A program made the position numbers and the translations under genes. Positions 1 to 64,000 of a stretch of 64,000 nucleotides of DNA are shown in pieces. The stretch is from the NCBI GenBank assembly GCA_017640505.1, contig JAEPQO010000001.1, forward strand, positions 1,380,625 to 1,444,624, written 5' to 3'. Below the pieces are notes generated by a model. That model did not search any database, had not been told where the DNA came from, and saw only the letters and a list, made by a program, of their open reading frames with translations. Position 1 is the stretch's first letter, and every line of letters starts with the position of its first letter. The DNA comes from Rhodospirillales bacterium. GTDB taxonomy: Bacteria > Pseudomonadota > Alphaproteobacteria > Rhodospirillales > Casp-alpha2.

Positions 1-2
1 AA

Positions 3-608
3 GAAGGGCCTGCGGCGCAGTTCTATAATTCTGCCGCCATGTTCATGGGAGGCAAACTCGAACACCTCCATCGCAAAATCAATGTTCCGACCTACGGGCT
101 TTTGGAAGAAGGCAAGCATTACGCCAAGGGCCGGTTCGTGGAGACGGTGTCGATTGATGAGAACTGGCGTGCCGGTGTCATGATCTGTGCGGATGCTTGG
201 AATCCCGCGCTGGTGCATCTGGCTTTTCTGCACGGTTCAACAATGTTGATCACGCCGATCAGTTCGGCGTTGGAAGCCGTCGGCGCCGAGTTCGACAATC
301 CAGGCGGATGGGGCCGGACCGTGCGCTTTTATGCCATGATCTATGGTGCGCCGATCGTCATGGCCAACCGGTGCGGCGTTGAGGAAGACCTGCATTTTTG
401 GGGTGGTTCCCGGATCGTTGATGCATTTGGTAAGGAAATTGCGGTTGCCGGCGAGGACGAGGCGCTTATCGTCGGGGAACTTCCGTTCGAGAACGTTCGG
501 AAGGCGCGGGCTTTGCTGCCGACCGTGCGTGACAGTGATCTTTCGCTTGTCATGCGGGAAACAACGCGTCTCGCGGAGAAACTGGGCGTGCCGGATTTCA
601 TCCGTTAA
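3..608 (+). CDS. Nitrilase-superfamily carbon-nitrogen hydrolase (5' end missing)
   Basis: The reading frame is already open at base 3 (EGPAAQFYNSA...), so the window cuts the gene and the first ATG seen at 39 is internal. About 201 codons remain of a family usually 260-330 residues long. The catalytic Lys lies in HLHRK (visible codon 25) and the nucleophilic Cys in VMICADAW (visible codon 62); the catalytic Glu would lie upstream of the window. The family hydrolyses amides, nitriles or carbamoyl groups in the cytosol; the substrate cannot be named. The stop codon overlaps the strong AAGGAGG ribosome site of the next gene, so the two are probably co-transcribed. Confidence 0.85.
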   Translation, partial: EGPAAQFYNSAAMFMGGKLEHLHRKINVPTYGLLEEGKHYAKGRFVETVSIDENWRAGVMICADAWNPALVHLAFLHGSTMLITPISSALEAVGAEFDNPGGWGRTVRFYAMIYGAPIVMANRCGVEEDLHFWGGSRIVDAFGKEIAVAGEDEALIVGELPFENVRKARALLPTVRDSDLSLVMRETTRLAEKLGVPDFIR

Positions 609-619
609 GGAGGAACATC

Positions 620-2164
620 ATGCGTAGAGGCCGAGGCCGACGTCAGGACCGTCAAACAGCCGAGATCATAGAATTCCAGAACCCGGCGCCGGGAGGCCTT
701 GAGGGGGGCAGCTATCGCCCCCTCACGCGCGCCGATATTGAGCGGATCGTTGGTGCCGCCTATGACGTGCTGGCGCGGACCGGTGTGGAAGTCATGCCGA
801 GCCCCTGCCGCGACCTGTTCGAGAGGGCAGGCTGCCGCATCGACAGCAGTATCAACCGGGTGTTCATTCCGGCCAATGTGATCGACGAAGCGAGAACACA
901 CCTGCGCCACGAGGTGCTTCTGGCCGGCCGCGACCCGGCGCACGACCTCGAACTCAGCGGGCGGCGCGTTTACCTTGGCACCGGCGGTCAGGCGGTCAAG
1001 ATCATGGATCTCGATGATACGGTTCGCGAAACCGTCCTTGCCGATAATTTCCATATCGGGCGCCTCGTCGACACCTTGCATCACGTGCACTTCTACATGC
1101 GTCCGGTGGTATGCCGCGATCTGGAAACGCCCGACATCGACATCAACCAGCTTTATGCGTGCCTGGCGGCAACCAAAAAGCATGTCATGAGCAATGCCTA
1201 CTTGCCGGAACGCGTGGCAGACATCCGTGAGGTCGGCAATATGGTCGCTGGCGGTGCCGACACCTTTGATGCGCGCCCGCCGGTGTCGCTTACGGCATGC
1301 TGGACCGTGTCTCCGTTGCGATACGCGATGGAGACCGTCGAGATCCTGGACGAGATTATCGAGCACGGTATTCCCGTCGTGACCTCGTCGGCACCGCAGG
1401 CAGGAGCGACCTCGCCGGCGTCTCTCGCCGGGACGCTGGTGCAAATTACGGCAGAGCAACTTTCCGGGCTCACCTATGTAAACCTGAAAAAACCGGGTTA
1501 TCCGCTGATCATGGGGTGTGTCCCGGCGCAGGCGGATCTGCGGACCGGGGCGTTCACGGGCGGCTCGGCCGAGTTTGCGTTGCTGAACGCGGCATGTGCC
1601 CAGATTGCGCAATACCTGAAGATGCCGGTCTATAATTCATCGGGGATCGCGGACGCGAAGATCGGTGACGCGCAGGCCGGGTTCGAAAAAGGAATGACCA
1701 CGGCCGCCGCGGCGCTTGCAGGTTCGAACTACGTGCATCATTCCGCAGGATTCCTGGAAAGTTTGCTGGCTGTTGCTTATGAACAGTACGTGATCGACAA
1801 CGACATCAACGGCGCCATCATGCGGCTGGCGCGCGGTATCGAAGTTTCTGACGCCACGCTCGCCGTCGACGTCATTCATGATGTCTGCACCGGCCCCAAC
1901 CATTTCCTCGGGCATCCCGATACGCTGGCGCGGATGAAGGAAGAATACCTCTATCCCGAGGTGTTTGACCGCGCATCACGTGACGATTGGGAAGCGGCAG
2001 GTGAGAAGGACATCCGTGAAATCGCCAAGCTGCATGCGCGGCAGGTCTTGGAAAACCATTGGCCGGTCGCAATAGACCCGTCCGTGGACAAGGAGCTGCG
2101 TGCACGGTTCGATATTCTGCTGCCGGAAACAGCGATGCGCCCGGGAGGCTGGCCGGGGCCCTGA
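620..2164 (+). CDS. Trimethylamine methyltransferase (MttB) family protein, non-pyrrolysine type
   Basis: 514 residues, close to the usual MttB-superfamily length, starting with ATG behind AAGGAGG at 607-613. The N-terminal YRPLTRADIERIVGAAYDVL block, GTGGQAVKIMDLDD and the central LSGLTYVNLKKPGYP and GSNYVHHSAGFLESLLAVAYEQ blocks are typical. The frame has no internal amber codon, so this is not the pyrrolysine TMA enzyme. Known non-Pyl members move a methyl group from quaternary amines such as glycine betaine, or related substrates, to a corrinoid protein. No corrinoid protein is visible in the window, so partner and substrate are unknown. It probably forms an operon with the upstream amidase. 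Confidence 0.85.
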   Translation: MRRGRGRRQDRQTAEIIEFQNPAPGGLEGGSYRPLTRADIERIVGAAYDVLARTGVEVMPSPCRDLFERAGCRIDSSINRVFIPANVIDEARTHLRHEVLLAGRDPAHDLELSGRRVYLGTGGQAVKIMDLDDTVRETVLADNFHIGRLVDTLHHVHFYMRPVVCRDLETPDIDINQLYACLAATKKHVMSNAYLPERVADIREVGNMVAGGADTFDARPPVSLTACWTVSPLRYAMETVEILDEIIEHGIPVVTSSAPQAGATSPASLAGTLVQITAEQLSGLTYVNLKKPGYPLIMGCVPAQADLRTGAFTGGSAEFALLNAACAQIAQYLKMPVYNSSGIADAKIGDAQAGFEKGMTTAAAALAGSNYVHHSAGFLESLLAVAYEQYVIDNDINGAIMRLARGIEVSDATLAVDVIHDVCTGPNHFLGHPDTLARMKEEYLYPEVFDRASRDDWEAAGEKDIREIAKLHARQVLENHWPVAIDPSVDKELRARFDILLPETAMRPGGWPGP

Positions 2165-2195
2165 TCTCGATCTGAAGTATTCATGACGTGCCGTC

Positions 2196-2212
2196 CGCGA
2201 CCTTGCGTCGCG
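2196..2212 (+). terminator. Weak hairpin after the MttB-family gene
   Basis: CGCGAC (2196-2201) and GTCGCG (2207-2212) form a 6-bp stem with a 5-base loop, 32 bases after the stop codon. Only a poor T stretch follows, so this may be a weak terminator or pause site ahead of the next promoter. Confidence 0.3.
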
Positions 2213-2223
2213 CGGGTATTTGG

Positions 2224-2252
2224 TTGACATTGCGCGGCGGAATTTTCACATC
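2224..2252 (+). promoter_or_regulatory. Possible sigma-70 promoter for the aldehyde dehydrogenase
   Basis: A perfect -35 TTGACA lies at 2224-2229, 43 bases before the next start codon. The matching -10 region (CACATC at 2247-2252, 17-base spacer) is poor, so the call rests on the -35 and its intergenic position. Confidence 0.3.
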
Positions 2253-2271
2253 AAGACCGGAAGGCTGTTCT

Positions 2272-3708
2272 ATGTCCGAGTATCCCGACGTAAAACTTTT
2301 CATTGCTGGCGAATGGCGCGATGGCCAGGAAGGTAAGACGCTGCCCATCATCGATCCCGCGACTGAGGAAGAAATCGGTCGTCTGGCGCACGCGACGAAA
2401 CCTGATCTGGATGCGGCATTGGAATCCGCCGAGCGTGGGTTCAAGGTGTGGCGGCAGACGCCGGCATTTGATCGTTACAAGATTATGCGTAAAGCGGCAG
2501 ATCTGTTGCGCGAACGCAAGGATGCTATTGCCTGGCTGATGACCCGCGAACAGGGGAAGCCGCTGGCGCAATCCGGTCTTGAAGTGCTGGCCGCCGCCGA
2601 CACGGTGGACTGGATTGCCGAGGAAGGCCGCCGAACTTACGGATGGACAATCCCGGCTCGTGCACCAGGCGTGACCAACATGACACTTAAGATGCCGGTT
2701 GGCCCCGTTGCTGCATTCACGCCATGGAACTTCCCGATTAACCAGATTGTCCGCAAGCTCGGCTCGGCACTTGCAACCGGTTGTTCTATTATCGTCAAAG
2801 CGCCGGAAGAAACCCCGGCCTCGCCGGCCGAGCTGATCCGAGCTTTCACGGATGCTGGCGTGCCGACGGATGTAATGAGTCTCGTTTACGGGGTGCCGGC
2901 GGAAATCTCGGAGTATCTGATCCCGCACCCGACCATCCGCAAGATCTCGTTCACCGGTTCGACGCCGGTCGGCAAGCATCTTGCCGCGCTTGCCGGACAG
3001 CACATGAAACGTGCGACCATGGAACTGGGCGGTCATGCGCCGGTGATGGTGTTTAACGACGCCGATATCGACACCGCTGTCACGCAGATGGCGGCATTCA
3101 AGTCGCGCAATGCGGGGCAGGTCTGCATTTCACCGACACGATTCCTGGTGCAGGACAAAGTTGCCGACAAGTTTCTGGATGGCTTCATCGGCGCGATGCA
3201 GAAACTCAAGGTCGGCAACGGTCTCGAAGCCGGCACGGATATGGGACCGCTGGCCAACGAACGCCGCATTCCCGCGATCGAAGACATGATCAACGACGCG
3301 ACATCCAAAGGCGGAAATCTCGCAACAGGCGGTGAGCGGATCGGCAACAAGGGGTATTTTTTCCAGCCGACCGTCCTGACCGATGTGCCGACGGACGCCA
3401 AAATCATGAATGATGAACCGTTCGGCCCGGTCGCTATCGTTAATCGCTTCAAGGAATACGACGAAGCCGTTGGCGAGGCGAATCGCTTGCCGTTCGGTCT
3501 GGCGTCCTTTGCGTATACGGGATCCGGCACCACGGCCGACCGGCTCAGCCGGGATGTGGAAAGCGGTATGCTGACCATCAACCATCTTGGGCTCGCGGTG
3601 CCCGAAGTGCCGTTCGGCGGCATCAAAGACTCCGGTTACGGTACGGAGGGTGGCGCGGACGTCCTTGAGGCATATCTGGAAACGCGCTTTGTAAGCACGC
3701 AGCAATAA
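2272..3708 (+). CDS. NAD(P)-dependent succinate-semialdehyde-type aldehyde dehydrogenase
   Basis: 478 residues from the ATG at 2272 (MSEYPDVKLFIAGEW), preceded by GGAAGG; an in-frame ATG at 2188 would add 28 residues that do not look like the family. The general-base Glu is in MELGGHAP and the catalytic Cys in GQVCISPTRF; the NAD-binding FTGSTPVGKHL and PWNFPINQIVRKLGSAL blocks are present. The fold oxidises an aldehyde such as succinate semialdehyde to its acid. Next to an MttB-like methyltransferase it may clear an aldehyde made in amine or betaine breakdown (inference). Confidence 0.88.
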   Translation: MSEYPDVKLFIAGEWRDGQEGKTLPIIDPATEEEIGRLAHATKPDLDAALESAERGFKVWRQTPAFDRYKIMRKAADLLRERKDAIAWLMTREQGKPLAQSGLEVLAAADTVDWIAEEGRRTYGWTIPARAPGVTNMTLKMPVGPVAAFTPWNFPINQIVRKLGSALATGCSIIVKAPEETPASPAELIRAFTDAGVPTDVMSLVYGVPAEISEYLIPHPTIRKISFTGSTPVGKHLAALAGQHMKRATMELGGHAPVMVFNDADIDTAVTQMAAFKSRNAGQVCISPTRFLVQDKVADKFLDGFIGAMQKLKVGNGLEAGTDMGPLANERRIPAIEDMINDATSKGGNLATGGERIGNKGYFFQPTVLTDVPTDAKIMNDEPFGPVAIVNRFKEYDEAVGEANRLPFGLASFAYTGSGTTADRLSRDVESGMLTINHLGLAVPEVPFGGIKDSGYGTEGGADVLEAYLETRFVSTQQ

Positions 3709-3767
3709 CCCTCCGATGCCGGCTCAGTGGGAAGCAGGGCTGGTAGCTACATACGTCTAATTGTCAG

Positions 3768-3809
3768 CAACCCCATCCGAATGTCGCGCATACAGGGTGG
3801 GGTTGTTTG
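3768..3809 (+). terminator. Probable intrinsic terminator after the aldehyde dehydrogenase
   Basis: Arms 3768-3778 and 3795-3805 (CAACCCCATCC / GGGTGGGGTTG) pair over 11 positions with one G-T wobble and a 16-base loop, followed by TTTG. The rest of the 265-base gap between 3708 and 3974 shows nothing else I can name. Confidence 0.5.
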
Positions 3810-3973
3810 ACTTGGTTCGAAATTGGATACGGGCCCGAGAGCTCGATCAGCGCTAGTGACCTGCTTCCGCCCGGTCAACGCGCCATTCGATGCTTCAATA
3901 AATTCAGTAAATCGTATATGCTTTCCGGCGTGCTTAAGGGGGCAGCGGCGCAGACGTTCGCGCCACGGCGTAT

Positions 3974-5638
3974 ATGAAAAATTTGCAGCAGATTGATTTC
4001 GGCGCGATGGAGCTGGAGGCCAAGGCGGAAGCTAGGCTGGCCGCCTTGACGATGCTTGCCGGCGCGGCCGGGACCCAGATTGAGTTTCTGCAGACAGCAC
4101 TTCGCGCACTTACGATCGGAATGGATTGCTCGCTCGGCGCGGTCGGCGAAGTCGGAAGCGACGGCAAGACTGTCGGGATGGTCTGTTTCATCAAGGATGG
4201 CGAGTTCATAAAGCCCTATACCTGTAATCTTGAAGGTACGCCGTGTGCGCGTGTGTATGAATCGGTAGGGCACGACACACACGTGTTCTGTAAGAGCGAC
4301 CTGGCGGATACGTTCCCCGAGGACAACATGCTTCGCGAGCTCGGCGTCGAGAGCTACCGGGCCGAGGCGTTCACGGATTCGGATGGGCGGCGTATCGGCC
4401 ATGTTTTCGTCGCTGACACCAAGCCGATGGAGTCGGACGATACCGATACCGCCTTTTTCCGCCTCGTTTCGCAACGTATCGGCGCGGAAATCAATCGTTG
4501 GCATGCAGATCAGGCGCAGAAGGAAGAGCGGCTTCTGTTGCAGACGATTCTGGATAACCTGCCGATCCCGGTGACACTGAGCGATAAAGTCGGTCGGTAT
4601 ATTATGGCTAATCAGAAATTCGAGGAATGGTACGGCACGCCAGTGTCCCAAGTCCTCGGAAAGACAGCGCGGGAAGCTTTGCCGCTGACTGAAGCCCAAT
4701 TGGGTGTACGCGAGGAAATGGAGGAGGACGTTCTATCCACTGGGGAAGTGCGGCGGCGTGAAGAAACAAAAATGCTCGCAGATGGTCAGGGACATTATGT
4801 CATCGTGACCAAGTTCCCGGTCCGGGATAGCGCGGGGAACGTCATTGGGTTCGGCTCGACGACGACAGATATTACCGACCGGCGTGAGAACGAAACCGCG
4901 TTGCAGCACGCCAAAGAGCGGGCTGAGATGGCGTCGCGTGCCAAGAGCGAGTTTCTTGCCAACATGAGCCATGAACTGCGCACGCCTCTAAACTCCATTA
5001 TCGGATTGTCGGAAGTAATGTTGGAGGGGATTTTCGGCACCCTGAACCCGAAATATGCCGAATACGTGAATGACATCAATGTGTCCGGCGAACATCTGCT
5101 CGACGTGATAACCGACATTCTTGATATCTCCAAAATCGAGGCAGGGGAGACGGAACTCGAAGAGACCGCGTTGGATATCACGGAAACGGTCCACTCTGCG
5201 CTGCGGCTTGCATACAACCGGACACGCGAGAAGCGTGATTGGACGTCTATCGATATTCCGATGGACTTCCCGAGGCTGAAAGCCGACAGGCGTCTGGTGA
5301 AACAGATTCTCGTCAATCTACTGACGAACGCCATCAAGTTCACACCTGACGAAGGGGATGTCGGTGTCTCCGCCGAGGTTCTTGAGAACGGTGGGATCGA
5401 AATCGTGGTATTTGATACCGGTGTCGGGATTGCCGAGGACGATATTCCTCGCGCACTTGAGCCCTTCGGCCAGGTCCGGAACCGCCCCGAGTTAACGCAC
5501 AGCGGTACCGGACTCGGGTTGCCACTGTCGAAAAAGTTCACTGAGCTTCATGGTGGAACGCTTCACATCGAGAGTGTCACCGATGAAGGCACGAGGGTAT
5601 TCGTGACGTTCCCGCCGGAGCGCACTATTCGCGAGTGA
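3974..5638 (+). CDS. GAF-PAS sensor histidine kinase
   Basis: 554 residues without membrane segments. Residues about 15-175 look like a GAF domain, about 185-305 a PAS domain (LLLQTILDNLPIPVTLSDKVGRY). HisKA carries the phospho-acceptor His333 in NMSHELRTP. The ATPase domain shows the N box LVNLLTNAIKF, G1 FDTGVGIAEDD, F box EPFGQ and G2 GTGLGLP. It should autophosphorylate in response to a cytosolic signal and pass the phosphate to a response regulator that is not adjacent. No receiver domain is attached. Its stop is 13 bases from the convergent WYL gene. Confidence 0.9.
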   Translation: MKNLQQIDFGAMELEAKAEARLAALTMLAGAAGTQIEFLQTALRALTIGMDCSLGAVGEVGSDGKTVGMVCFIKDGEFIKPYTCNLEGTPCARVYESVGHDTHVFCKSDLADTFPEDNMLRELGVESYRAEAFTDSDGRRIGHVFVADTKPMESDDTDTAFFRLVSQRIGAEINRWHADQAQKEERLLLQTILDNLPIPVTLSDKVGRYIMANQKFEEWYGTPVSQVLGKTAREALPLTEAQLGVREEMEEDVLSTGEVRRREETKMLADGQGHYVIVTKFPVRDSAGNVIGFGSTTTDITDRRENETALQHAKERAEMASRAKSEFLANMSHELRTPLNSIIGLSEVMLEGIFGTLNPKYAEYVNDINVSGEHLLDVITDILDISKIEAGETELEETALDITETVHSALRLAYNRTREKRDWTSIDIPMDFPRLKADRRLVKQILVNLLTNAIKFTPDEGDVGVSAEVLENGGIEIVVFDTGVGIAEDDIPRALEPFGQVRNRPELTHSGTGLGLPLSKKFTELHGGTLHIESVTDEGTRVFVTFPPERTIRE

Positions 5639-5651
5639 GCGTGCACCCCCA

Positions 5652-6644
5652 CTATGGCAACGCCGGCCACGAAGGCCGGTTGTCCGCTACCATTTCTTTC
5701 AAACTCTGCGGCGCTATGACCTCGACCTTGTCGCCCCACATGTACAGGTGCCACGCCATTTCAAGGTCTGACGCGGCCCAGAACCGGACGATAAGGGAGC
5801 CGTCCTCCTGTGGTTCCAGTTGCTGCGTAGGATGGAATTCGAACTCGGCGGCTGTCGACGCGGCCTCAGGTACGAATTTCCAGATCACCTCGTAAGGATC
5901 CTGCTGATAGACGCCGAACGAACGCGCCGCGAAATCTGCAAGGCGGAATTCCGGTTTCCGAATGAAATAGTCGTCCAGAAGCTTCACGCCTTCGATATTG
6001 GAAAGGCTGAACAGCGCCACATCGTTGGCTTTCGGGTGTTCGTGGTAGGCGACCAGATAATTGCGATGGCCGAACAGAAAACCGTATGGGTGTACCAGTC
6101 TGGTGTTGAGTTTGCCGTTTCTTCTGTTGCGGTAATCGATTTCGGCCTTGAGGCAGGCTTTCACCGCATCGCGGAGTTCGACCATGACCGTTCCGGGGAC
6201 ACGCGGCCGGGGGCCGGGACGCATCGCGAAGCCTTCAGCCTCGAGAAGTGCATCGATATCCGGTTCGGTCCGACGTGCAACATCGGGTGGTATGAGCGCC
6301 TTCAGCTTGCCGCGCATGTTCTCGAGCCGGGCCGCGCGGTCCGGCTGACCGTTGGCACGGACGAGGGCGATGGTGGATTCAAGATCCGCGAGTTCGTCCG
6401 CAGAAAATGAAACCATGCGGTCGAGCACGCCGGACGGGATGCGCCAGCGTTTCGACTTGTCGTCGGTGTCAACTTCGACGGCCTGGGGGAAATTCCTGAG
6501 AATGGCATCGCGCATGCGCATCGCCGTCCGGCGGCCAACGGCAAAGCGTTCCTGAATGTCCTGCAGGGACAAACCGCGCCGCGCCGCCTGCATTTCCAGG
6601 GCGAGTTGCAAAAGATTATCCGCTTTTTCGTATCTCAAACTCAT
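5652..6644 (-). CDS. WYL-domain transcriptional regulator
   Basis: 330 residues. An N-terminal helix-turn-helix (SLQDIQERFAVGRRTAMRMRDAI, about residues 25-48) is followed by a WYL region (IDYRNRRNGKLNTRLVHPYGFLFGHRNYLVAYHEH) and a WCX-type C-terminus. WYL regulators bind DNA and sense small ligands or nucleic acid; none can be assigned. It is transcribed divergently from the creatininase-family gene across 116 bases containing two TGCATGAC direct repeats, so it may control that gene (inference). A CCGGCC/GGCCGG hairpin sits in its last codons (5663-5679). Confidence 0.85.
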   Translation of the reverse strand: MSLRYEKADNLLQLALEMQAARRGLSLQDIQERFAVGRRTAMRMRDAILRNFPQAVEVDTDDKSKRWRIPSGVLDRMVSFSADELADLESTIALVRANGQPDRAARLENMRGKLKALIPPDVARRTEPDIDALLEAEGFAMRPGPRPRVPGTVMVELRDAVKACLKAEIDYRNRRNGKLNTRLVHPYGFLFGHRNYLVAYHEHPKANDVALFSLSNIEGVKLLDDYFIRKPEFRLADFAARSFGVYQQDPYEVIWKFVPEAASTAAEFEFHPTQQLEPQEDGSLIVRFWAASDLEMAWHLYMWGDKVEVIAPQSLKEMVADNRPSWPALP

Positions 6645-6664
6645 GGGTGCTGTTCTAAATTATA

Positions 6665-6699
6665 TGCATGACAGATTTGGTCACCCATTATTGCATGAC
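6665..6699. repeat. Direct repeat TGCATGAC x2 in a divergent promoter region
   Basis: Identical 8-mers at 6665-6672 and 6692-6699, 27 bases apart, between the divergent WYL regulator and creatininase-family genes. The position suits a regulator-binding site, but an 8-mer is short enough to recur by chance. Confidence 0.35.
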
Positions 6700-6760
6700 T
6701 TCGTGAGCGAATGAATTAAGGTGACGGCAATTCAATATCGCGCGCGAAGGAGAGGACGCT

Positions 6761-7522
6761 ATGCGGCTGCAACTGATGACCTGGCAAGAGGTCGAGACCT
6801 ATCTGAAACGTTCTACCGGGGTCATCATGCCGATCGGTTCGGCCGAGCAGCATGGTCCGACGGGATTTATCGGAACGGATGCGCTGTGCCCGGAAATCGT
6901 CGCGGAAAAGCTGGCCGAAGAGGTGGATGCTGTCATCGCCCCCACCATTAGCGTCGGCATGGCGCAGCATCATTTGGGGTTCCCGGGGTCGATTACGCTC
7001 CGGCCGACAACGCTGATCTCCGTCATCGGCGATATGGTCACGTCGCTGGCCCGGCACGGTTTCGACAGGTTCTATTTCGTCAATGGGCATGGCGGCAATA
7101 TTGCGACGGTGAAGGCCGCATTCGACGAGATATACGCCGAAAGCAGTCTTGGTACGGCGCGGCATAACCGGGCGGGGTTGCGATGCGTGCTTCGGAACTG
7201 GTTCCAGTGTCCGTCCGTAAATGAGATCGAGGCCAAAGAGTTCGGCGAGGCCAACGGCAGCCACGCGACGGCCGGCGAGGTATCGCTGACCTATTTCGGC
7301 TATCCGGAGGACGGCGCGCGTATTTCCAGCGCCTCAAAGCTGTCGCCCGAGGTGGCGCCCGAAGGCAGTTTTTACGACTGTGAAGATTACCGCCGGCGCT
7401 TTCCGGACGGGCGAATCGGGTCCGACCCGACGCTGGCAACGGCCGAGATTGGAGAACGTCTCCGGGCGGCTGCGGTCAAGGATCTGGCGGCCGATTACAG
7501 GAAATTCCTAGAGGCGGAGTAG
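6761..7522 (+). CDS. Creatininase (creatinine amidohydrolase) family protein
   Basis: 253 residues, usual for the family, with AGGAG before the ATG. The metal and active-site motifs are complete: GSAEQHGP, GTDALCPE, HHLGFPGS and NGHGGN. Members are metal-dependent amidohydrolases acting on cyclic amides or formamides (creatinine, mycofactocin or riboflavin-type intermediates). The substrate cannot be named here. The 3' end overlaps the convergent hydrolase gene by 15 bases. Confidence 0.88.
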   Translation: MRLQLMTWQEVETYLKRSTGVIMPIGSAEQHGPTGFIGTDALCPEIVAEKLAEEVDAVIAPTISVGMAQHHLGFPGSITLRPTTLISVIGDMVTSLARHGFDRFYFVNGHGGNIATVKAAFDEIYAESSLGTARHNRAGLRCVLRNWFQCPSVNEIEAKEFGEANGSHATAGEVSLTYFGYPEDGARISSASKLSPEVAPEGSFYDCEDYRRRFPDGRIGSDPTLATAEIGERLRAAAVKDLAADYRKFLEAE

Positions 7523-8215
7523 CGTTTCGGCCAGCGCCTCGGGTGCCGTTACGAACGGTGAATGCCCGGTATCGATTTCGACGATCGGATCGCATCCGGC
7601 TCGCTTCGCCATCCAGCGCTCGTGGCCGACCGAGATCGCCCGGTCATTGCTGCACACGATGGCGGCTTTCTTCACGCGTCCGAAGTTTGCGTCGCTCAGA
7701 TGGATGGGTTCGTGAAAGGCCTGCATCGCCTGAAGCTGAATGCGGTCTGCGGCCCACGCTACCTGGCGCGGGGTTGCATCGTTATAGAATGCTTCTTCAA
7801 GTACACCCGACTTCAGTGTGATCGCCGCCGTGCCGCCGACGTCGATGATGCCGGCTCGGACGTGTGAGTCTGGATCGCTCTTGAAAACGTCGCCAACGCA
7901 TTCGCCGTCCGCAGGGATGTAGGCGGCGAGGAATATGACTTTTTCCAGCTTGTCCGGCCGCTGCTCCGCGACTCCGGCGGCGACAGCGCCGCCCATGGAG
8001 TGGCCGACCAGTACCGGTGGCGTCTCCAGCGTTTCGACCAGTTCGGCTACAGAATTGATATAGCTCGACATTTTCTGCTGACCGATCCAGCCGTCGTTGA
8101 ATGCATGTCCCGGAAGGTCGGGGGCGACGGCGGTGTGACCAAGTTCTTCGAGTTGTTCGATGAGCGGTTCCCAGCACCAACTCGCGTGATACGCACCATG
8201 GACAAGCACAAACAT
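7508..8215 (-). CDS. Alpha/beta-fold hydrolase (small esterase type)
   Basis: 235 residues from the ATG at 8215 (MFVLVHGAYHASW), where homology begins; the frame is open further upstream but that stretch covers the divergent gene. The oxyanion-hole HG is at residues 6-7, the nucleophile elbow GHSMG has Ser73 and the catalytic His is His218 in DTGHSPF. The sequence resembles the plant methylesterase/salicylate-esterase branch, so an ester hydrolase is likely. Its start lies 63 bases from the divergent DsbA-family isomerase gene. Confidence 0.85.
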   Translation of the reverse strand: MFVLVHGAYHASWCWEPLIEQLEELGHTAVAPDLPGHAFNDGWIGQQKMSSYINSVAELVETLETPPVLVGHSMGGAVAAGVAEQRPDKLEKVIFLAAYIPADGECVGDVFKSDPDSHVRAGIIDVGGTAAITLKSGVLEEAFYNDATPRQVAWAADRIQLQAMQAFHEPIHLSDANFGRVKKAAIVCSNDRAISVGHERWMAKRAGCDPIVEIDTGHSPFVTAPEALAETLLRL

Positions 8216-8278
8216 GTCTGCACCATAGATGATCAAACCCGGAATGTCTTCGGGAACACGGAGGAGGAGACGCCGCCC

Positions 8279-8905
8279 ATGCATGCTCACTGGTATTTCG
8301 ACGTTATTTCGCCATATAGCTATTTGCAGTTTCTGCGCCTGAACAAGGTTGCTGACCGGTGCGACCTTTCGCTCAAGCCGGTACTGTTTGCCGGTTTGTT
8401 GAATGCCAACGGCCAGAAGGGTCCTGCGGAAATCCCGTCCAAACGTCTGTTTACCTATCGCATGGTCACGTGGATGGCCGCCAAACGCGGCGTGCCTTTT
8501 ACCTTTCCCGACGCGCATCCGTTCAACCCGATTCGCGCGCTTCGGCTCTGCGTCGCACTCGGTTCGACGCCGGATGTAGTTGGCAAGGTGTTCCACGCCG
8601 TCTGGGGAGCGGGCCAATTGCCGGATACCGACACCGGCTGGGCGGCCATTCAGAGAGCATGCGGTATCGATAACGGTGACGAACTAATCTCGGACCCGGC
8701 GGTCAAGAAGCAGCTGATCGAAAACGGTGAGCAGGCGCTGGCCGAGAACGTGTTCGGCGTGCCCAGTTTTGTTGCCGGCGGCGAGGTGTTCTGGGGTGAC
8801 GACTCGCTGGATTTCTTCTCGGACTGGATCGACGATCCGGGTGTACTCGCGACGCTAGAGATGAAGCAGCTCGACGACCTGCCGTCGAACGCGACACGTA
8901 TTTAG
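8279..8905 (+). CDS. 2-hydroxychromene-2-carboxylate isomerase family protein (DsbA-like)
   Basis: 208 residues from the ATG at 8279 ([18 protein letters not shown]), chosen because GGAGGAGGA lies just upstream and homology starts here. The N-terminal [10 protein letters not shown] with its serine, and the C-terminal [19 protein letters not shown], match the kappa-GST/HCCA isomerase branch of the thioredoxin fold. Members use glutathione to isomerise aromatic breakdown intermediates, but many paralogues have other substrates. The stop TAG shares the tetranucleotide TTAG (8902-8905) with the stop of convergent msrA. Confidence 0.82.
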
Positions 8906-9537
8906 CCGCAGGTCACGCCAGTGCCGCCAAGGCCGCAGTAACCGCGCGGGTTCTTGTGCAGGTACTGCTGGTGATAGTCCTCGGCATAGAAGAACTCGGG
9001 CGCGTCGATGATCTCCGTCGTTATGGCCGGGTATTTGTACTTTTTCAGCGCCGATTGATACGCCTTCTTGGTCTCTTCGGCGATGGCGCGCTGGTCGTCG
9101 GTGTAGACGTAAATCCCGGACCGGTACTGCGTGCCGACGTCGTTCCCCTGGCGCATGCCCTGCGTCGGGTCGTGGGATTCCCAGAATGTCTGGCAGAGCT
9201 TGCGGAAGGCGACTTTCGATGGGTCGTAAACGACGAATACCACCTCGTTGTGCCCGGTGCGTCCCGTGCAAACTTCCTCGTAAGTGGGGTTAGGCGTAAG
9301 GCCGGCGGCGTATCCGACGGCGGTGACGTAAACGCCCGGCAATTTCCAGAAGATCCGTTCCGCGCCCCAGAAACAGCCAAGGCCGAACATGGCCGTCTCA
9401 AGTCCCTCCGGGAACGGGGGCTTCAGTGGATGACCGTTGACCGCATGATGGGTTGCCGTCGGAATCGGCTCGGCGCGGCCGGGCAGGGCTTCCGTTTGCT
9501 TGGGGATAGAAGTGGGCTTCTGGAACATTCCGAACAT
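8902..9537 (-). CDS. msrA: Peptide-methionine (S)-S-oxide reductase MsrA
   Basis: 211 residues. The catalytic GCFWG motif follows an N-terminal extension of about 50 residues, and the C-terminus carries the resolving cysteines ([13 protein letters not shown]). It reduces methionine sulfoxide in oxidised proteins with thioredoxin as electron donor. The N-terminal extension ([18 protein letters not shown]) is common in MsrA and is not a clear export signal. It is a single gene with a 74-base gap to the Lrp regulator. Confidence 0.95.
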
Positions 9538-9611
9538 GATGATCGCTCCTCCGTTGGCTTCACAGCATATGGTGTTTCGCCCGGAAAGCGCCAGTCATCG
9601 ATCTTCACGAG

Positions 9612-10076
9612 TTAGTGTGCATCCAAATGCACGCCCGTGCGGCGTACCACTTGGCGCAGCGCGAAACTGGACTGGATGCGGGCCACGCCCGGCAGCCGGG
9701 AGAGGTATTCCTTATGAATGCGTTCGTAATCGGCGGCGTCGCGCGCCTGCAGGCGCAGGACGTAATCGGCGTCGCCCGCCATCAGGTAACATTCCATGAC
9801 GTCGGGACAGTCGGCGACGGCGATTTCGAACGCGCTCAGGTAATCTTCACTTTGCCGGTCCAGCGTGATGGCGACGATGATGTGTGTCGACCGGCCGAGT
9901 GCCGCCGCGTCGATCATGGCGGCGTAGCCAGTGATGATCCCGCGGTCTTCGAGAATTTGCACCCGGCGAAGGCACGCGGACGGTGAAAGACCGACCTTCT
10001 CAGCGAGCTGCACGTTGGAAATTCGACCGTCTTCCTGCAGGACGGAGACGATGGAATGATCTATGGAATCAAGCAT
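9612..10076 (-). CDS. Lrp/AsnC-family regulator, probable regulator of alanine dehydrogenase
   Basis: 154 residues from the ATG at 10076 (MLDSIDHSIVSVLQEDGRIS); starts at 10106 and 10085 are also in frame. The N-terminal helix-turn-helix (NVQLAEKVGLSPSACLRRVQILEDRGII) and the C-terminal RAM ligand-binding domain are complete. It is divergent from ald across an AT-rich spacer with an inverted repeat. By analogy with AldR-type regulators it probably senses alanine or another amino acid and controls ald and itself. Confidence 0.88.
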   Translation of the reverse strand: MLDSIDHSIVSVLQEDGRISNVQLAEKVGLSPSACLRRVQILEDRGIITGYAAMIDAAALGRSTHIIVAITLDRQSEDYLSAFEIAVADCPDVMECYLMAGDADYVLRLQARDAADYERIHKEYLSRLPGVARIQSSFALRQVVRRTGVHLDAH

Positions 10077-10085
10077 AAATCGCAT

Positions 10086-10116
10086 ATTATTCGAAAAAAG
10101 CGTCAAAAAGAATAAT
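10086..10116. promoter_or_regulatory. Inverted repeat, candidate Lrp operator between lrp and ald
   Basis: ATTATTC (10086-10092) and GAATAAT (10110-10116) form perfect 7-bp arms 24 bp apart centre to centre, in an AT-rich island (about 10080-10137) unlike the surrounding GC-rich DNA. One arm lies 10 bases from the regulator start, which suits autoregulation. Confidence 0.5.
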
Positions 10117-10206
10117 TAATATCAAAATTTAACGATAATCGCCGCATCTTCACAAGGACTCACGGCGCCGTCCGGCAGTATAATCCCGCCGAATTCACAA
10201 ACATTG

Positions 10207-10225
10207 CCCGGGCCTGAAACCCGGG
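10207..10225 (+). promoter_or_regulatory. Leader hairpin just upstream of ald
   Basis: CCCGGG (10207-10212) and CCCGGG (10220-10225) can pair across a 7-base loop, ending 8 bases before the GGAGG ribosome site of ald. It may only be structural; no riboswitch fold is recognised. Confidence 0.35.
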
Positions 10226-10246
10226 TGCGGGATGGAGGATACGGGG

Positions 10247-11365
10247 TTGCTCATCGGGGTTCCCAAGGAAATCAAGAATAACGAGTTTCGCGTCGGCCTG
10301 ACGCCAGGCAGCGTACGCGAGGTCGTCGAACACGGGCATAAGGTAATCGTCGAGAAAGACTGTGGTGCCGGAATCGGTGGCGGTGATGACGACTATGCGG
10401 CGCAGGGCGCCGAAATCGTCGATACTGCTGAAGAGATTTTCTCCCGCGCAGACATGATCGTGAAGGTCAAGGAGCCGCAGCCGGTCGAGCGGAAAATGCT
10501 TCGCGAAGGACAGATCCTATTCACGTATCTGCACCTCGCGCCCGATCCCGAGCAGACCAAGGACCTCGTTGAAAGCGGCGCCGTATGCATCGCCTACGAA
10601 ACCGTTACGGATGCGCGAGGCCGCCTTCCCCTGCTGGCGCCGATGTCACAGGTGGCCGGGCGGATGTCGATCCAGGCCGGCGCCCACTGTCTTGAGCGTG
10701 CGCAGGGCGGAGAGGGTATCCTGATCGGCGGCGTGCCGGGCGTTCAGGCGGCCCGCGTGGTCGTCATCGGCGGCGGCGTGGTTGGCGAGAATGCCATCCA
10801 GATGGCCATCGGCATGGGGGCCGACGTGACGGTCCTCGACCGTAATCTTGATGTTCTGAACCATTTGGCTGAGCGTTTCGGTCCCGTGCTGAACACCATT
10901 TACTCGACCAAAGCCGCGCTGGAGCAGCACGTTCTTGCTGCTGACCTCGTCATCGGCGCCGTGCTGGTCAAAGGGGCCTCTGCACCCAAACTGGTAACGC
11001 GTGAGATGGTATCGGGCATGAAGCCGGGGTCGGTGCTGGTCGACGTCGCCATTGATCAGGGCGGCTGTTTCGAGACCTCGAAGCCGACGACCCATGCTGA
11101 GCCGACATTCGTCATCGACGACGTGGTGCACTACTGCGTCGCCAACATGCCGGGCGCCGTGCCGCGGACGTCGACGCAAGCGCTGAACAACGCGACGCTG
11201 CCTTACGCGCTCATGTTGGCGGACCGCGGGTACAAGGACGCGCTCCTCTCAAGCGAGAATTTTTTGAACGGTCTCAACGTGATTTCCGGAAAGGTAACCG
11301 AGGAGGCCGTCGCTAACGATCTGGGATACCAATACATTTCCCCAAAGGATGCACTGGCCAGCTAG
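10247..11365 (+). CDS. ald: Alanine dehydrogenase
   Basis: Catalyses NAD-linked interconversion of L-alanine with pyruvate and ammonia. I choose TTG at 10247 because GGAGG (10234-10238) lies 8 bases before it and translation then starts [17 protein letters not shown], the usual Ald N-terminus, giving 372 residues. The in-frame ATG at 10232 would add five residues and has no good ribosome site. The pyruvate-binding Arg and Lys region, the [11 protein letters not shown] His and the NAD fold [16 protein letters not shown] are present. It is divergent from an Lrp regulator and ends at a strong terminator. Confidence 0.93.
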
Positions 11366-11390
11366 CGGTCGCGGACATATAGTACGAATC

Positions 11391-11412
11391 TTCCCTAAGT
11401 AAACTCGGGCGT
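11391..11412 (+). repeat. Copy 1 of a dispersed ~21-bp element
   Basis: The stretch starting TTCCCTAAGTAA and ending CTCGGGCGT recurs, with one base less, at 56549-56569 upstream of the tricarballylate-dehydrogenase-like gene. Here it lies just after the ald stop and runs into the terminator stem. Confidence 0.5.
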
Positions 11413-11437
11413 GGTGTTCGCACCACGCCTTTTTTTT
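11408..11437 (+). terminator. Strong intrinsic terminator of ald
   Basis: GGCGTGGTG (11408-11416), a TTCG tetraloop and CACCACGCC (11421-11429) form a perfect 9-bp stem followed by eight T (11430-11437). The T run overlaps the stop codon of the convergent MoaD-like gene. Confidence 0.93.
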
Positions 11438-11690
11438 AGCCGCCCTCGATCGGCGGGAAGACCACAACCTGGTCGCCGTCGTTCAACTGTTTCTCTGACC
11501 GGTTCTCCGGCGCAACGGGGTCGCCGTTGACGAGCGTCATGAAACCCAGGCCGGGGTCCATGCCGATCATCCGCATGGCATCCGCCAGCGAGCCGTCATC
11601 CTGCAGCGGTATTTCGCCGATACCGTCCCGGCCCAGCCCTTTGAACTCGGTGGCATCGATGGAAACGAGCTGAAAACCGATCTGTATCAC
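11436..11690 (-). CDS. MoaD/ThiS-like ubiquitin-fold protein paired with AOR
   Basis: 84 residues from a GTG at 11690, one base past the stop of the oxidoreductase gene; the frame continues upstream but only this part has sense. The C-terminus NDGDQVVVFPPIEGG is the beta-grasp ending with the Gly-Gly tail of MoaD/ThiS, which carries sulfur as a thiocarboxylate. Next to a tungstopterin enzyme it probably supplies the dithiolene sulfur of its pterin cofactor. The start is inferred, with no strong ribosome site, so coupling to the upstream gene is likely. Confidence 0.75.
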   Translation of the reverse strand: MIQIGFQLVSIDATEFKGLGRDGIGEIPLQDDGSLADAMRMIGMDPGLGFMTLVNGDPVAPENRSEKQLNDGDQVVVFPPIEGG

Positions 11691-11691
11691 G

Positions 11692-13521
11692 TCACGATAA
11701 TCCGAGCCTGGAGAGGGTTTGCGTGGTTGGCTCGCCGTCCGGCGTCCAGCCGCGCAGCTCGTAATACTCGGGCAGCATCTTGGAAAGTTCGGCAACCTTG
11801 CCCTTGCCCGCGCCCGACGGTGCCGGCTCTTCCATGACGCGTTTGGGCAGCGTGTCGTCGGCTTTCGTAAAACCGGCCCGCAGGTTGAATAGGCGCTCCA
11901 TATTCCAGATCCGCTCGCCGGTGTCGAAGAAGCGGTCGACCGACCATTCGCCCGGCAGCGCACCCGCAAGCTGGGCAACAAGATCGTCCACTTCCCAGGC
12001 GTTGCCGGCAAACAGGCAGACGCCCGTCGAATCCCACGCCGCGTTGCGGTCCTGCGACTTCTTGACGATGCCGGCCTTGCCTTCGGTGCGGACGTGCGCG
12101 AAGTCGTCTTGAAAGGGGCTGGCCCGCAAGTGGCAGGCGCCCCGGTTGGAGGTCGCATAGGCAAGTCCCATGCCCTGCATGGCACGGGGATCGTATCCCG
12201 GAAACTCCTGACCTTTCACCGTCATCGAGAGGTCGGGATGACCGTACTTCTCGCACAGCCGCTTGGCGCCAAGACCGATATCCTTGCCGAACCCGGTCGC
12301 GGTGCCGGTAACTTCGGCAGCCCAGCACAGCGCTTCGGCAGAGCCGAACTCGAGCGACATGCCGCCCGTCATATCCTTGGTGACGGCACCGATGTCATAA
12401 AGCTCCATCGCCGCCGCAACGCTGGCGCCGAACGAAATCGGGTCCATGCCGTGCTCGTTGCAGAGCGCACTTGCATACGTCGCCGCATCGATATCATCGA
12501 CGCCACACATGGGGCCGACGGCGTAGATGCTCTCGTATTCCAGTCCACCGAGGGATGTCTGGTACCTGGGCTTGTCCTTGACCGAGAAATGGTTTGGAGC
12601 GATCGACGCAACGCGGCCGCAACCGATGGAGCATGCAAAGCACGCCTTGTTGGTCTGCACGTTGGCATGGCCGTCCGACCGGCGTGGTGTATGGGCTGCC
12701 TTGACGTTGATGTGCGAGGAGCCTTCGAACTGAACCGCGCGGCAATTGAGCGTCGGCAACGAACCGTATGAGTTCGTGACGTCCAGCATGGCGTGCGTGC
12801 CGATGGTCGAGAGCCGCTTGCGTGGTTCGCTCGGATCGAGCTTGCCGCGCGCGTTGGTATTCGCCTCCATGAACTTCTCGGGATTCGCGACCTTTGTGCC
12901 GACGGTCCCATAGGCGGCAATGGCCTTGAGGTTTTTCGACCCCATCACGGCACCAACACCGGAACGCCCGGCGGCACGGTCGCGGTCGTTCATCACGCAG
13001 GCGAATCGGCACAGGTTTTCACCCGCGATACCGATGGATGCGATTTTCAGGTTCGGATTCTGGTGCTTGGCGTGGATCTTGTCTTCGGTGTCCCAGACGG
13101 TTTCACCCCAGATGAAGTCCTTCGCCGGCAGGATCCGCACGTCGTCGTCTTCGATGACAATGTAGACCGGCTCCGGCGCCTTACCCTCAAGGATGAGCAG
13201 GTCCCACCCTGCTAGTTTCAGGTAGGCGCCGAACTGGCCTCCCGAATTCGAGCATGCGACGGCACCCGTCAGCGCCCCCTTGGTGATGACCGAGTAACGC
13301 CCGCCCGTAGACGCGCCCGTTGCCGTCAGCGGTCCGGTCGCGAAGATCAGTTTGTTTTCGGCAGCCAGTGAATCGACGGCGGGGTCGACTTCCTCGAACA
13401 GGTACTTGGTGCCGAGCCCCCGCTGTCCCATGTACTTCTCCGCCCATTCCATGTTGAGCGGCTCTGGTGTTGCCGTGCCGGCGGAAAGATCGACCCTGAG
13501 AATTTTGCCTTGCCAACCCAT
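11692..13521 (-). CDS. Aldehyde:ferredoxin oxidoreductase (tungstopterin) family protein
   Basis: 609 residues, full family length. The N-terminal MGWQGKILRVDLS, pterin-binding GRSGVGAVMGSKNLKAIAAYG and the [4Fe-4S] cysteines CFACSIGC, plus a distal Cys in STGVCLFAG, match AOR. The family oxidises aldehydes to acids, or reduces acids, with a tungsten bis-pterin centre and ferredoxin. The substrate is unknown; some branches act on aromatic or sugar-derived substrates. It forms a two-gene operon with a MoaD-like gene. I see no ferredoxin or FAD-subunit gene nearby, so the electron partner lies elsewhere. Confidence 0.9.
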   Translation of the reverse strand: MGWQGKILRVDLSAGTATPEPLNMEWAEKYMGQRGLGTKYLFEEVDPAVDSLAAENKLIFATGPLTATGASTGGRYSVITKGALTGAVACSNSGGQFGAYLKLAGWDLLILEGKAPEPVYIVIEDDDVRILPAKDFIWGETVWDTEDKIHAKHQNPNLKIASIGIAGENLCRFACVMNDRDRAAGRSGVGAVMGSKNLKAIAAYGTVGTKVANPEKFMEANTNARGKLDPSEPRKRLSTIGTHAMLDVTNSYGSLPTLNCRAVQFEGSSHINVKAAHTPRRSDGHANVQTNKACFACSIGCGRVASIAPNHFSVKDKPRYQTSLGGLEYESIYAVGPMCGVDDIDAATYASALCNEHGMDPISFGASVAAAMELYDIGAVTKDMTGGMSLEFGSAEALCWAAEVTGTATGFGKDIGLGAKRLCEKYGHPDLSMTVKGQEFPGYDPRAMQGMGLAYATSNRGACHLRASPFQDDFAHVRTEGKAGIVKKSQDRNAAWDSTGVCLFAGNAWEVDDLVAQLAGALPGEWSVDRFFDTGERIWNMERLFNLRAGFTKADDTLPKRVMEEPAPSGAGKGKVAELSKMLPEYYELRGWTPDGEPTTQTLSRLGLS

Positions 13522-13641
13522 GGGGCTTGCTCCCGGTTTGATGCGATTGAAAACAACATGGCGCGAAAACGCCGTTATTCAAACGCTACGACAATTGCAG
13601 GACGTTGAAAAGTGAGCCGCGAGGCTGAGGCGCGGAGCCGC

Positions 13642-15486
13642 TCAGTTCTGCTTCGGCGGGGCGTTGACTTCGACCGGCGCGCGGGCGACGCGGCGGCGTT
13701 GCAGCAGCATTAGATCCATGGTGGAAATATGCTTGAACACTGGGCGCGAACCTTTCCGGTAAAGGCGTACCATGCCGTGATCCATATCGGCGAAGGAGCG
13801 GCGTAGATCGTCGTAGTTGCGAACCTCCAGAACGATGGCGTCGCGCTGGTCGGCGCTGAGGGCCTGCCAGCGGAACGTGGTATTCGGCAGCTTCGGGGCT
13901 TCCAGCATATGCATCCAGCCGATCTCACGTTCTTGCGGTGGGCCGAAGCGCTGCTGCATGAATTTCACCACTTTGGCGAAATCTGCGGCCTTGAAGACCG
14001 AATATACGCGGCTGACTTTGCCGTTCTCATAGCGGACAACTCCTTCGCCCGGCAGCAGAAACGCAGTGTCGGCGGCAAAACTGGCTGAGATAGCCGTCGG
14101 CCAGTCCAGGTTCTGAAGGCAGAACACGCTGCCGTGCAGCGCCCGTTCGATGCAGGTGTTTCCGCCATGGGTGGCGGCATCGTATGGTGTGCCGATAACA
14201 TTGTCCTTACCGATATAGAGATCAATTTGCGTGAGCGGTCCGTCTTCGAGGCGGGTCAGCGTCTGATCCGGCGCCTGTGCGTCCGGTGACGTGTAGCCGA
14301 GATCAAGGTTCTCTTCTGGGACGATCCGGTCCGATACCTTGTTGGCGATCGTTTCTTCGGCTTCGACTGGTTCGTCTATGCCGAACAAGCTTTCCAAAAC
14401 ACGATCGACAATTGAATCGTCCACCGGGTCAGGCGTCACGGCTTTGTGGTTGTCGCCGAGGACGGCGTGGTTCCGGTTCTCAGGGCGATACGGTGGCCGG
14501 GTGCGAATAACGGTCTGCTCATCGGCTTTTTTGACCGCTGCAGTCTGTACCGGCTCAGGTTCGGGAGCGGGTTTGGGTGTCGCAAGGAGCGGCGTGCCGT
14601 TACTGGAAAAGAGGCTATCGTTCGGGTTGAATAGGTCATTCTCCGGATGCGGCACCCACGGACCAATCTCAATATCTTGGATAATGGTTTCCGGGGCGAT
14701 AATGGCAACGTCAGCTGTCTTTTCCGATTGAGCGTCAAATGTGCGCTCTTCCGGTTCTGCCGCCACGGCAGCAATGCTTACGGGCGCGGGGCTGGCCACG
14801 GCGTCGGACTCTGCAGGATTCTTAGCTTCCGCGTCGGCGACAACGTCGGGCGCGGCCTCGTCTTCGGGGTTAGTGAACAGGCGGGCTAAATCGTGAAACA
14901 GCCAACTGATTGGATTGTGGGGCGTTTCAGCCTTTGCCGTATCCTGTGTCGTTTCCGATGGGACTTCCGTTTCTGCGGCAATGTTCGGCAACGGCGCTGT
15001 TACCTGAACCGCGTCGTCGGACGTTTCCGAAGCGGGTTCGGGCGCGACCTCATTGTTCGCGACGGCGTTCGGCGGCGGCGACTGCTCGATCTCCAGGTCA
15101 GGTTTGAAAAAACGGGCTAGATCGCTGAACAGCCACGAGAGGGGATTGCGGAACGACGGCGTCTCGGCAACGGGCTGTTCCTCGGCCGGCGGTAATGGGG
15201 TTGCTTCTTCTTTCGGTGCTGCCGGCTCATTGCCGACCGTTTCCGGCTCTGCCGATCCGTTGGAAACAGGCTCTTCGGGTTTCATGTCCGAGGATTGCGT
15301 GACTTTCGATGCCGCACTGTTCAGCAATTTACCGATATCGTTGAGCAGCCACTCTATCGGATTGCGGAAGGTCTCGGCATCTTCTGGCGCGGCGGCGCGT
15401 GTGTGTCCGCTGCTCGCAAATGCGAGCACGACAACCAGAAAAATTGCGGTGTGATGCCGCATCTTTTTCTTTATTCCCCGGCCCAT
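13642..15486 (-). CDS. Secreted proline/glutamate-rich protein with a triplicated NPxxWLxxDL motif
   Basis: 614 residues, not recognised. Residues 9-31 look like a Sec signal peptide (KKKMRHHTAIFLVVVLAFASS). Three copies of a short amphipathic motif follow: FRNPIEWLLNDIGKLL (40-55), FRNPLSWLFSDLARFF (112-127) and HNPISWLFHDLARLF (190-204), separated by acidic, Ala/Pro-rich linkers of 57 and 62 residues. Residues about 210-410 are low-complexity. The last 200 residues look folded, with two cysteines (NTCIERALHGSVFCLQ). It is probably periplasmic or surface-associated. The product is certain to be unusual; the function is unknown. Confidence 0.75.
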   Translation of the reverse strand: MGRGIKKKMRHHTAIFLVVVLAFASSGHTRAAAPEDAETFRNPIEWLLNDIGKLLNSAASKVTQSSDMKPEEPVSNGSAEPETVGNEPAAPKEEATPLPPAEEQPVAETPSFRNPLSWLFSDLARFFKPDLEIEQSPPPNAVANNEVAPEPASETSDDAVQVTAPLPNIAAETEVPSETTQDTAKAETPHNPISWLFHDLARLFTNPEDEAAPDVVADAEAKNPAESDAVASPAPVSIAAVAAEPEERTFDAQSEKTADVAIIAPETIIQDIEIGPWVPHPENDLFNPNDSLFSSNGTPLLATPKPAPEPEPVQTAAVKKADEQTVIRTRPPYRPENRNHAVLGDNHKAVTPDPVDDSIVDRVLESLFGIDEPVEAEETIANKVSDRIVPEENLDLGYTSPDAQAPDQTLTRLEDGPLTQIDLYIGKDNVIGTPYDAATHGGNTCIERALHGSVFCLQNLDWPTAISASFAADTAFLLPGEGVVRYENGKVSRVYSVFKAADFAKVVKFMQQRFGPPQEREIGWMHMLEAPKLPNTTFRWQALSADQRDAIVLEVRNYDDLRRSFADMDHGMVRLYRKGSRPVFKHISTMDLMLLQRRRVARAPVEVNAPPKQN

Positions 15487-15736
15487 GACGACACCAACGT
15501 TTGAAACGCCGTTTTCGTGCCGTCGTGAATTTCGTTGTCGCTGTTACTTCTCCCGGCGCAAATGTTGCACGCCACCTTTGAAGCGGCAACCAGCCACCAC
15601 GAAAAATTATTCTGCTGCATTGTTGTCCCGTCCCACACGCTTCCAACGTTTCACGCAGCTGTCAGTCGATATCTTGGAATCGTTAGCCGATTTGCCCGCG
15701 AATCCACCGACACCTACTATATTTCGTCTGAGCTAC

Positions 15737-15768
15737 GTTAACCATATACTTTTTATAGAAATGTTAAC
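15737..15768. repeat. AT-rich island flanked by GTTAAC boxes
   Basis: GTTAAC occurs at 15737-15742 and 15763-15768 around a run of A/T, in the 295-base gap between maeB and the secreted-protein gene. It lies about 250 bases upstream of that gene. A protein-binding or promoter role is possible; nothing else in the gap is recognisable. Confidence 0.25.
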
Positions 15769-15781
15769 GGCGGCGACGTGA

Positions 15782-18061
15782 TTACGCTTTTTCGGCGTTT
15801 TGGGCATCCAGGACGGCAACGGCACTCATGTTGTAAATGCCACGGGACGTGACAGCGGGTGACAGGATGTGCGCGGGTTGTGCAGCACCGACGAGGATCG
15901 GCCCGACGGAAAGCCCGTCACCGAGCATTTTGAGCAGGTTGAAAGCCGTATTCGCAGCGTCGATATTGGGAAAAACGAGCATGTTCGCGGCGCCGTCGAG
16001 CCTCGACCGCGGGAAAATCCGCTTTCTGAGCTCGGCGTCGAGCGCACTGTCGCCTTTCATTTCGCCATCGACCTCGAACCCAAGATCTTTTTCCAGCAAC
16101 AATGACATGGCTTCCCGCATCTTCTGCGCCGATACGCTGTTTGAACTGCCGAAATTGGAGTGCGACAGGAGCGCGACCTTCGGCGTGATGCCAAAGCGAC
16201 GGACCGTTTCTGCACCAAGTTCCGTCATCTCGACGATCTCTTCCGGCGTCGGGTCGGGCGTAACGTGCGTGTCGCAGAGGAAATACGTTCCTTTGCTCAG
16301 GATCAATGCGCTCATGGCGCTGACATCCTTGGCGCCGGCCTTGCGGCCGACAATGTCGAGGACGTATTTCAGGTGCCATTCGTACTGGCCATATGTCCCG
16401 CAGATCATGGCGTCTGTTTCACCGCGTTTCAGCGCCATCGCGGCGATTGCAGTCGTGTTCGTGCGAATAATCGTCTTCGCTTCGTCTATTGTAACGCCCT
16501 TGCGGTCGACGAGTGCATGATACTGGCTCCAGTATTCTTCATAACGCGGATCGTCTTGCGGGTTGGTGATTCCGAAATGGACGTCGGGCTGAATGCGAAG
16601 GCCCAGGCGTTCGATTCGCTTCATGATGACATCGGGTCGACCGACTAGATGGGGCCGAGCCAGCCGGTCATCGATGAGTGCCTGTACGGCCCGAAGGACA
16701 CGTTCGTCCTCGCCCTCGGCGAAGATGATGCGCTTGGGATCATTGCGTGCACTTTCAAGGATCGGCTTCATCAACAGGCCGGAGCGGAAAACGAAGCCCG
16801 CAAGCTTCTCGCCGTATGCATCGAAGTCCTCGATCGGGCGGGCCGCGACGCCGGTATCCATCGCTGCCTTGGCGACGGCGGGCGCGATCTCGCAGATCAG
16901 GCGCGGATCGAAGGGTTTCGGAATGAGGTATTCGGGGCCGAACACCAGTTCTTCGCCGGAATAGGCGTCGGCAACGCGTTCCGAACTTTCCGCCATCGCC
17001 AGGTCTGCAATGGCTTTAACGGCGGCCTGTTTCATTTCCTCGTTTACGTCGGTCGCACCACAGTCGAGTGCACCCCTGAAGATGAACGGGAAGCAGAGCA
17101 CGTTGTTGACCTGATTGGGGTAATCCGAGCGGCCGGTTGCCATGATGACATTCGGGTTGGCTTGCTTTGCCGTATCCGGATCGATTTCCGGGTTCGGGTT
17201 TGCCAGCGCCAGAATAAACGGGTGGTCATCCATCTTCTTGACCATCTCCGGTTTCAGAATGCCGGCCGCCGACAGTCCGAGGAAAACGTCCGTCCTCGCA
17301 ATCACGTCGTCGAGCGAGCGTAGGTCGGACTTCTGCGCATAACTCGCCTTGCGGTCGTTCATTTCTTCCTTTCGGCCCTCGTATACGAGGCCGATGTGGT
17401 CGACGAGCCAGATGTTCTCGCGTTTGACGCCCATGGATACCAGAAGGTCGAGACATGCAATGCCGGCAGCGCCGCCGCCGGTGGACACCAGTTTGATATC
17501 CTCGAACTTCTTGTTCTGAAGCCTGAGCCCGTTAAGGATCGCCGCCGCGCATACGATCGCCGTGCCATGCTGGTCGTCGTGAAACACGGGAATGTTCATC
17601 CGCTTGCGGAGTTCCTGCTCAACGATGAAGCATTCCGGGGCGCGGATATCCTCGAGGTTGATGGCGCCGAACGTCGGTTCGAGGGGCGCGATCACTTCGA
17701 CCAGTTTCATCGGGTCGAGTTCGTTCACTTCGATATCGAAACAGTCGATATTGGCGAATTTCTTGAAAAGGACGGCCTTGCCTTCCATCACCGGCTTGGA
17801 GGCCTCTGCGCCGATGGGGCCGAGGCCGAGCACGGCGGTGCCGTTGGATATCACTGCGACGAGGTTGGCGCGGTTGGTCAGTTCATAAGACTGCATCGGG
17901 TCGTCAACGATGGCGTTGCACGCCGCGGCGACGCCGGGCGAGTAGGCGAGCGCCAGGTCACGCTGTGTCGCCAGAGGTTTGGTCGGCTGAATTTGCAGTT
18001 TGCCGGCCGGCGCCTGACGGTGATATTCAAGTGCCCGCTGATCGAGGGTCTTATCGGACAT
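15782..18061 (-). CDS. maeB: NADP-dependent malic enzyme with phosphotransacetylase-like tail
   Basis: 759 residues, the standard MaeB length. The N-terminal malic-enzyme half shows [12 protein letters not shown], the substrate Lys region [23 protein letters not shown] and the NADP fold [18 protein letters not shown]. From about residue 430 a phosphate acetyl/butyryl-transferase-like domain follows, which in MaeB is regulatory and binds acetyl-CoA. It converts malate to pyruvate and CO2 with NADPH formation in the cytosol. It is a single gene, divergent from ugpQ across 116 bases. Confidence 0.95.
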
Positions 18062-18177
18062 TGCTTGTCCTCCCGTGTTCTTAAATCCCTGACGCTCATA
18101 GGTTGATCCGTTGCACGCGTTGTAGCAACCTGATTTAGCGGAAAATTTCGCATTCTCTGTATGGAGACCCGAATATC

Positions 18178-18915
18178 ATGAGTATCAATGTCTCCGGGGT
18201 GCCGTTCGTGATCGGCCATCGCGGCGCAGCCGGGCTCGCGCCGGAGAATACGTTGATCAGCTTGCGCCGGGCGCGCCTTGAAGGTGCTAAATGGGTCGAA
18301 TTCGACGTCAAGCTGAGCAGTGATGGCACGGCGGTCCTGTTTCATGACGACACGCTGGAGCGAACGACGACCGGGCGCGGCAGGGTCAAGGATTGCCATA
18401 TTGACACCATCCGTAAATTGGAAGCCGGAGCGTGGTTCGGCGCGTCGTTTGCCGGTACGCGCGTGCCGACGTTTGCCGAGTCGATCCAGACGCTCGCCGA
18501 TGAAGGGCTTGGTGCCAATGTCGAGATCAAGCCATGTCCCGGCGAGGCGCGGCGGACCGCAGAGGTCGTTTGCAGGATGATCGCCGAAACCTGGTCTGAC
18601 TCAGTGCCGGGGCCGGTCATTTCCAGTTTCGACAGGGATGCGATGGCCGTGGCCCGCGACATGCTACCGGACGCGGCGCGGGCGATGCTGTTTTCCGGAC
18701 TACCTGACGACTGGAAACGCGTCGTTGACGAGCTGAAGTGCACGTCCGTGCACGCATCGAATCGCCACGTGACCAAAGCGGTAGTGGCCCAGGTGAACGA
18801 GGCCGGCCTGCCGCTTCGTATCTATACGGTGAACGATCCGGCAAGGGCGGAAACGCTTCGTGAATGGGGCGTATCCGCGGTTTTCACGGACCGGCCCGAC
18901 CTGATCAAAGACTGA
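18178..18915 (+). CDS. ugpQ: Glycerophosphodiester phosphodiesterase
   Basis: 245 residues, cytosolic UgpQ length with no signal peptide. GHRGAAGLAPENTL contributes the first catalytic His and Glu, VEFDVKLSSDG the metal-binding acids and LFHDDTLERTT the second His. It hydrolyses glycerophosphodiesters to an alcohol and glycerol-3-phosphate. No ugpBAEC transporter is adjacent, so it may work on phospholipid turnover products. Confidence 0.9.
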   Translation: MSINVSGVPFVIGHRGAAGLAPENTLISLRRARLEGAKWVEFDVKLSSDGTAVLFHDDTLERTTTGRGRVKDCHIDTIRKLEAGAWFGASFAGTRVPTFAESIQTLADEGLGANVEIKPCPGEARRTAEVVCRMIAETWSDSVPGPVISSFDRDAMAVARDMLPDAARAMLFSGLPDDWKRVVDELKCTSVHASNRHVTKAVVAQVNEAGLPLRIYTVNDPARAETLREWGVSAVFTDRPDLIKD

Positions 18916-19023
18916 TCTCCGGCATCGGGCATTGTCACGTCATGGCGTTTACGCGACGATGCGGACGGGAGCGGATCGCGATCTTCTACGAGATCCGGTG
19001 TATTCGGACAGCGGACTGATTTC

Positions 19024-20319
19024 TTGAACGGCATTTTCTTTGCCATCGTTGCAATTGCGTTTGCCGTGGCGGCTTATCGTCAGGTGACGTTCGTTTCGCC
19101 CGTGGGCGCAGACGCCGAGACGCCCATGGAAGCCCTTGGCAAATCCATGATCGGCACTGCTGGCGATGCGGTGACGCTGGCGATCGGCCTCGTTGGTGTA
19201 ATGTCACTGTTCCTGGGTCTGATGAAGGTTGCCGAGCGGGCAGGGCTCTTGCTGGTCGTTGCCCGGACGTTGCAGCCACTGATGACAAGACTGTTTCCGA
19301 ACGTACCTGCCGATCATCCCGCCATGGGCGCGATGATCATGAACCTTTCCGCGAACGTGCTCGGACTCGGTAATGCAGCGACGCCATTCGGTATCCGGGC
19401 CATGGAGCATCTGGACACACTAAACGGCGAGAAGGGTAAGGCGACGGATGCAATGATCCTGTTCCTCGCCATCAATACATCGAGCATCACGCTCTTGCCG
19501 ACGGGCGTTATTGCGTTGCGGGCTGCGGCAGGGTCCGCGGACCCGGCTGGGATCGTGCCGACAACGCTTTTTGCGACGCTCGTATCGACGACGGTTGCGA
19601 TCCTGAGTGCCAAGTTTTGTTCCCGCATGTTCGCGGCAAGTGCGCCGCCTGCCGTCACTGGCGAGGCCGCGGCTGCGACAACCGATGGCGGGGACGACCT
19701 TCCGGCGCCGCCGGGGGAAGGTTATCCGGTCTGGGTGTCGGCGATGGTTCTCTCTGTCGTTCTGGCGTTGGTCCCGTTGACCGTGTTTTACGGTCGCACC
19801 TTTGCGCCGTGGATCGTTCCCGGGTTGATGGTCGGGTTTCTCGCGCTTGGCGTCTGGAAGAAAGTTCCGGTTTACGAGTGTTTCGTCGAAGGTGCGAAGG
19901 ACGGCTTCAACGTGGCGTTGCGCATCATTCCGTATCTGGTCGCGATCCTCGTTGCCGTGTCCATGTTCAGAAATTCAGGCGCGCTCGAGCTCGTGATTAC
20001 ACCTCTTGGTGCGGTGACGGAGCTTGTCGGTCTGCCGCCGGATGCGTTGCCGATGGCACTCTTGAGGCCGCTTTCGGGGTCCGGCGCGTACGGTATTCTG
20101 GCCTCCATCATCAATGATCCCGCTGTCGGACCCGATAGCTACACGGGGTACCTCGTATCCACGTTCCAGGGATCGACGGAAACGACGTTCTACGTCATTG
20201 CGGTCTATTTCGGTGCGGTGCAGATCCGCCGTCTTCGCTATGCACTGATCCCCGCGCTCAGTGCGGACGTGGCAGGCATTGCGGCCGCCGTCTTTATCGT
20301 CGCGATGCTCTACGGATGA
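19024..20319 (+). CDS. Nucleoside-recognition (Gate) domain membrane protein, SpmA/SpmB-like fusion
   Basis: 431 residues from a TTG at 19024. Many hydrophobic segments are present, and two Gate-type halves can be seen: residues about 40-200 (GLVGVMSLFLGLMKVAERAG, NLSANVLGLGNAATPFGIRAME) and about 230-430 (YLVAILVAVSMFRNSGALELV). This arrangement is the SpmA-SpmB fusion found in non-sporulating proteobacteria, whose transported solute is unknown. No strong ribosome site precedes the TTG, so the start is tentative. The stop overlaps the next gene's ATG by 4 bases, so the two are translated together. Confidence 0.8.
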   Translation: MNGIFFAIVAIAFAVAAYRQVTFVSPVGADAETPMEALGKSMIGTAGDAVTLAIGLVGVMSLFLGLMKVAERAGLLLVVARTLQPLMTRLFPNVPADHPAMGAMIMNLSANVLGLGNAATPFGIRAMEHLDTLNGEKGKATDAMILFLAINTSSITLLPTGVIALRAAAGSADPAGIVPTTLFATLVSTTVAILSAKFCSRMFAASAPPAVTGEAAAATTDGGDDLPAPPGEGYPVWVSAMVLSVVLALVPLTVFYGRTFAPWIVPGLMVGFLALGVWKKVPVYECFVEGAKDGFNVALRIIPYLVAILVAVSMFRNSGALELVITPLGAVTELVGLPPDALPMALLRPLSGSGAYGILASIINDPAVGPDSYTGYLVSTFQGSTETTFYVIAVYFGAVQIRRLRYALIPALSADVAGIAAAVFIVAMLYG

Positions 20320-21263
20320 GAAAGAACCCGCTCGCCCATCCGGCGGACCCGACTCCCAATACTGGCGGCGCCCGTGACACGGACTCGCCGGGCAAGGCAA
20401 TTCTGTGCGCGCTCGCAGGCGGCGCCGTGCTGACGCTAAACGACGGGCTTGTGAAGTCGCTCGCCGCCGAGTTCCCGACCGGCCAGGTACTCGCGATCCG
20501 CGGGATGTTCATCTATTTCATGATCATCCTGTTTGCGATCCGCATGGGTGGCATCCACACGGCCTGGCAGATCAGAAGCTGGAAAGGACAGACGCTGCGT
20601 GGTTTCTGTGTGGTCGGCAGTTCGTTTTGTTTCGTCACGGGGCTTTCCTATCTGCCGCTGGCCGATGCTATTGCCATCGCATTCGCAGGCCCCCTGTTCG
20701 TCACCATGCTGGCACCGTTGATGCTGGGCGAAACGGTCGGCTGGCGGCGTTGGGCCGCGGTGTTGGTCGGTTTTGTCGGCGTATTGGTCATTGTGCGGCC
20801 GGGGACGACAGCCTTTCAGTGGTTCGCCGTATTCCCGCTGATGGCGTCTTTCCTAGGGGGCATGCGGGATCTGATCACGCGCAAGGTGGCGGCGCACGAG
20901 ACGACGGTCGCAGTCCTGTTCGTGACGACCACGGCTGTGATGACAGCCGGCTTCTCGACGTGGTTCTTTACCGACTGGGTGGCCGTAGAATGGCGGCATA
21001 TGAAGTATTTCGTCGGCAGCGGTCTGCTGGTCGGAACGGCTCATTACCTTCTGATTGAAGCGTTCCGTCTGGGCGAGGCGGCACTCGTTTCTCCGTTCAA
21101 GTACGGAAACGTATTGTGGGCGGTGTTGTTCGGCTATCTGCTCTTCGGCGACCTGCCGGATGCCGCGACGCTGCTGGGCGCCGTCGTTGTCAGCCTGAGC
21201 GGCCTCTATATCCTGCATCGGGAACGCATCCGTGCACGTGATGCACGCAAGAGCAGATCATGA
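20316..21263 (+). CDS. EamA/DMT-family transporter
   Basis: 315 residues with about ten hydrophobic segments in two EamA repeats (about 25-160 and 175-305), as in RhaT/YdcZ-type drug/metabolite transporters. The ATG overlaps the previous stop (ATGA, 20316-20319). It probably exports or imports a small metabolite; the substrate is not predictable. The first 25 residues are hydrophilic and cytosolic. Confidence 0.85.
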   Translation: MRKNPLAHPADPTPNTGGARDTDSPGKAILCALAGGAVLTLNDGLVKSLAAEFPTGQVLAIRGMFIYFMIILFAIRMGGIHTAWQIRSWKGQTLRGFCVVGSSFCFVTGLSYLPLADAIAIAFAGPLFVTMLAPLMLGETVGWRRWAAVLVGFVGVLVIVRPGTTAFQWFAVFPLMASFLGGMRDLITRKVAAHETTVAVLFVTTTAVMTAGFSTWFFTDWVAVEWRHMKYFVGSGLLVGTAHYLLIEAFRLGEAALVSPFKYGNVLWAVLFGYLLFGDLPDAATLLGAVVVSLSGLYILHRERIRARDARKSRS

Positions 21264-21290
21264 TCGGCAAATAACGGAAGTTTGCGGTCC

Positions 21291-22040
21291 TCAAAAACCG
21301 TCGGCGATGTCGCTCAGACCTTCCTCATCGAGAATTTCGATCTTGCGGTCCTTGTCGCCGCCGATCAGGCCGTCCTTGCGAAGGCGCGAAAATGTCCGGC
21401 TCACGGTTTCCGTGGTGAGGCCGAGAAAGTCGCCGATATCGTCCCGGCTCATCGGTACGTCGATGGGGTTCGGCGCCATTCCGCGCTCGGTCGCACGGCG
21501 CGACAACATCATCAGAAACGTAGCAACGCGTTCCTGGGCCGTTTTGCGGCCCAGCAGCAGCAACTGTCCCTGCACCTCGGCGAGGGCTTCCGACGCCATG
21601 TCGTGCAACCGCCTGTCGAGGTTCGGAATGCTATCGGACATTTTGTCGAGTTCGCGTCGGTTCATGCGGCATAGCGTGGCCGGCGTGATCGCTTCGACGC
21701 TGCTCGGATAGGCATCCGACTTGGCGAGCCCGACGAAGTCGCCGGGGAAGACGAAGCCGATAATCTGCCTGCGTCCGTCCGGCATGAGTTTGAAACTCTT
21801 GAGACAGCCGGACGTGACTGAAAAAACGAACTGTTCTACCTCGCCTTCGTCCACAAGATGATCGCCGGCATCCAGCTGGATATCTTTCATGGCGCCGCCG
21901 AAACTGGCGAGTTCCGGGAGTGTCAGGGCACCGCAAACGGCATGCTCGCGAACCTGACAGGCGGCACACGGATTTTCGCCAGCGTCACCCTTTGGAACGG
22001 AGGGTTTGAGTGCGGGGGTTTTTTGAGGGTTGCCCGCCAT
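21291..22040 (-). CDS. Crp/Fnr-family oxygen-sensing regulator, FnrL type
   Basis: 249 residues. Cys25, Cys28, Cys36 and Cys124 match the [4Fe-4S] ligands of FnrL proteins (Cx2Cx7C plus a central Cys). A cyclic-nucleotide-like beta-roll and a winged helix-turn-helix follow, with the recognition helix reading ETVSR, whose Glu, Ser and Arg read TTGAT half-sites. It should switch genes on or off when oxygen is low. A near-perfect FNR site lies before the adjacent universal stress gene, the likely local target. GGAGAG precedes the ATG. Confidence 0.92.
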   Translation of the reverse strand: MAGNPQKTPALKPSVPKGDAGENPCAACQVREHAVCGALTLPELASFGGAMKDIQLDAGDHLVDEGEVEQFVFSVTSGCLKSFKLMPDGRRQIIGFVFPGDFVGLAKSDAYPSSVEAITPATLCRMNRRELDKMSDSIPNLDRRLHDMASEALAEVQGQLLLLGRKTAQERVATFLMMLSRRATERGMAPNPIDVPMSRDDIGDFLGLTTETVSRTFSRLRKDGLIGGDKDRKIEILDEEGLSDIADGF

Positions 22041-22121
22041 GCGTGTATGCTCTCCACAACGAATTTGAGCTATTCTAGTGAATTCGCAGGGGAGATTCCA
22101 GTGCGGGAGTGGCGATCCGGG

Positions 22122-22994
22122 TTAATGGGACAAGAGCAACGGCAGGTCAGCCTGTGAAAGGACGCTCCGAGTGACGCCGCCAAACATATACTCGGTTGCG
22201 GCGCCAGCGCCGTAAGCACCCATAACCAACAGGGCGTGCCCATTTTCCCGTGCCGCATCGAGCAGGGCCGCGGCAATTTCGCTTTTCGGTGCCGTGATCG
22301 TGCGTGGTATCGCGTTCAAGGAATGAAGGGAGAGATACTGGCAGATGTCTTCCGGGTTCACCTGCGTTGCCGGGTCGTCGGCGACGTGCACGATTTCAAT
22401 CGCGGACGCAATCCTCATAAGGGGCAAGGCGTTGCGAATGCTTTGAGCTGCTTCTCGTGAACCATCCCATGCTACAGTCACGTGACCGCCGATGACCGGT
22501 CGCGGATAGGGACAGGCGATCAGCACCGGTCGGGCAGTATCGAGAAGAGCCGCTTCAAGTACGGCGCTTTCGACACCGCCGCTGTCTGCCCCGGGAATGG
22601 CAATAATGACGAGATCGAAGAGCCGGCCGCGCGCGGCAATCTCGCGGTTTTCATGGCCGGTGATGCAGATTTTGGCCACGGCGAAGTGATGGGATTTTGT
22701 GATTTCCGAGGGCGAAATAACCGGTATCCCGGCCTTCGATACGGTTTCTTCTATTAAACTCTCGAACGCTAAGTGGCGTGCTTCATTTGCGCGCGTCATG
22801 GAATCGATCAGCTTGCTGACGGCTTGTGTGGGCATGTCGTCAGCGGCCGGGAGGATTTCGTGGGTGACTTGTGGTGTCACATGCAACAGTGCCGTCGCCG
22901 CGTCTAGCCGGCGCCCCATTTCCAATGCCGTCGTCAACACGGTGCGGCTCTCATCGCCCCCGTCGACGACGGCCAGTATCGACCTGATATCCAT
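22122..22994 (-). CDS. Two-domain universal stress protein (UspA family)
   Basis: 290 residues forming two tandem UspA folds (about 1-150 and 155-290). The C-terminal GAYGAGAATEYMFGGVTRSVL has the Gly-rich nucleotide-binding signature; the N-terminal copy is degenerate. GGGAGG precedes the ATG. Universal stress proteins help cells survive growth arrest and, in several bacteria, low oxygen. An FNR box about 80 bases upstream suggests anaerobic induction by the neighbouring regulator. Confidence 0.9.
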   Translation of the reverse strand: MDIRSILAVVDGGDESRTVLTTALEMGRRLDAATALLHVTPQVTHEILPAADDMPTQAVSKLIDSMTRANEARHLAFESLIEETVSKAGIPVISPSEITKSHHFAVAKICITGHENREIAARGRLFDLVIIAIPGADSGGVESAVLEAALLDTARPVLIACPYPRPVIGGHVTVAWDGSREAAQSIRNALPLMRIASAIEIVHVADDPATQVNPEDICQYLSLHSLNAIPRTITAPKSEIAAALLDAARENGHALLVMGAYGAGAATEYMFGGVTRSVLSQADLPLLLSH

Positions 22995-23075
22995 ATTCGG
23001 CCTCCCATTGCGGCAAGCCTGTTCGGACTGCCGCGACCTTCCACGGATATTCGGATGCGTCCAATCGACGCGGCA

Positions 23076-23089
23076 TTGATTTAGGTCAA
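23076..23089 (-). promoter_or_regulatory. FNR box upstream of the universal stress gene
   Basis: TTGATTTAGGTCAA matches the TTGAT-N4-ATCAA consensus at 9 of 10 informative bases. Its centre is about 88 bases before the start codon at 22994, compatible with activation from around -41 if the leader is about 45 bases. It lies between the barrel gene stop and the stress gene. Confidence 0.7.
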
Positions 23090-23099
23090 ACGGTGAGGA

Positions 23100-24119
23100 T
23101 TAAAATTGAAACCGCAGCCCGGCACGGAACTCGTGCGCAATCAGGTCGTCGTACTTGGTCGCTGTCGTTGATGTCCCGTTGGTGAACGAGCCGTCCTGTT
23201 CGAACTGACCGAGGTTGATAAAGCGGTAGCCGAGGTCAACCGTAGCAAAGTCTGATAACCGCGTCGCGACACCGGCCATGGCGGCATAGGCGAGGTTATA
23301 TGTCCTCGTACCGCGCTCGTTCGTTCCTGCCGTGCTTTTCAGGGTATCGGTATCCAGCATGGATATACCGATGCCGGCCCCGACGTACGGCGTCAGCCGT
23401 TTGCTGCCAAGCCATTCGTGCGCTTCCGTGACGTCATAATACAGATTGACCATGGCGCTGAGACTTTCGGTCTCGCCGTTCAGCGTGTTCCCGATGCCAT
23501 CCGCGCCGTCGACTGACATCGGCGAACGGTAGGTCATCGTGCCGTCGATACGAATTTGATTTTCCAGATATGTACCAACGCCGATACCCGCGATGACGGC
23601 GTTTTCAATGTCCGTCGCACCATGTGCCCCGTTTGCCCCTGTGCCGTCGGGGTCGCCGGTCAGCGCGTATCCACCGTCAATCCGCACGTATGGCCGAAGT
23701 AATCCATCCTTCCTTGCCGGGGCCGCAGTTTTGACGGTCTCGGACCCTTGTGGCGTGTTTGCTGCGGGTTCTGTTTCCTTTGCAGCGGCTGTCGGCGCGT
23801 CCGACCTTGTTTCCGAAGCGGCAGGTTCGCTCTCGGTGGCTGCCGGCGCAGAGGAGGGCGTGTTTTCTTTGGCTTCCTTGGGCAGGTCCCGCTTCAACGG
23901 GTCACGTGACTTGGCGCTGGGTTGCGCGGGGACCATGTTGGTGCCGCTCTCGTGGAGCTGCTTGTCCGTCGCCACGTCACTGGTGTCTGCGCCGGCGACT
24001 TCAATGTGATAGGTGAAGGAAAAGTCGTCGCGAATGCGCTCCGCCGCTTGCGATGGATCGTTCCAGAAAAGGCACGCCGTTCCCAATGCGAGCGCCGCCG
24101 AAAGCCCAGTGTCTTTCAT
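23100..24119 (-). CDS. Outer-membrane beta-barrel protein with a long Ala/Glu-rich linker
   Basis: 339 residues. A signal peptide (MKDTGLSAALALGTACLFW, cut near SQAAE) is followed by a disordered Ala/Pro/Glu-rich stretch (about 40-135). The barrel runs from about 140 to the end (RPYVRIDGGYALTGD ... HEFRAGLRFQF) and ends in Phe, as outer-membrane proteins do for Bam recognition. The barrel resembles the OmpW/Opa-type porin-like family. The function is unknown. A perfect 16-bp palindrome lies in its leader. Confidence 0.82.
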   Translation of the reverse strand: MKDTGLSAALALGTACLFWNDPSQAAERIRDDFSFTYHIEVAGADTSDVATDKQLHESGTNMVPAQPSAKSRDPLKRDLPKEAKENTPSSAPAATESEPAASETRSDAPTAAAKETEPAANTPQGSETVKTAAPARKDGLLRPYVRIDGGYALTGDPDGTGANGAHGATDIENAVIAGIGVGTYLENQIRIDGTMTYRSPMSVDGADGIGNTLNGETESLSAMVNLYYDVTEAHEWLGSKRLTPYVGAGIGISMLDTDTLKSTAGTNERGTRTYNLAYAAMAGVATRLSDFATVDLGYRFINLGQFEQDGSFTNGTSTTATKYDDLIAHEFRAGLRFQF

Positions 24120-24146
24120 GATTACCCCGTTGTCCCAGTCCTGGGG

Positions 24147-24162
24147 GTCCGTTTAAACGGAC
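24147..24162. promoter_or_regulatory. Perfect 16-bp palindrome in the leader of the barrel gene
   Basis: GTCCGTTTAAACGGAC is its own complement. Its near edge is 28 bases from the ATG at 24119, where either an operator or a tight leader hairpin would act. Confidence 0.55.
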
Positions 24163-24239
24163 AGCCCACGGCTAAAGAATCGGCGCAAGGCGTAAAAACG
24201 TGGTTAACGACACGCTTTTTCGGATGCATTTTCTCAAAT

Positions 24240-24256
24240 GGAATCAATTAGATTCC
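24240..24256 (-). terminator. Small inverted repeat after the Sel1 gene
   Basis: GGAATC (24240-24245) and GATTCC (24251-24256) pair around a 5-base loop, 23 bases after the stop. No T run follows on the minus strand, so termination is uncertain. Confidence 0.25.
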
Positions 24257-24279
24257 GGGTATCGGCAGGTAAAACGAGG

Positions 24280-25383
24280 TTAATTTGCAGATTTGTCGGC
24301 GCTGAACATCTCGGGCATCGCCTGCTTGAACGCGTCGCGGGCCTTCACAGCCTTCGGATAGCCCTGTTCCGCCGCCCGGTTAATCCAGTCGAACGCCGTT
24401 TTCAGATCTTGTGCGACGCCTTTCCCTTCATAATAAAGGAAACCGAGATTGTACTGCGCTTGCGTGTGCCCACTGGATGCGGCGCGTTCGAACCATTTCG
24501 CGGCGTTGGCGAAGTCCTGTCCGCCGGTTTGGCCGGTGTAGTTCATAATCCCCAGATTGTACTGCGCGCCGACGTGCCCGGCTTCACCCGCCTTCAGGAA
24601 AAATTGTGCCGCCTTGCCAAAGTTCTGCTCGACACCGTCACCGTTGTAATACTTCAGGCCCTGCTGGTAGTCGGATTCGCCCGGCCGTGCTTCCTCCGCG
24701 CTGGGCGGAGGTGGCGGTGCGTCAGCCGGCGGGGCCTCGGCGCCCGGTGGCAGCGCGGCTTGCTCCATGGCCGGTTTGTCCAACGGTTGCTGTTCTACAC
24801 CAGCAATCGGCTGCGGGGCGGGTGCGCCTTCCTGCATGCTTTCTCCGAACCCGAGAGCGGACGGTGGCGGTGGCGGCGGTGGTGAATCGGTTTCACCTCT
24901 GCTTGCCGGTGCCGTCGGCATCGGTTCCGCCGTACCAGGCGGTTGCAGGTCTGCCGGTTCGGCCGACTGTTGGCTCATCGGTGCCGCGGATTGTTCCATT
25001 GTCGAGGTGTCCGAGGCATTTTCCGGCATTGCCGGTTCAGGTGCTGCCGGCATGGCTGGCTCAGGTTGTTGCGCGGGTATGGACGCGGGGGCCGGTTCGA
25101 TTTCCTTTGGCGGGGGCGGCACACGCATCACGACGCGCGGCGTCCGGTTTGTGGGTGAAAAGTTCAGCACTTCGTGGATCGTCGTTCTGATCCAGTAAAC
25201 AAAACTGTCGGATTTCGCGCCGACCGTATCGTAGACACCATGCTTGATGCCAAGCAGCGTCCCGGCCGCGCCGCCCGCGGAGCTTTCGATTGTCTCGTCA
25301 TCGATCACCAGAATGGCAACGAACGTCAGGGCGGCAAGCCCCAGGATACTGAGGATCAAGTACTTGGCGATTTTCTCGATCAC
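24280..25383 (-). CDS. Membrane-anchored Sel1-repeat protein
   Basis: 367 residues from a GTG at 25383 (VIEKIAKYLILSILG); an ATG at 25449 would add 22 residues before the membrane segment. One N-terminal helix (about 6-27) anchors it. A Pro/Ala-rich linker runs from about 85 to 230, and the C-terminus carries three Sel1 repeats (GLKYYNGDGVEQNFGKAAQFF, AQYNLGIMNYTGQ, AQYNLGFLYYEGKG). Such proteins scaffold envelope or signalling complexes; the partner is unknown. Confidence 0.78.
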   Translation of the reverse strand: MIEKIAKYLILSILGLAALTFVAILVIDDETIESSAGGAAGTLLGIKHGVYDTVGAKSDSFVYWIRTTIHEVLNFSPTNRTPRVVMRVPPPPKEIEPAPASIPAQQPEPAMPAAPEPAMPENASDTSTMEQSAAPMSQQSAEPADLQPPGTAEPMPTAPASRGETDSPPPPPPPSALGFGESMQEGAPAPQPIAGVEQQPLDKPAMEQAALPPGAEAPPADAPPPPPSAEEARPGESDYQQGLKYYNGDGVEQNFGKAAQFFLKAGEAGHVGAQYNLGIMNYTGQTGGQDFANAAKWFERAASSGHTQAQYNLGFLYYEGKGVAQDLKTAFDWINRAAEQGYPKAVKARDAFKQAMPEMFSADKSAN

Positions 25384-25556
25384 GTTGTTTCCATTCAAAA
25401 AAGTGCGAATCGCTAAGCAAGCGTAGCCGCCTTTTTCTGGAGATTCCATAGCCTCGGTCGTATTGCGCTACAGGCGTCCTTGTATCTCCTCGGGCGATGC
25501 GGTAGGCACCTCCGATGATTACGGCTAAAATAGACGTTTCGATATAGGAGATTACC

Positions 25557-25856
25557 ATGTCCGGTCAGATTCGCGCGTCACATATTCTGGTGTCCACCGA
25601 TACGCGCAGCAAAGACGACGCAAAAGCGGAAATCCAAGTCTTGCGGGACAAGATCTCCGATGGCGCCGATTTCGCAGAGGTCGCGCGTGCATCCTCTGAT
25701 TGTCCGTCCGGCCAAGGCGGTGGAGACCTTGGGTCGTTTGGGCGCGGTATGATGGTGCCGGAGTTCGAGGAAGCTGCGTTTGCCCTGGATATCGACGGTC
25801 TGAGCGATCTCGTCGAAACCGACTTCGGCTATCACATTATTCTGCGAACCGAATAA
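25557..25856 (+). CDS. Parvulin-type peptidyl-prolyl isomerase
   Basis: 99 residues: a free-standing parvulin domain with no signal peptide (ASHILVSTDTRSKDDA, GGDLGSFGRGMMVPEFEEAAF, TDFGYHIILRTE). AGGAG precedes the ATG. It catalyses proline cis/trans isomerisation in the cytosol, like PpiC. It ends 4 bases before the convergent DUF1491 gene. Confidence 0.92.
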   Translation: MSGQIRASHILVSTDTRSKDDAKAEIQVLRDKISDGADFAEVARASSDCPSGQGGGDLGSFGRGMMVPEFEEAAFALDIDGLSDLVETDFGYHIILRTE

Positions 25857-25860
25857 ACCC

Positions 25861-26220
25861 CTAAAGGATGACCGGGGCGTCTGGTTCGTATTCCCCGTTC
25901 CGGTCTTCGATTTCCAGCACCCAGATATCGGGATCGTCCCTGATACGGCGCTCGATATAACTCTCGACGTCGGCGTCGGGCAGCGGGACCTCGCCGCTCC
26001 ATTGCAGCCACGCGGGTTTACCTTGTGCATCTCGTGATTGCGAGAGAAGAACAGAATGCCCGTCGAGGCGGTCGAGCTTGATCAGGATGCTGCCGGCATC
26101 GGCATCGCCGCGGCGGCGCACGACCGCAGGCAATGTCATTAACCCACACATTCTGATCTGTGCCGATATCCAAACCGAAGCCTTAACCCGTGGTTCTTCC
26201 ACGATTTTTCCCACAATCAT
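25861..26220 (-). CDS. DUF1491 family protein
   Basis: 119 residues, matching from memory a small family confined largely to alphaproteobacteria (VWISAQIRMCG, VVRRRGDADAGSILIKLDRLDG, SYIERRIRDDPDIWVLEIEDR). The function is unknown. The start at 26220 leaves an 11-residue lead before the conserved part, so a start a few codons later is possible. Confidence 0.75.
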   Translation of the reverse strand: MIVGKIVEEPRVKASVWISAQIRMCGLMTLPAVVRRRGDADAGSILIKLDRLDGHSVLLSQSRDAQGKPAWLQWSGEVPLPDADVESYIERRIRDDPDIWVLEIEDRNGEYEPDAPVIL

Positions 26221-26337
26221 TACGTGTGTGAATTCGTCACTGCAACGTGTGACTCGCGTCCTCTATATTACTATAATCGCCACCGACTGACGGCTCAATC
26301 GGCACCGAGCCTGGCGGCCAACGGGAGTTGAGGCGCA

Positions 26338-28617
26338 TTGGCATTGGAAGACGACAAGCAACCGAGACGGCTTCGTAGTGAAGCGGAAGATATTCTGCGC
26401 TTTCGCGACTACGCCGACGCCGACGCGGACTGGTTCTGGGAACTCGACCCGAATTACCGGTTCGCGATCGTCTCCATGCGCCGTGAAGGACGGTCCTCGG
26501 TTGGCGAGTTCGATCTGCTGGGCAAGACACCATGGGAATTCGCCGATGCGGATCCGGACCGGGATCACGAATGGGCTGCGTTCCTGGACAAGCTGCAGCG
26601 GCGCGAACCATTTCGGAATTTTCGCATTTCACTTCGGCATGATGGCGGCAGCCACGTTTATTGGAGGCTGAGCGGCAAACCTGTCATTAGTGACGAGGGT
26701 CGGTTCTTCGGGTACCGCGGGATCGCGACAGATGAAACCGTTGATGCCATCCGCCGCCAGCATCTCGAAGCATTATCGGCTGACTATCAAGTCGCCCTGG
26801 AAACGAGCGTTGAAGGGATCGCATATTTCGATGAGCGCAACCGATTGACGTTTACGAACCCGGCGTTTCGCAGTCTCGTGCCGGTCCCGGTTTCGCTTTT
26901 CCAGGTTGGTACCAATTTCAGCGATTTGATCGCTAGCATTGCGCCCCAGATATCCGAAGACAGGCGTCGGGCATCGCAACTTCGCCGCACACCCGGCCGC
27001 GGCCTGATAGACTGGCAGTTTTCTGACGGGCAATGCCTGAGCGGTGAAATGCGCGCGTTGCCGTCGGGCCGCCACATCATGGTGGTTCGCGAAGTTGTCG
27101 CGGCCGAAACGTATGCGGATAGGGCCGCGACCCGAGGCGGTCTTTATTACGATGAGCTTAAGACGTCTGTGCAGCCGTTCTTCGCGCAAGTCGACGGAAC
27201 AATCGTTTTTGCCAACCCGGCGGCAGCATCTTTGTTCGGATGCGATGTCGCGGATATGACCGGCCGTGAAGTGTGGGACTTCATTGACGACGCTGATCGC
27301 CAGCGCCTGATACAGTATGACGACGACCGCCGAAACGGCCGGCAAGTACCGGATTCGTATATCGCGCGAGTGCAAACCGGAGACCGGGGCACGGCAGATG
27401 TCGAATTCTACGTGCATGTCGGCGATTGGGAAGGCAAGCGCGCTGTCCAGGTGTTCCTGCAGGACCGGACAGCGGAGCGGAATGCCGAAAAGGCGCTGAG
27501 CGAAAGCGAACAGAAATACCGCAACCTCGTCGACGGCTCCATTCAGGGACTGTTCGTGCATCGCGACTGGGCGATTGTCTATGCGAACGATACGGCTGCG
27601 CATATGTTCGGCTACGAAGTTGACGATTTTATCGGCCGCAGCGTGATTGACCTCGTGTCACCGGATGAGCGGGCTGTCATTTCCGATATCCGCCGTCGCC
27701 GCCTTGCCGGCGATGAGGATGTCCCGGATCGTTACGAGTTCACTGGTGTCCGAAACGATGGGTCGGAAGTCTGCGTGGAGATCTTTTCGCGCATTGTGGA
27801 ATGGGAAGGTAGCGAAGCCATCCAATCGACCCTGATGGACATCACGCGTCGCAAGGAAACGGAGCGTAATCTGCTACGCGCCAAGGAAGCGGCAGAGAAC
27901 GCCGACCGGACGAAGACCGAATTCCTCGGCAACATGTCACATGAACTGCGCACGCCGTTGAATGCGATTATCGGGTTTTCGCAGTTAATACGCGATCAGA
28001 TCATGGGAGAGTTGAACCCCCATTATATCGACTATGCAGGCTCTATCCATTCGTCGGGAATGCATTTGCTCGATGTCGTGAACGATCTGCTGGATATCGC
28101 GTCGATTGAGAGCGGCAACATGCTGCTGAACGAAGATGATGTCGACCTTAAGGACATCATTCGCTCCTGCGAGCGGATGCTCCGGACACGCGCGCAAAAG
28201 GCCGAGCTGCTGATCTCCGTCGATGTGCCGAACGAGGTCTTCAAGGTGCGCGGCGATGCGCGCAGGCTTAAGCAGATTCTGATCAATCTGATCAATAACT
28301 CGATCAAGTTTACCCGGCCGGGAGGGCACATCGTCGTTAAGGTATTCGAAAACGCGGACGGAGAGCCTGAGCTATCGGTCAAGGATTCGGGGATTGGGAT
28401 TTCGCCGGAAGATCAGAAGGTTATTTTCGATGCCTTTACGCGAGTCGATTCATCGTTTGTCACTGAACGCGAAGGAACAGGCTTGGGTTTGCCATTGGTC
28501 AAGGCGCTTTGCGATCTTCACGGTGGACGGGTGGAACTCGAAAGTGCTCTGGGCGCAGGAACGAAAATTTCAGTGATTTTGCCGAAAGAGCGCCTGATTC
28601 ATCCCGTAATCGAATAA
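26338..28617 (+). CDS. Multi-PAS sensor histidine kinase
   Basis: 759 residues from a TTG at 26338 with GAGG close upstream; a second TTG at 26344 is equally possible. Several PAS-like segments follow (about 25-140, 150-270, 275-390 and 395-515). The HisKA phospho-acceptor is His535 in NMSHELRTP, with ATPase motifs LINLINNSIKF, DSGIGISPEDQ and GTGLGLP. There are no membrane helices, so the signal is cytosolic. No response regulator is adjacent. A strong terminator lies 121 bases downstream. Confidence 0.88.
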   Translation: MALEDDKQPRRLRSEAEDILRFRDYADADADWFWELDPNYRFAIVSMRREGRSSVGEFDLLGKTPWEFADADPDRDHEWAAFLDKLQRREPFRNFRISLRHDGGSHVYWRLSGKPVISDEGRFFGYRGIATDETVDAIRRQHLEALSADYQVALETSVEGIAYFDERNRLTFTNPAFRSLVPVPVSLFQVGTNFSDLIASIAPQISEDRRRASQLRRTPGRGLIDWQFSDGQCLSGEMRALPSGRHIMVVREVVAAETYADRAATRGGLYYDELKTSVQPFFAQVDGTIVFANPAAASLFGCDVADMTGREVWDFIDDADRQRLIQYDDDRRNGRQVPDSYIARVQTGDRGTADVEFYVHVGDWEGKRAVQVFLQDRTAERNAEKALSESEQKYRNLVDGSIQGLFVHRDWAIVYANDTAAHMFGYEVDDFIGRSVIDLVSPDERAVISDIRRRRLAGDEDVPDRYEFTGVRNDGSEVCVEIFSRIVEWEGSEAIQSTLMDITRRKETERNLLRAKEAAENADRTKTEFLGNMSHELRTPLNAIIGFSQLIRDQIMGELNPHYIDYAGSIHSSGMHLLDVVNDLLDIASIESGNMLLNEDDVDLKDIIRSCERMLRTRAQKAELLISVDVPNEVFKVRGDARRLKQILINLINNSIKFTRPGGHIVVKVFENADGEPELSVKDSGIGISPEDQKVIFDAFTRVDSSFVTEREGTGLGLPLVKALCDLHGGRVELESALGAGTKISVILPKERLIHPVIE

Positions 28618-28670
28618 ATTCTCTCTCTAATCACCTGATTCAGCGCAATTTTTGTAAAATTTCCAGACGT

Positions 28671-28686
28671 TGTGACCGGTGTCACT
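28671..28686. promoter_or_regulatory. CRP-type binding site
   Basis: TGTGACCGGTGTCACT matches TGTGA-N6-TCACA at 9 of 10 positions and contains the perfect palindrome GTGACCGGTGTCAC. It lies between convergent genes, where neither neighbour needs a promoter. Confidence 0.55.
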
Positions 28687-28706
28687 GCGCGCGGGCGTGG
28701 ATCGGC

Positions 28707-28768
28707 TATGGTTAATACAGATATTCACATTTCTCCTTCACCGGGTCGACGGACCCGGTGATTTTTTT
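28707..28768 (+). ncRNA. Candidate ~50-nt small RNA between convergent genes
   Basis: TATGGT (28707-28712) can serve as a -10 element whose start near 28719 would place the CRP-type site at about -41, the class II position. The transcript would end at the strong terminator at 28739-28768. It is equally possible that the terminator simply ends the kinase mRNA. No known RNA family is recognised. Confidence 0.3.
28739..28768 (+). terminator. Strong intrinsic terminator
   Basis: CACCGGGTC (28739-28747) and GACCCGGTG (28752-28760) form a perfect 9-bp stem with a GACG loop, followed by A and seven T. It ends either the kinase mRNA or a short separate transcript. Confidence 0.88.
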
Positions 28769-28780
28769 GCGCGATCCGTT

Positions 28781-29932
28781 TCAGGAGATGACGCGGCCGT
28801 TCTTGATAAGTGTCCTGCTGGTGGGGCGATTGATGACGGCCTCGGCGATATTCTCCGCATCGACGAGGACAATGTCGGCGCGTTGCCCCAAAAGAGGGCC
28901 ATGCGCGTCCAAACCCATGACGGACGCACCGCCAAGGCTACAGAACTCCATCACGAACGCGAGTTCGTCGTCCCGCCTGAAGTTGGATCGGTAGGCGAGC
29001 AACATCGCGCGTTCCAGCATGTCTGCGTTGCCGAACGGCGTCCACACGTCGCGTACGCCGTCCGATCCCGATGCCGCGCGGATACCCCGGCGCTGCATGT
29101 CGTTCAATGGTGGAAATGGTTTGTAGCCGGGTGCGGTGGTGATGACGGCCACGTCCAGTTCGGCAATACGGTCGAGCAGGGTGCTCCGCCGTTGCTCGCT
29201 TACCATGCCGATGCAGAATGCATGGCTTAGCGTAACCCGCCCCTGCATCGAATACGCATGGACGGCATCGAGAATGAGGTCGAGCGTGTCCGCACCCGCG
29301 TCATCTTCTTCGTGGTGGTGGATATCGATCCCGGCGCCCGTGCGCTCAGCGATGTCGAATATGGTGCGAATGTGCGCGTCCGCATCGCCATCGATGACCT
29401 CTGGGTCAATGCCGCCGATCAACTCGACACCCATCTTTATCGCGGCCTCCATCAGATCCGCTGTGCCGGGACGGCTGACCAGGCCGGTCTGGGGAAACGC
29501 GACCAGCTGAATGTCGATGCTGTCGTTGTGTGCGGCCTTGACGTTGAGCAGATGTTCGACATTGCCGAGTCCCAGATCCGGATCGACATCGACATGACTG
29601 CGGATCGCCGCCGTGCCGTTCTTGATTGCCTGTGCGATCAGCCGTGACGCCTGGACTTCCGTGTCGGCGCCGAGTTCGACCCTTGCATTGCGTTCATTTG
29701 CGATTTTCTCGCTGAGGCTCTTCCCTGCCGAGTGCGGACGCCAGGGCAAACCCCATAGCGTTTTATCGAGGTGCATGTGCGCATCGATGAATGCGGGCAG
29801 CGCGAGCGCGCCTCCACCGTCCAGCGCCGCCGCGCCCGGGACCGGGGTATCGACGACGTATCCGTCCTTAATGTGCAGAGTCCCGACCGTTCCGCCCATC
29901 GGACGCACGTTGTCGATTTGAAGGTCAGTCAT
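28781..29932 (-). CDS. Cytosine-deaminase-like amidohydrolase
   Basis: 383 residues of the metal-dependent amidohydrolase superfamily. Metal and active-site motifs: PAFIDAHMHLDKTLW, IDIHHHEEDD, LSHAFCIG and GSDGVRDVWTPFGN. The layout fits the CodA/isopropylammelide-hydrolase branch, which deaminates or deamidates heterocyclic rings. The substrate is unknown. It is a single gene with a 129-base gap to TerB. Confidence 0.85.
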   Translation of the reverse strand: MTDLQIDNVRPMGGTVGTLHIKDGYVVDTPVPGAAALDGGGALALPAFIDAHMHLDKTLWGLPWRPHSAGKSLSEKIANERNARVELGADTEVQASRLIAQAIKNGTAAIRSHVDVDPDLGLGNVEHLLNVKAAHNDSIDIQLVAFPQTGLVSRPGTADLMEAAIKMGVELIGGIDPEVIDGDADAHIRTIFDIAERTGAGIDIHHHEEDDAGADTLDLILDAVHAYSMQGRVTLSHAFCIGMVSEQRRSTLLDRIAELDVAVITTAPGYKPFPPLNDMQRRGIRAASGSDGVRDVWTPFGNADMLERAMLLAYRSNFRRDDELAFVMEFCSLGGASVMGLDAHGPLLGQRADIVLVDAENIAEAVINRPTSRTLIKNGRVIS

Positions 29933-30061
29933 GATATTCGTTGCTCCCTTGGTCCCAGATTAGCGGGGCGGTGGTTTGCGTGCCAGTGCGCAGCGGGATA
30001 CACCTCTGGATAATGTTTTTTGAGGCGGATAGGATCGGACCACACAACCGAAGGCTTTCAC

Positions 30062-30526
30062 GTGACCACCATTCTCGAACGATTTACCGACCAAACTAGG
30101 CGCATTTTCGCGCGCCATCGAGGCCGCCAGTTTCTTGAGGGGGCAATGGCGGCGTCGGCGCTTGTTGCGCTTGCCGATGGGGACGCTTCGCTCGAGGAAG
30201 GTGCCGAGGTCGGCCGGCTGATGCGTGTTCTGGATATCCTGCGTGATCATAACCCGGAAGAAGGGGTCGAGAGTTACCTGCGCTATGTGGACCGGATCCG
30301 CAAATCGCCGTCCGAACTCGATGCCGTGCGCGACAAGGTGCGGGCAGCGGCGGGAAATGACCGCGAAGCGTCTGCCCTGTTGATCGTGATCTGCCATGCA
30401 GTCAGCGAAGCGGATGGTATCGTTCGTGAAAGCGAGGTCGCGGAAATCGCGCGCCTTGCGGCGCTGCTGGATATAACTACCAAGGATGCGGTCGCCCTGA
30501 TCGCGCCACAACAAACCAAAGTATAA
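30062..30526 (+). CDS. TerB-like (tellurite resistance fold) protein
   Basis: 154 residues from a GTG at 30062 with AAGG seven bases upstream; the frame extends to 30020 without sense. The helical TerB/DjlA-like domain is recognisable (LVALADGDASLEEGAEVGRLMRVLD, ICHAVSEADGIVRESEVAEIARLAALLDI), with acidic patches that may bind metal. The role is unknown; TerB folds occur in stress and membrane-associated complexes. It lies 17 bases before the CoA-transferase gene, so the two may be co-transcribed. Confidence 0.75.
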   Translation: MTTILERFTDQTRRIFARHRGRQFLEGAMAASALVALADGDASLEEGAEVGRLMRVLDILRDHNPEEGVESYLRYVDRIRKSPSELDAVRDKVRAAAGNDREASALLIVICHAVSEADGIVRESEVAEIARLAALLDITTKDAVALIAPQQTKV

Positions 30527-30543
30527 ATACCTTAGGGAGAAAC

Positions 30544-31737
30544 ATGACAATGACCGAATACAACGGCCCTTTATCGCGATTCACGGTACTGGATCTGACC
30601 CGGGTCCGTTCCGGGCCGACGGCGGTTCGCCAGTTCGCCGACTGGGGCGCGAACGTAATTAAGATCGAGGCGCCGGAAGCCGTAGACACAGGCAAGGGAA
30701 TGGGCGGCGCCCGGGGTGGCCCGGATTTCCAGAGCATTCACCGCAACAAGCGGTCGCTGACGCTCAATCTAAAGGAACCGGAAGCACGCGATATTTTCTT
30801 CAAGATGGTTGAGACCGCAGACGTCGTCGTCGAGAACTTTCGTCCCGACGTCAAAGACCGGTTGGGGATCGCGTACGAGGACCTCAGGAAAATCAACAAG
30901 GGAATCGTGTTGCTGTCGATTTCCGGTTTCGGCCAGGACGGGCCTTATGCGAAGCGTCCGGGTTTTGATCAAATTGCACAAGGGATGGGCGGACTGATGT
31001 CGATCACGGGCCTGCCGGGTCAGGGTCCGGTCCGTGCAGGTATCCCCGTCGCCGATCTGACCGCCGGTATGTATGGCGCGATGGGCGTGATGGTTGCCTT
31101 GCTGGAACGCGAGGCTTCGGGTGAAGGCCAATGGGTGCAGACGTCCCTGCTGCAGGCGATGGTCGCAATGCTGGATTTCCAGGCGGCGCGTTATTTGGTC
31201 AAAGGCGAAGTCGCGCCGCAGGCTGGCAACAACCATCCGACATCGATCCCGACGGGGGTGTTCAAGACGTCAGACGGATACATCAATATCGCCGCTGCCG
31301 GCGATCAGATGTGGGACCGTATCTGCGATCTGTTTGGTGACGACGAGATCTCAAACAATCCGGATTTCCAGTCGGGTGAACTTCGATCCAAGAACCGGGA
31401 TGCCGTCAATGCGGCACTGGAAAAACATACGGTGACGTATACGTCAGAAGGTCTGATCGATGCGCTCAACCAGGCCGGTGTGCCGTGTGGTCCGATCAAC
31501 TCGATCGATCAGGTGTTTGCCGACCCGCAGGTCAACCATATGAACCTGCGTCATCCTGTCGACAGCAAGCACCACGGTAAAATGGATTTGTTGCCGCAGG
31601 CCATCAAATTGAACAGGTTCGAACCCCGGTACGGCATGGCGACGCCGGAGCGTGGCGAACATACCGATGATATCCTCAGGGAGTACGGCTACTCGGACGA
31701 GCAGATCGCGGCATTCCGCGAGAAGGTCGTGATCTGA
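30544..31737 (+). CDS. Class III CoA-transferase (CaiB/BaiF family)
   Basis: 397 residues, full length. The catalytic Asp is in IPVADLTAGMYGAMG, and family blocks LDLTRVRSGPTAVRQFADWGANVIKIEAP and HRNKRSLTLNLK are present. AGGGAG precedes the ATG. It moves CoA between carboxylic acids (formyl, oxalyl, carnitinyl, succinyl type); the acid is unknown. A thioesterase gene follows after 4 bases, suggesting an acyl-CoA pathway. Confidence 0.92.
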   Translation: MTMTEYNGPLSRFTVLDLTRVRSGPTAVRQFADWGANVIKIEAPEAVDTGKGMGGARGGPDFQSIHRNKRSLTLNLKEPEARDIFFKMVETADVVVENFRPDVKDRLGIAYEDLRKINKGIVLLSISGFGQDGPYAKRPGFDQIAQGMGGLMSITGLPGQGPVRAGIPVADLTAGMYGAMGVMVALLEREASGEGQWVQTSLLQAMVAMLDFQAARYLVKGEVAPQAGNNHPTSIPTGVFKTSDGYINIAAAGDQMWDRICDLFGDDEISNNPDFQSGELRSKNRDAVNAALEKHTVTYTSEGLIDALNQAGVPCGPINSIDQVFADPQVNHMNLRHPVDSKHHGKMDLLPQAIKLNRFEPRYGMATPERGEHTDDILREYGYSDEQIAAFREKVVI

Positions 31738-31741
31738 TCCG

Positions 31742-32176
31742 ATGGGCGAGCACGAATTCGATCTGAGCCGGCGTGAAACCTTCAGCGATTTCACGCCGGT
31801 TACCATCCGCTTTTCCGACCAGGACAGCATGGGCCACGTGAACAATGTTTCGTTCGGCGCTTATATCGAGGCGGCCAGGACGATGTTGATCCAGGGGCTT
31901 CTTGACCAGTTCGATCATCCGGGCCTTGATTTCATTCTCGCCCGGGTCGTCATCGATTACAGGCAAGAACTGCATTATCCGGGGACCGTCGATGTTGGCG
32001 CACGGCTCATCCGGTTGGGATCGAAGTCCCTGACGTCAGGGTACGGTGTGTTCAGCGGCGATGAATGCGTTGCAACCTCGGAAAGTGTCAATGTGTTCTA
32101 TGACATGAACACCCGCAGTTCGGTTGTGCCCCCGGACGACGTTCAGGACGCGGTGCGTAGAAAGATCGCCGGTTAG
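31742..32176 (+). CDS. Hotdog-fold acyl-CoA thioesterase (YbgC/FadM type)
   Basis: 144 residues. RFSDQDSMGHVNNVSFGAYIEAAR is the 4HBT signature, with the active acid in DQDSMGHVNN. It cleaves acyl-CoA to free acid and CoA in the cytosol. It starts 4 bases after the CoA-transferase stop and is probably translated with it. The last 20 residues are polar and unremarkable. Confidence 0.88.
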   Translation: MGEHEFDLSRRETFSDFTPVTIRFSDQDSMGHVNNVSFGAYIEAARTMLIQGLLDQFDHPGLDFILARVVIDYRQELHYPGTVDVGARLIRLGSKSLTSGYGVFSGDECVATSESVNVFYDMNTRSSVVPPDDVQDAVRRKIAG

Positions 32177-32302
32177 CGGACCTCAGCGCCGGAACTTCCG
32201 GTCCGGGCTTTCCAAGCCAATGCAATGGAATCGGCGAGGGTCCTTTGTTCTGCCGATCAATGCGGGTATTCTCTATCGCGACGCACGGAAAGCGGTAGGC
32301 GG

Positions 32303-33901
32303 ATGACGGCGACGATCGAAAACCTCAATCTGGAGGAAGGTAAAAGCGAGGTGCTTCGCGCCGTGCTTGCCGGCATCATGGAATCCAGTGCGTCGGACGG
32401 TGGCCCTCGTTACTCGGAGCGAGTCTGCCGGGCACTGGCAAGAATCATCGTGTGCCGTAGCTATGCCAAGCCGATGTTGGAACTATCGCATCTGCTGGCC
32501 ATCGCGTCGGCACGGGATGGTCGATACGAGGAAGTTTTTTGGGGGGTGGACCGTGCCAGCACCGGCGAGTTCCGCCGGGCGTTCAAGTTGTTCCAAGGCA
32601 TTCGGCCCGATGTGCGGGTATCATCGAACGGTGTGCGGCGCGGGCACGGGGCGGACGTGTTCGAAATCTCGTATCGCCGGATGCCATTGCTGGCGGCGTT
32701 GCTCGAGTTCATGATTATGACCGTCGGCTATCCCGCGGTTGAGACAATGACAGCGGGTTTGCGGCAAGGTGAGCTAGCCGACGAGAACGTTCTGGAAGCC
32801 GCACGCGCCATGCAGCGCAGTCTCTACGGGTATCTCAAGGATCATCTACCGCCGGTGCAACGCCAGCGTCGGGAACATCATTTTCTGGGTTACGCGGATG
32901 CACATGCCGGGAACAGATCTGGTGCGGATGTGATTAATGACGACGTTGTCATGGCGTATTGGCGATCATACGCGGCCAGCGAGGATGTCGACGCGAAAAC
33001 GTTTCGGAGCGTCTACGACACGGCACGTCGCCTCGTTGTCGCGCTGGATGCGGCGGCAGACCGGTTTGCAGGCGCTTACGCGCGTTCCATCGGAACGGAC
33101 CTGGAAGCGGGAGAGGTCGACCCGGCGGACGTCGACGCTGTTGTCGCGGCGATCGACGCGGACACGGGGCCGCTGGACCAGGTTCTTGAAACGTGTGGCG
33201 ATACGGTAAAATTCATCAATGTCGGCGAAGCGGATGTCTTGAATGAATTGCCGTTGGGAGACAGTACCGCAAGGCGATTGCCGGTCTCGGTGCTGCGGAA
33301 TGCGGTTTTCGGGGCAGTGCAGCTGCGGATCAGCACGGCGTTGCGTCGCGGTGTTGCGCCCGTGATCGAGATCCCTGATCCGGCGAAAGGATACTATACA
33401 GAGAAGCTGACCGCGTATGCGGCCATAGTGGCCGGTACGGAACGGTTGGCGATGGCGGCGCTCTGGTCGTTGTTCGAGGCCGGTCGCGCGGAAGCGGTTG
33501 ATCTCGCGCTGGCACTCGCGCCGGATCTCGATTGGGGGCAGTTAGCGCGAAGTGCCGCGGAGGACGCAGATAACGTGGTGTCGCTAGACCGCGCCGGGGC
33601 GCTTAGACAATTTTTTGCCGTCGTGCCAGATGCGCGCGGTGACGAGCTTGCGGCACTGCTGGCCGACGCACGCCGAACGTGGCGAGGTGTCAATCGCGCG
33701 GGGTTTCGGGATGGTGACGGCGAACAGGCAGTTGATGTTATTGCAGAGGCAACGCCATGGGTTCTCCGACTTATTTCATCCGTGCGTCGGACGCTCGATC
33801 GGGATCTCGGGCAGATCGACTGGTCGGGGCACGAGCATGCGGACGCCACCAGCTTTGCCGAAATGTTCGGAAACCTGTATGACCAAGGCAGAAAGCGATG
33901 A
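32303..33901 (+). CDS. Hypothetical helical protein, first gene of a three-gene cassette
   Basis: 532 residues from the ATG at 32303 (MTATIENLNLEEGKSEVL); an ATG at 32225 would add 26 residues with no clear homology. No family recognised. The protein looks almost entirely helical and soluble, with one hydrophobic stretch (MPLLAALLEFMIMTVG, about 130-145) and the segment VKFINVGEADVLNELPLGDS in the middle. The next gene starts 3 bases after its stop, so it is tightly coupled to the two genes that follow. Confidence 0.7.
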   Translation: MTATIENLNLEEGKSEVLRAVLAGIMESSASDGGPRYSERVCRALARIIVCRSYAKPMLELSHLLAIASARDGRYEEVFWGVDRASTGEFRRAFKLFQGIRPDVRVSSNGVRRGHGADVFEISYRRMPLLAALLEFMIMTVGYPAVETMTAGLRQGELADENVLEAARAMQRSLYGYLKDHLPPVQRQRREHHFLGYADAHAGNRSGADVINDDVVMAYWRSYAASEDVDAKTFRSVYDTARRLVVALDAAADRFAGAYARSIGTDLEAGEVDPADVDAVVAAIDADTGPLDQVLETCGDTVKFINVGEADVLNELPLGDSTARRLPVSVLRNAVFGAVQLRISTALRRGVAPVIEIPDPAKGYYTEKLTAYAAIVAGTERLAMAALWSLFEAGRAEAVDLALALAPDLDWGQLARSAAEDADNVVSLDRAGALRQFFAVVPDARGDELAALLADARRTWRGVNRAGFRDGDGEQAVDVIAEATPWVLRLISSVRRTLDRDLGQIDWSGHEHADATSFAEMFGNLYDQGRKR

Positions 33902-33904
33902 TCG

Positions 33905-34435
33905 ATGGCAGCCAATGACCCGGTCCGGAATCTGGCACTCGCCGCGCTCGATGCGGATGAGATGCTGCGTGATCTGCTCGTGCCTGGGGCGGATGTGCGC
34001 CTCTCGTTCTCGGAGTTGTACCGATACGTGAATGATCCGGCGTTTGAGTTGTCACCCGCGGCCCAGGATAAACTCTCGGCCGACCCGGCGGCGGCAGCGG
34101 ACCTTGAACGCCTGATAGCAGCCCGGCCTTTTGCCTACATGCCCCGTCAAGCGGCTGCGTCGACATCGGGCGCCGTGCGCCGGGAAGTCGAGAGGGCCGT
34201 GCTGACCCTGACCCCGTCACGGGCGACGCCGGCACAAGTCTATCTCGGTGTTGAGATCGTCGATCTGGAAAATGCAGATGTGCCGACGCACCTCTTTGTC
34301 CGTTCGCCCTCGGGGGCATGGCTGCGGCAGGCATTGCCTGCATTCAGCGGCAACCGTGCACAAGTCCTGCTGGAGGCGAACAGTGCGATTGCGAACGCGC
34401 TCAGCACCCCGGAGTCCGAGGTTTATCTTCGTTGA
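33905..34435 (+). CDS. Hypothetical protein, second gene of the cassette
   Basis: 176 residues, not recognised. The first half is helical and contains LSFSELYRYVNDPAFELSPAAQDKLSADP; the second half (about 105-176) looks beta-rich (QVYLGVEIVDLENADVPTHLFVRSPSGAWLRQALPAF). No signal peptide or membrane segment. The stop TGA overlaps the TTG start of the next gene (34432-34435), so the three proteins are probably made in fixed proportion. Confidence 0.7.
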   Translation: MAANDPVRNLALAALDADEMLRDLLVPGADVRLSFSELYRYVNDPAFELSPAAQDKLSADPAAAADLERLIAARPFAYMPRQAAASTSGAVRREVERAVLTLTPSRATPAQVYLGVEIVDLENADVPTHLFVRSPSGAWLRQALPAFSGNRAQVLLEANSAIANALSTPESEVYLR

Positions 34436-35694
34436 GCCAGGTTGCCGTTCACATACTGACCACCGAGGGCCCGGTCGCTATTCAGCGTATAACCGAGGAA
34501 GATCCGGGTGTCAGTTCCGTGATCTGTCTCGATGGGCTTGCACAGGTGTTGCCTGCGAGCCCGGCGTACGACGCTTTCGTGCGCAGGCCAATCGGCGTGA
34601 TCGAACGAACTACCGGTCACGGTGCCTACCGAATGGACGTTTCCGCCCGGATAGACGAAGGGCGCTCGTGGCAGCTGGCAGCCTATATCGCGCATATCGC
34701 ACAGCAACAGGAAACAAGCGAAGAGGTCACCGTTTTTGCGACGGGTGAGGTCGACAGCGAATTGAAAGTCCGCCCGGTCGAACGCGTGTCACTGAAACTG
34801 GAGGCACTCGCGCGTCAATTGGATGCCTTGGGGTTCAATACCGAGAAAGCAATCATTCTCGTTCCGGAGAATGAGCGTGACGCGCCGTCACAAATCGGTG
34901 GTGTGCCCGTAAGAAGGGTGTCGACAGCTTCCGAAGCCTTGGCGCTGGCAGGTTTGGCGGCGCCCACATCCATGAAAGTCCCTTCCGGCAATATCCCGGA
35001 ACGTGAATCAGGGCGGCGCGTACCGTCGTGGGCGATCCTGGCGGGTGTGGTTCTCGTCGCTGCGGCGTTTTTCTGGATTGGCGGTGACTTCGCGCGCTGG
35101 TCTTCTCTGGCGGAACAGGGGCGCATTCTTGACCTCGAGCAAGATATGGCCGCGGTTGAGGATACGTTTCTTGGGGGCTGGCGTGCGGCAACGTACCGGA
35201 AGTGGCGAAACGTCACCAAGCCAAGGATCGGTCGACTGGATATCGACGGCTCGACCCTCCTTGCCGAAGATGCGGCCGCATGCGCCGACAAGACAGCCCT
35301 CGAAAAGCGGCGGATGACCCAGGTCTATACGGGAACGGCCGTTGTGTGCTCGGTTGAGATCCGTGCGGTTTCGGATGTTAGAGGTCGGGTCGTGATCGGC
35401 AGGCTTGCATACTGGCCGAATGGTCTCGGCAATGAAGATCGGGCCACCCGGGTGATGCGCGGCAGCCATGAGAATTCGGGACGGACCTGGACTCTTGAGT
35501 TTGCGCAGTTGCCGGAGGCAGGTGCAGCGTTGCGACTGGTCATCATATCCGGTGCGGTTGATATAAACGGTTCGCAGCCCTGGTATCAGGATCTGCTGTC
35601 GGCGCACATCAACAGCGCCGCATTTGCTGCGGCGCGCGATCGTTTGCAGCGGCTCGGTTTCGACACGCACGCACTTGATTGGCGGCGCAAGTGA
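34432..35694 (+). CDS. Membrane-anchored protein with a degenerate Lon (S16) protease-like domain
   Basis: 420 residues from the TTG at 34432, which overlaps the previous stop and has GAGG ten bases upstream. Residues about 1-175 align by eye with the Lon proteolytic domain: EGRSWQLAAYIAHIA (Ser79 at the Lon catalytic Ser), ATGEVDSELKVRPVERVSLK, IILVPENERD and VPVRRVSTASEALALAG. The usual catalytic Lys position holds Ser120, with Lys122 two residues on. A single membrane helix (about 199-216) follows, then about 200 residues that would lie in the periplasm if the Lon-like part is cytosolic, with two cysteines. No AAA ATPase domain is present. The function is unknown. Confidence 0.72.
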   Translation: MSQVAVHILTTEGPVAIQRITEEDPGVSSVICLDGLAQVLPASPAYDAFVRRPIGVIERTTGHGAYRMDVSARIDEGRSWQLAAYIAHIAQQQETSEEVTVFATGEVDSELKVRPVERVSLKLEALARQLDALGFNTEKAIILVPENERDAPSQIGGVPVRRVSTASEALALAGLAAPTSMKVPSGNIPERESGRRVPSWAILAGVVLVAAAFFWIGGDFARWSSLAEQGRILDLEQDMAAVEDTFLGGWRAATYRKWRNVTKPRIGRLDIDGSTLLAEDAAACADKTALEKRRMTQVYTGTAVVCSVEIRAVSDVRGRVVIGRLAYWPNGLGNEDRATRVMRGSHENSGRTWTLEFAQLPEAGAALRLVIISGAVDINGSQPWYQDLLSAHINSAAFAAARDRLQRLGFDTHALDWRRK

Positions 35695-35721
35695 TCCGGG
35701 ATGATACGTACCGCGTAAAGC
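35692..35721 (+). promoter_or_regulatory. RpoE-type (photooxidative stress) promoter of the SDR gene
   Basis: TGATCC at 35692-35697 and TAAAGC at 35716-35721 are separated by exactly 18 bases, with CG before TAA, as in the two promoters at the sigma gene. The -35 begins on the TGA stop of the preceding gene. The expected start (about 35727) nearly coincides with the ATG, so the mRNA may be leaderless. Confidence 0.75.
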
Positions 35722-35725
35722 GGGT

Positions 35726-36520
35726 ATGACCTCACCAAACACCAAAGTTGCACGTTGGTCCGATTTGCCGAAGCGAGCCTGGATCACGGGCGCCGGTAAA
35801 GGCATTGGCCGCGCGGTTGCGGAACGGCTGGCGATGACCGGTTGGACCGTGTATGCGTCTGCCCGCACGACAAGCGATCTTGACGATCTGTCGCGCGCGG
35901 CCGCCGGTGCGGCGGGTGACATCGTTCCCATCCCTCTCGATATCACGGACCCCGAAGCATGCGTCCAAGCCGTGGCACGTATCGCCGACGACGATCAGCC
36001 GCTTGGCCTCGCCATTCTGAATGCCGGTACGCATACGCCGACACCGGTGGAGGGCTTTAACGCGGCCGTCGCAGGCAAGCTGATCGAGACGAATTTGACC
36101 GGTACGGTGAACTGTCTGGATCCGCTGATGAAGTTGATGATCAATCAGCACAATGGGCATATCGCCGTCGTTGCATCGTTGGCCGGGTATCGGGGGTTGC
36201 CGCGCGCAGCCGCGTATTCGGCATCAAAGGCGGGGTTGATCGCGATGTGCGAGGCGTTTCAGCCGGAACTCGCACGCAAGGGTATCCGGATATCCGTCGT
36301 CAATCCGGGGTTCGTGAAGACGCCGCTGACGGATCTTAACGATTTCGAGATGCCCTTCCTGATTCCCGTCGATGAAGCGGTCGACGCCATGATTACCGGA
36401 TTGCAGAAGGGCCGTTTCGAAATTTCTTTTCCAACTCGTTTCGCTATTTTGATGCGGCTGATGAGATTGCTGCCTTATGGGCTCTACTTCAGGCTAACCG
36501 GTAAAATTCTCGATCGTTAA
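35726..36520 (+). CDS. Short-chain dehydrogenase/reductase of the photooxidative-stress cluster
   Basis: 264 residues. The NAD(P) motif TGAGKGIGRA, NAG, the catalytic Ser in VVASLAGYRG and YxxxK (YSASKAG) are intact. The C-terminal RLMRLLPYGLYFRLTGKIL is hydrophobic, suggesting membrane contact and a lipid-like substrate. The ATG sits at the predicted transcription start; a TTG at 35765 just before LPKRAWITG is the alternative. Its own RpoE-type promoter and convergent position next to the cfa-like gene place it in the RpoE-ChrR group. Confidence 0.87.
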   Translation: MTSPNTKVARWSDLPKRAWITGAGKGIGRAVAERLAMTGWTVYASARTTSDLDDLSRAAAGAAGDIVPIPLDITDPEACVQAVARIADDDQPLGLAILNAGTHTPTPVEGFNAAVAGKLIETNLTGTVNCLDPLMKLMINQHNGHIAVVASLAGYRGLPRAAAYSASKAGLIAMCEAFQPELARKGIRISVVNPGFVKTPLTDLNDFEMPFLIPVDEAVDAMITGLQKGRFEISFPTRFAILMRLMRLLPYGLYFRLTGKILDR

Positions 36521-36523
36521 CGG

Positions 36524-37753
36524 TTACGCCTTGCGCAGCACGAACTGTCCGACGTCAATGGCGCCGCTGCTGAAGCCTGCCCGGCAATATGCGAGATAAT
36601 ATTCCCAAAGCCGCCGGAATCGTTCGTCGAACCCGGCGGCGCTGATATTGGGCCATGTTTCGGTGAAACGTTGCTGCCATTCGGCCAGGGTGCGCGCGTA
36701 ACACTGGCCAAAGAAGAAAGAATCGCGAAGCTCAAGACCGGCACGAATTGCATTTTCACGGAATGCTTCGACGGACGGCAACATCCCCCCCGGAAAAACA
36801 TATCGTTGGATGAAGTCCGTTTTATGCCGATAGGTATCGAACCGTTTGTCGTCGATGGTAATGACCTGAAGTGCTGCCCGGCCCTGGTCCGCCAATAGCT
36901 GGCGCACCTTGCCGAAGAACTGTGGCCAGTTGCTCTCGCCGACGGCCTCGAACATCTCGATAGATGCGATGCCGTCGTAATGCCCGGTCACGTCGCGATA
37001 GTCCTCAAGCCGGATGTCGATGCGATCGGTTAGTCCTTTCCGGGCGACAAGCTCACGCGCGAAATCGTGCTGTTCGTCCGACAGGGTAATGCCGGTAACC
37101 CGGCAACCATGTCGTTCGGCAAGGTAGGTGGAAAATCCGCCCCACCCGCAGCCGATTTCCAGTACGTGCTGCCCCGGATGGGCGTCGATCATCTCTGCCA
37201 TGCGCGCGTATTTGCGGAGTTGTGCCCGTTCGAGCGGATCGTTCGGCTGTTCGTATATCGCTGACGAATAGGTCATCGTCGGGTCGAGCCATTCCCGGTA
37301 GAACCCATTGCCCAAATCGTAATGCGCCTGAATATTGCGCCGTGAACCATTGCGCGTGTTCGCGCGCAGCAAATGATAAATGCGGTCGGCCAGTCGCCGC
37401 AGCGATGTGCCCTCAACCTTGAACTCGATGGCCTCGTCGTTGCGTGCGATCAGTTCCAGCAGCGCCGCTAAATCCGATGTCGCCCAGTCGCCGTGGATGT
37501 ACCCCTCCGCAAAGCCGATATCCCCGCTGGTGACAATACGCCGGACCGCGCGCCACGAGTGCATCTGTATATCCGCCGTTGGTCCAAAACCCGGGCCAGC
37601 AAGAGTCCGGCATTCGCCGGAAGGCAGCGTGATCGCCAGCGTGCCGGTGCGAATGCCAGAAAGAACCTTGAACAGCCATTTGCCGGCCAACGCCGCGAAC
37701 GGGCCTTGCGCGTGATTTGGGATTGTCGCGGAAGTGGAAAAACGAGTGGTCAT
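36524..37753 (-). CDS. cfa: Cyclopropane-fatty-acid-synthase-like SAM methyltransferase
   Basis: 409 residues from the ATG at 37753, one base after the stop of DUF1365 and behind GGGGGA. The SAM site VLEIGCGWGGFSTYLAERHG and the family block ENWPQFFGKVRQLL-type region are present. It methylates unsaturated acyl chains of membrane phospholipids. In photooxidative clusters related enzymes give cyclopropane or furan fatty acids; which one here is not predictable. It is the last gene of a three-gene operon under an RpoE-type promoter. Confidence 0.88.
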   Translation of the reverse strand: MTTRFSTSATIPNHAQGPFAALAGKWLFKVLSGIRTGTLAITLPSGECRTLAGPGFGPTADIQMHSWRAVRRIVTSGDIGFAEGYIHGDWATSDLAALLELIARNDEAIEFKVEGTSLRRLADRIYHLLRANTRNGSRRNIQAHYDLGNGFYREWLDPTMTYSSAIYEQPNDPLERAQLRKYARMAEMIDAHPGQHVLEIGCGWGGFSTYLAERHGCRVTGITLSDEQHDFARELVARKGLTDRIDIRLEDYRDVTGHYDGIASIEMFEAVGESNWPQFFGKVRQLLADQGRAALQVITIDDKRFDTYRHKTDFIQRYVFPGGMLPSVEAFRENAIRAGLELRDSFFFGQCYARTLAEWQQRFTETWPNISAAGFDERFRRLWEYYLAYCRAGFSSGAIDVGQFVLRKA

Positions 37754-37754
37754 G

Positions 37755-38546
37755 TCAGTCCCCCTGTCCCTCAAGTCCAGGCCTTATAACGCTGACCTCG
37801 CCGCGTTTTTGCGGTTCGTGGGAAAAGTATGGCACACCTTTACGCCACAGACGAAACGCCTCGTAGTGAATGCCGGCAATCACCTTCAGCGTCATCAACG
37901 GGTGCCGGACAATCGCCGCGCACAGGCGCCCGGAGGTAAGGCGCTCGCGCCTGCCGGCAAAACTTGCGTTCAACAGGGGGCCATCGGAATCGCTCTGGTG
38001 GATGGAAACGGCAATGCCGTCAGACGGCGGCACGACCGAGAAATCATAGCGGCAATCCATTGGCGTGAACGGCGAAACGTACATTGCCTTGTCGCAAGAC
38101 TGGCGGATCGGTAACGGACCTGGTGCGGCCGGCACTACGTATGTGTGTCGCTCACCGAAGGTGTTATTTACCTGGTACATGATGATGCGGGTGGCGCCGT
38201 CTTCATCATCGCAGAAGTAAACCGTCAAGGGATTGAACACATACCCCAGGATACGGGGGTAGGCGAGCACGCGCACGCGCAGCAATGCCGGGTCATATCC
38301 CGCCTCGCGAAGGCGAGCATCCACCCAGCTGCGAAGTCTCCCCTGGCCATTCCCATGATCGCGCTCGTGAAACGACAGAACGCCCCACCGGTTGATTCGA
38401 AGGACGGACTGTGTGGCCTCCACTTCATCCAGCCGATCTAGATCAAGCAGAAGGGAAAATACCCGATAGTTAAGAAGATGGCGCTTTGGACGTAGCCTGC
38501 GGTGGACAACATGTCCGGTATAGATGGCACCAGGTGCGGTGGTCAT
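37755..38546 (-). CDS. DUF1365 family protein
   Basis: 263 residues. The opening IYTGHVVHRRLRPKRHLLNYRVFSLLLDLD and YVFNPLTVYFCDDEDG are the family signature. The biochemical role is unproven; it nearly always sits between a flavin amine oxidase and a CFA-synthase-like gene, so a role in lipid modification is inferred. The ATG overlaps the amine oxidase stop by 4 bases (38543-38546). Confidence 0.9.
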   Translation of the reverse strand: MTTAPGAIYTGHVVHRRLRPKRHLLNYRVFSLLLDLDRLDEVEATQSVLRINRWGVLSFHERDHGNGQGRLRSWVDARLREAGYDPALLRVRVLAYPRILGYVFNPLTVYFCDDEDGATRIIMYQVNNTFGERHTYVVPAAPGPLPIRQSCDKAMYVSPFTPMDCRYDFSVVPPSDGIAVSIHQSDSDGPLLNASFAGRRERLTSGRLCAAIVRHPLMTLKVIAGIHYEAFRLWRKGVPYFSHEPQKRGEVSVIRPGLEGQGD

Positions 38547-39877
38547 GCAGCGGCCTCCTGCGCGGCGGGGCGCACGTGAATTCGCCCGGACTCATCTTCC
38601 ACTGTCCACGGTCTGCGGACCCCACCTGCGTCCTCTGCCGCCCAGAGGCCGGCTTGAAGCCCGTCCTCATGGAACCCGGCACCGAAATAACTCCCGCAAT
38701 ACCACGTGTTGCGGTGACCTTGAAGCCGCCAAAGCTGTTGCTGCGCGTCATCGGTATACGCGTCGAAGAGCGGGTGTTCGTACTGGAATGAGCGCAGAAT
38801 ACGCTCCTGCGAAGGCGGGTTTACGGGGTTCAGCGTCACGAACAGGTCTTCGGCATCGCCCAGGTTCTGCAGATTGTTCATCCAGTATGTCACGCAGACC
38901 GAATGATTGCCGCTGCCGGCAACCGGGCGGGCAAGGTAGTTCCAGCTCGACCACGCACGCCTGCGCGCCGGCATCAACGCATCATCCGTGTGCAGAATGG
39001 CGAGATTATTCTGATACTTGAACGGCGAGAGAAGTTCGCGCTCAAGATCGTCGGCATCGGCCAACAAGGCCAGCGACTGATCGGCATGGGCGGCCAGCAC
39101 AACGCCGTCGAAGCGATCCTCATGACCCTTATCATCGATCACGGCGACGCCGTTGGTGTGACGTTTGACGGCGCGAACCCCGACGTTGCGAACGGGTATG
39201 CCAGCCGAGATTTTTTTCACGTAGGCGCGGCTGCCACCGGTAACGGTGCGCCATGTCGGACGACCGACGTACTTGAACAACCCGTGATTGACGAAAAAGC
39301 GCACGAAAGCGGCGGCGGGATAATCGCGCATCCCTTCGACCGTGCCGGACCAGATGGCGGCGGCCATGGGGAGAAGATGATCTCGCTGGAACCCCGTCGA
39401 ATACCCGCCGCGGTCGAGGAGTGCGCCAAGTGTCATCTTGTCGAGGGCGCCAGTCGCCAGCATGGCCGGTGTGGTGGAGTAAAAGCGGTGCAGATCCATC
39501 AGCATCCGCCAGAACCGCGGTTTGATCAGGTTCCCCGGTTGGCTGAAAACCCCGGCGAGTGTGCCACCGGAATATTCGAAACCGCCGTTGTCGGCGGAAA
39601 CTGCGAACGACATGTCGGACGCATGGGTGCTGACATCGAGGCAATCAAGCAATGCCGTCAGGTTTGGGTAGGTCCAATCGTTAAAGACGATAAAGCCGGT
39701 GTCCACGTCAACCGGCCCCGATTTGCCATCGACGGTCACCGTGTTGGCATGTCCGCCCAGCCGGTCGTCACGTTCATAGAGTTGGACGTCATGGTGTTGT
39801 GCCAGCAGCCAGGCGGCTGACAATCCGGATACACCGGATCCAATCACGGCGAAGCGTTTCGCGGTCCCATAATTCAT
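38543..39877 (-). CDS. FAD-dependent amine-oxidase-like protein of the lipid-modification operon
   Basis: 444 residues from the ATG at 39877 (MNYGTAKRFAVIGSGVSGLSAAWLL); a longer frame to 40075 runs through the promoter region. The FAD dinucleotide fold and YERDDRLGGHANTV are at the N-terminus, and GFIVFNDWTYPNL and WYCGSYFGAGFHEDGLQAG are typical of the branch found with DUF1365 and Cfa. It probably oxidises an acyl or lipid substrate. It is the first gene of the operon and has its own RpoE-type promoter. Confidence 0.88.
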   Translation of the reverse strand: MNYGTAKRFAVIGSGVSGLSAAWLLAQHHDVQLYERDDRLGGHANTVTVDGKSGPVDVDTGFIVFNDWTYPNLTALLDCLDVSTHASDMSFAVSADNGGFEYSGGTLAGVFSQPGNLIKPRFWRMLMDLHRFYSTTPAMLATGALDKMTLGALLDRGGYSTGFQRDHLLPMAAAIWSGTVEGMRDYPAAAFVRFFVNHGLFKYVGRPTWRTVTGGSRAYVKKISAGIPVRNVGVRAVKRHTNGVAVIDDKGHEDRFDGVVLAAHADQSLALLADADDLERELLSPFKYQNNLAILHTDDALMPARRRAWSSWNYLARPVAGSGNHSVCVTYWMNNLQNLGDAEDLFVTLNPVNPPSQERILRSFQYEHPLFDAYTDDAQQQLWRLQGHRNTWYCGSYFGAGFHEDGLQAGLWAAEDAGGVRRPWTVEDESGRIHVRPAAQEAAA

Positions 39878-39920
39878 TAGATGGAGTCCTTCGGGCGCAT
39901 CGTTATCAGGTCGTTCACCA

Positions 39921-39950
39921 TTTTTACGCGCTCTTCGGTTGGACGGATCA
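39921..39950 (-). promoter_or_regulatory. RpoE-type promoter of the amine oxidase-DUF1365-cfa operon
   Basis: On the minus strand TGATCC (39950-39945), an 18-base spacer ending CG, and TAAAAA (39926-39921). The expected start near 39915 leaves a leader of about 38 bases to the ATG at 39877. Confidence 0.72.
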
Positions 39951-39967
39951 CACATGGCCAACGCAAA

Positions 39968-39997
39968 TGATCCGTTGCCCGAAAAGTGTCGTAAGAC
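39968..39997 (+). promoter_or_regulatory. Autoregulatory RpoE-type promoter of the sigma-anti-sigma operon
   Basis: TGATCC (39968-39973), an 18-base spacer ending CG, and TAAGAC (39992-39997) match the published RpoE/ECF11 consensus TGATCC-N18-TAAGA. It is back to back with the promoter at 39921-39950, 17 bases apart. Transcription would start about 40003. Confidence 0.82.
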
Positions 39998-40110
39998 TAA
40001 GTATGAGTCATGACGTTGCAGCCGCGACCGCTTGGTCTGTTCAGATTCTACCGCTTCCAGCGGTGTCTTCCGCACGCGTCGGCCGCTCTATCAAAAAGGG
40101 CGGTTGGCAG

Positions 40111-40686
40111 GTGACGGGCGGCTCAATCACGCCCGAAACGGCGGAAGGTGCGAGCGCGTTGATGCAACGCGTCGCCGAGGACGCCGATCGCCAGGCATTC
40201 GAGCTCCTGTTTCGGCATTTCGCGCCGCGCGTCAAGGCTTACATGTTGAAGCTTGGAACCGCCGAGAGCCTTGCCGACGAACTAGCGCAGGAAACGCTGC
40301 TGACCGTATGGCGCAAGGCACCCCAGTTCGATCGCTCGAAAGCGTCACCGTCGACATGGATTTTTACGATCGCACGTAATCTAAGGATCGACGCCTTTCG
40401 TAAGATCTCGAGACCGGAGCTGGATCCCAACGATCCGGCGCTGGTACCGGATCCGGAAGAACCGCAAGACGATCGCGTCAATCGGTTGCAACGAGCCGAC
40501 GTGATACGCGAAGCGATGCGAACCCTGAACGATGACCAGGCGGCCGTCGTCCGGCTTTCGTTCTTCGAGGACATGTCGCACAGCGCGATCGCGGAGCAGC
40601 TCGACCTGCCGCTGGGTACGGTGAAATCGAGATTAAGACTGGCATTTGCGAGAATTCGCGAAGCCGTTGGAGATGAATTGGAATGA
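40111..40686 (+). CDS. rpoE: ECF sigma factor RpoE (photooxidative stress, ECF11-like)
   Basis: 191 residues from the GTG at 40111. The frame is open from further upstream, with an ATG at 40003, but the promoter would start transcription about there, so the later start with a 100-base leader and AGGG nearby is preferred. Sigma region 2 (ADRQAFELLFRHFAPRVKAYMLKLG ... FTIARNLRIDAFRK) and region 4 (AVVRLSFFEDMSHSAIAEQLDLPLGTVKSRLRLA) are complete. It directs RNA polymerase to TGATCC promoters in response to singlet oxygen when ChrR releases it. It overlaps chrR by 4 bases. Confidence 0.88.
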   Translation: MTGGSITPETAEGASALMQRVAEDADRQAFELLFRHFAPRVKAYMLKLGTAESLADELAQETLLTVWRKAPQFDRSKASPSTWIFTIARNLRIDAFRKISRPELDPNDPALVPDPEEPQDDRVNRLQRADVIREAMRTLNDDQAAVVRLSFFEDMSHSAIAEQLDLPLGTVKSRLRLAFARIREAVGDELE

Positions 40687-41348
40687 CTGTTCGCCATCAC
40701 CTTACGGATGAAACACTACTTTCTTATGCCGCGGGCGATCTTGATGACGCCACGTCGCTTGTTGTCGCCTCGCACCTTGCGCTTTGCCCGGTCTGCCGTG
40801 CGGACGTTGACATGGCGGAAGATATTGGCGGCGTGATGCTTGACGATGTGGTACCGGTTTCGATGTCCGACGATGCGCTTGCGCACGTTCTGGCGCGTGC
40901 AGAGACAAGTTCACGGGACCCGGAACAACCTGTGGAGATGGCTGCCTCGAAACCTGCCGGTGGCTATGTATTCCCCGAGCCGTTGCGTAGCAGAATTGGC
41001 GGCGACCTCGCATCCGTCAAATGGCGGCGTATCGGTCCAGGGGTGCAGCAGTACGTGCTGCCTTGCCGGGACGACGCGTCGCAGGCGCGGCTTCTGCGAA
41101 TTGCAGGGGGGCAGGGTGTGCTGCAGCATGGCCACACCGGCGAAGAATTCACGCTCGTCCTCGCGGGTGGGTTCTCCGACGGGGATCAGGCGTTTGCCCG
41201 CGGCGATGTTGAATGGGCCGATCAGGACATCGTGCATCGCCCGATTGCCGACGATGGCGATGGATGTGTGTGTCTTGCCGTGACGTCGGGACCGCTTCAG
41301 TTTTTCGATTTCGTCGGGAAAATCGTTCAACGGTTCGTTCGTATCTGA
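40683..41348 (+). CDS. chrR: Zinc-binding anti-sigma factor ChrR
   Basis: 221 residues. The N-terminal anti-sigma domain holds the zinc ligands His6, His31, Cys35 and Cys38 (SHLALCPVC). The C-terminal cupin carries His149, His151, Glu155 and His185, each exactly 8 residues later than the R. sphaeroides ChrR metal ligands His141, His143, Glu147 and His177 (numbering from memory), so both metal sites are conserved. It binds RpoE in the cytosol and lets go when singlet oxygen is sensed. The ATG overlaps the sigma stop (ATGA). Confidence 0.92.
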   Translation: MTVRHHLTDETLLSYAAGDLDDATSLVVASHLALCPVCRADVDMAEDIGGVMLDDVVPVSMSDDALAHVLARAETSSRDPEQPVEMAASKPAGGYVFPEPLRSRIGGDLASVKWRRIGPGVQQYVLPCRDDASQARLLRIAGGQGVLQHGHTGEEFTLVLAGGFSDGDQAFARGDVEWADQDIVHRPIADDGDGCVCLAVTSGPLQFFDFVGKIVQRFVRI

Positions 41349-41470
41349 CCTACCCCGGACGGCAGCCGGCGGCCAGGGGATTGCTGCATTTTTTACGAGC
41401 ATGTGTGCGCATGTTTTAGTACAATTTCTACTATGCATCGGATATACGCCACAGGGTCGAAATCAGGGCC

Positions 41471-41956
41471 ATGGCATTGAAAATAAAAGATAAAATGTGG
41501 TGCGCGACTTCTGCGCTGCTGGTCCTGACACTAGCAGCGTGTACGAATGCGGAAATCCGGGCAACCCGTATAGGCAGCGTCAATGCGAATCCATTGCAAC
41601 AGCAGCTTTATTTGCAGTACGGCGAACTTGCATTCAGGAAACAGACAGAAGGCAATTCGGCTTCGGCTAGACATTTTGAGTTGAAGGCGGCGCGTGCGGC
41701 GGCTGGCCGAGATGTAGTCTCCGACCGGCCTGACAATCCGGATGCGTTGGCCGATTTCGTTCGTCTGCATTTTGCGATCTCGGACGGCACGGCAGTTCCA
41801 GCCATCCGCGCGCGGGCGCAGGTGATGTTCGATTGTTGGCTCGAGGAACAGGAACAGAATTTGGATCGGGACGATATCCAAGCCTGCAGACAGGAGTTTG
41901 AACGTGCCCTGGCTTTACTTACCGGCACACTGGCGATGAAGGCGAATCCGAGTTGA
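41471..41956 (+). CDS. Lipoprotein resembling the N-terminal part of OmpA-like proteins
   Basis: 161 residues. A lipobox LTLAAC puts the lipidated Cys near residue 24. The rest is helical, with LKAARAAAGRDVVSDRPDNP, similar to the N-terminal module of alphaproteobacterial OmpA-family proteins, but no OmpA domain follows. It is probably anchored in the outer membrane. Its stop overlaps the TTG of the kinase gene by one codon step (41953-41956), so it may be the kinase's sensory partner (inference). Confidence 0.68.
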   Translation: MALKIKDKMWCATSALLVLTLAACTNAEIRATRIGSVNANPLQQQLYLQYGELAFRKQTEGNSASARHFELKAARAAAGRDVVSDRPDNPDALADFVRLHFAISDGTAVPAIRARAQVMFDCWLEEQEQNLDRDDIQACRQEFERALALLTGTLAMKANPS

Positions 41957-43128
41957 CGCTTAAGCTGCTCATTGTCGACGATAACCCGGCGGACCGTGCG
42001 ATTGTCCGCCGCATGCTCGGCTCCACGGATCTGGATGCGGATTTGCACGAGGTCGCGCTTCTGGCGGAACTTCTGAAGATGCCACTCGAGGAATTCGACT
42101 GTGCCCTCATCGACGTTCGCCTGCCGGACGGGGATGGGATCGATACTCTCGGCGATATCTGCAAGGGTGCGTCCTATCCGCCATGCCCTGTGATCGTGAT
42201 GTCAGGTCTGGGCGACGAACACACCGCAGCGCGTGCATTCAAAGCAGGCGCCAACGATTATCTGATCAAAGATTCCCTGACACCGAATACGCTGCGGCGA
42301 ACGCTGGTCAACGCGATCGACAAATGGCACGCAGAAGACGCGATGCGCAACGACTGGGAAAGCCAGCAGGATGCGCTGAGGAATGCCGAACGTGCCAACA
42401 GGGCCAAGACCCAGTTTATCTCTACCCTCTCGCACCAGTTGCGTGTGCCACTGACGGCGATCATGGGGTTCGCCGAAATGATCGAGATAGCCGAGCTCGG
42501 CGATGATGAAACCGCCTGGAAAAAATACCGGGACTATGCGGGCGACATCCGGCGCAGTGCGCGTGACGTTCTTGAACTTGCGGCCAGTGTCATTGAGCTG
42601 ACCCGAACCGAAGCGGACGGTGACACGGTGTTCGCGACTAACTTCGATCCGCGAAAGACGCTTCGTGATGTTGTCGACGCCTTCAGCGAAGAGGCGGGCG
42701 AGGCGCAGATTGGTCTGGAGATCGACGACCAGAAGGCGCCGCATTCCATATTTACCGACGATCGAGCGGTTCAGGCCATCATGACGAACCTGTTGTCAAA
42801 TGCGATCAAGTACACGCCCGCCGGGCATCATGTCTTGGTCAGGCTTTGCGACGTCGATGACGAGAACTGCATGTTCTCGGTCGCCGATGAAGGCGCAGGC
42901 CAGAACCGGAAAGATGCCCACGGCGTCGTGCATCCCCTTGACCCGCCCGCGTCGGACTTTGCATCGGGCGATGATTATCCGCTTGGCGTGGGGCTTCCCT
43001 TGGTAACTTCGTTGGTGCGTGTCCTGGGGGGTGAACTCAGTGTCGATAAGGGCCCCGGTGTAGGCACGATTGCGAGCGTGGTCCTACCGAAACAGGCGCC
43101 AAGTCACGATACGCAGCCTGACAGCTAG
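41953..43128 (+). CDS. Receiver-histidine kinase hybrid (REC domain first)
   Basis: 391 residues from a TTG overlapping the upstream stop. Residues 5-120 are a receiver domain with phospho-acceptor Asp54 and Asp9/Asp10. A HisKA follows with His161 in a variant box TLSHQLRVP rather than SHELRTP, then an ATPase domain (NLLSNAIKYTP, ADEGAG, GVGLPLV) whose G1 and G2 boxes are weak. The layout suits a phosphorelay switch that receives phosphate from another kinase. The stop shares CTAG with the convergent dehydrogenase gene. Confidence 0.83.
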   Translation: MTLKLLIVDDNPADRAIVRRMLGSTDLDADLHEVALLAELLKMPLEEFDCALIDVRLPDGDGIDTLGDICKGASYPPCPVIVMSGLGDEHTAARAFKAGANDYLIKDSLTPNTLRRTLVNAIDKWHAEDAMRNDWESQQDALRNAERANRAKTQFISTLSHQLRVPLTAIMGFAEMIEIAELGDDETAWKKYRDYAGDIRRSARDVLELAASVIELTRTEADGDTVFATNFDPRKTLRDVVDAFSEEAGEAQIGLEIDDQKAPHSIFTDDRAVQAIMTNLLSNAIKYTPAGHHVLVRLCDVDDENCMFSVADEGAGQNRKDAHGVVHPLDPPASDFASGDDYPLGVGLPLVTSLVRVLGGELSVDKGPGVGTIASVVLPKQAPSHDTQPDS

Positions 43129-44378
43129 TTATTCCCGAACCGACTGAGAGAATAGGGCGTTACGTCTATATTCGGCGTGTCGCCGACCGCCAGCATTGCG
43201 GCAAGGCGTCCGGTCATCGGTGCTGCGGTCAAACCCGTATGGCCGTGGCCGAATGCCGCGATAACGCCTGGCATTCCCGGCACTTCGCCGATGGCCGGCA
43301 ACGTATCGGGAAATGACGGCCGTTGACCCATCCATACCTCGCGCGCCTCTGTGTTCAGGTTTGGTAACAACCGCTTGGCCGGGCCGGCCAGCACATGTGC
43401 ACGGCGGTAATCGGGCGGGTGATCCAGCCCCGCAAATTCCGCTGTTCCTGCGCAGCGCACACCCTGTGCCATGCTGGAGACGACGAACTTGGCGTCCGTC
43501 ACCATGATAGAGTTGTTGAGCGTGACGCCCGGGTCCGTGAAAACTATGTGATATCCGCGTTCGGCTTCCAACGGTACCTTCAGGCCGTGTGACTTTAGCA
43601 GCGTCGCCGACCAGGGACCGGCGGCAAGCACGACCTTGTCGGCGATCTTCGTTCCGTCGTCCGTCACGATCTCGACGCCGCCATCGACCGGTTTGAGGGC
43701 ATGGGCACGGGACTGAAGCAATGTGCCGCCCTGGTTCTGGAATTTTTCGACCAAGACCTTGCCGATGGCGCCCGGGTCATAAGCCCGCCCTTGATCCTTG
43801 ATCAACACGGCAGCTTTGTAGTCGTGCGAGATGTCCGGCTCGACATCGGCAAGCGTTTTGCCGTCGATCTGCTCAAGCGGAACGCCGCGCTCCAGCCGAA
43901 GGCGCCATTCCAGGTTGTCGAGATTGAGTTTCGCCGGATCGCGATAGACGAACACGTACATCGAATCCCGCACAAGATCCTCGTGCCCGGTACCGGCAAG
44001 ATGCTGGCGAAAAATATCGACCGTCGGGCGGTGTAATTGCAGGAGTGCATCGGCGATTGCCGGAATGCGGTCGGCCCGGCCTGCCGCGAAAAACTTCAGC
44101 ATCCATGGTAGGAATTTCGGCAGGTATGACCAGCGGAGCGAAATCGGCCCCTCCGGATCGAGCAGCCATTTCGGCACGTTCTTCCAAAGGCCGGGCATGG
44201 ATTGTGGGACGCAGGACCAAGTGGAAATGACGCCCGCATTGCCGTATGAGGCCTGCTCGGCGGGCGGATTGGGGTCGATCAGGGTGACTTTTTGGCCGCG
44301 CTCTTGAAGCGACAGCGCCGTGCAGATGCCGACAATCCCGGCACCGACAACGGTATATCCCAGCCGCACCTCAGACAT
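43125..44378 (-). CDS. D-amino acid dehydrogenase-like flavoprotein (DadA family)
   Basis: 417 residues from the ATG at 44378 (MSEVRLGYTVVGAGIVG), with AAGGA nine bases upstream; the ATG at 44384 is also possible. The FAD fold VVGAGIVGICTALSLQERGQKVTLIDP and the C-terminal GEVPGMPGVIAAFGHGHTGLTAAP are typical of DadA. It oxidises D-amino acids to keto acids and passes electrons to the respiratory chain. It follows the TRAP transporter gene by 13 bases, so the transporter may import its substrate. Confidence 0.87.
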   Translation of the reverse strand: MSEVRLGYTVVGAGIVGICTALSLQERGQKVTLIDPNPPAEQASYGNAGVISTWSCVPQSMPGLWKNVPKWLLDPEGPISLRWSYLPKFLPWMLKFFAAGRADRIPAIADALLQLHRPTVDIFRQHLAGTGHEDLVRDSMYVFVYRDPAKLNLDNLEWRLRLERGVPLEQIDGKTLADVEPDISHDYKAAVLIKDQGRAYDPGAIGKVLVEKFQNQGGTLLQSRAHALKPVDGGVEIVTDDGTKIADKVVLAAGPWSATLLKSHGLKVPLEAERGYHIVFTDPGVTLNNSIMVTDAKFVVSSMAQGVRCAGTAEFAGLDHPPDYRRAHVLAGPAKRLLPNLNTEAREVWMGQRPSFPDTLPAIGEVPGMPGVIAAFGHGHTGLTAAPMTGRLAAMLAVGDTPNIDVTPYSLSRFGNN

Positions 44379-44391
44379 CTGCATCTGTCCT

Positions 44392-46491
44392 TCAGGTCGT
44401 TGCGTCGCTGGTCTGTCTTTCCTGCATCGAACGCCAGCCAAGGAACTGCTGCGCGGCAACCGGCAGGAAGAACGCAAGTGCCCAGAGATCGCTCTCCAGT
44501 CCCGGTGCGATCAGGAACAGACCGGCAAGGGCTGAAAGCGTTCGAAACGGCGCCGACATCGGCGCGAGACAATAGGCCGAAACGCACATCGCCATCAGGA
44601 CGACGCCGATTCCGCATGTCAGTGTCGTCGTCAGGAATGCGCTCCAGGTGAAGTAGTCCGGCAACACGATCAGCATGGCCGGCGAATAGACGAACACCAT
44701 AGGGACAATCAATTTGCCGATCCCGAGCGTAAAGGCCGATATGCCGGTCCGGAAAGGATTGGCGTTCGCGATGCCGGCGGCGGCATAGGCCGATGCGCAG
44801 ACGGGCGGCGTGATTTCAGAGATAACGCCGTAGTACAGCACGAACAGGTGCGATGCCAGCGGCGGCACGCCGAGGTTGCCAAGCGCGGGCTGCGCGACGG
44901 TGGCCAGCATGATGTAGAGCGCTGTGGTCGGCAGACCGGCGCCCATCAGGATGCAGGTGATCGCGATCAGCACGAGGGATACGAATAGCGTGATGCCCTG
45001 CACCTGGAAGTCCGAGAACGGGATTAAGCCGAGGATCGGATGCAGGCCTTCGGCGATCGTCTGCGCGGAGTTGGTCACCATGAAACCGAGGCGGAAACCC
45101 AGGCCGGTGGAATTGACGACGCCGACGACGATGCCGATGGCCGCGCAGACGGCGCCGACGGCAAGTGCATACTTAACCCCCAGCGCGCATCCTTCGAGGA
45201 CGTCGCGGATCGTGATTCGATGCATCGGATTCAGGAAGCCGATGGCCAACGCCGACGTGATACCCCAGAACGCTGCCATGTTCGGCGAAAATCCGCTGAA
45301 CAGTACATAGATCAGAACGACCAGCGGTACGGCAGTGGGCCAGCCCTTCTTGAGGACAGCCAGCACTTTCGGAATTTCTTCCGACGGCATGCCCTTGAGG
45401 CCCAGTCGTTTGGCCTGGAAATGCACGATGCAGAGCACGCCGATATAATGCATCGCGGCCGGTGCGATGGCGGCAATGACGATCGTCGTGTAGGGGACTT
45501 CGAGGAACTCCGCCATGACAAATGCGGCCGCGCCCATGATCGGCGGCGTGATCTGGCCGCCTGCGGATGCTGCGGCTTCGACGCCGCCAGCGAGGTGCCC
45601 GGGGTATCCCATCCGTTTCATGTTCGGGATCGTCAGCGATCCGGTCGATACCGTGTTGGCGATTGATGATCCCGAAATCGTGCCGAAGAAGGCCGACGAC
45701 ACCACGCTGACCTTGGCCAGGCCGCCGGTGTAGCGGCCGGCGATCACGGTCGCGATGTCGACGAAAAACTGGCCGAGACCCATGCGCTGCGCCAGAACCC
45801 CGAACAGTACGAAGTGAAAAACGACGGTGGAAACGATCCAGAGCGTCACCCCGTAAATGCCTTCGGCCGGGAAGTACATGTTGTTGATATATTGCGCCCA
45901 GCTGATCCCCGGGTGTTTCAGAACTTGGATCGGGATGTACTGGCCGAATACGGCATAACCCGTAAAGATCAGGATGATGATCGGCACGATGATGCCGAGC
46001 GAGCGGCGTACCGCTTCGAGAAGGACAATGATCAGAAGGGTGCCGAAGACGATATCGATGTTCATCGGGTTGCCCTGGCGCAGGACTTGATCGGGCATCT
46101 TCAGGTGATAACCGAAAAGATTGATGTCGATGGCGTACCACGTCACGCCGATATAGAGCGAACAGGCAATGCCGACGGCAATGAATATCCAGTCCCAGAG
46201 CGGCACATTGGAATAGCGCCACCATGTGTTGGGGCGCGCGTCGCCGCCGAGATCGCCTTTCAGTGCCGGGAACCCGATGTAGACCAGCAGAATGATACCC
46301 GACATATGGATGCCCATGTGCCAGTAATCGATGGGCGTGCCGAAGCCGGCGGTCCAGTAGTGATAAGCCGCGAAGACAATGGAGAAAAAGAATGAAAACT
46401 TCAGGAGAACCGGGCCGAGCGCTCGCGTGTTGAGGCCTGAATCGTACTTACGCTCCAGTTCTTCCGCTTTCTTGATATCGAATTCGGCCAT
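44392..46491 (-). CDS. TRAP transporter fused permease (TAXI type)
   Basis: 699 residues with about 16-18 hydrophobic segments: a DctQ-like N-terminal part (to about 170) fused with a DctM-like part (GGLAKVSVVSSAFFGTISGSSIANTVSTGS, PPIMGAAAFVMAEFLEVPY, GAGLPTTALYIMLATVAQPAL). With the TAXI binding protein upstream it drives ion-coupled uptake of an organic acid or amino acid. Two hairpins lie in the 116-base gap to the binding-protein gene. Confidence 0.93.
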   Translation of the reverse strand: MAEFDIKKAEELERKYDSGLNTRALGPVLLKFSFFFSIVFAAYHYWTAGFGTPIDYWHMGIHMSGIILLVYIGFPALKGDLGGDARPNTWWRYSNVPLWDWIFIAVGIACSLYIGVTWYAIDINLFGYHLKMPDQVLRQGNPMNIDIVFGTLLIIVLLEAVRRSLGIIVPIIILIFTGYAVFGQYIPIQVLKHPGISWAQYINNMYFPAEGIYGVTLWIVSTVVFHFVLFGVLAQRMGLGQFFVDIATVIAGRYTGGLAKVSVVSSAFFGTISGSSIANTVSTGSLTIPNMKRMGYPGHLAGGVEAAASAGGQITPPIMGAAAFVMAEFLEVPYTTIVIAAIAPAAMHYIGVLCIVHFQAKRLGLKGMPSEEIPKVLAVLKKGWPTAVPLVVLIYVLFSGFSPNMAAFWGITSALAIGFLNPMHRITIRDVLEGCALGVKYALAVGAVCAAIGIVVGVVNSTGLGFRLGFMVTNSAQTIAEGLHPILGLIPFSDFQVQGITLFVSLVLIAITCILMGAGLPTTALYIMLATVAQPALGNLGVPPLASHLFVLYYGVISEITPPVCASAYAAAGIANANPFRTGISAFTLGIGKLIVPMVFVYSPAMLIVLPDYFTWSAFLTTTLTCGIGVVLMAMCVSAYCLAPMSAPFRTLSALAGLFLIAPGLESDLWALAFFLPVAAQQFLGWRSMQERQTSDATT

Positions 46492-46522
46492 ATCGTCCCC
46501 GCCAGATGAAAATGCCTAAAGG

Positions 46523-46591
46523 GACGGGCTCGTGGCCCGTCTCAAAGTCTTGAAACGAAACAGGCGGGACGTGCTGTTCACGCGTCCCGCC
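46523..46591 (-). terminator. Two stem-loops between the binding-protein and permease genes
   Basis: GACGGGC/GCCCGTC (46523-46529, 46535-46541) and GGCGGGACG/CGTCCCGCC (46563-46571, 46583-46591). On the minus strand each is followed only by short T stretches, so partial termination or mRNA-end protection is likely, giving more binding protein than permease. Confidence 0.6.
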
Positions 46592-46607
46592 CATTCGAGA
46601 AAGATGA

Positions 46608-47603
46608 TTACTTAATCATCCCGACTTCTTTGTAGTACTTCTCGGCACCCGGGTGGATCGGGATCAGGACACCCTTGAGTGCGGTCTCGAGCGTGATGAC
46701 CTTGCCTTTGGCATGGCCCTTGTCGAGCAGCTTGCGGGTATTCTTGTTCCACAGGGCCTTCGTGATGTCGTAGATCAGATCATCCGGCTGATCCTTGCCG
46801 GTGATGAGCTGGCCGTTCACGGCGACCGTCGGCACATCGTAGGTGATGTTTTCGTACGTGCCTGCCGGGATCAGCGACTCGACGTAGTACGGAATGATCT
46901 TGTTGATCGCCTTCTGGTCGTCGGCAGAGAACTTGTAAAGTTCGAAGCCCTTGGTCGAGCCGAGCTGGATCAGGGCCGCGAACGGCGTGCCGCCGGCATA
47001 GAAGAACGCATCGAGCTGACCGTCCGCCAGACGCTGCGTGCTTTGGCCAAGGCCAAGTTCATGTTCTTCGGCTTTGATTCCGTTGTCCTTGAGGATCATA
47101 CGGACCGAAACCTGCGTACCGGAACCGGCAGCGGCAACGCCCACTTTCTTGCCGTTCAGATCCTTGAGACCGGACAGCGTGGCGCCCTTCGGCGTCACCA
47201 GGTGCATGTCTTCCGGGTACAGGTTGGCAATGATGCGAATGTTCTTTTTCGGGTTCCCCTCGAATTTGCCTTCGCCGTTGTAGCCCTGCGTCACGCTCTG
47301 AGCGCCAGCAAGACCGGCATCGAGCTGACCGGCGTCGATGGCGTTGACGTTGGCGACGGACGCATTGGTCGAAACCGCGATGGCGACCAGGCCCGGCACC
47401 CCGCAGCTGCCGCCCTTGTCGCACGGGCGCGAGCCCGGCGGATTGGAGATCGCGTTCGCGATCAGTCCGCCGATCGGATAGTAGGTGCCGCCGGCACCGC
47501 CGGTGCCGATCCGCCAGAATTTCATTTCCTGTGCTTCGGCAGCGCTGCCGAGTGCCACAGTTGCGACCGCAAGCGCGGCCGTAAGCGTTTTAAGGTTTTT
47601 CAT
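46608..47603 (-). CDS. TAXI-family TRAP substrate-binding protein
   Basis: 331 residues from the ATG at 47603, ten bases from GGAG; an ATG at 47612 lies directly on it. The signal peptide MKNLKTLTAALAVATVALGSAAEA is cleaved near AQE. The mature start MKFWRIGTGGAGGTYYPIGGLIANAI is the TAXI hallmark. It captures the ligand in the periplasm for the fused permease. The ligand is not predictable; the DadA-like neighbour hints at an amino acid. Confidence 0.94.
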   Translation of the reverse strand: MKNLKTLTAALAVATVALGSAAEAQEMKFWRIGTGGAGGTYYPIGGLIANAISNPPGSRPCDKGGSCGVPGLVAIAVSTNASVANVNAIDAGQLDAGLAGAQSVTQGYNGEGKFEGNPKKNIRIIANLYPEDMHLVTPKGATLSGLKDLNGKKVGVAAAGSGTQVSVRMILKDNGIKAEEHELGLGQSTQRLADGQLDAFFYAGGTPFAALIQLGSTKGFELYKFSADDQKAINKIIPYYVESLIPAGTYENITYDVPTVAVNGQLITGKDQPDDLIYDITKALWNKNTRKLLDKGHAKGKVITLETALKGVLIPIHPGAEKYYKEVGMIK

Positions 47604-47904
47604 GTGCGTCATTCTCCCTGTGAATTGATCCGCATGATTTTTGACACCGCGCTCCCGTCATGCATGACAGGTGCGGTCGATACGACGCATGGATAGAAAT
47701 TATTGAAATAAAGAGATTTCTTGCCCCCTGCGCCTCGTTTCGACACCCGCAGGCCCGTCGCAGACCGGCTCGCGCAATGTCTAGCTTTCGACTCTCAGAG
47801 CGTCGGGCTATGTTGTCAAATTCATTTTAGACGACAGGCTATTCGCATATGTTATACCTTGGTTTTGCAATGACGGTGCCGTCAGCGGCAGGGAAACAAC
47901 GGCA
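47604..47904. promoter_or_regulatory. Divergent control region between TAXI-TRAP and lysR
   Basis: 301 bases without a gene. It holds a perfect 12-bp palindrome GTCATGCATGAC (47657-47668) 54 bases before the TAXI start, then AT-rich stretches near 47695-47720 and 47815-47870 that probably contain the two promoters. No RNA gene is seen. Confidence 0.5.
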
Positions 47905-48822
47905 ATGGCGTTAAATCTGAAACAAATCGAGGCATTTCGTGCCGTCATGCTGACCGGCACCATGGTTCGTGCGGCGGAAGCCCTATACATTTCGCAACCA
48001 GCGGTAAGCCGCTTGATCGCGGATCTCGAACGGGATCTCGGCTACCTGCTCTTCAACAGAACGCACGGACGGTTGCAGCCGACCGAGGAGGGAAACGCCC
48101 TTTATGCCGAGGTGCAAAGGTCCTTTGTCGGTTTGTCACAGGTCGAAACGGCCGCCCGCGCGCTGGCACGGGATTCTTCGGGGACTTTACGAATCGCCGC
48201 CATGCCGTCGCTGACCGGTGAGCCGTTGACGCGCGCGATCGCCGCCTATGCGAAGGAGAATCCGGAAGTGTCGTTCGAGATCGAGGTCCGGCCCCGCCGT
48301 CATGTCATTGAGAGCATTGCCGCTCAGCAGTTCGATATCGGCGTGACGACGTTGCCCGTCGATATGCCGAGCATCGATGTCCGTCAACTCAGTGAGGGGA
48401 ACTCGCTTTGTGTGCTCCCGCGCGATCACCCGCTCGCAGGGAAGAAAATCATTCATGCCCGCGATCTTGAGGGAGAGACTTTCGTGTCGTTTTCAACGGA
48501 TACCCTGTTCCGCATCAGGGTCGACCGAATATTCGACGATCTTGGCGTGACGCGGCGCCTGCAGTACGAGACCCGAACGGCCGAGGTGGCCTGTAACCTT
48601 GTTGCCGAAGGGGCGGGTATCGCAATCGTCGGAACCTGGGATGTCCCCGCCTCGAAGCGTCCTGAACTCGTTATGCGGAAATTTGAACCGGCGCTGCCGC
48701 TCCGGATCGGCGCCCTGGTGCCGGCACACAGGCCATCGTCACGTCGCGTGGAACTTTTCATCGATGCACTGGCGGCATCGTATTCCGCTGATTCCGGGAT
48801 CGAGACGCGGCGCGCCTCTTAA
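47905..48822 (+). CDS. LysR-family transcriptional regulator
   Basis: 305 residues. The N-terminal helix-turn-helix (LKQIEAFRAVMLTGTMVRAAEALYISQPAVSRLIADLERDLG-type region) and the periplasmic-binding-like sensor domain are complete. It lies between the divergent TAXI-TRAP operon and the same-strand dehydrogenase operon, and could control either. The sensor domain resembles regulators of amino- or imino-acid use, but the ligand is unknown. Confidence 0.9.
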   Translation: MALNLKQIEAFRAVMLTGTMVRAAEALYISQPAVSRLIADLERDLGYLLFNRTHGRLQPTEEGNALYAEVQRSFVGLSQVETAARALARDSSGTLRIAAMPSLTGEPLTRAIAAYAKENPEVSFEIEVRPRRHVIESIAAQQFDIGVTTLPVDMPSIDVRQLSEGNSLCVLPRDHPLAGKKIIHARDLEGETFVSFSTDTLFRIRVDRIFDDLGVTRRLQYETRTAEVACNLVAEGAGIAIVGTWDVPASKRPELVMRKFEPALPLRIGALVPAHRPSSRRVELFIDALAASYSADSGIETRRAS

Positions 48823-48837
48823 AGCGGGTTCAAATCG

Positions 48838-48862
48838 TGCCTATAATATTTTCGTATAGGCA
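48838..48862. promoter_or_regulatory. Inverted repeat before the dye-linked dehydrogenase operon
   Basis: TGCCTATA (48838-48845) and TATAGGCA (48855-48862) are perfect 8-bp arms with a 9-base AT-rich centre, 75 bases before the ATG at 48937 and 16 bases after the LysR stop. Operator is the first guess; a weak terminator of lysR is the alternative. Confidence 0.45.
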
Positions 48863-48936
48863 TTGCCAATTTTCTGATTTGACTTATGCGCTCTTCGAAC
48901 GGTTTTCTGTAGCCGCAACGGGGAGGATCGCAAAAG

Positions 48937-50076
48937 ATGCCGGCAACAACGGCACCCGGAAATTTCGATGTCGCCGTGATCGGCGGGGGCATGATCGGCC
49001 CGGCCGTATCGCTGGGGCTGCTCGAACGTGGTTTGAAGGTCTGCATTCTGGACGAAGGCGATGACGTGCTGCGCGTGGCGCGTGGGAACTTCGGCCTCGT
49101 CTGGTTTCAAGGCAAGGGTTTCGGCATGCCGCGCTATGTCGAATGGTCACGTATGTCGGCGACTCTTTATCCAGCGTTCGCGGCTGAGCTGAAATCGTAC
49201 ACCGGTGTCGATGTCGGGCATGCCCAGCCCGGCGGCCTTGAGCTGCTGCTGGGCGAGGAAGAGTTGGCACACCGGCGTCATTTTATCGGCCAGATCTACC
49301 AACAGGGCGGCGGCAAGGAGTACGAGGTCGAGTTTCTCGACCGGAAACAAGTAGAAGATATGCTGCCGGGTGTCGGACTCGGCGACGACGTCGTTGGCGC
49401 GTCATACAGTCCGGTCGACGGGCATGTGAATCCGCTGTTTTTGCTGCGCGCGATGCATACGCGTTTTCAGCAGGCGGGCGGGACGTACTTGCCGCACCAC
49501 AGAGTGTCTGCTGTGAAAAAGAACGGTGCCGCGTACGATCTGATCACGGAGGCCGGCACGGTCAGTGCGCCGAAGGTCGTGATCGCCGCCGGTCATGGGC
49601 TGAAGCAACTCGGCCCGCCGCTCGGCCTCGATATTCCGATCCGGCCGCAGCGGGGGCACATTCTTGTCACCGAACGAACGAAGCCGATCCTGCCGATGCC
49701 GATGAGTGCCTTCCGCCAGACCGTGGAGGGCTCGATCATGCTGGGCGTTTCGGCCGAGGAAGCGGGCTACAATGACCAGGTTGATACAGGTACCGTTGCC
49801 AAGATCGCGGAACGCGCGGCGCGGACCATTCCGGCACTCAGGGAGCTGAATGTTGTGCGGACATGGGCAGCGTTGCGGGTGCTGACCCCGGACAAGTGCC
49901 CGGTTTATGCAGAATCGAAATCGCACCCGGGGGTTTATGCGATCGCATCGCATAGCGGTGTGACGCTGGCCGCCGTCAATGCAAAGGTGGCGTCCGGCTG
50001 GATTGCGGGGGACCCGGCGCCCGAACAATTCGAGGCCTTCGGCGTGGAGAGGTTTGATGCTCAAAAGACGGCATAA
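48937..50076 (+). CDS. FAD-dependent dehydrogenase, catalytic subunit (LhpB/HcnC/OoxB-like)
   Basis: 379 residues with GGAGG upstream. The DAO fold starts FDVAVIGGGMIGPAVSLGLLERG and ends YAIASHSGVTLAAVNAKVASGWI. This is the beta-type subunit of heteromeric dye-linked dehydrogenases that oxidise D-hydroxyproline, opines or glycine (HcnC). The next two genes encode the matching iron-sulfur and FAD subunits, with overlaps of 20 and 4 bases. The substrate is unknown. Confidence 0.86.
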   Translation: MPATTAPGNFDVAVIGGGMIGPAVSLGLLERGLKVCILDEGDDVLRVARGNFGLVWFQGKGFGMPRYVEWSRMSATLYPAFAAELKSYTGVDVGHAQPGGLELLLGEEELAHRRHFIGQIYQQGGGKEYEVEFLDRKQVEDMLPGVGLGDDVVGASYSPVDGHVNPLFLLRAMHTRFQQAGGTYLPHHRVSAVKKNGAAYDLITEAGTVSAPKVVIAAGHGLKQLGPPLGLDIPIRPQRGHILVTERTKPILPMPMSAFRQTVEGSIMLGVSAEEAGYNDQVDTGTVAKIAERAARTIPALRELNVVRTWAALRVLTPDKCPVYAESKSHPGVYAIASHSGVTLAAVNAKVASGWIAGDPAPEQFEAFGVERFDAQKTA

Positions 50077-50356
50077 CGACGGCAAGGTGGTGACGATCAC
50101 CGTTGACGGCGAGACAGTCGAGGCCCGCGCCGGCGAAAGCGTCGCTGCAGCCGTTCTGGCGCATACCGAAGGCGCGACACGCACGACGCCCGTGAGCGGC
50201 GCACCGCGCGCGCCTTATTGCATGATGGGTGTCTGCTTCGAATGCCTGATGGAGATCGACGGCCAGCCAAACCGCCAGGGATGCATGGTGCGTGTCACGG
50301 ACGGCATGAGCGTCCGGCGTCAGCAGGGTGCGCGCGACATGGAGACTTCATCGTGA
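50057..50356 (+). CDS. (2Fe-2S)-binding subunit (HcnA/LhpF-like)
   Basis: 99 residues from the ATG at 50057 with GGAGAGG upstream. The ferredoxin pattern C-x4-C-x2-C-x12-C is visible in YCMMGVCFECLMEI and NRQGCMV. It shuttles electrons between the two flavoprotein subunits. It overlaps the preceding gene by 20 bases and the following one by 4. Confidence 0.88.
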   Translation: MLKRRHNDGKVVTITVDGETVEARAGESVAAAVLAHTEGATRTTPVSGAPRAPYCMMGVCFECLMEIDGQPNRQGCMVRVTDGMSVRRQQGARDMETSS

Positions 50357-51789
50357 GTGCCGCCGAGTTCGATATGGTTATCGTCGGTGCCGGTCCGGCC
50401 GGGATAGCGGCGGCGCATGAGGCGGTGAATGTCGGTCTGACGGTTTGCGTCGTCGACGAGCAGGATGCGCCTGGCGGGCAGATTTACCGTGACGTCGAGC
50501 GGGTGGCGATGGAGCGCGCCCACGATCTCGACGTGCTGGGCGCCGACTACAAATACGGCTTCGGCCTTGTCGACGGGCTGCACGCTTCGAAGGTAAAGCA
50601 TTTTGCCGGACACACCGTCTGGCAGATCGAACGGGATGGCACGGTCTGGTGCTCGGACGGCAACAAGGCGAAATGCATCAAGGGCCGGCGGGTTATGCTT
50701 GCAACCGGTGCCATGGAACGGCCGGTGCCGGTGCCGGGCTGGACACTGCCGGGGGTCATGACCGCAGGCGCCGCACAGATCCTGATGAAAAGTGCAGGCA
50801 TGGTGCCGTCAGGGCCCATCGCGATATGCGGCAGCGGACCGTTGCTTTTGCTGATCGCGGATCAACTCGTCCGCGCCGGTGCGAACATTGCCGTGCTCGC
50901 CGAAACGACGACGTTTGCCGATTACGTGCGCGCGGCGCCGCATCTCTTGCGCGCGCTGAAGGCCTTCGATTACCTGCAGAAAGGGATGGCGATGCGCCGC
51001 CGCATCAAGGCGGCGGGGGTGAAAATCGTCTCGGGTATTTCGGCGCTGGAAGTTGTTGGAAGCGAAAAGGCCGAGGGTGTTTCCTTCAAGGCCGGCGCCA
51101 AGACACACCGTATCGACGCGTCCACTGTCCTGTTGCATCAGGGCGTGGTGCCGAACACGCAGGCGACCCGGCAGCTACGGCTTGAGCATCTCTGGCACGC
51201 ACAGCAGCACTATTGGTATCCGAAAACCGGGCGCCATGGGTCGACCGAGGCGGCGGCGATCTACATCGCCGGTGATGGTGCAGGGATCAATGGAGCGCGT
51301 GCGGCTGAGGCGGCGGGGCGCCTGACGGCGCTCGAGGTTGCCTGCTCACTCGATGCCATCAGCCGCGAAAATTTCGATCTGAAGGCGGCGCCTTGGCAAT
51401 CGGAACTGGATCATCATCAGGCCGTCCGGCCGCTTTTGGATGCCATGTTTCGGCCGCCGGCGGAGATCCTCAATCCGCCGAACGATTCCACCATCGTCTG
51501 CCGATGCGAGGAAGTCACGGCGGGAGACATTCGCGAGGCAGCACGCCTGGGTGCGCCCGGGCCGAACCAGTTGAAGGCGTTCCTGCGCGCAGGCATGGGG
51601 CCGTGCCAGGGGCGTATGTGCGGGCTAACGGTAACGGAAGTGCTCGCCGCGGCACACGGGACGTCGCCTGCCCAGATCGGGGCTTATCGCATCCGGCCAC
51701 CGCTGAAACCGCTCAGCCTCGCGGAACTCGCGGACATGGAAGCCGGCGACAGCGACGTTACTTTAGGGTCCCCGTCATCCGGTCCTTGA
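50353..51789 (+). CDS. FAD/NAD(P)-type subunit with BFD iron-sulfur domain (HcnB/LhpE/OoxA-like)
   Basis: 478 residues from a GTG overlapping the upstream stop (GTGA). The N-terminal FAD fold FDMVIVGAGPAGIAAAHEAVNVG is followed by a second nucleotide fold (ICGSGPLLLLIADQLV) and a BFD-like [2Fe-2S] site near the C-terminus (VCRCEEVTAGDIREA ... GPCQGRMCG). It completes the three-subunit enzyme. Its 3' end overlaps the convergent oxidase gene by 32 bases. Confidence 0.88.
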   Translation: MSAAEFDMVIVGAGPAGIAAAHEAVNVGLTVCVVDEQDAPGGQIYRDVERVAMERAHDLDVLGADYKYGFGLVDGLHASKVKHFAGHTVWQIERDGTVWCSDGNKAKCIKGRRVMLATGAMERPVPVPGWTLPGVMTAGAAQILMKSAGMVPSGPIAICGSGPLLLLIADQLVRAGANIAVLAETTTFADYVRAAPHLLRALKAFDYLQKGMAMRRRIKAAGVKIVSGISALEVVGSEKAEGVSFKAGAKTHRIDASTVLLHQGVVPNTQATRQLRLEHLWHAQQHYWYPKTGRHGSTEAAAIYIAGDGAGINGARAAEAAGRLTALEVACSLDAISRENFDLKAAPWQSELDHHQAVRPLLDAMFRPPAEILNPPNDSTIVCRCEEVTAGDIREAARLGAPGPNQLKAFLRAGMGPCQGRMCGLTVTEVLAAAHGTSPAQIGAYRIRPPLKPLSLAELADMEAGDSDVTLGSPSSGP

Positions 51790-53041
51790 ACTTGTACCAG
51801 TTCATCATGATCGGCAGGAACCATGGCGTGCCGTTGTAGAACGGGATCGCGCGGAACGGGACCTTGTCAAAGGCGGATGCCCCTTCTTCCTGCCCCATGA
51901 CGACCATCGCTGCCTTTTGTCCCATCCAGCGGGCCCAGACGACACCCGATCCGCAGAACCCGGTCGCGTAGACGACGCCGTCGTGAATCGTCAGTTTCGG
52001 CAATTCGTCCATCGGGAAAGCCACGAAGCCGAACCAGTGATGCGACAGTTCCGTATCCGAAAGTTCGGGGAAGATCTCCAGCAGGCCACCTCGAAGCCGC
52101 TCGCGCGCCTTCGCTGCGTCGTCATCGTAACGCCGGCCGCCCAGCAAAATGCGTGTGCCATCCGGTGACGGCCGGTAATAGTGACCGAGCTGCCGCGTTT
52201 CGCCGTGCATCTGCTTTTTCGGCATTAGGGTATTCATCAGGTTCGGGCTCAGGGGTGCCGTCGCAATCATTTCCGAGATTACGGGCACGAGCCGGCGGCG
52301 CAGCCAAGGCAAGCCCTTATCCGTATAGCCGTTGGTGCAGACAATGACGTGGTTAGCCTTGATGGCCCCTTTCGGCGTCGTGACTTCGAACATGCCGCCG
52401 ACGCGCTGTATATTGGTGACGCCGGTGCCGCCGAAAACCTTGGCGCCAGCGGCCTCGGCAACGCGGCGAAGTTCGCGGTGCAGTTTACCGGGGTGAATGC
52501 CGCCCATGTCGGAGCGTACGGCGCCCCCGTGGTACAGGTCGGAGCCGATCTCGTCATGCTGGTCCGCGCGTTCGATGATTTTCACCTCGATACCGAGATG
52601 GCGGTGCATCATGTCTGCTTCGCGCTTCATGCTTTCGAGGATTTCCGGACGCATGGCGCCGGTGAAGCGGCCGGTCAGTTGAAAGTCGCAGTCGAGTTTT
52701 TCGTTCTCGATGAAATCGAACAGGTCCTGGCGTGCCGTCATGCCCTCGGCATAAAACGCCTTGGCCTGTTCCATGCCGAATTTATTGACGAGCTTTGAGA
52801 ACGAATGGCGGATGTTTCCGCTGGTCAGGCCGCCGTTGCGGCTCGACGCGCCGTCGCCCGGGCGGTCACGTTCCAGCACGATGACGTCGCGCCCAGCCCG
52901 GCAAAGCGGGATCGCCGCACCCATGCCGGCGTAGCCGCCACCGACGATGACCACATCGGCGGTTCCCGGTGGCGGGCCGTTTTCCGCAGGTTGCGGTTCG
53001 GCTTCTTCCCACCAATAGGGACGGTCCTTGACGGTACTCAT
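51758..53041 (-). CDS. FAD-dependent oxidoreductase (DadA/PuuB-like)
   Basis: 427 residues. The FAD fold DVVIVGGGYAGMGAAIPLCRAGRDVIVLERD sits after a 25-residue lead (RPYWWEEAEPQP), and GDGASSRNGGLTSGN matches the gamma-glutamylputrescine-oxidase branch. It probably oxidises an amine or amino acid. It is convergent with, and overlaps, the three-subunit dehydrogenase operon, suggesting a related substrate. Confidence 0.85.
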   Translation of the reverse strand: MSTVKDRPYWWEEAEPQPAENGPPPGTADVVIVGGGYAGMGAAIPLCRAGRDVIVLERDRPGDGASSRNGGLTSGNIRHSFSKLVNKFGMEQAKAFYAEGMTARQDLFDFIENEKLDCDFQLTGRFTGAMRPEILESMKREADMMHRHLGIEVKIIERADQHDEIGSDLYHGGAVRSDMGGIHPGKLHRELRRVAEAAGAKVFGGTGVTNIQRVGGMFEVTTPKGAIKANHVIVCTNGYTDKGLPWLRRRLVPVISEMIATAPLSPNLMNTLMPKKQMHGETRQLGHYYRPSPDGTRILLGGRRYDDDAAKARERLRGGLLEIFPELSDTELSHHWFGFVAFPMDELPKLTIHDGVVYATGFCGSGVVWARWMGQKAAMVVMGQEEGASAFDKVPFRAIPFYNGTPWFLPIMMNWYKFKDRMTGTLK

Positions 53042-53131
53042 TGTTCAAATCTCGCTGAAAAAATTGAAGTCTGGATTTTTTAGTTAGGCACGCACAGTCG
53101 TGCTTGCCAATCCCGCCCGTGATCTGGACAC

Positions 53132-53160
53132 AAAAAAAGCGTGCCGTTGGCACGCTTTTT
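53132..53160 (-). terminator. Terminator of the cold-shock gene, usable in both directions
   Basis: GCGTGCC (53139-53145) and GGCACGC (53149-53155) form a 7-bp stem extended by A-T pairs, with seven A on one side and five T on the other. On the minus strand, after the cold-shock gene, the stem is followed by seven T. Confidence 0.9.
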
Positions 53161-53206
53161 CGGTTGGCGATCCGCCGCCGGGTGACCGGCGGCGGTGCCT
53201 GAAGAC

Positions 53207-53416
53207 TTAGTCTTCGACCGTCAGGTTTTCGGCCGACGATTTGCCGTTGCGGCCGGCTTCGAGGTCGAAGGTGACCTTCTGGCCTTCACGCAGCGTCGTC
53301 AGACCCGCACGCTCAACGGCGGAGATGTGAACGAAGGCGTCCTTGCCGCCATCCGACGGTTCGATGAAGCCATAACCTTTGGTCGGGTTAAACCATTTGA
53401 CAGTACCAGTAGCCAT
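53207..53416 (-). CDS. cspA: Cold-shock-domain protein (CspA family)
   Basis: 69 residues. RNP motifs [17 protein letters not shown] and [10 protein letters not shown] are intact, with AGAGGA before the ATG. It binds single-stranded RNA and melts secondary structure, acting as an RNA chaperone in growth or cold shock. The leader carries a long stem-loop (53442-53472). A strong terminator follows. Confidence 0.95.
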
Positions 53417-53441
53417 GTCGATTTCCTCTAACAGTTGTCAT

Positions 53442-53472
53442 GGACAGGTCCCTGCACCGTGCGGGGCTGTCC
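53442..53472 (-). promoter_or_regulatory. Stem-loop in the cold-shock gene leader
   Basis: GGACAG (53442-53447) pairs with CTGTCC (53467-53472), with an inner CCC/GGG pair, 26 bases before the start codon. Cold-shock leaders are often structured and temperature-responsive. The rest of the 206-base gap to 53623 shows nothing further. Confidence 0.4.
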
Positions 53473-53622
53473 TGTAACGCTCACATTGTCAGGGGATCTC
53501 GTAGCTTACCGGCGAACCGGGATCTCATAGACTCTAAACAAATGTAATACGCGTCGGGAATATGCGGCCAAAACGGGTTTCAAGTCAATCGAATCGCGAA
53601 ATCGTGATATTTTTCGCGTGGC

Positions 53623-55017
53623 CTATTTTCCGGCCAATAATGCCATCAGCTCGTTGAAATCCGTAACGGTTTCCAATGCCATCAGGGTGTCGAAGGCTGG
53701 CGCGACGGCGTTTTCGGGGATTGCGCGGGCGGCACAATCCTCGAATTTGGCGAACAGTTCGGCCCGGTTCATCGCATTGTCGCCGCTGCGTCCGACCATA
53801 TTGTCCATGCGTTTGAAGAGCTTTCGGCCATCGGTAAGTGACACCGCGACTTCGGCATCCCAGGTGCCGCCTTCGGGTGCGCCCGGCTCGCCGAACGGCA
53901 CGACCGTGATCTTCTCAAGCAGGCGCACGACCTCAGGCTGCAGGAAAGCGTCGTTCTCAAAATCTTTTAGACGGACGGCGCCGTCCAGCAATGCGCGGGC
54001 AACGGCATACTGCTGCGAGAACTTGGCCTGCAGGACGCCCTGCGGGAACGCCGTGTTGGTGTGCCGGAACCGGCGTTGATGTACGTGAATGGTGATGTTT
54101 TCGACATTGTCGGCGGTAACGCCATCATCCGCGCGAAGGGCCAGCATCGCGGCGATGGCATGATGCGTTGAACCGCAGCACGGGAACTGCTTTACGCCGA
54201 TGCTGGGCAGTTCGATCGTCAGCGGCGCCGTCCAGGCCGAAAGCAGGGGCGTTGCGTCGAAGGTGCCCTCGCCGTTGAAGACATTGAAGAAGCCCTGATG
54301 GTGTTCCATCGCCTGCGGGTTGGCCTCGAATCCGCGCTCGGCGATCAGCGCCGCCATCAAGCCGGACCGGCCCGAGTGGCCGACGTGAAGTGGTTTCGTC
54401 ATGGTGCCGAAGTTGGCCTTGATTCCGGCGGCGAGCGACGCCGCGATGGCCAGCGCGCGCGTGGTCTTCGTGGCGTCGAGGTTGAGTGCACGGGCAGCCG
54501 CGGCGACGGTGCCGAAGATGCCAAGCGTTGCCGTCGGGTGCCAGCCCTTGTCGTAGTGATGCGGGTGCAGCGCCATGGCGAAGCGGTGTTCGACTTCGAA
54601 GCCGACGACATAGGCGTCGATCAGCTGGCGGCCGGTCAGACCTTTTTCCTCGGCAAGGGCGAATAGCACGGGGACCAACGGTACCGATTGATGGCCCCCG
54701 AGGACGTCGGAAAAATCGTCGAAGTCCAGCGCGTGAGATGCAATGCCGTTCACCAGCGTCGCATCGAGCGCGCTCGTGCGTTGCCCAGTGCCGAGGATCA
54801 AACAGGACCCGGGCGCATCTGCTACGCCCGGGGTCGAGAGCAGGATCTGCGTACAGGGTTCAGGGAGTCCTGCTAGAGTAACGCCGATGGTATCCGTAAT
54901 CCCTGCTTTTGCGACATCGATGGCTTTAGGGGTAATCGTTTCCGGATCAAACGTGGTAATGCGCTCGGCGAGTGCGGCAAGGACATTGGTCGCTTCGGTG
55001 GTGTTCAGTCCGTCCAT
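53623..55017 (-). CDS. MmgE/PrpD family protein
   Basis: 464 residues, full length, with GGAGG before the ATG. Typical blocks: DTIGVTLAGLPEP, NGIASHALDFDDF, GWHPTATLGIFGTVAAAARAL and KQFPCCGSTHHAIAA. The family includes 2-methylcitrate dehydratase and iminodisuccinate epimerase-type enzymes acting on tricarboxylates. It follows the tricarballylate-dehydrogenase-like gene by 21 bases, so a tricarboxylate pathway is inferred. Confidence 0.9.
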   Translation of the reverse strand: MDGLNTTEATNVLAALAERITTFDPETITPKAIDVAKAGITDTIGVTLAGLPEPCTQILLSTPGVADAPGSCLILGTGQRTSALDATLVNGIASHALDFDDFSDVLGGHQSVPLVPVLFALAEEKGLTGRQLIDAYVVGFEVEHRFAMALHPHHYDKGWHPTATLGIFGTVAAAARALNLDATKTTRALAIAASLAAGIKANFGTMTKPLHVGHSGRSGLMAALIAERGFEANPQAMEHHQGFFNVFNGEGTFDATPLLSAWTAPLTIELPSIGVKQFPCCGSTHHAIAAMLALRADDGVTADNVENITIHVHQRRFRHTNTAFPQGVLQAKFSQQYAVARALLDGAVRLKDFENDAFLQPEVVRLLEKITVVPFGEPGAPEGGTWDAEVAVSLTDGRKLFKRMDNMVGRSGDNAMNRAELFAKFEDCAARAIPENAVAPAFDTLMALETVTDFNELMALLAGK

Positions 55018-55038
55018 GTCCGTACCCTCCTTGTTCGG

Positions 55039-56541
55039 TCAGGCGACGGCCTTGGCGCGCCCGGCGTACCGGGCGGCACTTTCACCCGCCAGCTTGCCGA
55101 ATACGGCGCCGGCCATCAAGCCGCTGCCTCCCGGGTAGTTTTCGTAAAACAGCCCGCCGACCAGTTCGCCCGCGGCGTAAAGTCCAGGAATGCTGCGGTC
55201 GCTCATGTCCTGGACCTCGCCATCGTCGTTGATGCGAAGGCCACCGAACGTGAACGTCACACCAGTCGTCGTGACGAACGCTTCGAACGGCGGCTCGCTG
55301 ATCGGCAGCGCCCAGTTGGTCTTGTTGACGGCAAGACCTTTGGTCGTCACGCCGTCGAGAACAGAGGGGTTGAAATCGCCCGGCTGGCATGCGGCGTTGA
55401 ACTCGTCCACCGTCTTCGTGAGGGCTTCCGGGTCGATTTCAAGATGAGCCGCCAGTTCAGCCATGCTGTCGGCGGTATACTTCGTGACCTGTTTTATTCT
55501 GTATTCGTCACGAAGCAGGGGGATCGTCTTCTGATCGAAAATCTGGATGGCGGTGCGGAACGGCTGCTTCATGATCTCGCGGCCGAACTTGACATAAGTG
55601 TGGTTGCGCAGGTCCTCGCCCTCATCGACGAACCGCTCGCCCTTGAGGTTGACCATGATGCCCCACGGGTAGGAATGCTTCTGGAAGTTATCCAGCACTT
55701 CGTAGTCGCCATACGGCGGTGCGGAGATATCCCAGCCGACCGAATGGCAGCCGGACCAGTTGCCGAATGGCCGTGCGCCGATGTCGATCGCCATGCGGAT
55801 GCCGTCGCCCATATTGTGGCGCGTGCCGCGCACGCGGGCGAGGTCCCAGCCTGCTCCCAGATACTGCGCGCGCATGGCCGGGTTGGATTCGAAGCCGCCG
55901 CAGGCGAGAACGACCGAGTCGGTTTGGATGTCCTCATAGCCGTTCGGGCCGCGGACCCGGAGGCCTGTGATTGAACGTTTGTCGTCCTGGTACAGTTCGG
56001 TAGCGCCGGTCGAATACCTGATCTCGCAACCCATCTTGAGGGCATGGGCGAGCTCCATCTCGACGAGTCCGGCGCCGCCGCCGACGGCTTCGATATTCAC
56101 ACCGCCGTAAAAATGATGTTTGCCATCGACCAAAAAAGACTGGCGCCCGAACATGGGGATGAAACGCACCCCGTGCTCGCGCAGCCAGACCATAGTCGGG
56201 CGCGAACCGTCGATGAGGGTCCACGCCATTTCTTCGTCCGCCTGATGATGGGTGACCTTCATCAGGGCGTCATAGAACACGTTCCTGTCGTGTACCGGGA
56301 GCACGATCTGCTCGCGCTCCGCATCCGATAAGTCCGTGAGTACGTCCGTAGCAGCGTCATCAATCCCTGTATGGCAAAAGCGAAACCCGCCGGCGGTGAA
56401 GTATGAATTCCCGCCTTTTTCTTCTTCGCTCGCTTTTTCCAGGATGAGGACGCTTGCGCCGTTTTCCCGGGCTGCCATGGCCGCGCAGAGCGCGGCGTTG
56501 CCAGCGCCGACGACAACGACGTCGTACTTCTTATTACTCAT
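55039..56541 (-). CDS. tcuA: Tricarballylate-dehydrogenase-like FAD protein (fumarate reductase family)
   Basis: 500 residues. The FAD fold YDVVVVGAGNAALCAAMAARENG and GGNSYFTAGGFRF, then the family C-terminus SIPGLYAAGELVGGLFYENYPGGSGLMAGAVFGKLAG, closely recall TcuA, which oxidises tricarballylate to cis-aconitate. No TcuB or TcuC is adjacent, so the assignment is by sequence only. It is the first gene of an operon with MmgE/PrpD and is divergent from a LysR gene. Confidence 0.82.
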   Translation of the reverse strand: MSNKKYDVVVVGAGNAALCAAMAARENGASVLILEKASEEEKGGNSYFTAGGFRFCHTGIDDAATDVLTDLSDAEREQIVLPVHDRNVFYDALMKVTHHQADEEMAWTLIDGSRPTMVWLREHGVRFIPMFGRQSFLVDGKHHFYGGVNIEAVGGGAGLVEMELAHALKMGCEIRYSTGATELYQDDKRSITGLRVRGPNGYEDIQTDSVVLACGGFESNPAMRAQYLGAGWDLARVRGTRHNMGDGIRMAIDIGARPFGNWSGCHSVGWDISAPPYGDYEVLDNFQKHSYPWGIMVNLKGERFVDEGEDLRNHTYVKFGREIMKQPFRTAIQIFDQKTIPLLRDEYRIKQVTKYTADSMAELAAHLEIDPEALTKTVDEFNAACQPGDFNPSVLDGVTTKGLAVNKTNWALPISEPPFEAFVTTTGVTFTFGGLRINDDGEVQDMSDRSIPGLYAAGELVGGLFYENYPGGSGLMAGAVFGKLAGESAARYAGRAKAVA

Positions 56542-56548
56542 CGGATGT

Positions 56549-56569
56549 TTCCCTAAGTAACTCGGGCGT
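56549..56569 (+). repeat. Copy 2 of the dispersed ~21-bp element
   Basis: The same order of bases as 11391-11412 (TTCCCTAAGTAA then CTCGGGCGT, lacking one A). Here it lies 8 bases upstream of the TcuA-like ATG (minus strand) and supplies its ribosome site, in reverse orientation relative to the gene. Confidence 0.5.
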
Positions 56570-56657
56570 TTTTCGCGTTCTTATCGGCACAGTCTGCGTT
56601 GGCTTGATTGTAAAGTAAAATTCAAATATCTTTAGATTTAATAAGGAAAACTAAATA

Positions 56658-57572
56658 ATGAACATTCCCTACGGCATTCGTGATATCGAAGTCTTTATCC
56701 GCGTCATCGACAGCGGGAGCTTCAAGGAGGCGGCCGCCTTTCTGAACGTTACCCAGTCGGCGCTGACCCAGCGGTTGCAGAAACTGGAAGACGCCGTCGG
56801 CGCGAAATTGATTGACCGCACGACGCGATCCATTGCACTCACCGCGGTCGGTCGGGCATTCCTGCCCGCGGCGCGGCGGATGCTGAATCAGTTTGAGCAG
56901 GCTTATAACGACATCCGCGACGTAATTGATGTTGCGGGTGGGCGGGTGACGATCTCGAGCCTGATTTCCGTCGCGACATATGTGCTGCCGGATGTGATCG
57001 GGCGTTTTGCCGAAGATCACCCGAACGTCGGAATCCGCGTTATCGATGTTTCCGAGCAGGAGATCATGTCGTACGTCCGCCGGGGCGAGGCGGAATTCGC
57101 CATCGACATGCGGACCGATGATATCGAGGAGGGGCTGGTCACGACGCCATTGATGGAGGACGGCTTCGTGCTGGCGTGCCGGGACGACCATCCGCACGCC
57201 GATGGCGGCACCGTTGATGCCGGCGAGTTGAGTGGCATGCCGCTGATGATCCTCGGTGCGCGCAGCGGTACCAGCCGCGTGCTGCAGGCGCACCTGACGA
57301 ACCGGGCGACGTCGGCCAAGTGGCTTTATGAAGTGCAGCATCTTTCAACAATGGTCGGGTTCCTGGAGGCCGGCATGGGCGTCGGCATCATTCCGCGCAT
57401 GGTGATGCGAGGCGTCGCGTCGCGCCGGCTGGTCTCGCGACCGCTGCACGGTCCAAGTCTCTCGCGGACACTGGAACTGGTGGAACGGCGCGGCGCAACC
57501 CTGTCTCCGGCTGCCGAGCAACTCAAGCAGATGATCCTCGCCGAATTTACGGAACTGGCAAAAGCAGCCTAG
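56658..57572 (+). CDS. LysR-family transcriptional regulator
   Basis: 304 residues with AAGGA before the ATG. The helix-turn-helix is DSGSFKEAAAFLNVTQSALTQRLQKLEDAVGAKL, and the sensor domain is complete. It lies divergent from the tcuA-like operon (116 bases) and convergent with the AtuA-type operon, so it may govern the first. The stop shares CTAG with the convergent gene (57569-57572). Confidence 0.9.
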   Translation: MNIPYGIRDIEVFIRVIDSGSFKEAAAFLNVTQSALTQRLQKLEDAVGAKLIDRTTRSIALTAVGRAFLPAARRMLNQFEQAYNDIRDVIDVAGGRVTISSLISVATYVLPDVIGRFAEDHPNVGIRVIDVSEQEIMSYVRRGEAEFAIDMRTDDIEEGLVTTPLMEDGFVLACRDDHPHADGGTVDAGELSGMPLMILGARSGTSRVLQAHLTNRATSAKWLYEVQHLSTMVGFLEAGMGVGIIPRMVMRGVASRRLVSRPLHGPSLSRTLELVERRGATLSPAAEQLKQMILAEFTELAKAA

Positions 57573-57931
57573 AGATACCGTGACCCCGCCGGGATGCAGG
57601 ATCGCGGCACCGTTACCTCGATTTCACCCAGCAGCATGAACGACAGCGTCTTGCCGTGCAGATCCTGATTGAGGGAACTGTTCACACCGCCCTCGAGCGC
57701 GTTGTCTATGACGAAATTCATCGCCGGCAGGTTCGGCAGTTCGTAACGGGTGACGTCCGTTGCGCCCTTGTGACGGAAAAGATCCAGCACGCGGGCTTCG
57801 GTCACCTGTTCCAGCAAATGCGGAAAAGCTTCCGCGACGTAGGGGATCAGCGAGATGTTGGAACGATTGCCCTTGTCGCCGGTGCGGCCATGTGCGACGG
57901 CATGCAGGGGGAGGGTGATCAAGTCGCTCAT
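57569..57931 (-). CDS. AtuA-associated small protein
   Basis: 120 residues. LHAVAHGRTGDKGNRSNISLIPY and LNQDLHGKTLSFMLLGEIEV match the small ferredoxin-fold partner that follows or is fused to AtuA. The role is unproven, probably a subunit. It overlaps AtuA by 4 bases (57928-57931). Confidence 0.82.
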   Translation of the reverse strand: MSDLITLPLHAVAHGRTGDKGNRSNISLIPYVAEAFPHLLEQVTEARVLDLFRHKGATDVTRYELPNLPAMNFVIDNALEGGVNSSLNQDLHGKTLSFMLLGEIEVTVPRSCIPAGSRYL

Positions 57932-59295
57932 GGCGCCACCTCCTCGGCTCGGGCCTGAGCCTCGACCGGGCCGCGGGGTACCAGCACGGATGCCGTGTTC
58001 ACCTGTCCTGTGACGTTGCAGCGATAGCCTCCGCCGCCCGCGGGGCCGGAACAGAACAGGCTCAGGACCTCGTCGTTCACATACTGTGCGGTTGCCTTAT
58101 CCGCCGTTCGGATCGCGGCGCGCAGACGGTACTCGCCGTCCATCGGCATGTTCTTCGCGCGTTCGCGCTCTGACGCGTCGTTGTCGTAGGTTGCGCCCGT
58201 GCCGGTGATCTCGATCCGCACCGGTTCGGTCACGCCGTGGCTCTTGACCCGCGAGCGCACCACGTCGGCGGCCAGCCGGGCACGGGCAAGGGCATTGGGC
58301 CCCGCATAGATCATCTCGGACTCGCCGAGCCACCCGCCGTCGGCCGATACCGTAACCTTGAGCGTCTCCGGCGGTGACGATCCCTTGGCACCGACGACGC
58401 GGATGCGGTCCTTGCCGTCTTCGGTCAGCGTCACCCCGGTGACGTCGAGCTGCACGTCCGGTGTCAGGTAGGCCGACGGGTCATGGACTTCATAGAGCAT
58501 CTGTTCGATGACGGTCGCACGTGTGACCATGCCGCCGGTGTCGTCGGCCTTGGTGATGGTCAGCGTGCCGTCCGCCTCGATCTCGCCGATGGGAAAACCC
58601 AATTGATCGAGGCCGGGCACGTCTTTGAAGCCCGGGTCGCAGAAATAGCCGCCCGTCACCTGGCCGCCGCACTCCAGCAGGTGCCCCGCAAGCGTGCCCT
58701 GCGCCAGCAGGTCCCAGTCTTCCGGTCCCCAGCCGTATTCGTGAATGAGCGGGCCAAGTACCAATGCCGCGTCGGTGGTGCGGCCGACGAGCACCACGTC
58801 GACGCCGAGTTTCAGCGCTTCCGCGACGGGACGTGCCCCCAGGTACGCATTGGCGGCGACGATTTCCTTGCCGTCGATGCTGACACCTTCGACTGTCGGC
58901 AGGTTTGCAATTTCGTCCGCGGCCATGAAGGCGAGCAGGTCATCGCCGAGGACGACCGCGACGCGCAGTCCCTTGACACCCAGTTCCTTTGCCAGTTCAT
59001 GCGTGCGCTTGGCGCCACCCAGCGGATTGGCATTCCCCAGGTTGGCGACGATAGTGACATTGTTTTCTTTCGCGCTTTTGAGGACGTTTCTTAGATACGG
59101 CTCCAGATACGGGGAATACCCCATTTCCGGTTTGCGCATCTTGATCCGCTGCGCGATCGCCAGTGTGCGTTCGCCCATGACCTCGAAGATCAGGTAGCGG
59201 GGACCGTTTTTCTTTTTCAAGGTCTCGACGACAGGAATGCCCGCGTCCAGGCGGTCGCCGGCGAAACCTGCGCCACTGCCGATGTAAACTGTCAT
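57928..59295 (-). CDS. AtuA family (acyclic terpene utilisation, DUF1446) protein
   Basis: 455 residues from the ATG at 59295 (MTVYIGSGAGFAGDRLDAG), overlapping the preceding gene by 4 bases. GLRVAVVLGDDL, GQVTGGYFCDPGFKDVPGLDQLGFPIGEIEADG and VLVGRTTDAALVLGPLIHEYGWGPEDWD are family blocks. AtuA is needed for citronellol/geranate use in Pseudomonas; the reaction is unknown. It is in an operon with an Ldh_2 dehydrogenase and a small partner, so a related branched-acid pathway is possible. Confidence 0.85.
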   Translation of the reverse strand: MTVYIGSGAGFAGDRLDAGIPVVETLKKKNGPRYLIFEVMGERTLAIAQRIKMRKPEMGYSPYLEPYLRNVLKSAKENNVTIVANLGNANPLGGAKRTHELAKELGVKGLRVAVVLGDDLLAFMAADEIANLPTVEGVSIDGKEIVAANAYLGARPVAEALKLGVDVVLVGRTTDAALVLGPLIHEYGWGPEDWDLLAQGTLAGHLLECGGQVTGGYFCDPGFKDVPGLDQLGFPIGEIEADGTLTITKADDTGGMVTRATVIEQMLYEVHDPSAYLTPDVQLDVTGVTLTEDGKDRIRVVGAKGSSPPETLKVTVSADGGWLGESEMIYAGPNALARARLAADVVRSRVKSHGVTEPVRIEITGTGATYDNDASERERAKNMPMDGEYRLRAAIRTADKATAQYVNDEVLSLFCSGPAGGGGYRCNVTGQVNTASVLVPRGPVEAQARAEEVAP

Positions 59296-60404
59296 GCGAT
59301 GTGCCTCGTTGCCGTAGCGATCATTTCGTCCCGCGTGTAGCCAAGGCCTTCGCCTGCGTCGAGGATACTGTTCCACGCGCCGGCGGGAATATCGAAGCCG
59401 TTCGCGGTCCGGTCCGCGCGGGCACGGCGCTCCGGATCGCCCGGGATCATGACGGGTTGATCGGCGTCGCGCGGCCGGGCATTCCGCACAAAATTGATGT
59501 ACTCCGAGACGGCACCTGCGAAGCCATGGCCGTCATCCAGCAGTTCCGGTTTGAGGAAGACGGAGAACATGCCGTTGTGAGTTTTCTTGCCGGGACCCGT
59601 GGTGCCGGAGCCGGTCAGGGCACCTGCCAGTAACTCGCAGGCCAGCGCGAGCCCCGAGCCTTTATGCTCGCCGAACGTGGTTAGTGCCCCCGGGCCTTCG
59701 CGGGGATCGGCAACCTTGCCAGCGACCGGTTCGCCGTAAAGCGCGACCGGGTCCGTGGTGGGTTGGCCGTTGCCATCGATCAACGCGCCCTCGGGCACCG
59801 GTTTGCCGCCTCTGAGCGCGACCATCACCTTGCCCTCGGCAACCATTGATGTCGCGAAGTCGAGAATGAAGTCATCGCCGTCCGGGTTGACGACGCCGAT
59901 GGTGACCGGTGCGGTCGAGACGCGACGGTCCGCTGCGCCAAAGGGTGCGACCAGCATGCTGTGCGCGACGTTGACGAAGCTGACCGAAACGAGTCCGGCA
60001 TCGCAGGCCCGCTCGGCCCAGAAACCGATGCGGCCCAGATGGCCTGCGTTCCTGAGTGCGAGGATCGAAACGCCGTTCGCCTTTGCCTTGGCGATGCCGA
60101 TGTCGACGGCTTCGGCGCCGACGACCTGCCCGAACCCCCGGTTGCCGTCGATCAGCGCGAAGTTGTCGGCATCCGCGACGACGGTCGCGGATTGCCCGAA
60201 TGCGAGGTTGCCGGTCTTTTCCCACATCAGATAGCGCGGAATACGGACGACGCCGTGGCTGTCGTGACCGTTCAGGTTCGAATTCACGAGGTTGGCGCTG
60301 ATGGCATGGGCCTCGCCGGCAGAAGCACCGGCACGTTCGAAAATGTCGGCACCAAGTCGGGTCATGCCGTCAGCTGAGACGCGGGTGGGTTGGTCTGAAG
60401 TCAT
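59292..60404 (-). CDS. Malate/L-lactate dehydrogenase family (Ldh_2/YlbC) oxidoreductase
   Basis: 370 residues from the ATG at 60404 (MTSDQPTRVSADGMTRLG). The conserved SNLVNSNLNGHDSHGVVRIPRY with its catalytic His and GNRGFGQVVGAEAVDIGIAKAK are present. Members reduce 2-oxo acids or oxidise 2-hydroxy acids (malate, ureidoglycolate, sulfolactate) with NAD(P). The substrate is unknown; it leads the three-gene AtuA operon. Confidence 0.9.
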   Translation of the reverse strand: MTSDQPTRVSADGMTRLGADIFERAGASAGEAHAISANLVNSNLNGHDSHGVVRIPRYLMWEKTGNLAFGQSATVVADADNFALIDGNRGFGQVVGAEAVDIGIAKAKANGVSILALRNAGHLGRIGFWAERACDAGLVSVSFVNVAHSMLVAPFGAADRRVSTAPVTIGVVNPDGDDFILDFATSMVAEGKVMVALRGGKPVPEGALIDGNGQPTTDPVALYGEPVAGKVADPREGPGALTTFGEHKGSGLALACELLAGALTGSGTTGPGKKTHNGMFSVFLKPELLDDGHGFAGAVSEYINFVRNARPRDADQPVMIPGDPERRARADRTANGFDIPAGAWNSILDAGEGLGYTRDEMIATATRHIA

Positions 60405-60542
60405 GGATGTCGCCGGAATTGTTGTGGTTGTTGTTCGCTCATCTTTCCGGCGGGCCACACAACAATCAAGAAGGTTCTGGGAAAATGGTCTCGACGACAT
60501 GGGTCGAAGAGCCTTTAATTCTTCGAGGCGAAGTGAGGACCA

Positions 60543-61379
60543 ATGGGCAAGGCACTAAGCGACCGGCAGATCCGGCAGTTCCGGGAAGACGGATTTCTCA
60601 GCCCCGTCACGTTTATGGACGTGGACGAGGCGCGCGCGTTCCTGGAGCGGCTCGAAACGTTCGAAAAGGAGCGTCCGGACCTGGTCGGGAAGCTGGATTT
60701 CAAGGCCAACCTTCTGCTGGATTGGATCGACAAGCTGGCTCGGCGTGAACACGTTCTCGACATCATCGAAGATCTGGTCGGTCCCGATATTCTGAACTGG
60801 AATGCAACGTTCCGTTTCAAGAAACCGGACGGCCGCGCCCATGCCGCATGGCATCAGGACAGCATGTACATCAAGCTGAAGCCGTTTCTGGTGATCGCCT
60901 GGCTGGCACTGTCGGCGGCATCATCCAAGCACGGCTGCCTCACGGTCATTCCGGGCTCGCACAAATGGAAATTGCTGGATCATGCCGAAAGCAATGACGG
61001 CGACAGTATCCTGTCGCGAGCACAGTATATTACCGAAGAATTCGATGCCTCCGGTGCCGTCGAGGCGGAACTCAAACCCGGCGAGGCATGCCTTTTCGAT
61101 CACCGCATCATCCATGCATCGGGACCGAATACGTCGGACGAGCGCCGGGTCGGCCTGTTGATCGATTACCTGCCGACAAGTGCACAGAAGGAAGGTCCCC
61201 GTGACAGCGCCATGCTGGTGCGCGGACACGACGGTTTCGGGCATTTCGATCTGGAGACGCCACCCACCGGCGAGGCGACGCCTGAGAACCTCGAACAGCA
61301 GCGCCGTGCGCTGGAGATGATCACCGCCACCATGTACGAGGGATCGACCTTTACGCCGAAGGGGCTCACCGGGTCATAA
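60543..61379 (+). CDS. Phytanoyl-CoA dioxygenase (PhyH) family protein
   Basis: 278 residues with GAGGA before the ATG. The Fe(II) ligands are visible: His and Asp in AAWHQDSMYI, and His in DHRIIHASGPNTSDERR, whose Arg binds 2-oxoglutarate. It hydroxylates an alkyl, acyl-CoA or small-molecule substrate (ectoine hydroxylase and others belong here). It is a single gene; the substrate is not predictable. Confidence 0.88.
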   Translation: MGKALSDRQIRQFREDGFLSPVTFMDVDEARAFLERLETFEKERPDLVGKLDFKANLLLDWIDKLARREHVLDIIEDLVGPDILNWNATFRFKKPDGRAHAAWHQDSMYIKLKPFLVIAWLALSAASSKHGCLTVIPGSHKWKLLDHAESNDGDSILSRAQYITEEFDASGAVEAELKPGEACLFDHRIIHASGPNTSDERRVGLLIDYLPTSAQKEGPRDSAMLVRGHDGFGHFDLETPPTGEATPENLEQQRRALEMITATMYEGSTFTPKGLTGS

Positions 61380-61497
61380 AACGCGCGTGCGCGGTTGTTT
61401 ATATTCTGATTTATGAATATGTAATGGATGCGACACCGCCCGCTCAGACGCGCCGGCAACCGGGCGCAGGGGTGATGAGACGAATTGGAGAACGGAT

Positions 61498-62004
61498 ATG
61501 AAGAAACTGATTTCCGCAGTGACGCTGGCGGTATTTGCCTTTGCCGCTATTTTCGCCGCCGATGACGCGTCGGCGGACGACATGAAAATGAACGGCATCA
61601 TGGTCGAACAGCCGTGGGCACGCGCAACCGCGGGACCGGCCAAGGCGGGGGCGGCGTATATGACGCTTGTCAATCATGGCGACGAAACCGACCGTCTTGT
61701 CGGTGCCAAGTCCGACCTCGCCAAGCGCACCGAGATCCATACCCACCTGATGGAGAACGGCGTCATGAAGATGCGCCAGGTCGAGGGCGTCGAAGTTGAG
61801 CCGGGTACGCCGACCGTATTTCAGCCGGGTGGCCTGCATGTCATGTTCATGGGCCTGAAGGCACCGTTCAAGGAAGGTCAGGAACTGCCGCTGACACTCG
61901 TGTTCGAGAAAGCGGGAGAGATTTCGGTAACGTTCAAGGTGCAGGGCGTCGGCGCGAGCAAGCCGATGCAGGGCCACGGCCAGCACAAGAATCAAGGAAG
62001 CTGA
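61498..62004 (+). CDS. Periplasmic copper chaperone PCu(A)C
   Basis: 168 residues: signal peptide (MKKLISAVTLAVFAFAAIFAADDASA) then the PCu(A)C fold. The copper site His/Met pattern is visible in EIHTHLMENGVMKMRQVEGVEV and GGLHVMFMGLK. It delivers Cu(I) to the CuA centre of cytochrome oxidase. A Gly/His-rich tail (GHGQHKNQGS) may add metal affinity. It is a single gene with no Sco partner adjacent. Confidence 0.92.
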   Translation: MKKLISAVTLAVFAFAAIFAADDASADDMKMNGIMVEQPWARATAGPAKAGAAYMTLVNHGDETDRLVGAKSDLAKRTEIHTHLMENGVMKMRQVEGVEVEPGTPTVFQPGGLHVMFMGLKAPFKEGQELPLTLVFEKAGEISVTFKVQGVGASKPMQGHGQHKNQGS

Positions 62005-62010
62005 CGCCGA

Positions 62011-62454
62011 TCATTCGAGCCGCTGGCCGATCTCCAATGCGAGCCGGTCGAACCGGCTCCGGTCTTCCAGCGGCTTGAAGGCGTTCAGCTCCGTTTCGCC
62101 GTCCGCTGTCACGGCGCAAATCAGCCAGATGAATTCCGTCTCGTAAGTCATCGAAAGATCTGTCGCGCTCGGTTCGGCCGGATGGTCAGGGTGTGAATGA
62201 TAGTGCCCGATGATTTCCGTGCCGTCGGCGCGCTCTTCGAGTGCGCGCATGAGATCGAACCGCAGCTTGGGATCGATCTCGAAACCAGTTTTCGGATCTC
62301 GGTCGGTAATGTTGTGGCTTTCGTGGACGCCGGTCACCTTGACGGTATCGCCTTTGCGAATGCCGCTCAGCAGCCCGCAGGCTTCATCGGGGTAACCGGC
62401 TGCCGCATGTTCGCGGATCCGCTTGTCGAGATCGCCCGGTAGGCGAACGATCAT
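62011..62454 (-). CDS. JAMM/Mov34 metallopeptidase (MPN domain)
   Basis: 147 residues from the ATG at 62454. The zinc-binding JAMM motif is complete: CGLLSG with the catalytic Glu nearby, and HYHSHPDHPAEPSATD giving HxH...D. Bacterial members cut isopeptide-like or C-terminal extensions, for example on sulfur-carrier or ubiquitin-like proteins. It overlaps the small membrane protein gene by 4 bases (62451-62454). A link to the MoaD-like protein at 11436 is speculative. Confidence 0.88.
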   Translation of the reverse strand: MIVRLPGDLDKRIREHAAAGYPDEACGLLSGIRKGDTVKVTGVHESHNITDRDPKTGFEIDPKLRFDLMRALEERADGTEIIGHYHSHPDHPAEPSATDLSMTYETEFIWLICAVTADGETELNAFKPLEDRSRFDRLALEIGQRLE

Positions 62455-62879
62455 CTGGGGTCGATGCGGCCCAGAATGCGGCCGTCCTGGGTGTCGATGA
62501 CGACGAGTACGTCGCACGCCGACGTGGGCCCGAGAATCAGAAAGGCACGGCGGCCGTCCGGCCGGACATCTTCGATGCGGCAGCCTTCCGGCAGCGCAAG
62601 ATTGAGTTTGCCGAACATGGCGGGTGCGGCGCTTGCCGCCGCGGGTGCATCCGTGCGCGTGCCGAACAGTTTCCACCCCGGGTCCACGGACTTTTTGTAA
62701 AGCCCGAAGCCGATCAGCCCGACCGCGAGAACGATCAGGATGCCCATACCGATAACAATGAACTTCAGCGCCTGCATGAATGCCTTACCTTCGGCCTTTT
62801 CCTGGTCTTCATCGTCGCCGGCGCCCCGGTTGTCAAGGGATTGGGCTTTCGTCCGGCGATAGGGCATAAAGGTGCTCAT
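62451..62879 (-). CDS. Small membrane protein, DUF6476-like
   Basis: 142 residues from the ATG at 62879. A hydrophilic acidic lead, one membrane helix (FIVIGMGILIVLAVGLIGFGLY, about 40-61), then a 75-residue domain likely in the periplasm (LALPEGCRIEDVRPDGRRAFLILG, VVIDTQDGRILGRIDPR). It resembles the short family often found upstream of rluD. The ATG at 62879 overlaps the divergent rluD start, so ATGs at 62867 or 62777 are possible. The function is unknown. Confidence 0.65.
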   Translation of the reverse strand: MSTFMPYRRTKAQSLDNRGAGDDEDQEKAEGKAFMQALKFIVIGMGILIVLAVGLIGFGLYKKSVDPGWKLFGTRTDAPAAASAAPAMFGKLNLALPEGCRIEDVRPDGRRAFLILGPTSACDVLVVIDTQDGRILGRIDPR

Positions 62880-63846
62880 GAGCGACGCACGCGAAATAAC
62901 CGTCACCGTCGACGCCGCCGGTGCCGGCGCCCGGCTCGACAAATGGCTGGCGGACAATGCAGAGAACTTGTCTCGAACCCGGATTCAGGCCTTGATCGAG
63001 GATGGCCGGGTTTCGGCGCCTGATGGGATCGCCGACAATATTTCGCGCAAGGTCCGTGAGGGCGAAACATACGTTCTGACCGTGCCGCCGCCGACGCCTG
63101 CAAAACCGGAGGCGGAAGAAATTTCGCTCGACGTTCTGTACGAGGATGCAGATCTGATTGTGATCCATAAGCCCGCAGGTCTTGTCGTGCACCCTGCGCC
63201 GGGACATGCGTCGAGCACCCTCGTCAACGCACTGCTGCATCATTGTCGGGGATCGCTGTCCGGGATCGGCGGCGTCACGCGGCCCGGCATCGTGCACCGG
63301 CTGGATAAGGACACGTCGGGCGTGATGGTTTGCGCGAAGAGCGACATCGCGCATCGTGGCCTGGTCGAGCAGTTCCAGGTGCACAGTATCGACCGTGCAT
63401 ACTTCGCAGTCGTCTGGGGTGTGCCCAGCCCGCGTCAGGGCCGGCTGGAGGGAAACATCGGGCGCGATCCCAAGAACCGCAAACGCATGGCCACCGTAAC
63501 GTCGGGGGGTAAACACGCGGTCACGGATTACAGGGTTATCCGCCCAATTGGTGCCGTTGCGGCATTAATGGATTGCCATTTATTCACAGGACGAACGCAT
63601 CAAATCCGTGTTCAAATGTCGGGTATTGGGCATCCGCTGGTGGGCGATCCACTCTACCACACGCGCGGTAGCCTTCGAAAAGACCGGGAGATTGTGATCC
63701 GAGGGCAAGCTGGCGCGTACAAACATCAAGCCCTTCATGCATACAAACTTGGGTTCAAGCATCCGGTTACACGGGAAGAGATGCGTTTTGAGATAGAACT
63801 ATCGAATGAAATCAAAGAACTAATTGATAGTTTAGAACAAATATAA
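62878..63846 (+). CDS. rluD: Ribosomal large-subunit pseudouridine synthase RluD
   Basis: 322 residues from the ATG at 62878 (MSDAREITVTVDAAGAGARLD). An S4 RNA-binding domain (ARLDKWLADNAENLSRTRIQALIEDGRV) precedes the catalytic motif GIVHRLDKDTSGVMV with its Asp. It makes pseudouridines 1911, 1915 and 1917 of 23S rRNA helix 69. From about 63540 to the stop the codon use becomes visibly AT-richer. Confidence 0.94.
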   Translation: MSDAREITVTVDAAGAGARLDKWLADNAENLSRTRIQALIEDGRVSAPDGIADNISRKVREGETYVLTVPPPTPAKPEAEEISLDVLYEDADLIVIHKPAGLVVHPAPGHASSTLVNALLHHCRGSLSGIGGVTRPGIVHRLDKDTSGVMVCAKSDIAHRGLVEQFQVHSIDRAYFAVVWGVPSPRQGRLEGNIGRDPKNRKRMATVTSGGKHAVTDYRVIRPIGAVAALMDCHLFTGRTHQIRVQMSGIGHPLVGDPLYHTRGSLRKDREIVIRGQAGAYKHQALHAYKLGFKHPVTREEMRFEIELSNEIKELIDSLEQI

Positions 63847-63854
63847 AAATACTA

Positions 63855-63877
63855 TACCTGATTAATAAACTCAGGTA
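63855..63877. promoter_or_regulatory. Inverted repeat between rluD and the next gene
   Basis: TACCTGA (63855-63861) and TCAGGTA (63871-63877) are perfect 7-bp arms with a 9-base loop in an AT-rich spacer. It could end the rluD mRNA or bind a regulator. Confidence 0.35.
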
Positions 63878-63967
63878 AGTTATCGGAAACATCGACACGG
63901 ATCACTCAGCGTGGGGCCTCGCCTCGACGGGGCCGGATGCCGGTGAAACCAAGGGAAGACAGGGAAC

Positions 63968-64000
63968 ATGGGCACAATTGCCAAAGATTTTAATCCGACC
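63968..64000 (+). CDS. Start of a gene, possibly rpoH (sigma-32)
   Basis: Only 11 codons are visible (MGTIAKDFNPT) after AGGGAA. rluD is followed by rpoH in many alphaproteobacteria, so a heat-shock sigma factor is the best guess. This rests on gene order, not sequence. Confidence 0.35.
   Translation, partial: MGTIAKDFNPT

Follow-up and report, generated by a model that had tools for sequence, protein, structure and literature searches.

Within the window (the whole stretch of 64,000 nucleotides that was analysed) three consecutive genes on the forward strand, referred to below as A, B and C, encode two proteins of no recognizable family and a membrane protein with a Lon-like domain (Table 1). 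A and B are separated by three bases, a spacing like that of a tight operon, and the start of C overlaps the end of B by 4 bases. A preliminary description of this DNA had delimited the reading frame of C as we find it (420 residues from a TTG start in our reading); it was silent on the two co-conserved genes upstream and on the wider envelope locus described below. As to the surroundings, a TerB-domain protein (window 30020-30526; Pfam TerB, 7.8e-8) is kept upstream of A-B-C in four of the six same-genus loci that were read (in this comparison L024 is a short contig and L032 a locus of another type; L and G numbers designate our loci and genomes). Downstream of C, between 35726 and 41348, Pfam identifies an SDR gene; the genes read there by eye encode a cyclopropane-fatty-acid synthase, a DUF1365-like protein, an FAD oxidoreductase and an ECF sigma factor, followed by one further gene, a set that we take to resemble the RpoE-ChrR singlet-oxygen cluster.

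Table 1. Genes A, B and C and the features of their products, in positions of the window.
Feature	Position	Strand	Remarks
Gene A	32303..33901	+	532 aa if the start is at 32303 (ORF opens at 32225); mostly helical; homologues in 27/29 relative loci
Gene B	33905..34435	+	176 aa; candidate substrate; homologues between A and C in 25/29 relative loci
B A83-S86 (AAAS), candidate cleavage site	34151..34162	+	A84 and A85 invariant in 22/22 aligned sequences
Gene C	34432..35694	+	420 aa, TTG start; membrane protein with Lon-like domain
C Lon-type proteolytic domain, residues 1-175	34432..34956	+	AlphaFold model, Foldseek, hhalign to Lon
C Ser79 (GRSWQL), predicted nucleophile	34666..34668	+	invariant 28/28; aligned to the GPSAG serine of Lon and to CalpL residue 152
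C Lys122, predicted general base	34795..34797	+	invariant 28/28; aligned to the second K of GGLKEK
C membrane helix, residues 200-218	35029..35085	+	hydropathy 2.15 over 19 residues
C C-terminal domain, probably periplasmic (topology inferred)	35086..35691	+	variable among relatives

Relatives of C were recovered from 13 of 61 related genomes by a single-protein search. Among 398 genomes of the phylum a profile search matched 17, a number that becomes 14 after removal of three partial matches (G098, G222 and G443; positions 99-180 only, in frames of 577-678 aa); in a further scan a match in G056 that covered positions 101-180 only was dropped as well. Thirty-two neighbourhoods were read, 29 of which hold C, the other three being the dropped partial matches. 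The cassette A-B-C is complete, in the same order and orientation, in 25 of these 29 loci; in L022 and L063 A and C were seen without B (none was found beside C in the divergent member L063), and in L026 and L033, where C lies at or close to the beginning of the contig, C was the only one of the three seen. In the 398-genome sample A was found in 13 of the 14 genomes that have C, and a weak relative of A adjoins C in the fourteenth (G129); a match outside the C genomes (G432; 75 positions, E 2.1e-4) was dropped from this count. The distribution is patchy even within a genus, in that G005 and G006 (the latter 93% complete) belong to the same genus and gave no C. Four genomes (G007, G033, G052 and G066) carry two C genes each, and three cassettes are broken, through decay or assembly error: in L024 (635-1953) C is split between two frames, in L027 (1860-3362) it has one in-frame stop, and in L022 (10040-11877) both A and C are truncated. 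Among the papers listed in searches of the licensed PMC literature none looked like an account of the A-B-C cassette, and the terms 'Lon protease', 'Lon-like' and 'Lon domain' are all absent from a survey of conflict systems (PMC7159879).

Searches of Pfam, NCBIfam, PADLOC and PHROGs returned nothing above cut-off for either A or B, and B has no match in the PDB either. The model of A is mostly helical (pLDDT 84.6) and yielded no Foldseek match below 0.2, and a profile search of the PDB with A gave nothing below 0.75; a match of A to Pfam 3HCDH is weak (0.029, below cut-off). Over the 205 columns of an alignment of 22 B sequences the only fully invariant positions are A84, A85 and Q153, and the Ala-Ala motif is also present, by eye and apparently at the same place, in four more divergent B proteins (26/26 overall). 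It sits in an Ala/Ser-rich stretch ahead of the more conserved second half of the protein, and it is a candidate cleavage or docking motif, which could also be structural. There is a weak parallel in the Ser-Lys protease VP4 of birnaviruses, where, at the one internal site printed in a review, the residue before the cut is also Ala (PMC13067793).

Beside the cassette we encountered a second set of genes. A coil protein of ~305 aa is encoded near A-B-C in 13 of the 29 loci, and the envelope locus to which it belongs comprises up to 13 genes. In its fullest form (L029 and L034) the order is LpoB-like - S161 - SLT transglycosylase - A - B - C - TPR-like lipoprotein - coil - ~143 aa - ~175-aa multipass - ~186 aa - Pro-rich TonB-like - LpoB-like, where the SLT assignment is firm, those to CsgG/LpoB and TPR are weak, the remaining proteins have no family name, and the labels 'TonB-like' and 'lipoprotein' were given by eye. 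The gene sets vary among the 13 coil loci, L059 and L063 having the fewest and L027 lying at a contig end. SLT and/or LpoB-like genes, with the coil absent from the stretch read, are found in L028, L032, L060, L061 and L065, and LpoB-like genes follow C in L062, L064 and L066. The last three (family f27) have a divergent A-B-C and share many other neighbours. The two loci of G052 differ from each other, L029 having the full module and L028 being without it.

The coil protein was found in eight of the 398 and in eight of the 61 genomes, which amount to 15 distinct genomes that all (15/15) have C as well, although its profile was built from 14 copies that all come from C-bearing genomes, so that very divergent copies elsewhere could be missed; a marginal match in G185 (E 9.7e-4, in a frame of 1399 aa) was dropped. 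The hypergeometric probabilities of this co-occurrence are 2e-13 and 4e-7 when genomes are treated as independent, which they are not. In the window's own genome the cassette and the coil gene are 1.4 Mb apart: A-B-C is located at C4:1.41 Mb, whereas the module (SLT, S161, TPR-like, coil, 143, multipass, 186 and TonB-like) occupies C4:1.3-6.1 kb. The coil was found only together with C, yet no coil was found in G001 and G003 (99% complete), although both carry A-B-C; the module thus seems to depend on A-B-C and not the reverse. The tree of the Lon domains has many weak forks; on it the 'module' label takes six changes, and in 14 of 500 shuffles the number was as low. For the ~175-aa multipass protein the name of an ExbB/MotA channel was considered and dropped, the tests being mixed to negative: one of 12 members matched a MotA/ExbB-type family of Pfam, weakly (0.37), hhalign against 12 MotA/ExbB domains of five genomes gave 0.016 at a probability of 2.9, the profile search of the PDB returned no MotA/ExbB entry, and in PADLOC the protein of L034 matched ZorA at 4.6e-4. 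As a whole the locus looks like an undescribed cell-envelope apparatus.

The preliminary description had aligned the first ~175 residues of C by eye with the proteolytic domain of Lon, and both structural and profile comparisons bear this out. An AlphaFold model of residues 1-175, computed from 14 sequences, has a pLDDT of 84 (below 50 for residues 28-41) and a pTM of 0.83. Searched against the PDB with Foldseek it yields RadA as the best match (9.4e-6), with LonBA at 1.1e-5 and the Lon of E. coli at 1.8e-5 close behind. Each of the best 50 of 302 matches (E <= 10) is a Lon or a RadA, and their TM-scores for the query are ~0.4-0.6. At the level of profiles, hhalign aligned the 28-member C alignment with 12 Lon domains at E 1.9e-6 (probability 89.7), covering both the serine and the lysine block, where two unrelated control alignments gave E 0.56 and 0.62; the Lon set consisted of the window genome's own Lon and 11 of 12 domains fetched from nine related genomes (one partial copy was left out). 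A smaller alignment of 14 members (A1) gave E 4.4e-6 against Lon, aligned only from residue 95 on. The family libraries register the relationship faintly. NCBIfam spore_lon_C matches weakly (0.058) over residues 73-172, which include the serine block, and the PADLOC models SAVED_LON_TM (0.0019) and CRISPR-Lon (0.0086) match over residues ~76-126, within the Lon part only. The 14-member profile finds AfLonB (0.045) and CalpL (0.095) weakly among PDB sequences, where the Lon alignments begin after the serine and cover the K122 part only; in the comparison with CalpL the serine block of C is aligned as well. Pfam Lon_C (PF05362) matches neither the window's C nor any of the 14 members. Considering model and profiles together, the Lon fold of C is well supported, and the relation is beyond chance.

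In EcLonA (Ser679/Lys722), BsLonBA (Ser445/Lys488) and AfLonB (Ser509/Lys552) the serine and the lysine of the catalytic dyad are 43 positions apart (PMC9569914). In the Lon of the window's genome the GPSAG serine plus 43 is likewise the second K of GGLKEK, a position that is K in 12 of 12 Lon domains, whereas the first is K in ten and R in two. The hhalign alignment places S79 of C on the GPSAG serine, in agreement with the preliminary description, and K122 on this second K, and the spacing between them is 43 residues in the window's C (43 to 77 across the 28 members). Since K122 thus coincides with the catalytic lysine of Lon at the Lon spacing, it is not displaced; the earlier reading, which took S120 to stand where the lysine was expected, had mistaken the first K of GGLKEK for the catalytic one. 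The S120 column in fact holds ten different residues among the 28 members, and most Lon domains carry a non-catalytic K there. Residues 152 (S) and 193 (K) of CalpL, counted from the alignment, fall on S79 and K122, and presumably these are its catalytic S152/K193. By alignment, then, the Ser-Lys dyad of C sits at canonical Lon positions.

Both residues are kept throughout. S79 and K122 are invariant in a set of 15 sequences and in the 28-member alignment (the window is counted in both), which consists of the window and 27 of the 29 relative loci, with identities to the window down to 20%, and in which only T10, Y46, S79, W80, G105 and K122 never vary. Two broken copies were left out of it, L022 (start lost) and L027 (internal stop), and both still show the serine and the lysine. 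Of the two outcomes that the preliminary description had named as refuting it, a lack of any significant S16 match and freely varying Ser79 and Lys122, neither came about, the match to Lon being significant for fold and for profile-profile comparison. The invariance of S79 and K122, set against the freely varying S120, makes C most likely an active, ATP-independent Ser/Lys protease, an assignment read from the sequences that we hold with considerable confidence. We know of no member of the C family with established protease activity.

The remainder of C agrees with what had been described for it. Hydropathy predicts a single membrane helix after the Lon domain, and an AAA module is missing: the Walker A motif is absent from A, B and C by sequence scan, and the window's C matches no Pfam family up to E 10, hence neither AAA, PDZ nor SAVED. 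SAVED is also absent in the sense that the SAVED_LON_TM match does not extend beyond the Lon part. In the relatives the Lon domain is likewise followed by a helix and then by varied domains, among which DUF4384 in L034 and L029; for seven of the ten relatives' C proteins scanned there was no Pfam match above cut-off. The C protein of L057 (8097-12976) has the order Lon, Ser/Thr kinase (3.7e-35), helix (681-699 of the frame) and TonB_C (2.5e-18). TonB_C acts in the periplasm, and as the kinase of L057 lies between Lon and the helix, the Lon domain of C should be cytoplasmic, which we consider probable as a matter of inferred topology. The product of the next gene in L057 seems by eye to have an FHA domain at its end, so that this lineage may use phospho-signalling.

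The explanation that we favour, and regard as reasonably probable, is that C is a motor-less Lon-type signalling protease with an outer sensor that works with A and B. It starts from the fold of the model, the canonical dyad and its strict conservation, the three-gene cassette and the association with the envelope locus. C would be an ATP-independent, S16-like Ser-Lys protease whose single helix tethers the Lon domain to the inner face of the membrane, while the C-terminal domain, on the other side, would sense the condition of the envelope or of partners in it; A and B, with which it would work, are both probably cytosolic. By analogy with CalpL, a signal may alter the assembly state of C, upon which the Lon domain would cut a partner in a limited way and at a specific site, most likely B at the Ala-Ala motif, and thereby release or inactivate B and/or A. 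Without an unfoldase motor C should clip rather than degrade. That B is the substrate is a tentative proposal, to which we would give somewhat less than an even chance. More tentative still is a joint reading in which A-B-C acts from the cytoplasm as the control unit of a trans-envelope machine not described before, built from the transglycosylase, the LpoB/CsgG-like and TPR-like lipoproteins, the Pro-rich TonB-like protein and the small multipass membrane protein, such that C senses the machine outside and cuts B at Ala-Ala inside.

C might also be an active protease with a substrate other than B, acting in self-processing, in general clipping of unfolded proteins or on a component of the envelope module. 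The degradation of unfolded proteins by LonC, which is motor-less too (PMC3391209), the constant company of C wherever the module's coil protein is found, and L063, which has C and the coil and in which no B was found, all speak for such a role; the linkage of A, B and C in 25 of 29 loci, however, suggests a dedicated partner for C, and we consider another substrate unlikely. Less probable again is that the Lon fold of C is catalytically dead and serves in oligomerisation or binding, as in RadA, a dead fold used for binding being an option that the preliminary description had left beside proteolysis. RadA, which is not known to be a protease, has the same fold and is the best Foldseek match among the 50 of 302 listed, Pfam Lon_C does not match, and activity of C is a prediction; however, the loss of dyad residues that marks an inactive fold of the RadA type was not seen in any of the 28 diverse members, where S79 and K122 make up two of the six invariant residues, whereas a RadA-like protein of 475 aa from the same genome (named and read by eye) has Ala and Arg at the dyad positions. 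The retention of the dyad in C against its loss in this protein argues for selection on catalysis, though it is no proof of activity, so that the dead fold is unsupported, if less firmly so than the displaced lysine.

An anti-phage defence system of the CalpL type we consider improbable. It is suggested by the two PADLOC models that match C, SAVED_LON_TM and CRISPR-Lon, which touch the Lon part alone, and by one module protein, that of L034, which weakly matches ZorA (4.6e-4). Against this stand the same upstream neighbours, a CoA transferase and a thioesterase, in five of the six same-genus loci read, the lack of any match of the window's C in 50,697 phage records, a single weak and partial match among 72,556 plasmid records searched with the L034 version of C, the lack of PADLOC matches for A and B, both those of the window and those of L034, and the fact that the genomic link of the cassette is with envelope genes. 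Finally, the shifted-dyad protease of the preliminary description, with a lysine moved two residues from the Lon position, rested on its by-eye alignment with the first K of GGLKEK and is already contradicted by K122 lying on the true catalytic lysine at the spacing of 43, by the second K in 12/12 Lon domains and by AfLonB, whose GGVTQK lacks a K at the first position altogether, so that we give it next to no credence.

The catalytic kind of C is already known; it is A and B that match nothing above cut-off in the libraries searched. To our knowledge few motor-less Lon proteases act as switches, namely CalpL and YlbL, and C would add a third architecture, with Lon inside, a helix and a sensor outside. 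If the favoured signalling role is correct, a motor-less Lon protease serves as a transmembrane signalling switch, which in one lineage is fused to a Ser/Thr kinase. C comes with a partner pair, a site that can be named as a candidate for cleavage and an envelope locus that co-occurs with it, whose genes number about a dozen and for the most part match no family; the cassette would thereby lead directly into an envelope system that is as yet uncharacterised in the window's phylum.

Among known Lon systems, LonA, LonB and LonBA carry an AAA+ ATPase module in the same chain, which C lacks by Walker A and Pfam. LonC (MtaLonC, TTC1975) resembles C, as predicted here, in being an ATP-independent Lon protease with a Ser-Lys dyad and no working motor. 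It differs by two LonC insertions and by an AAA-like domain that is possibly present and non-functional (PMC3391209); it is also larger (732 aa in the PDB chains). YlbL is a transmembrane protein with Lon and PDZ domains, no AAA+ and the dyad S234/K279, and purified without its helix it had no activity (PMC6051672). Proteins of this PDZ-Lon type thus share with C a single membrane helix and a Lon domain without AAA+, but have the helix at the N-terminus and a PDZ domain, whereas C has the Lon domain first (cytoplasmic by inference), the helix after it and no PDZ match. CalpL (CRISPR-Lon), the Lon-SAVED protease of type III CRISPR, is likewise encoded with partner genes; it oligomerises on a signal and cuts the product of one of them, the anti-sigma factor CalpT (PMC11417357, PMC12751052). 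Its motor-less Lon domain lies in the N-terminal part of the protein, as in C, and the two agree around the serine (GKSYQLAV in CalpL, GRSWQLAA in C) and, for many relatives of C, around the lysine (HLEEK in CalpL, H-x-x-EK in those relatives, RVSLK in the window's C). CalpL has a SAVED domain where C has a membrane helix and an ectodomain, A and B match no family found, and among the annotated neighbours of C, judged by annotation only, no CRISPR link was met. In design, CalpL is nevertheless the nearest characterised relative of C.
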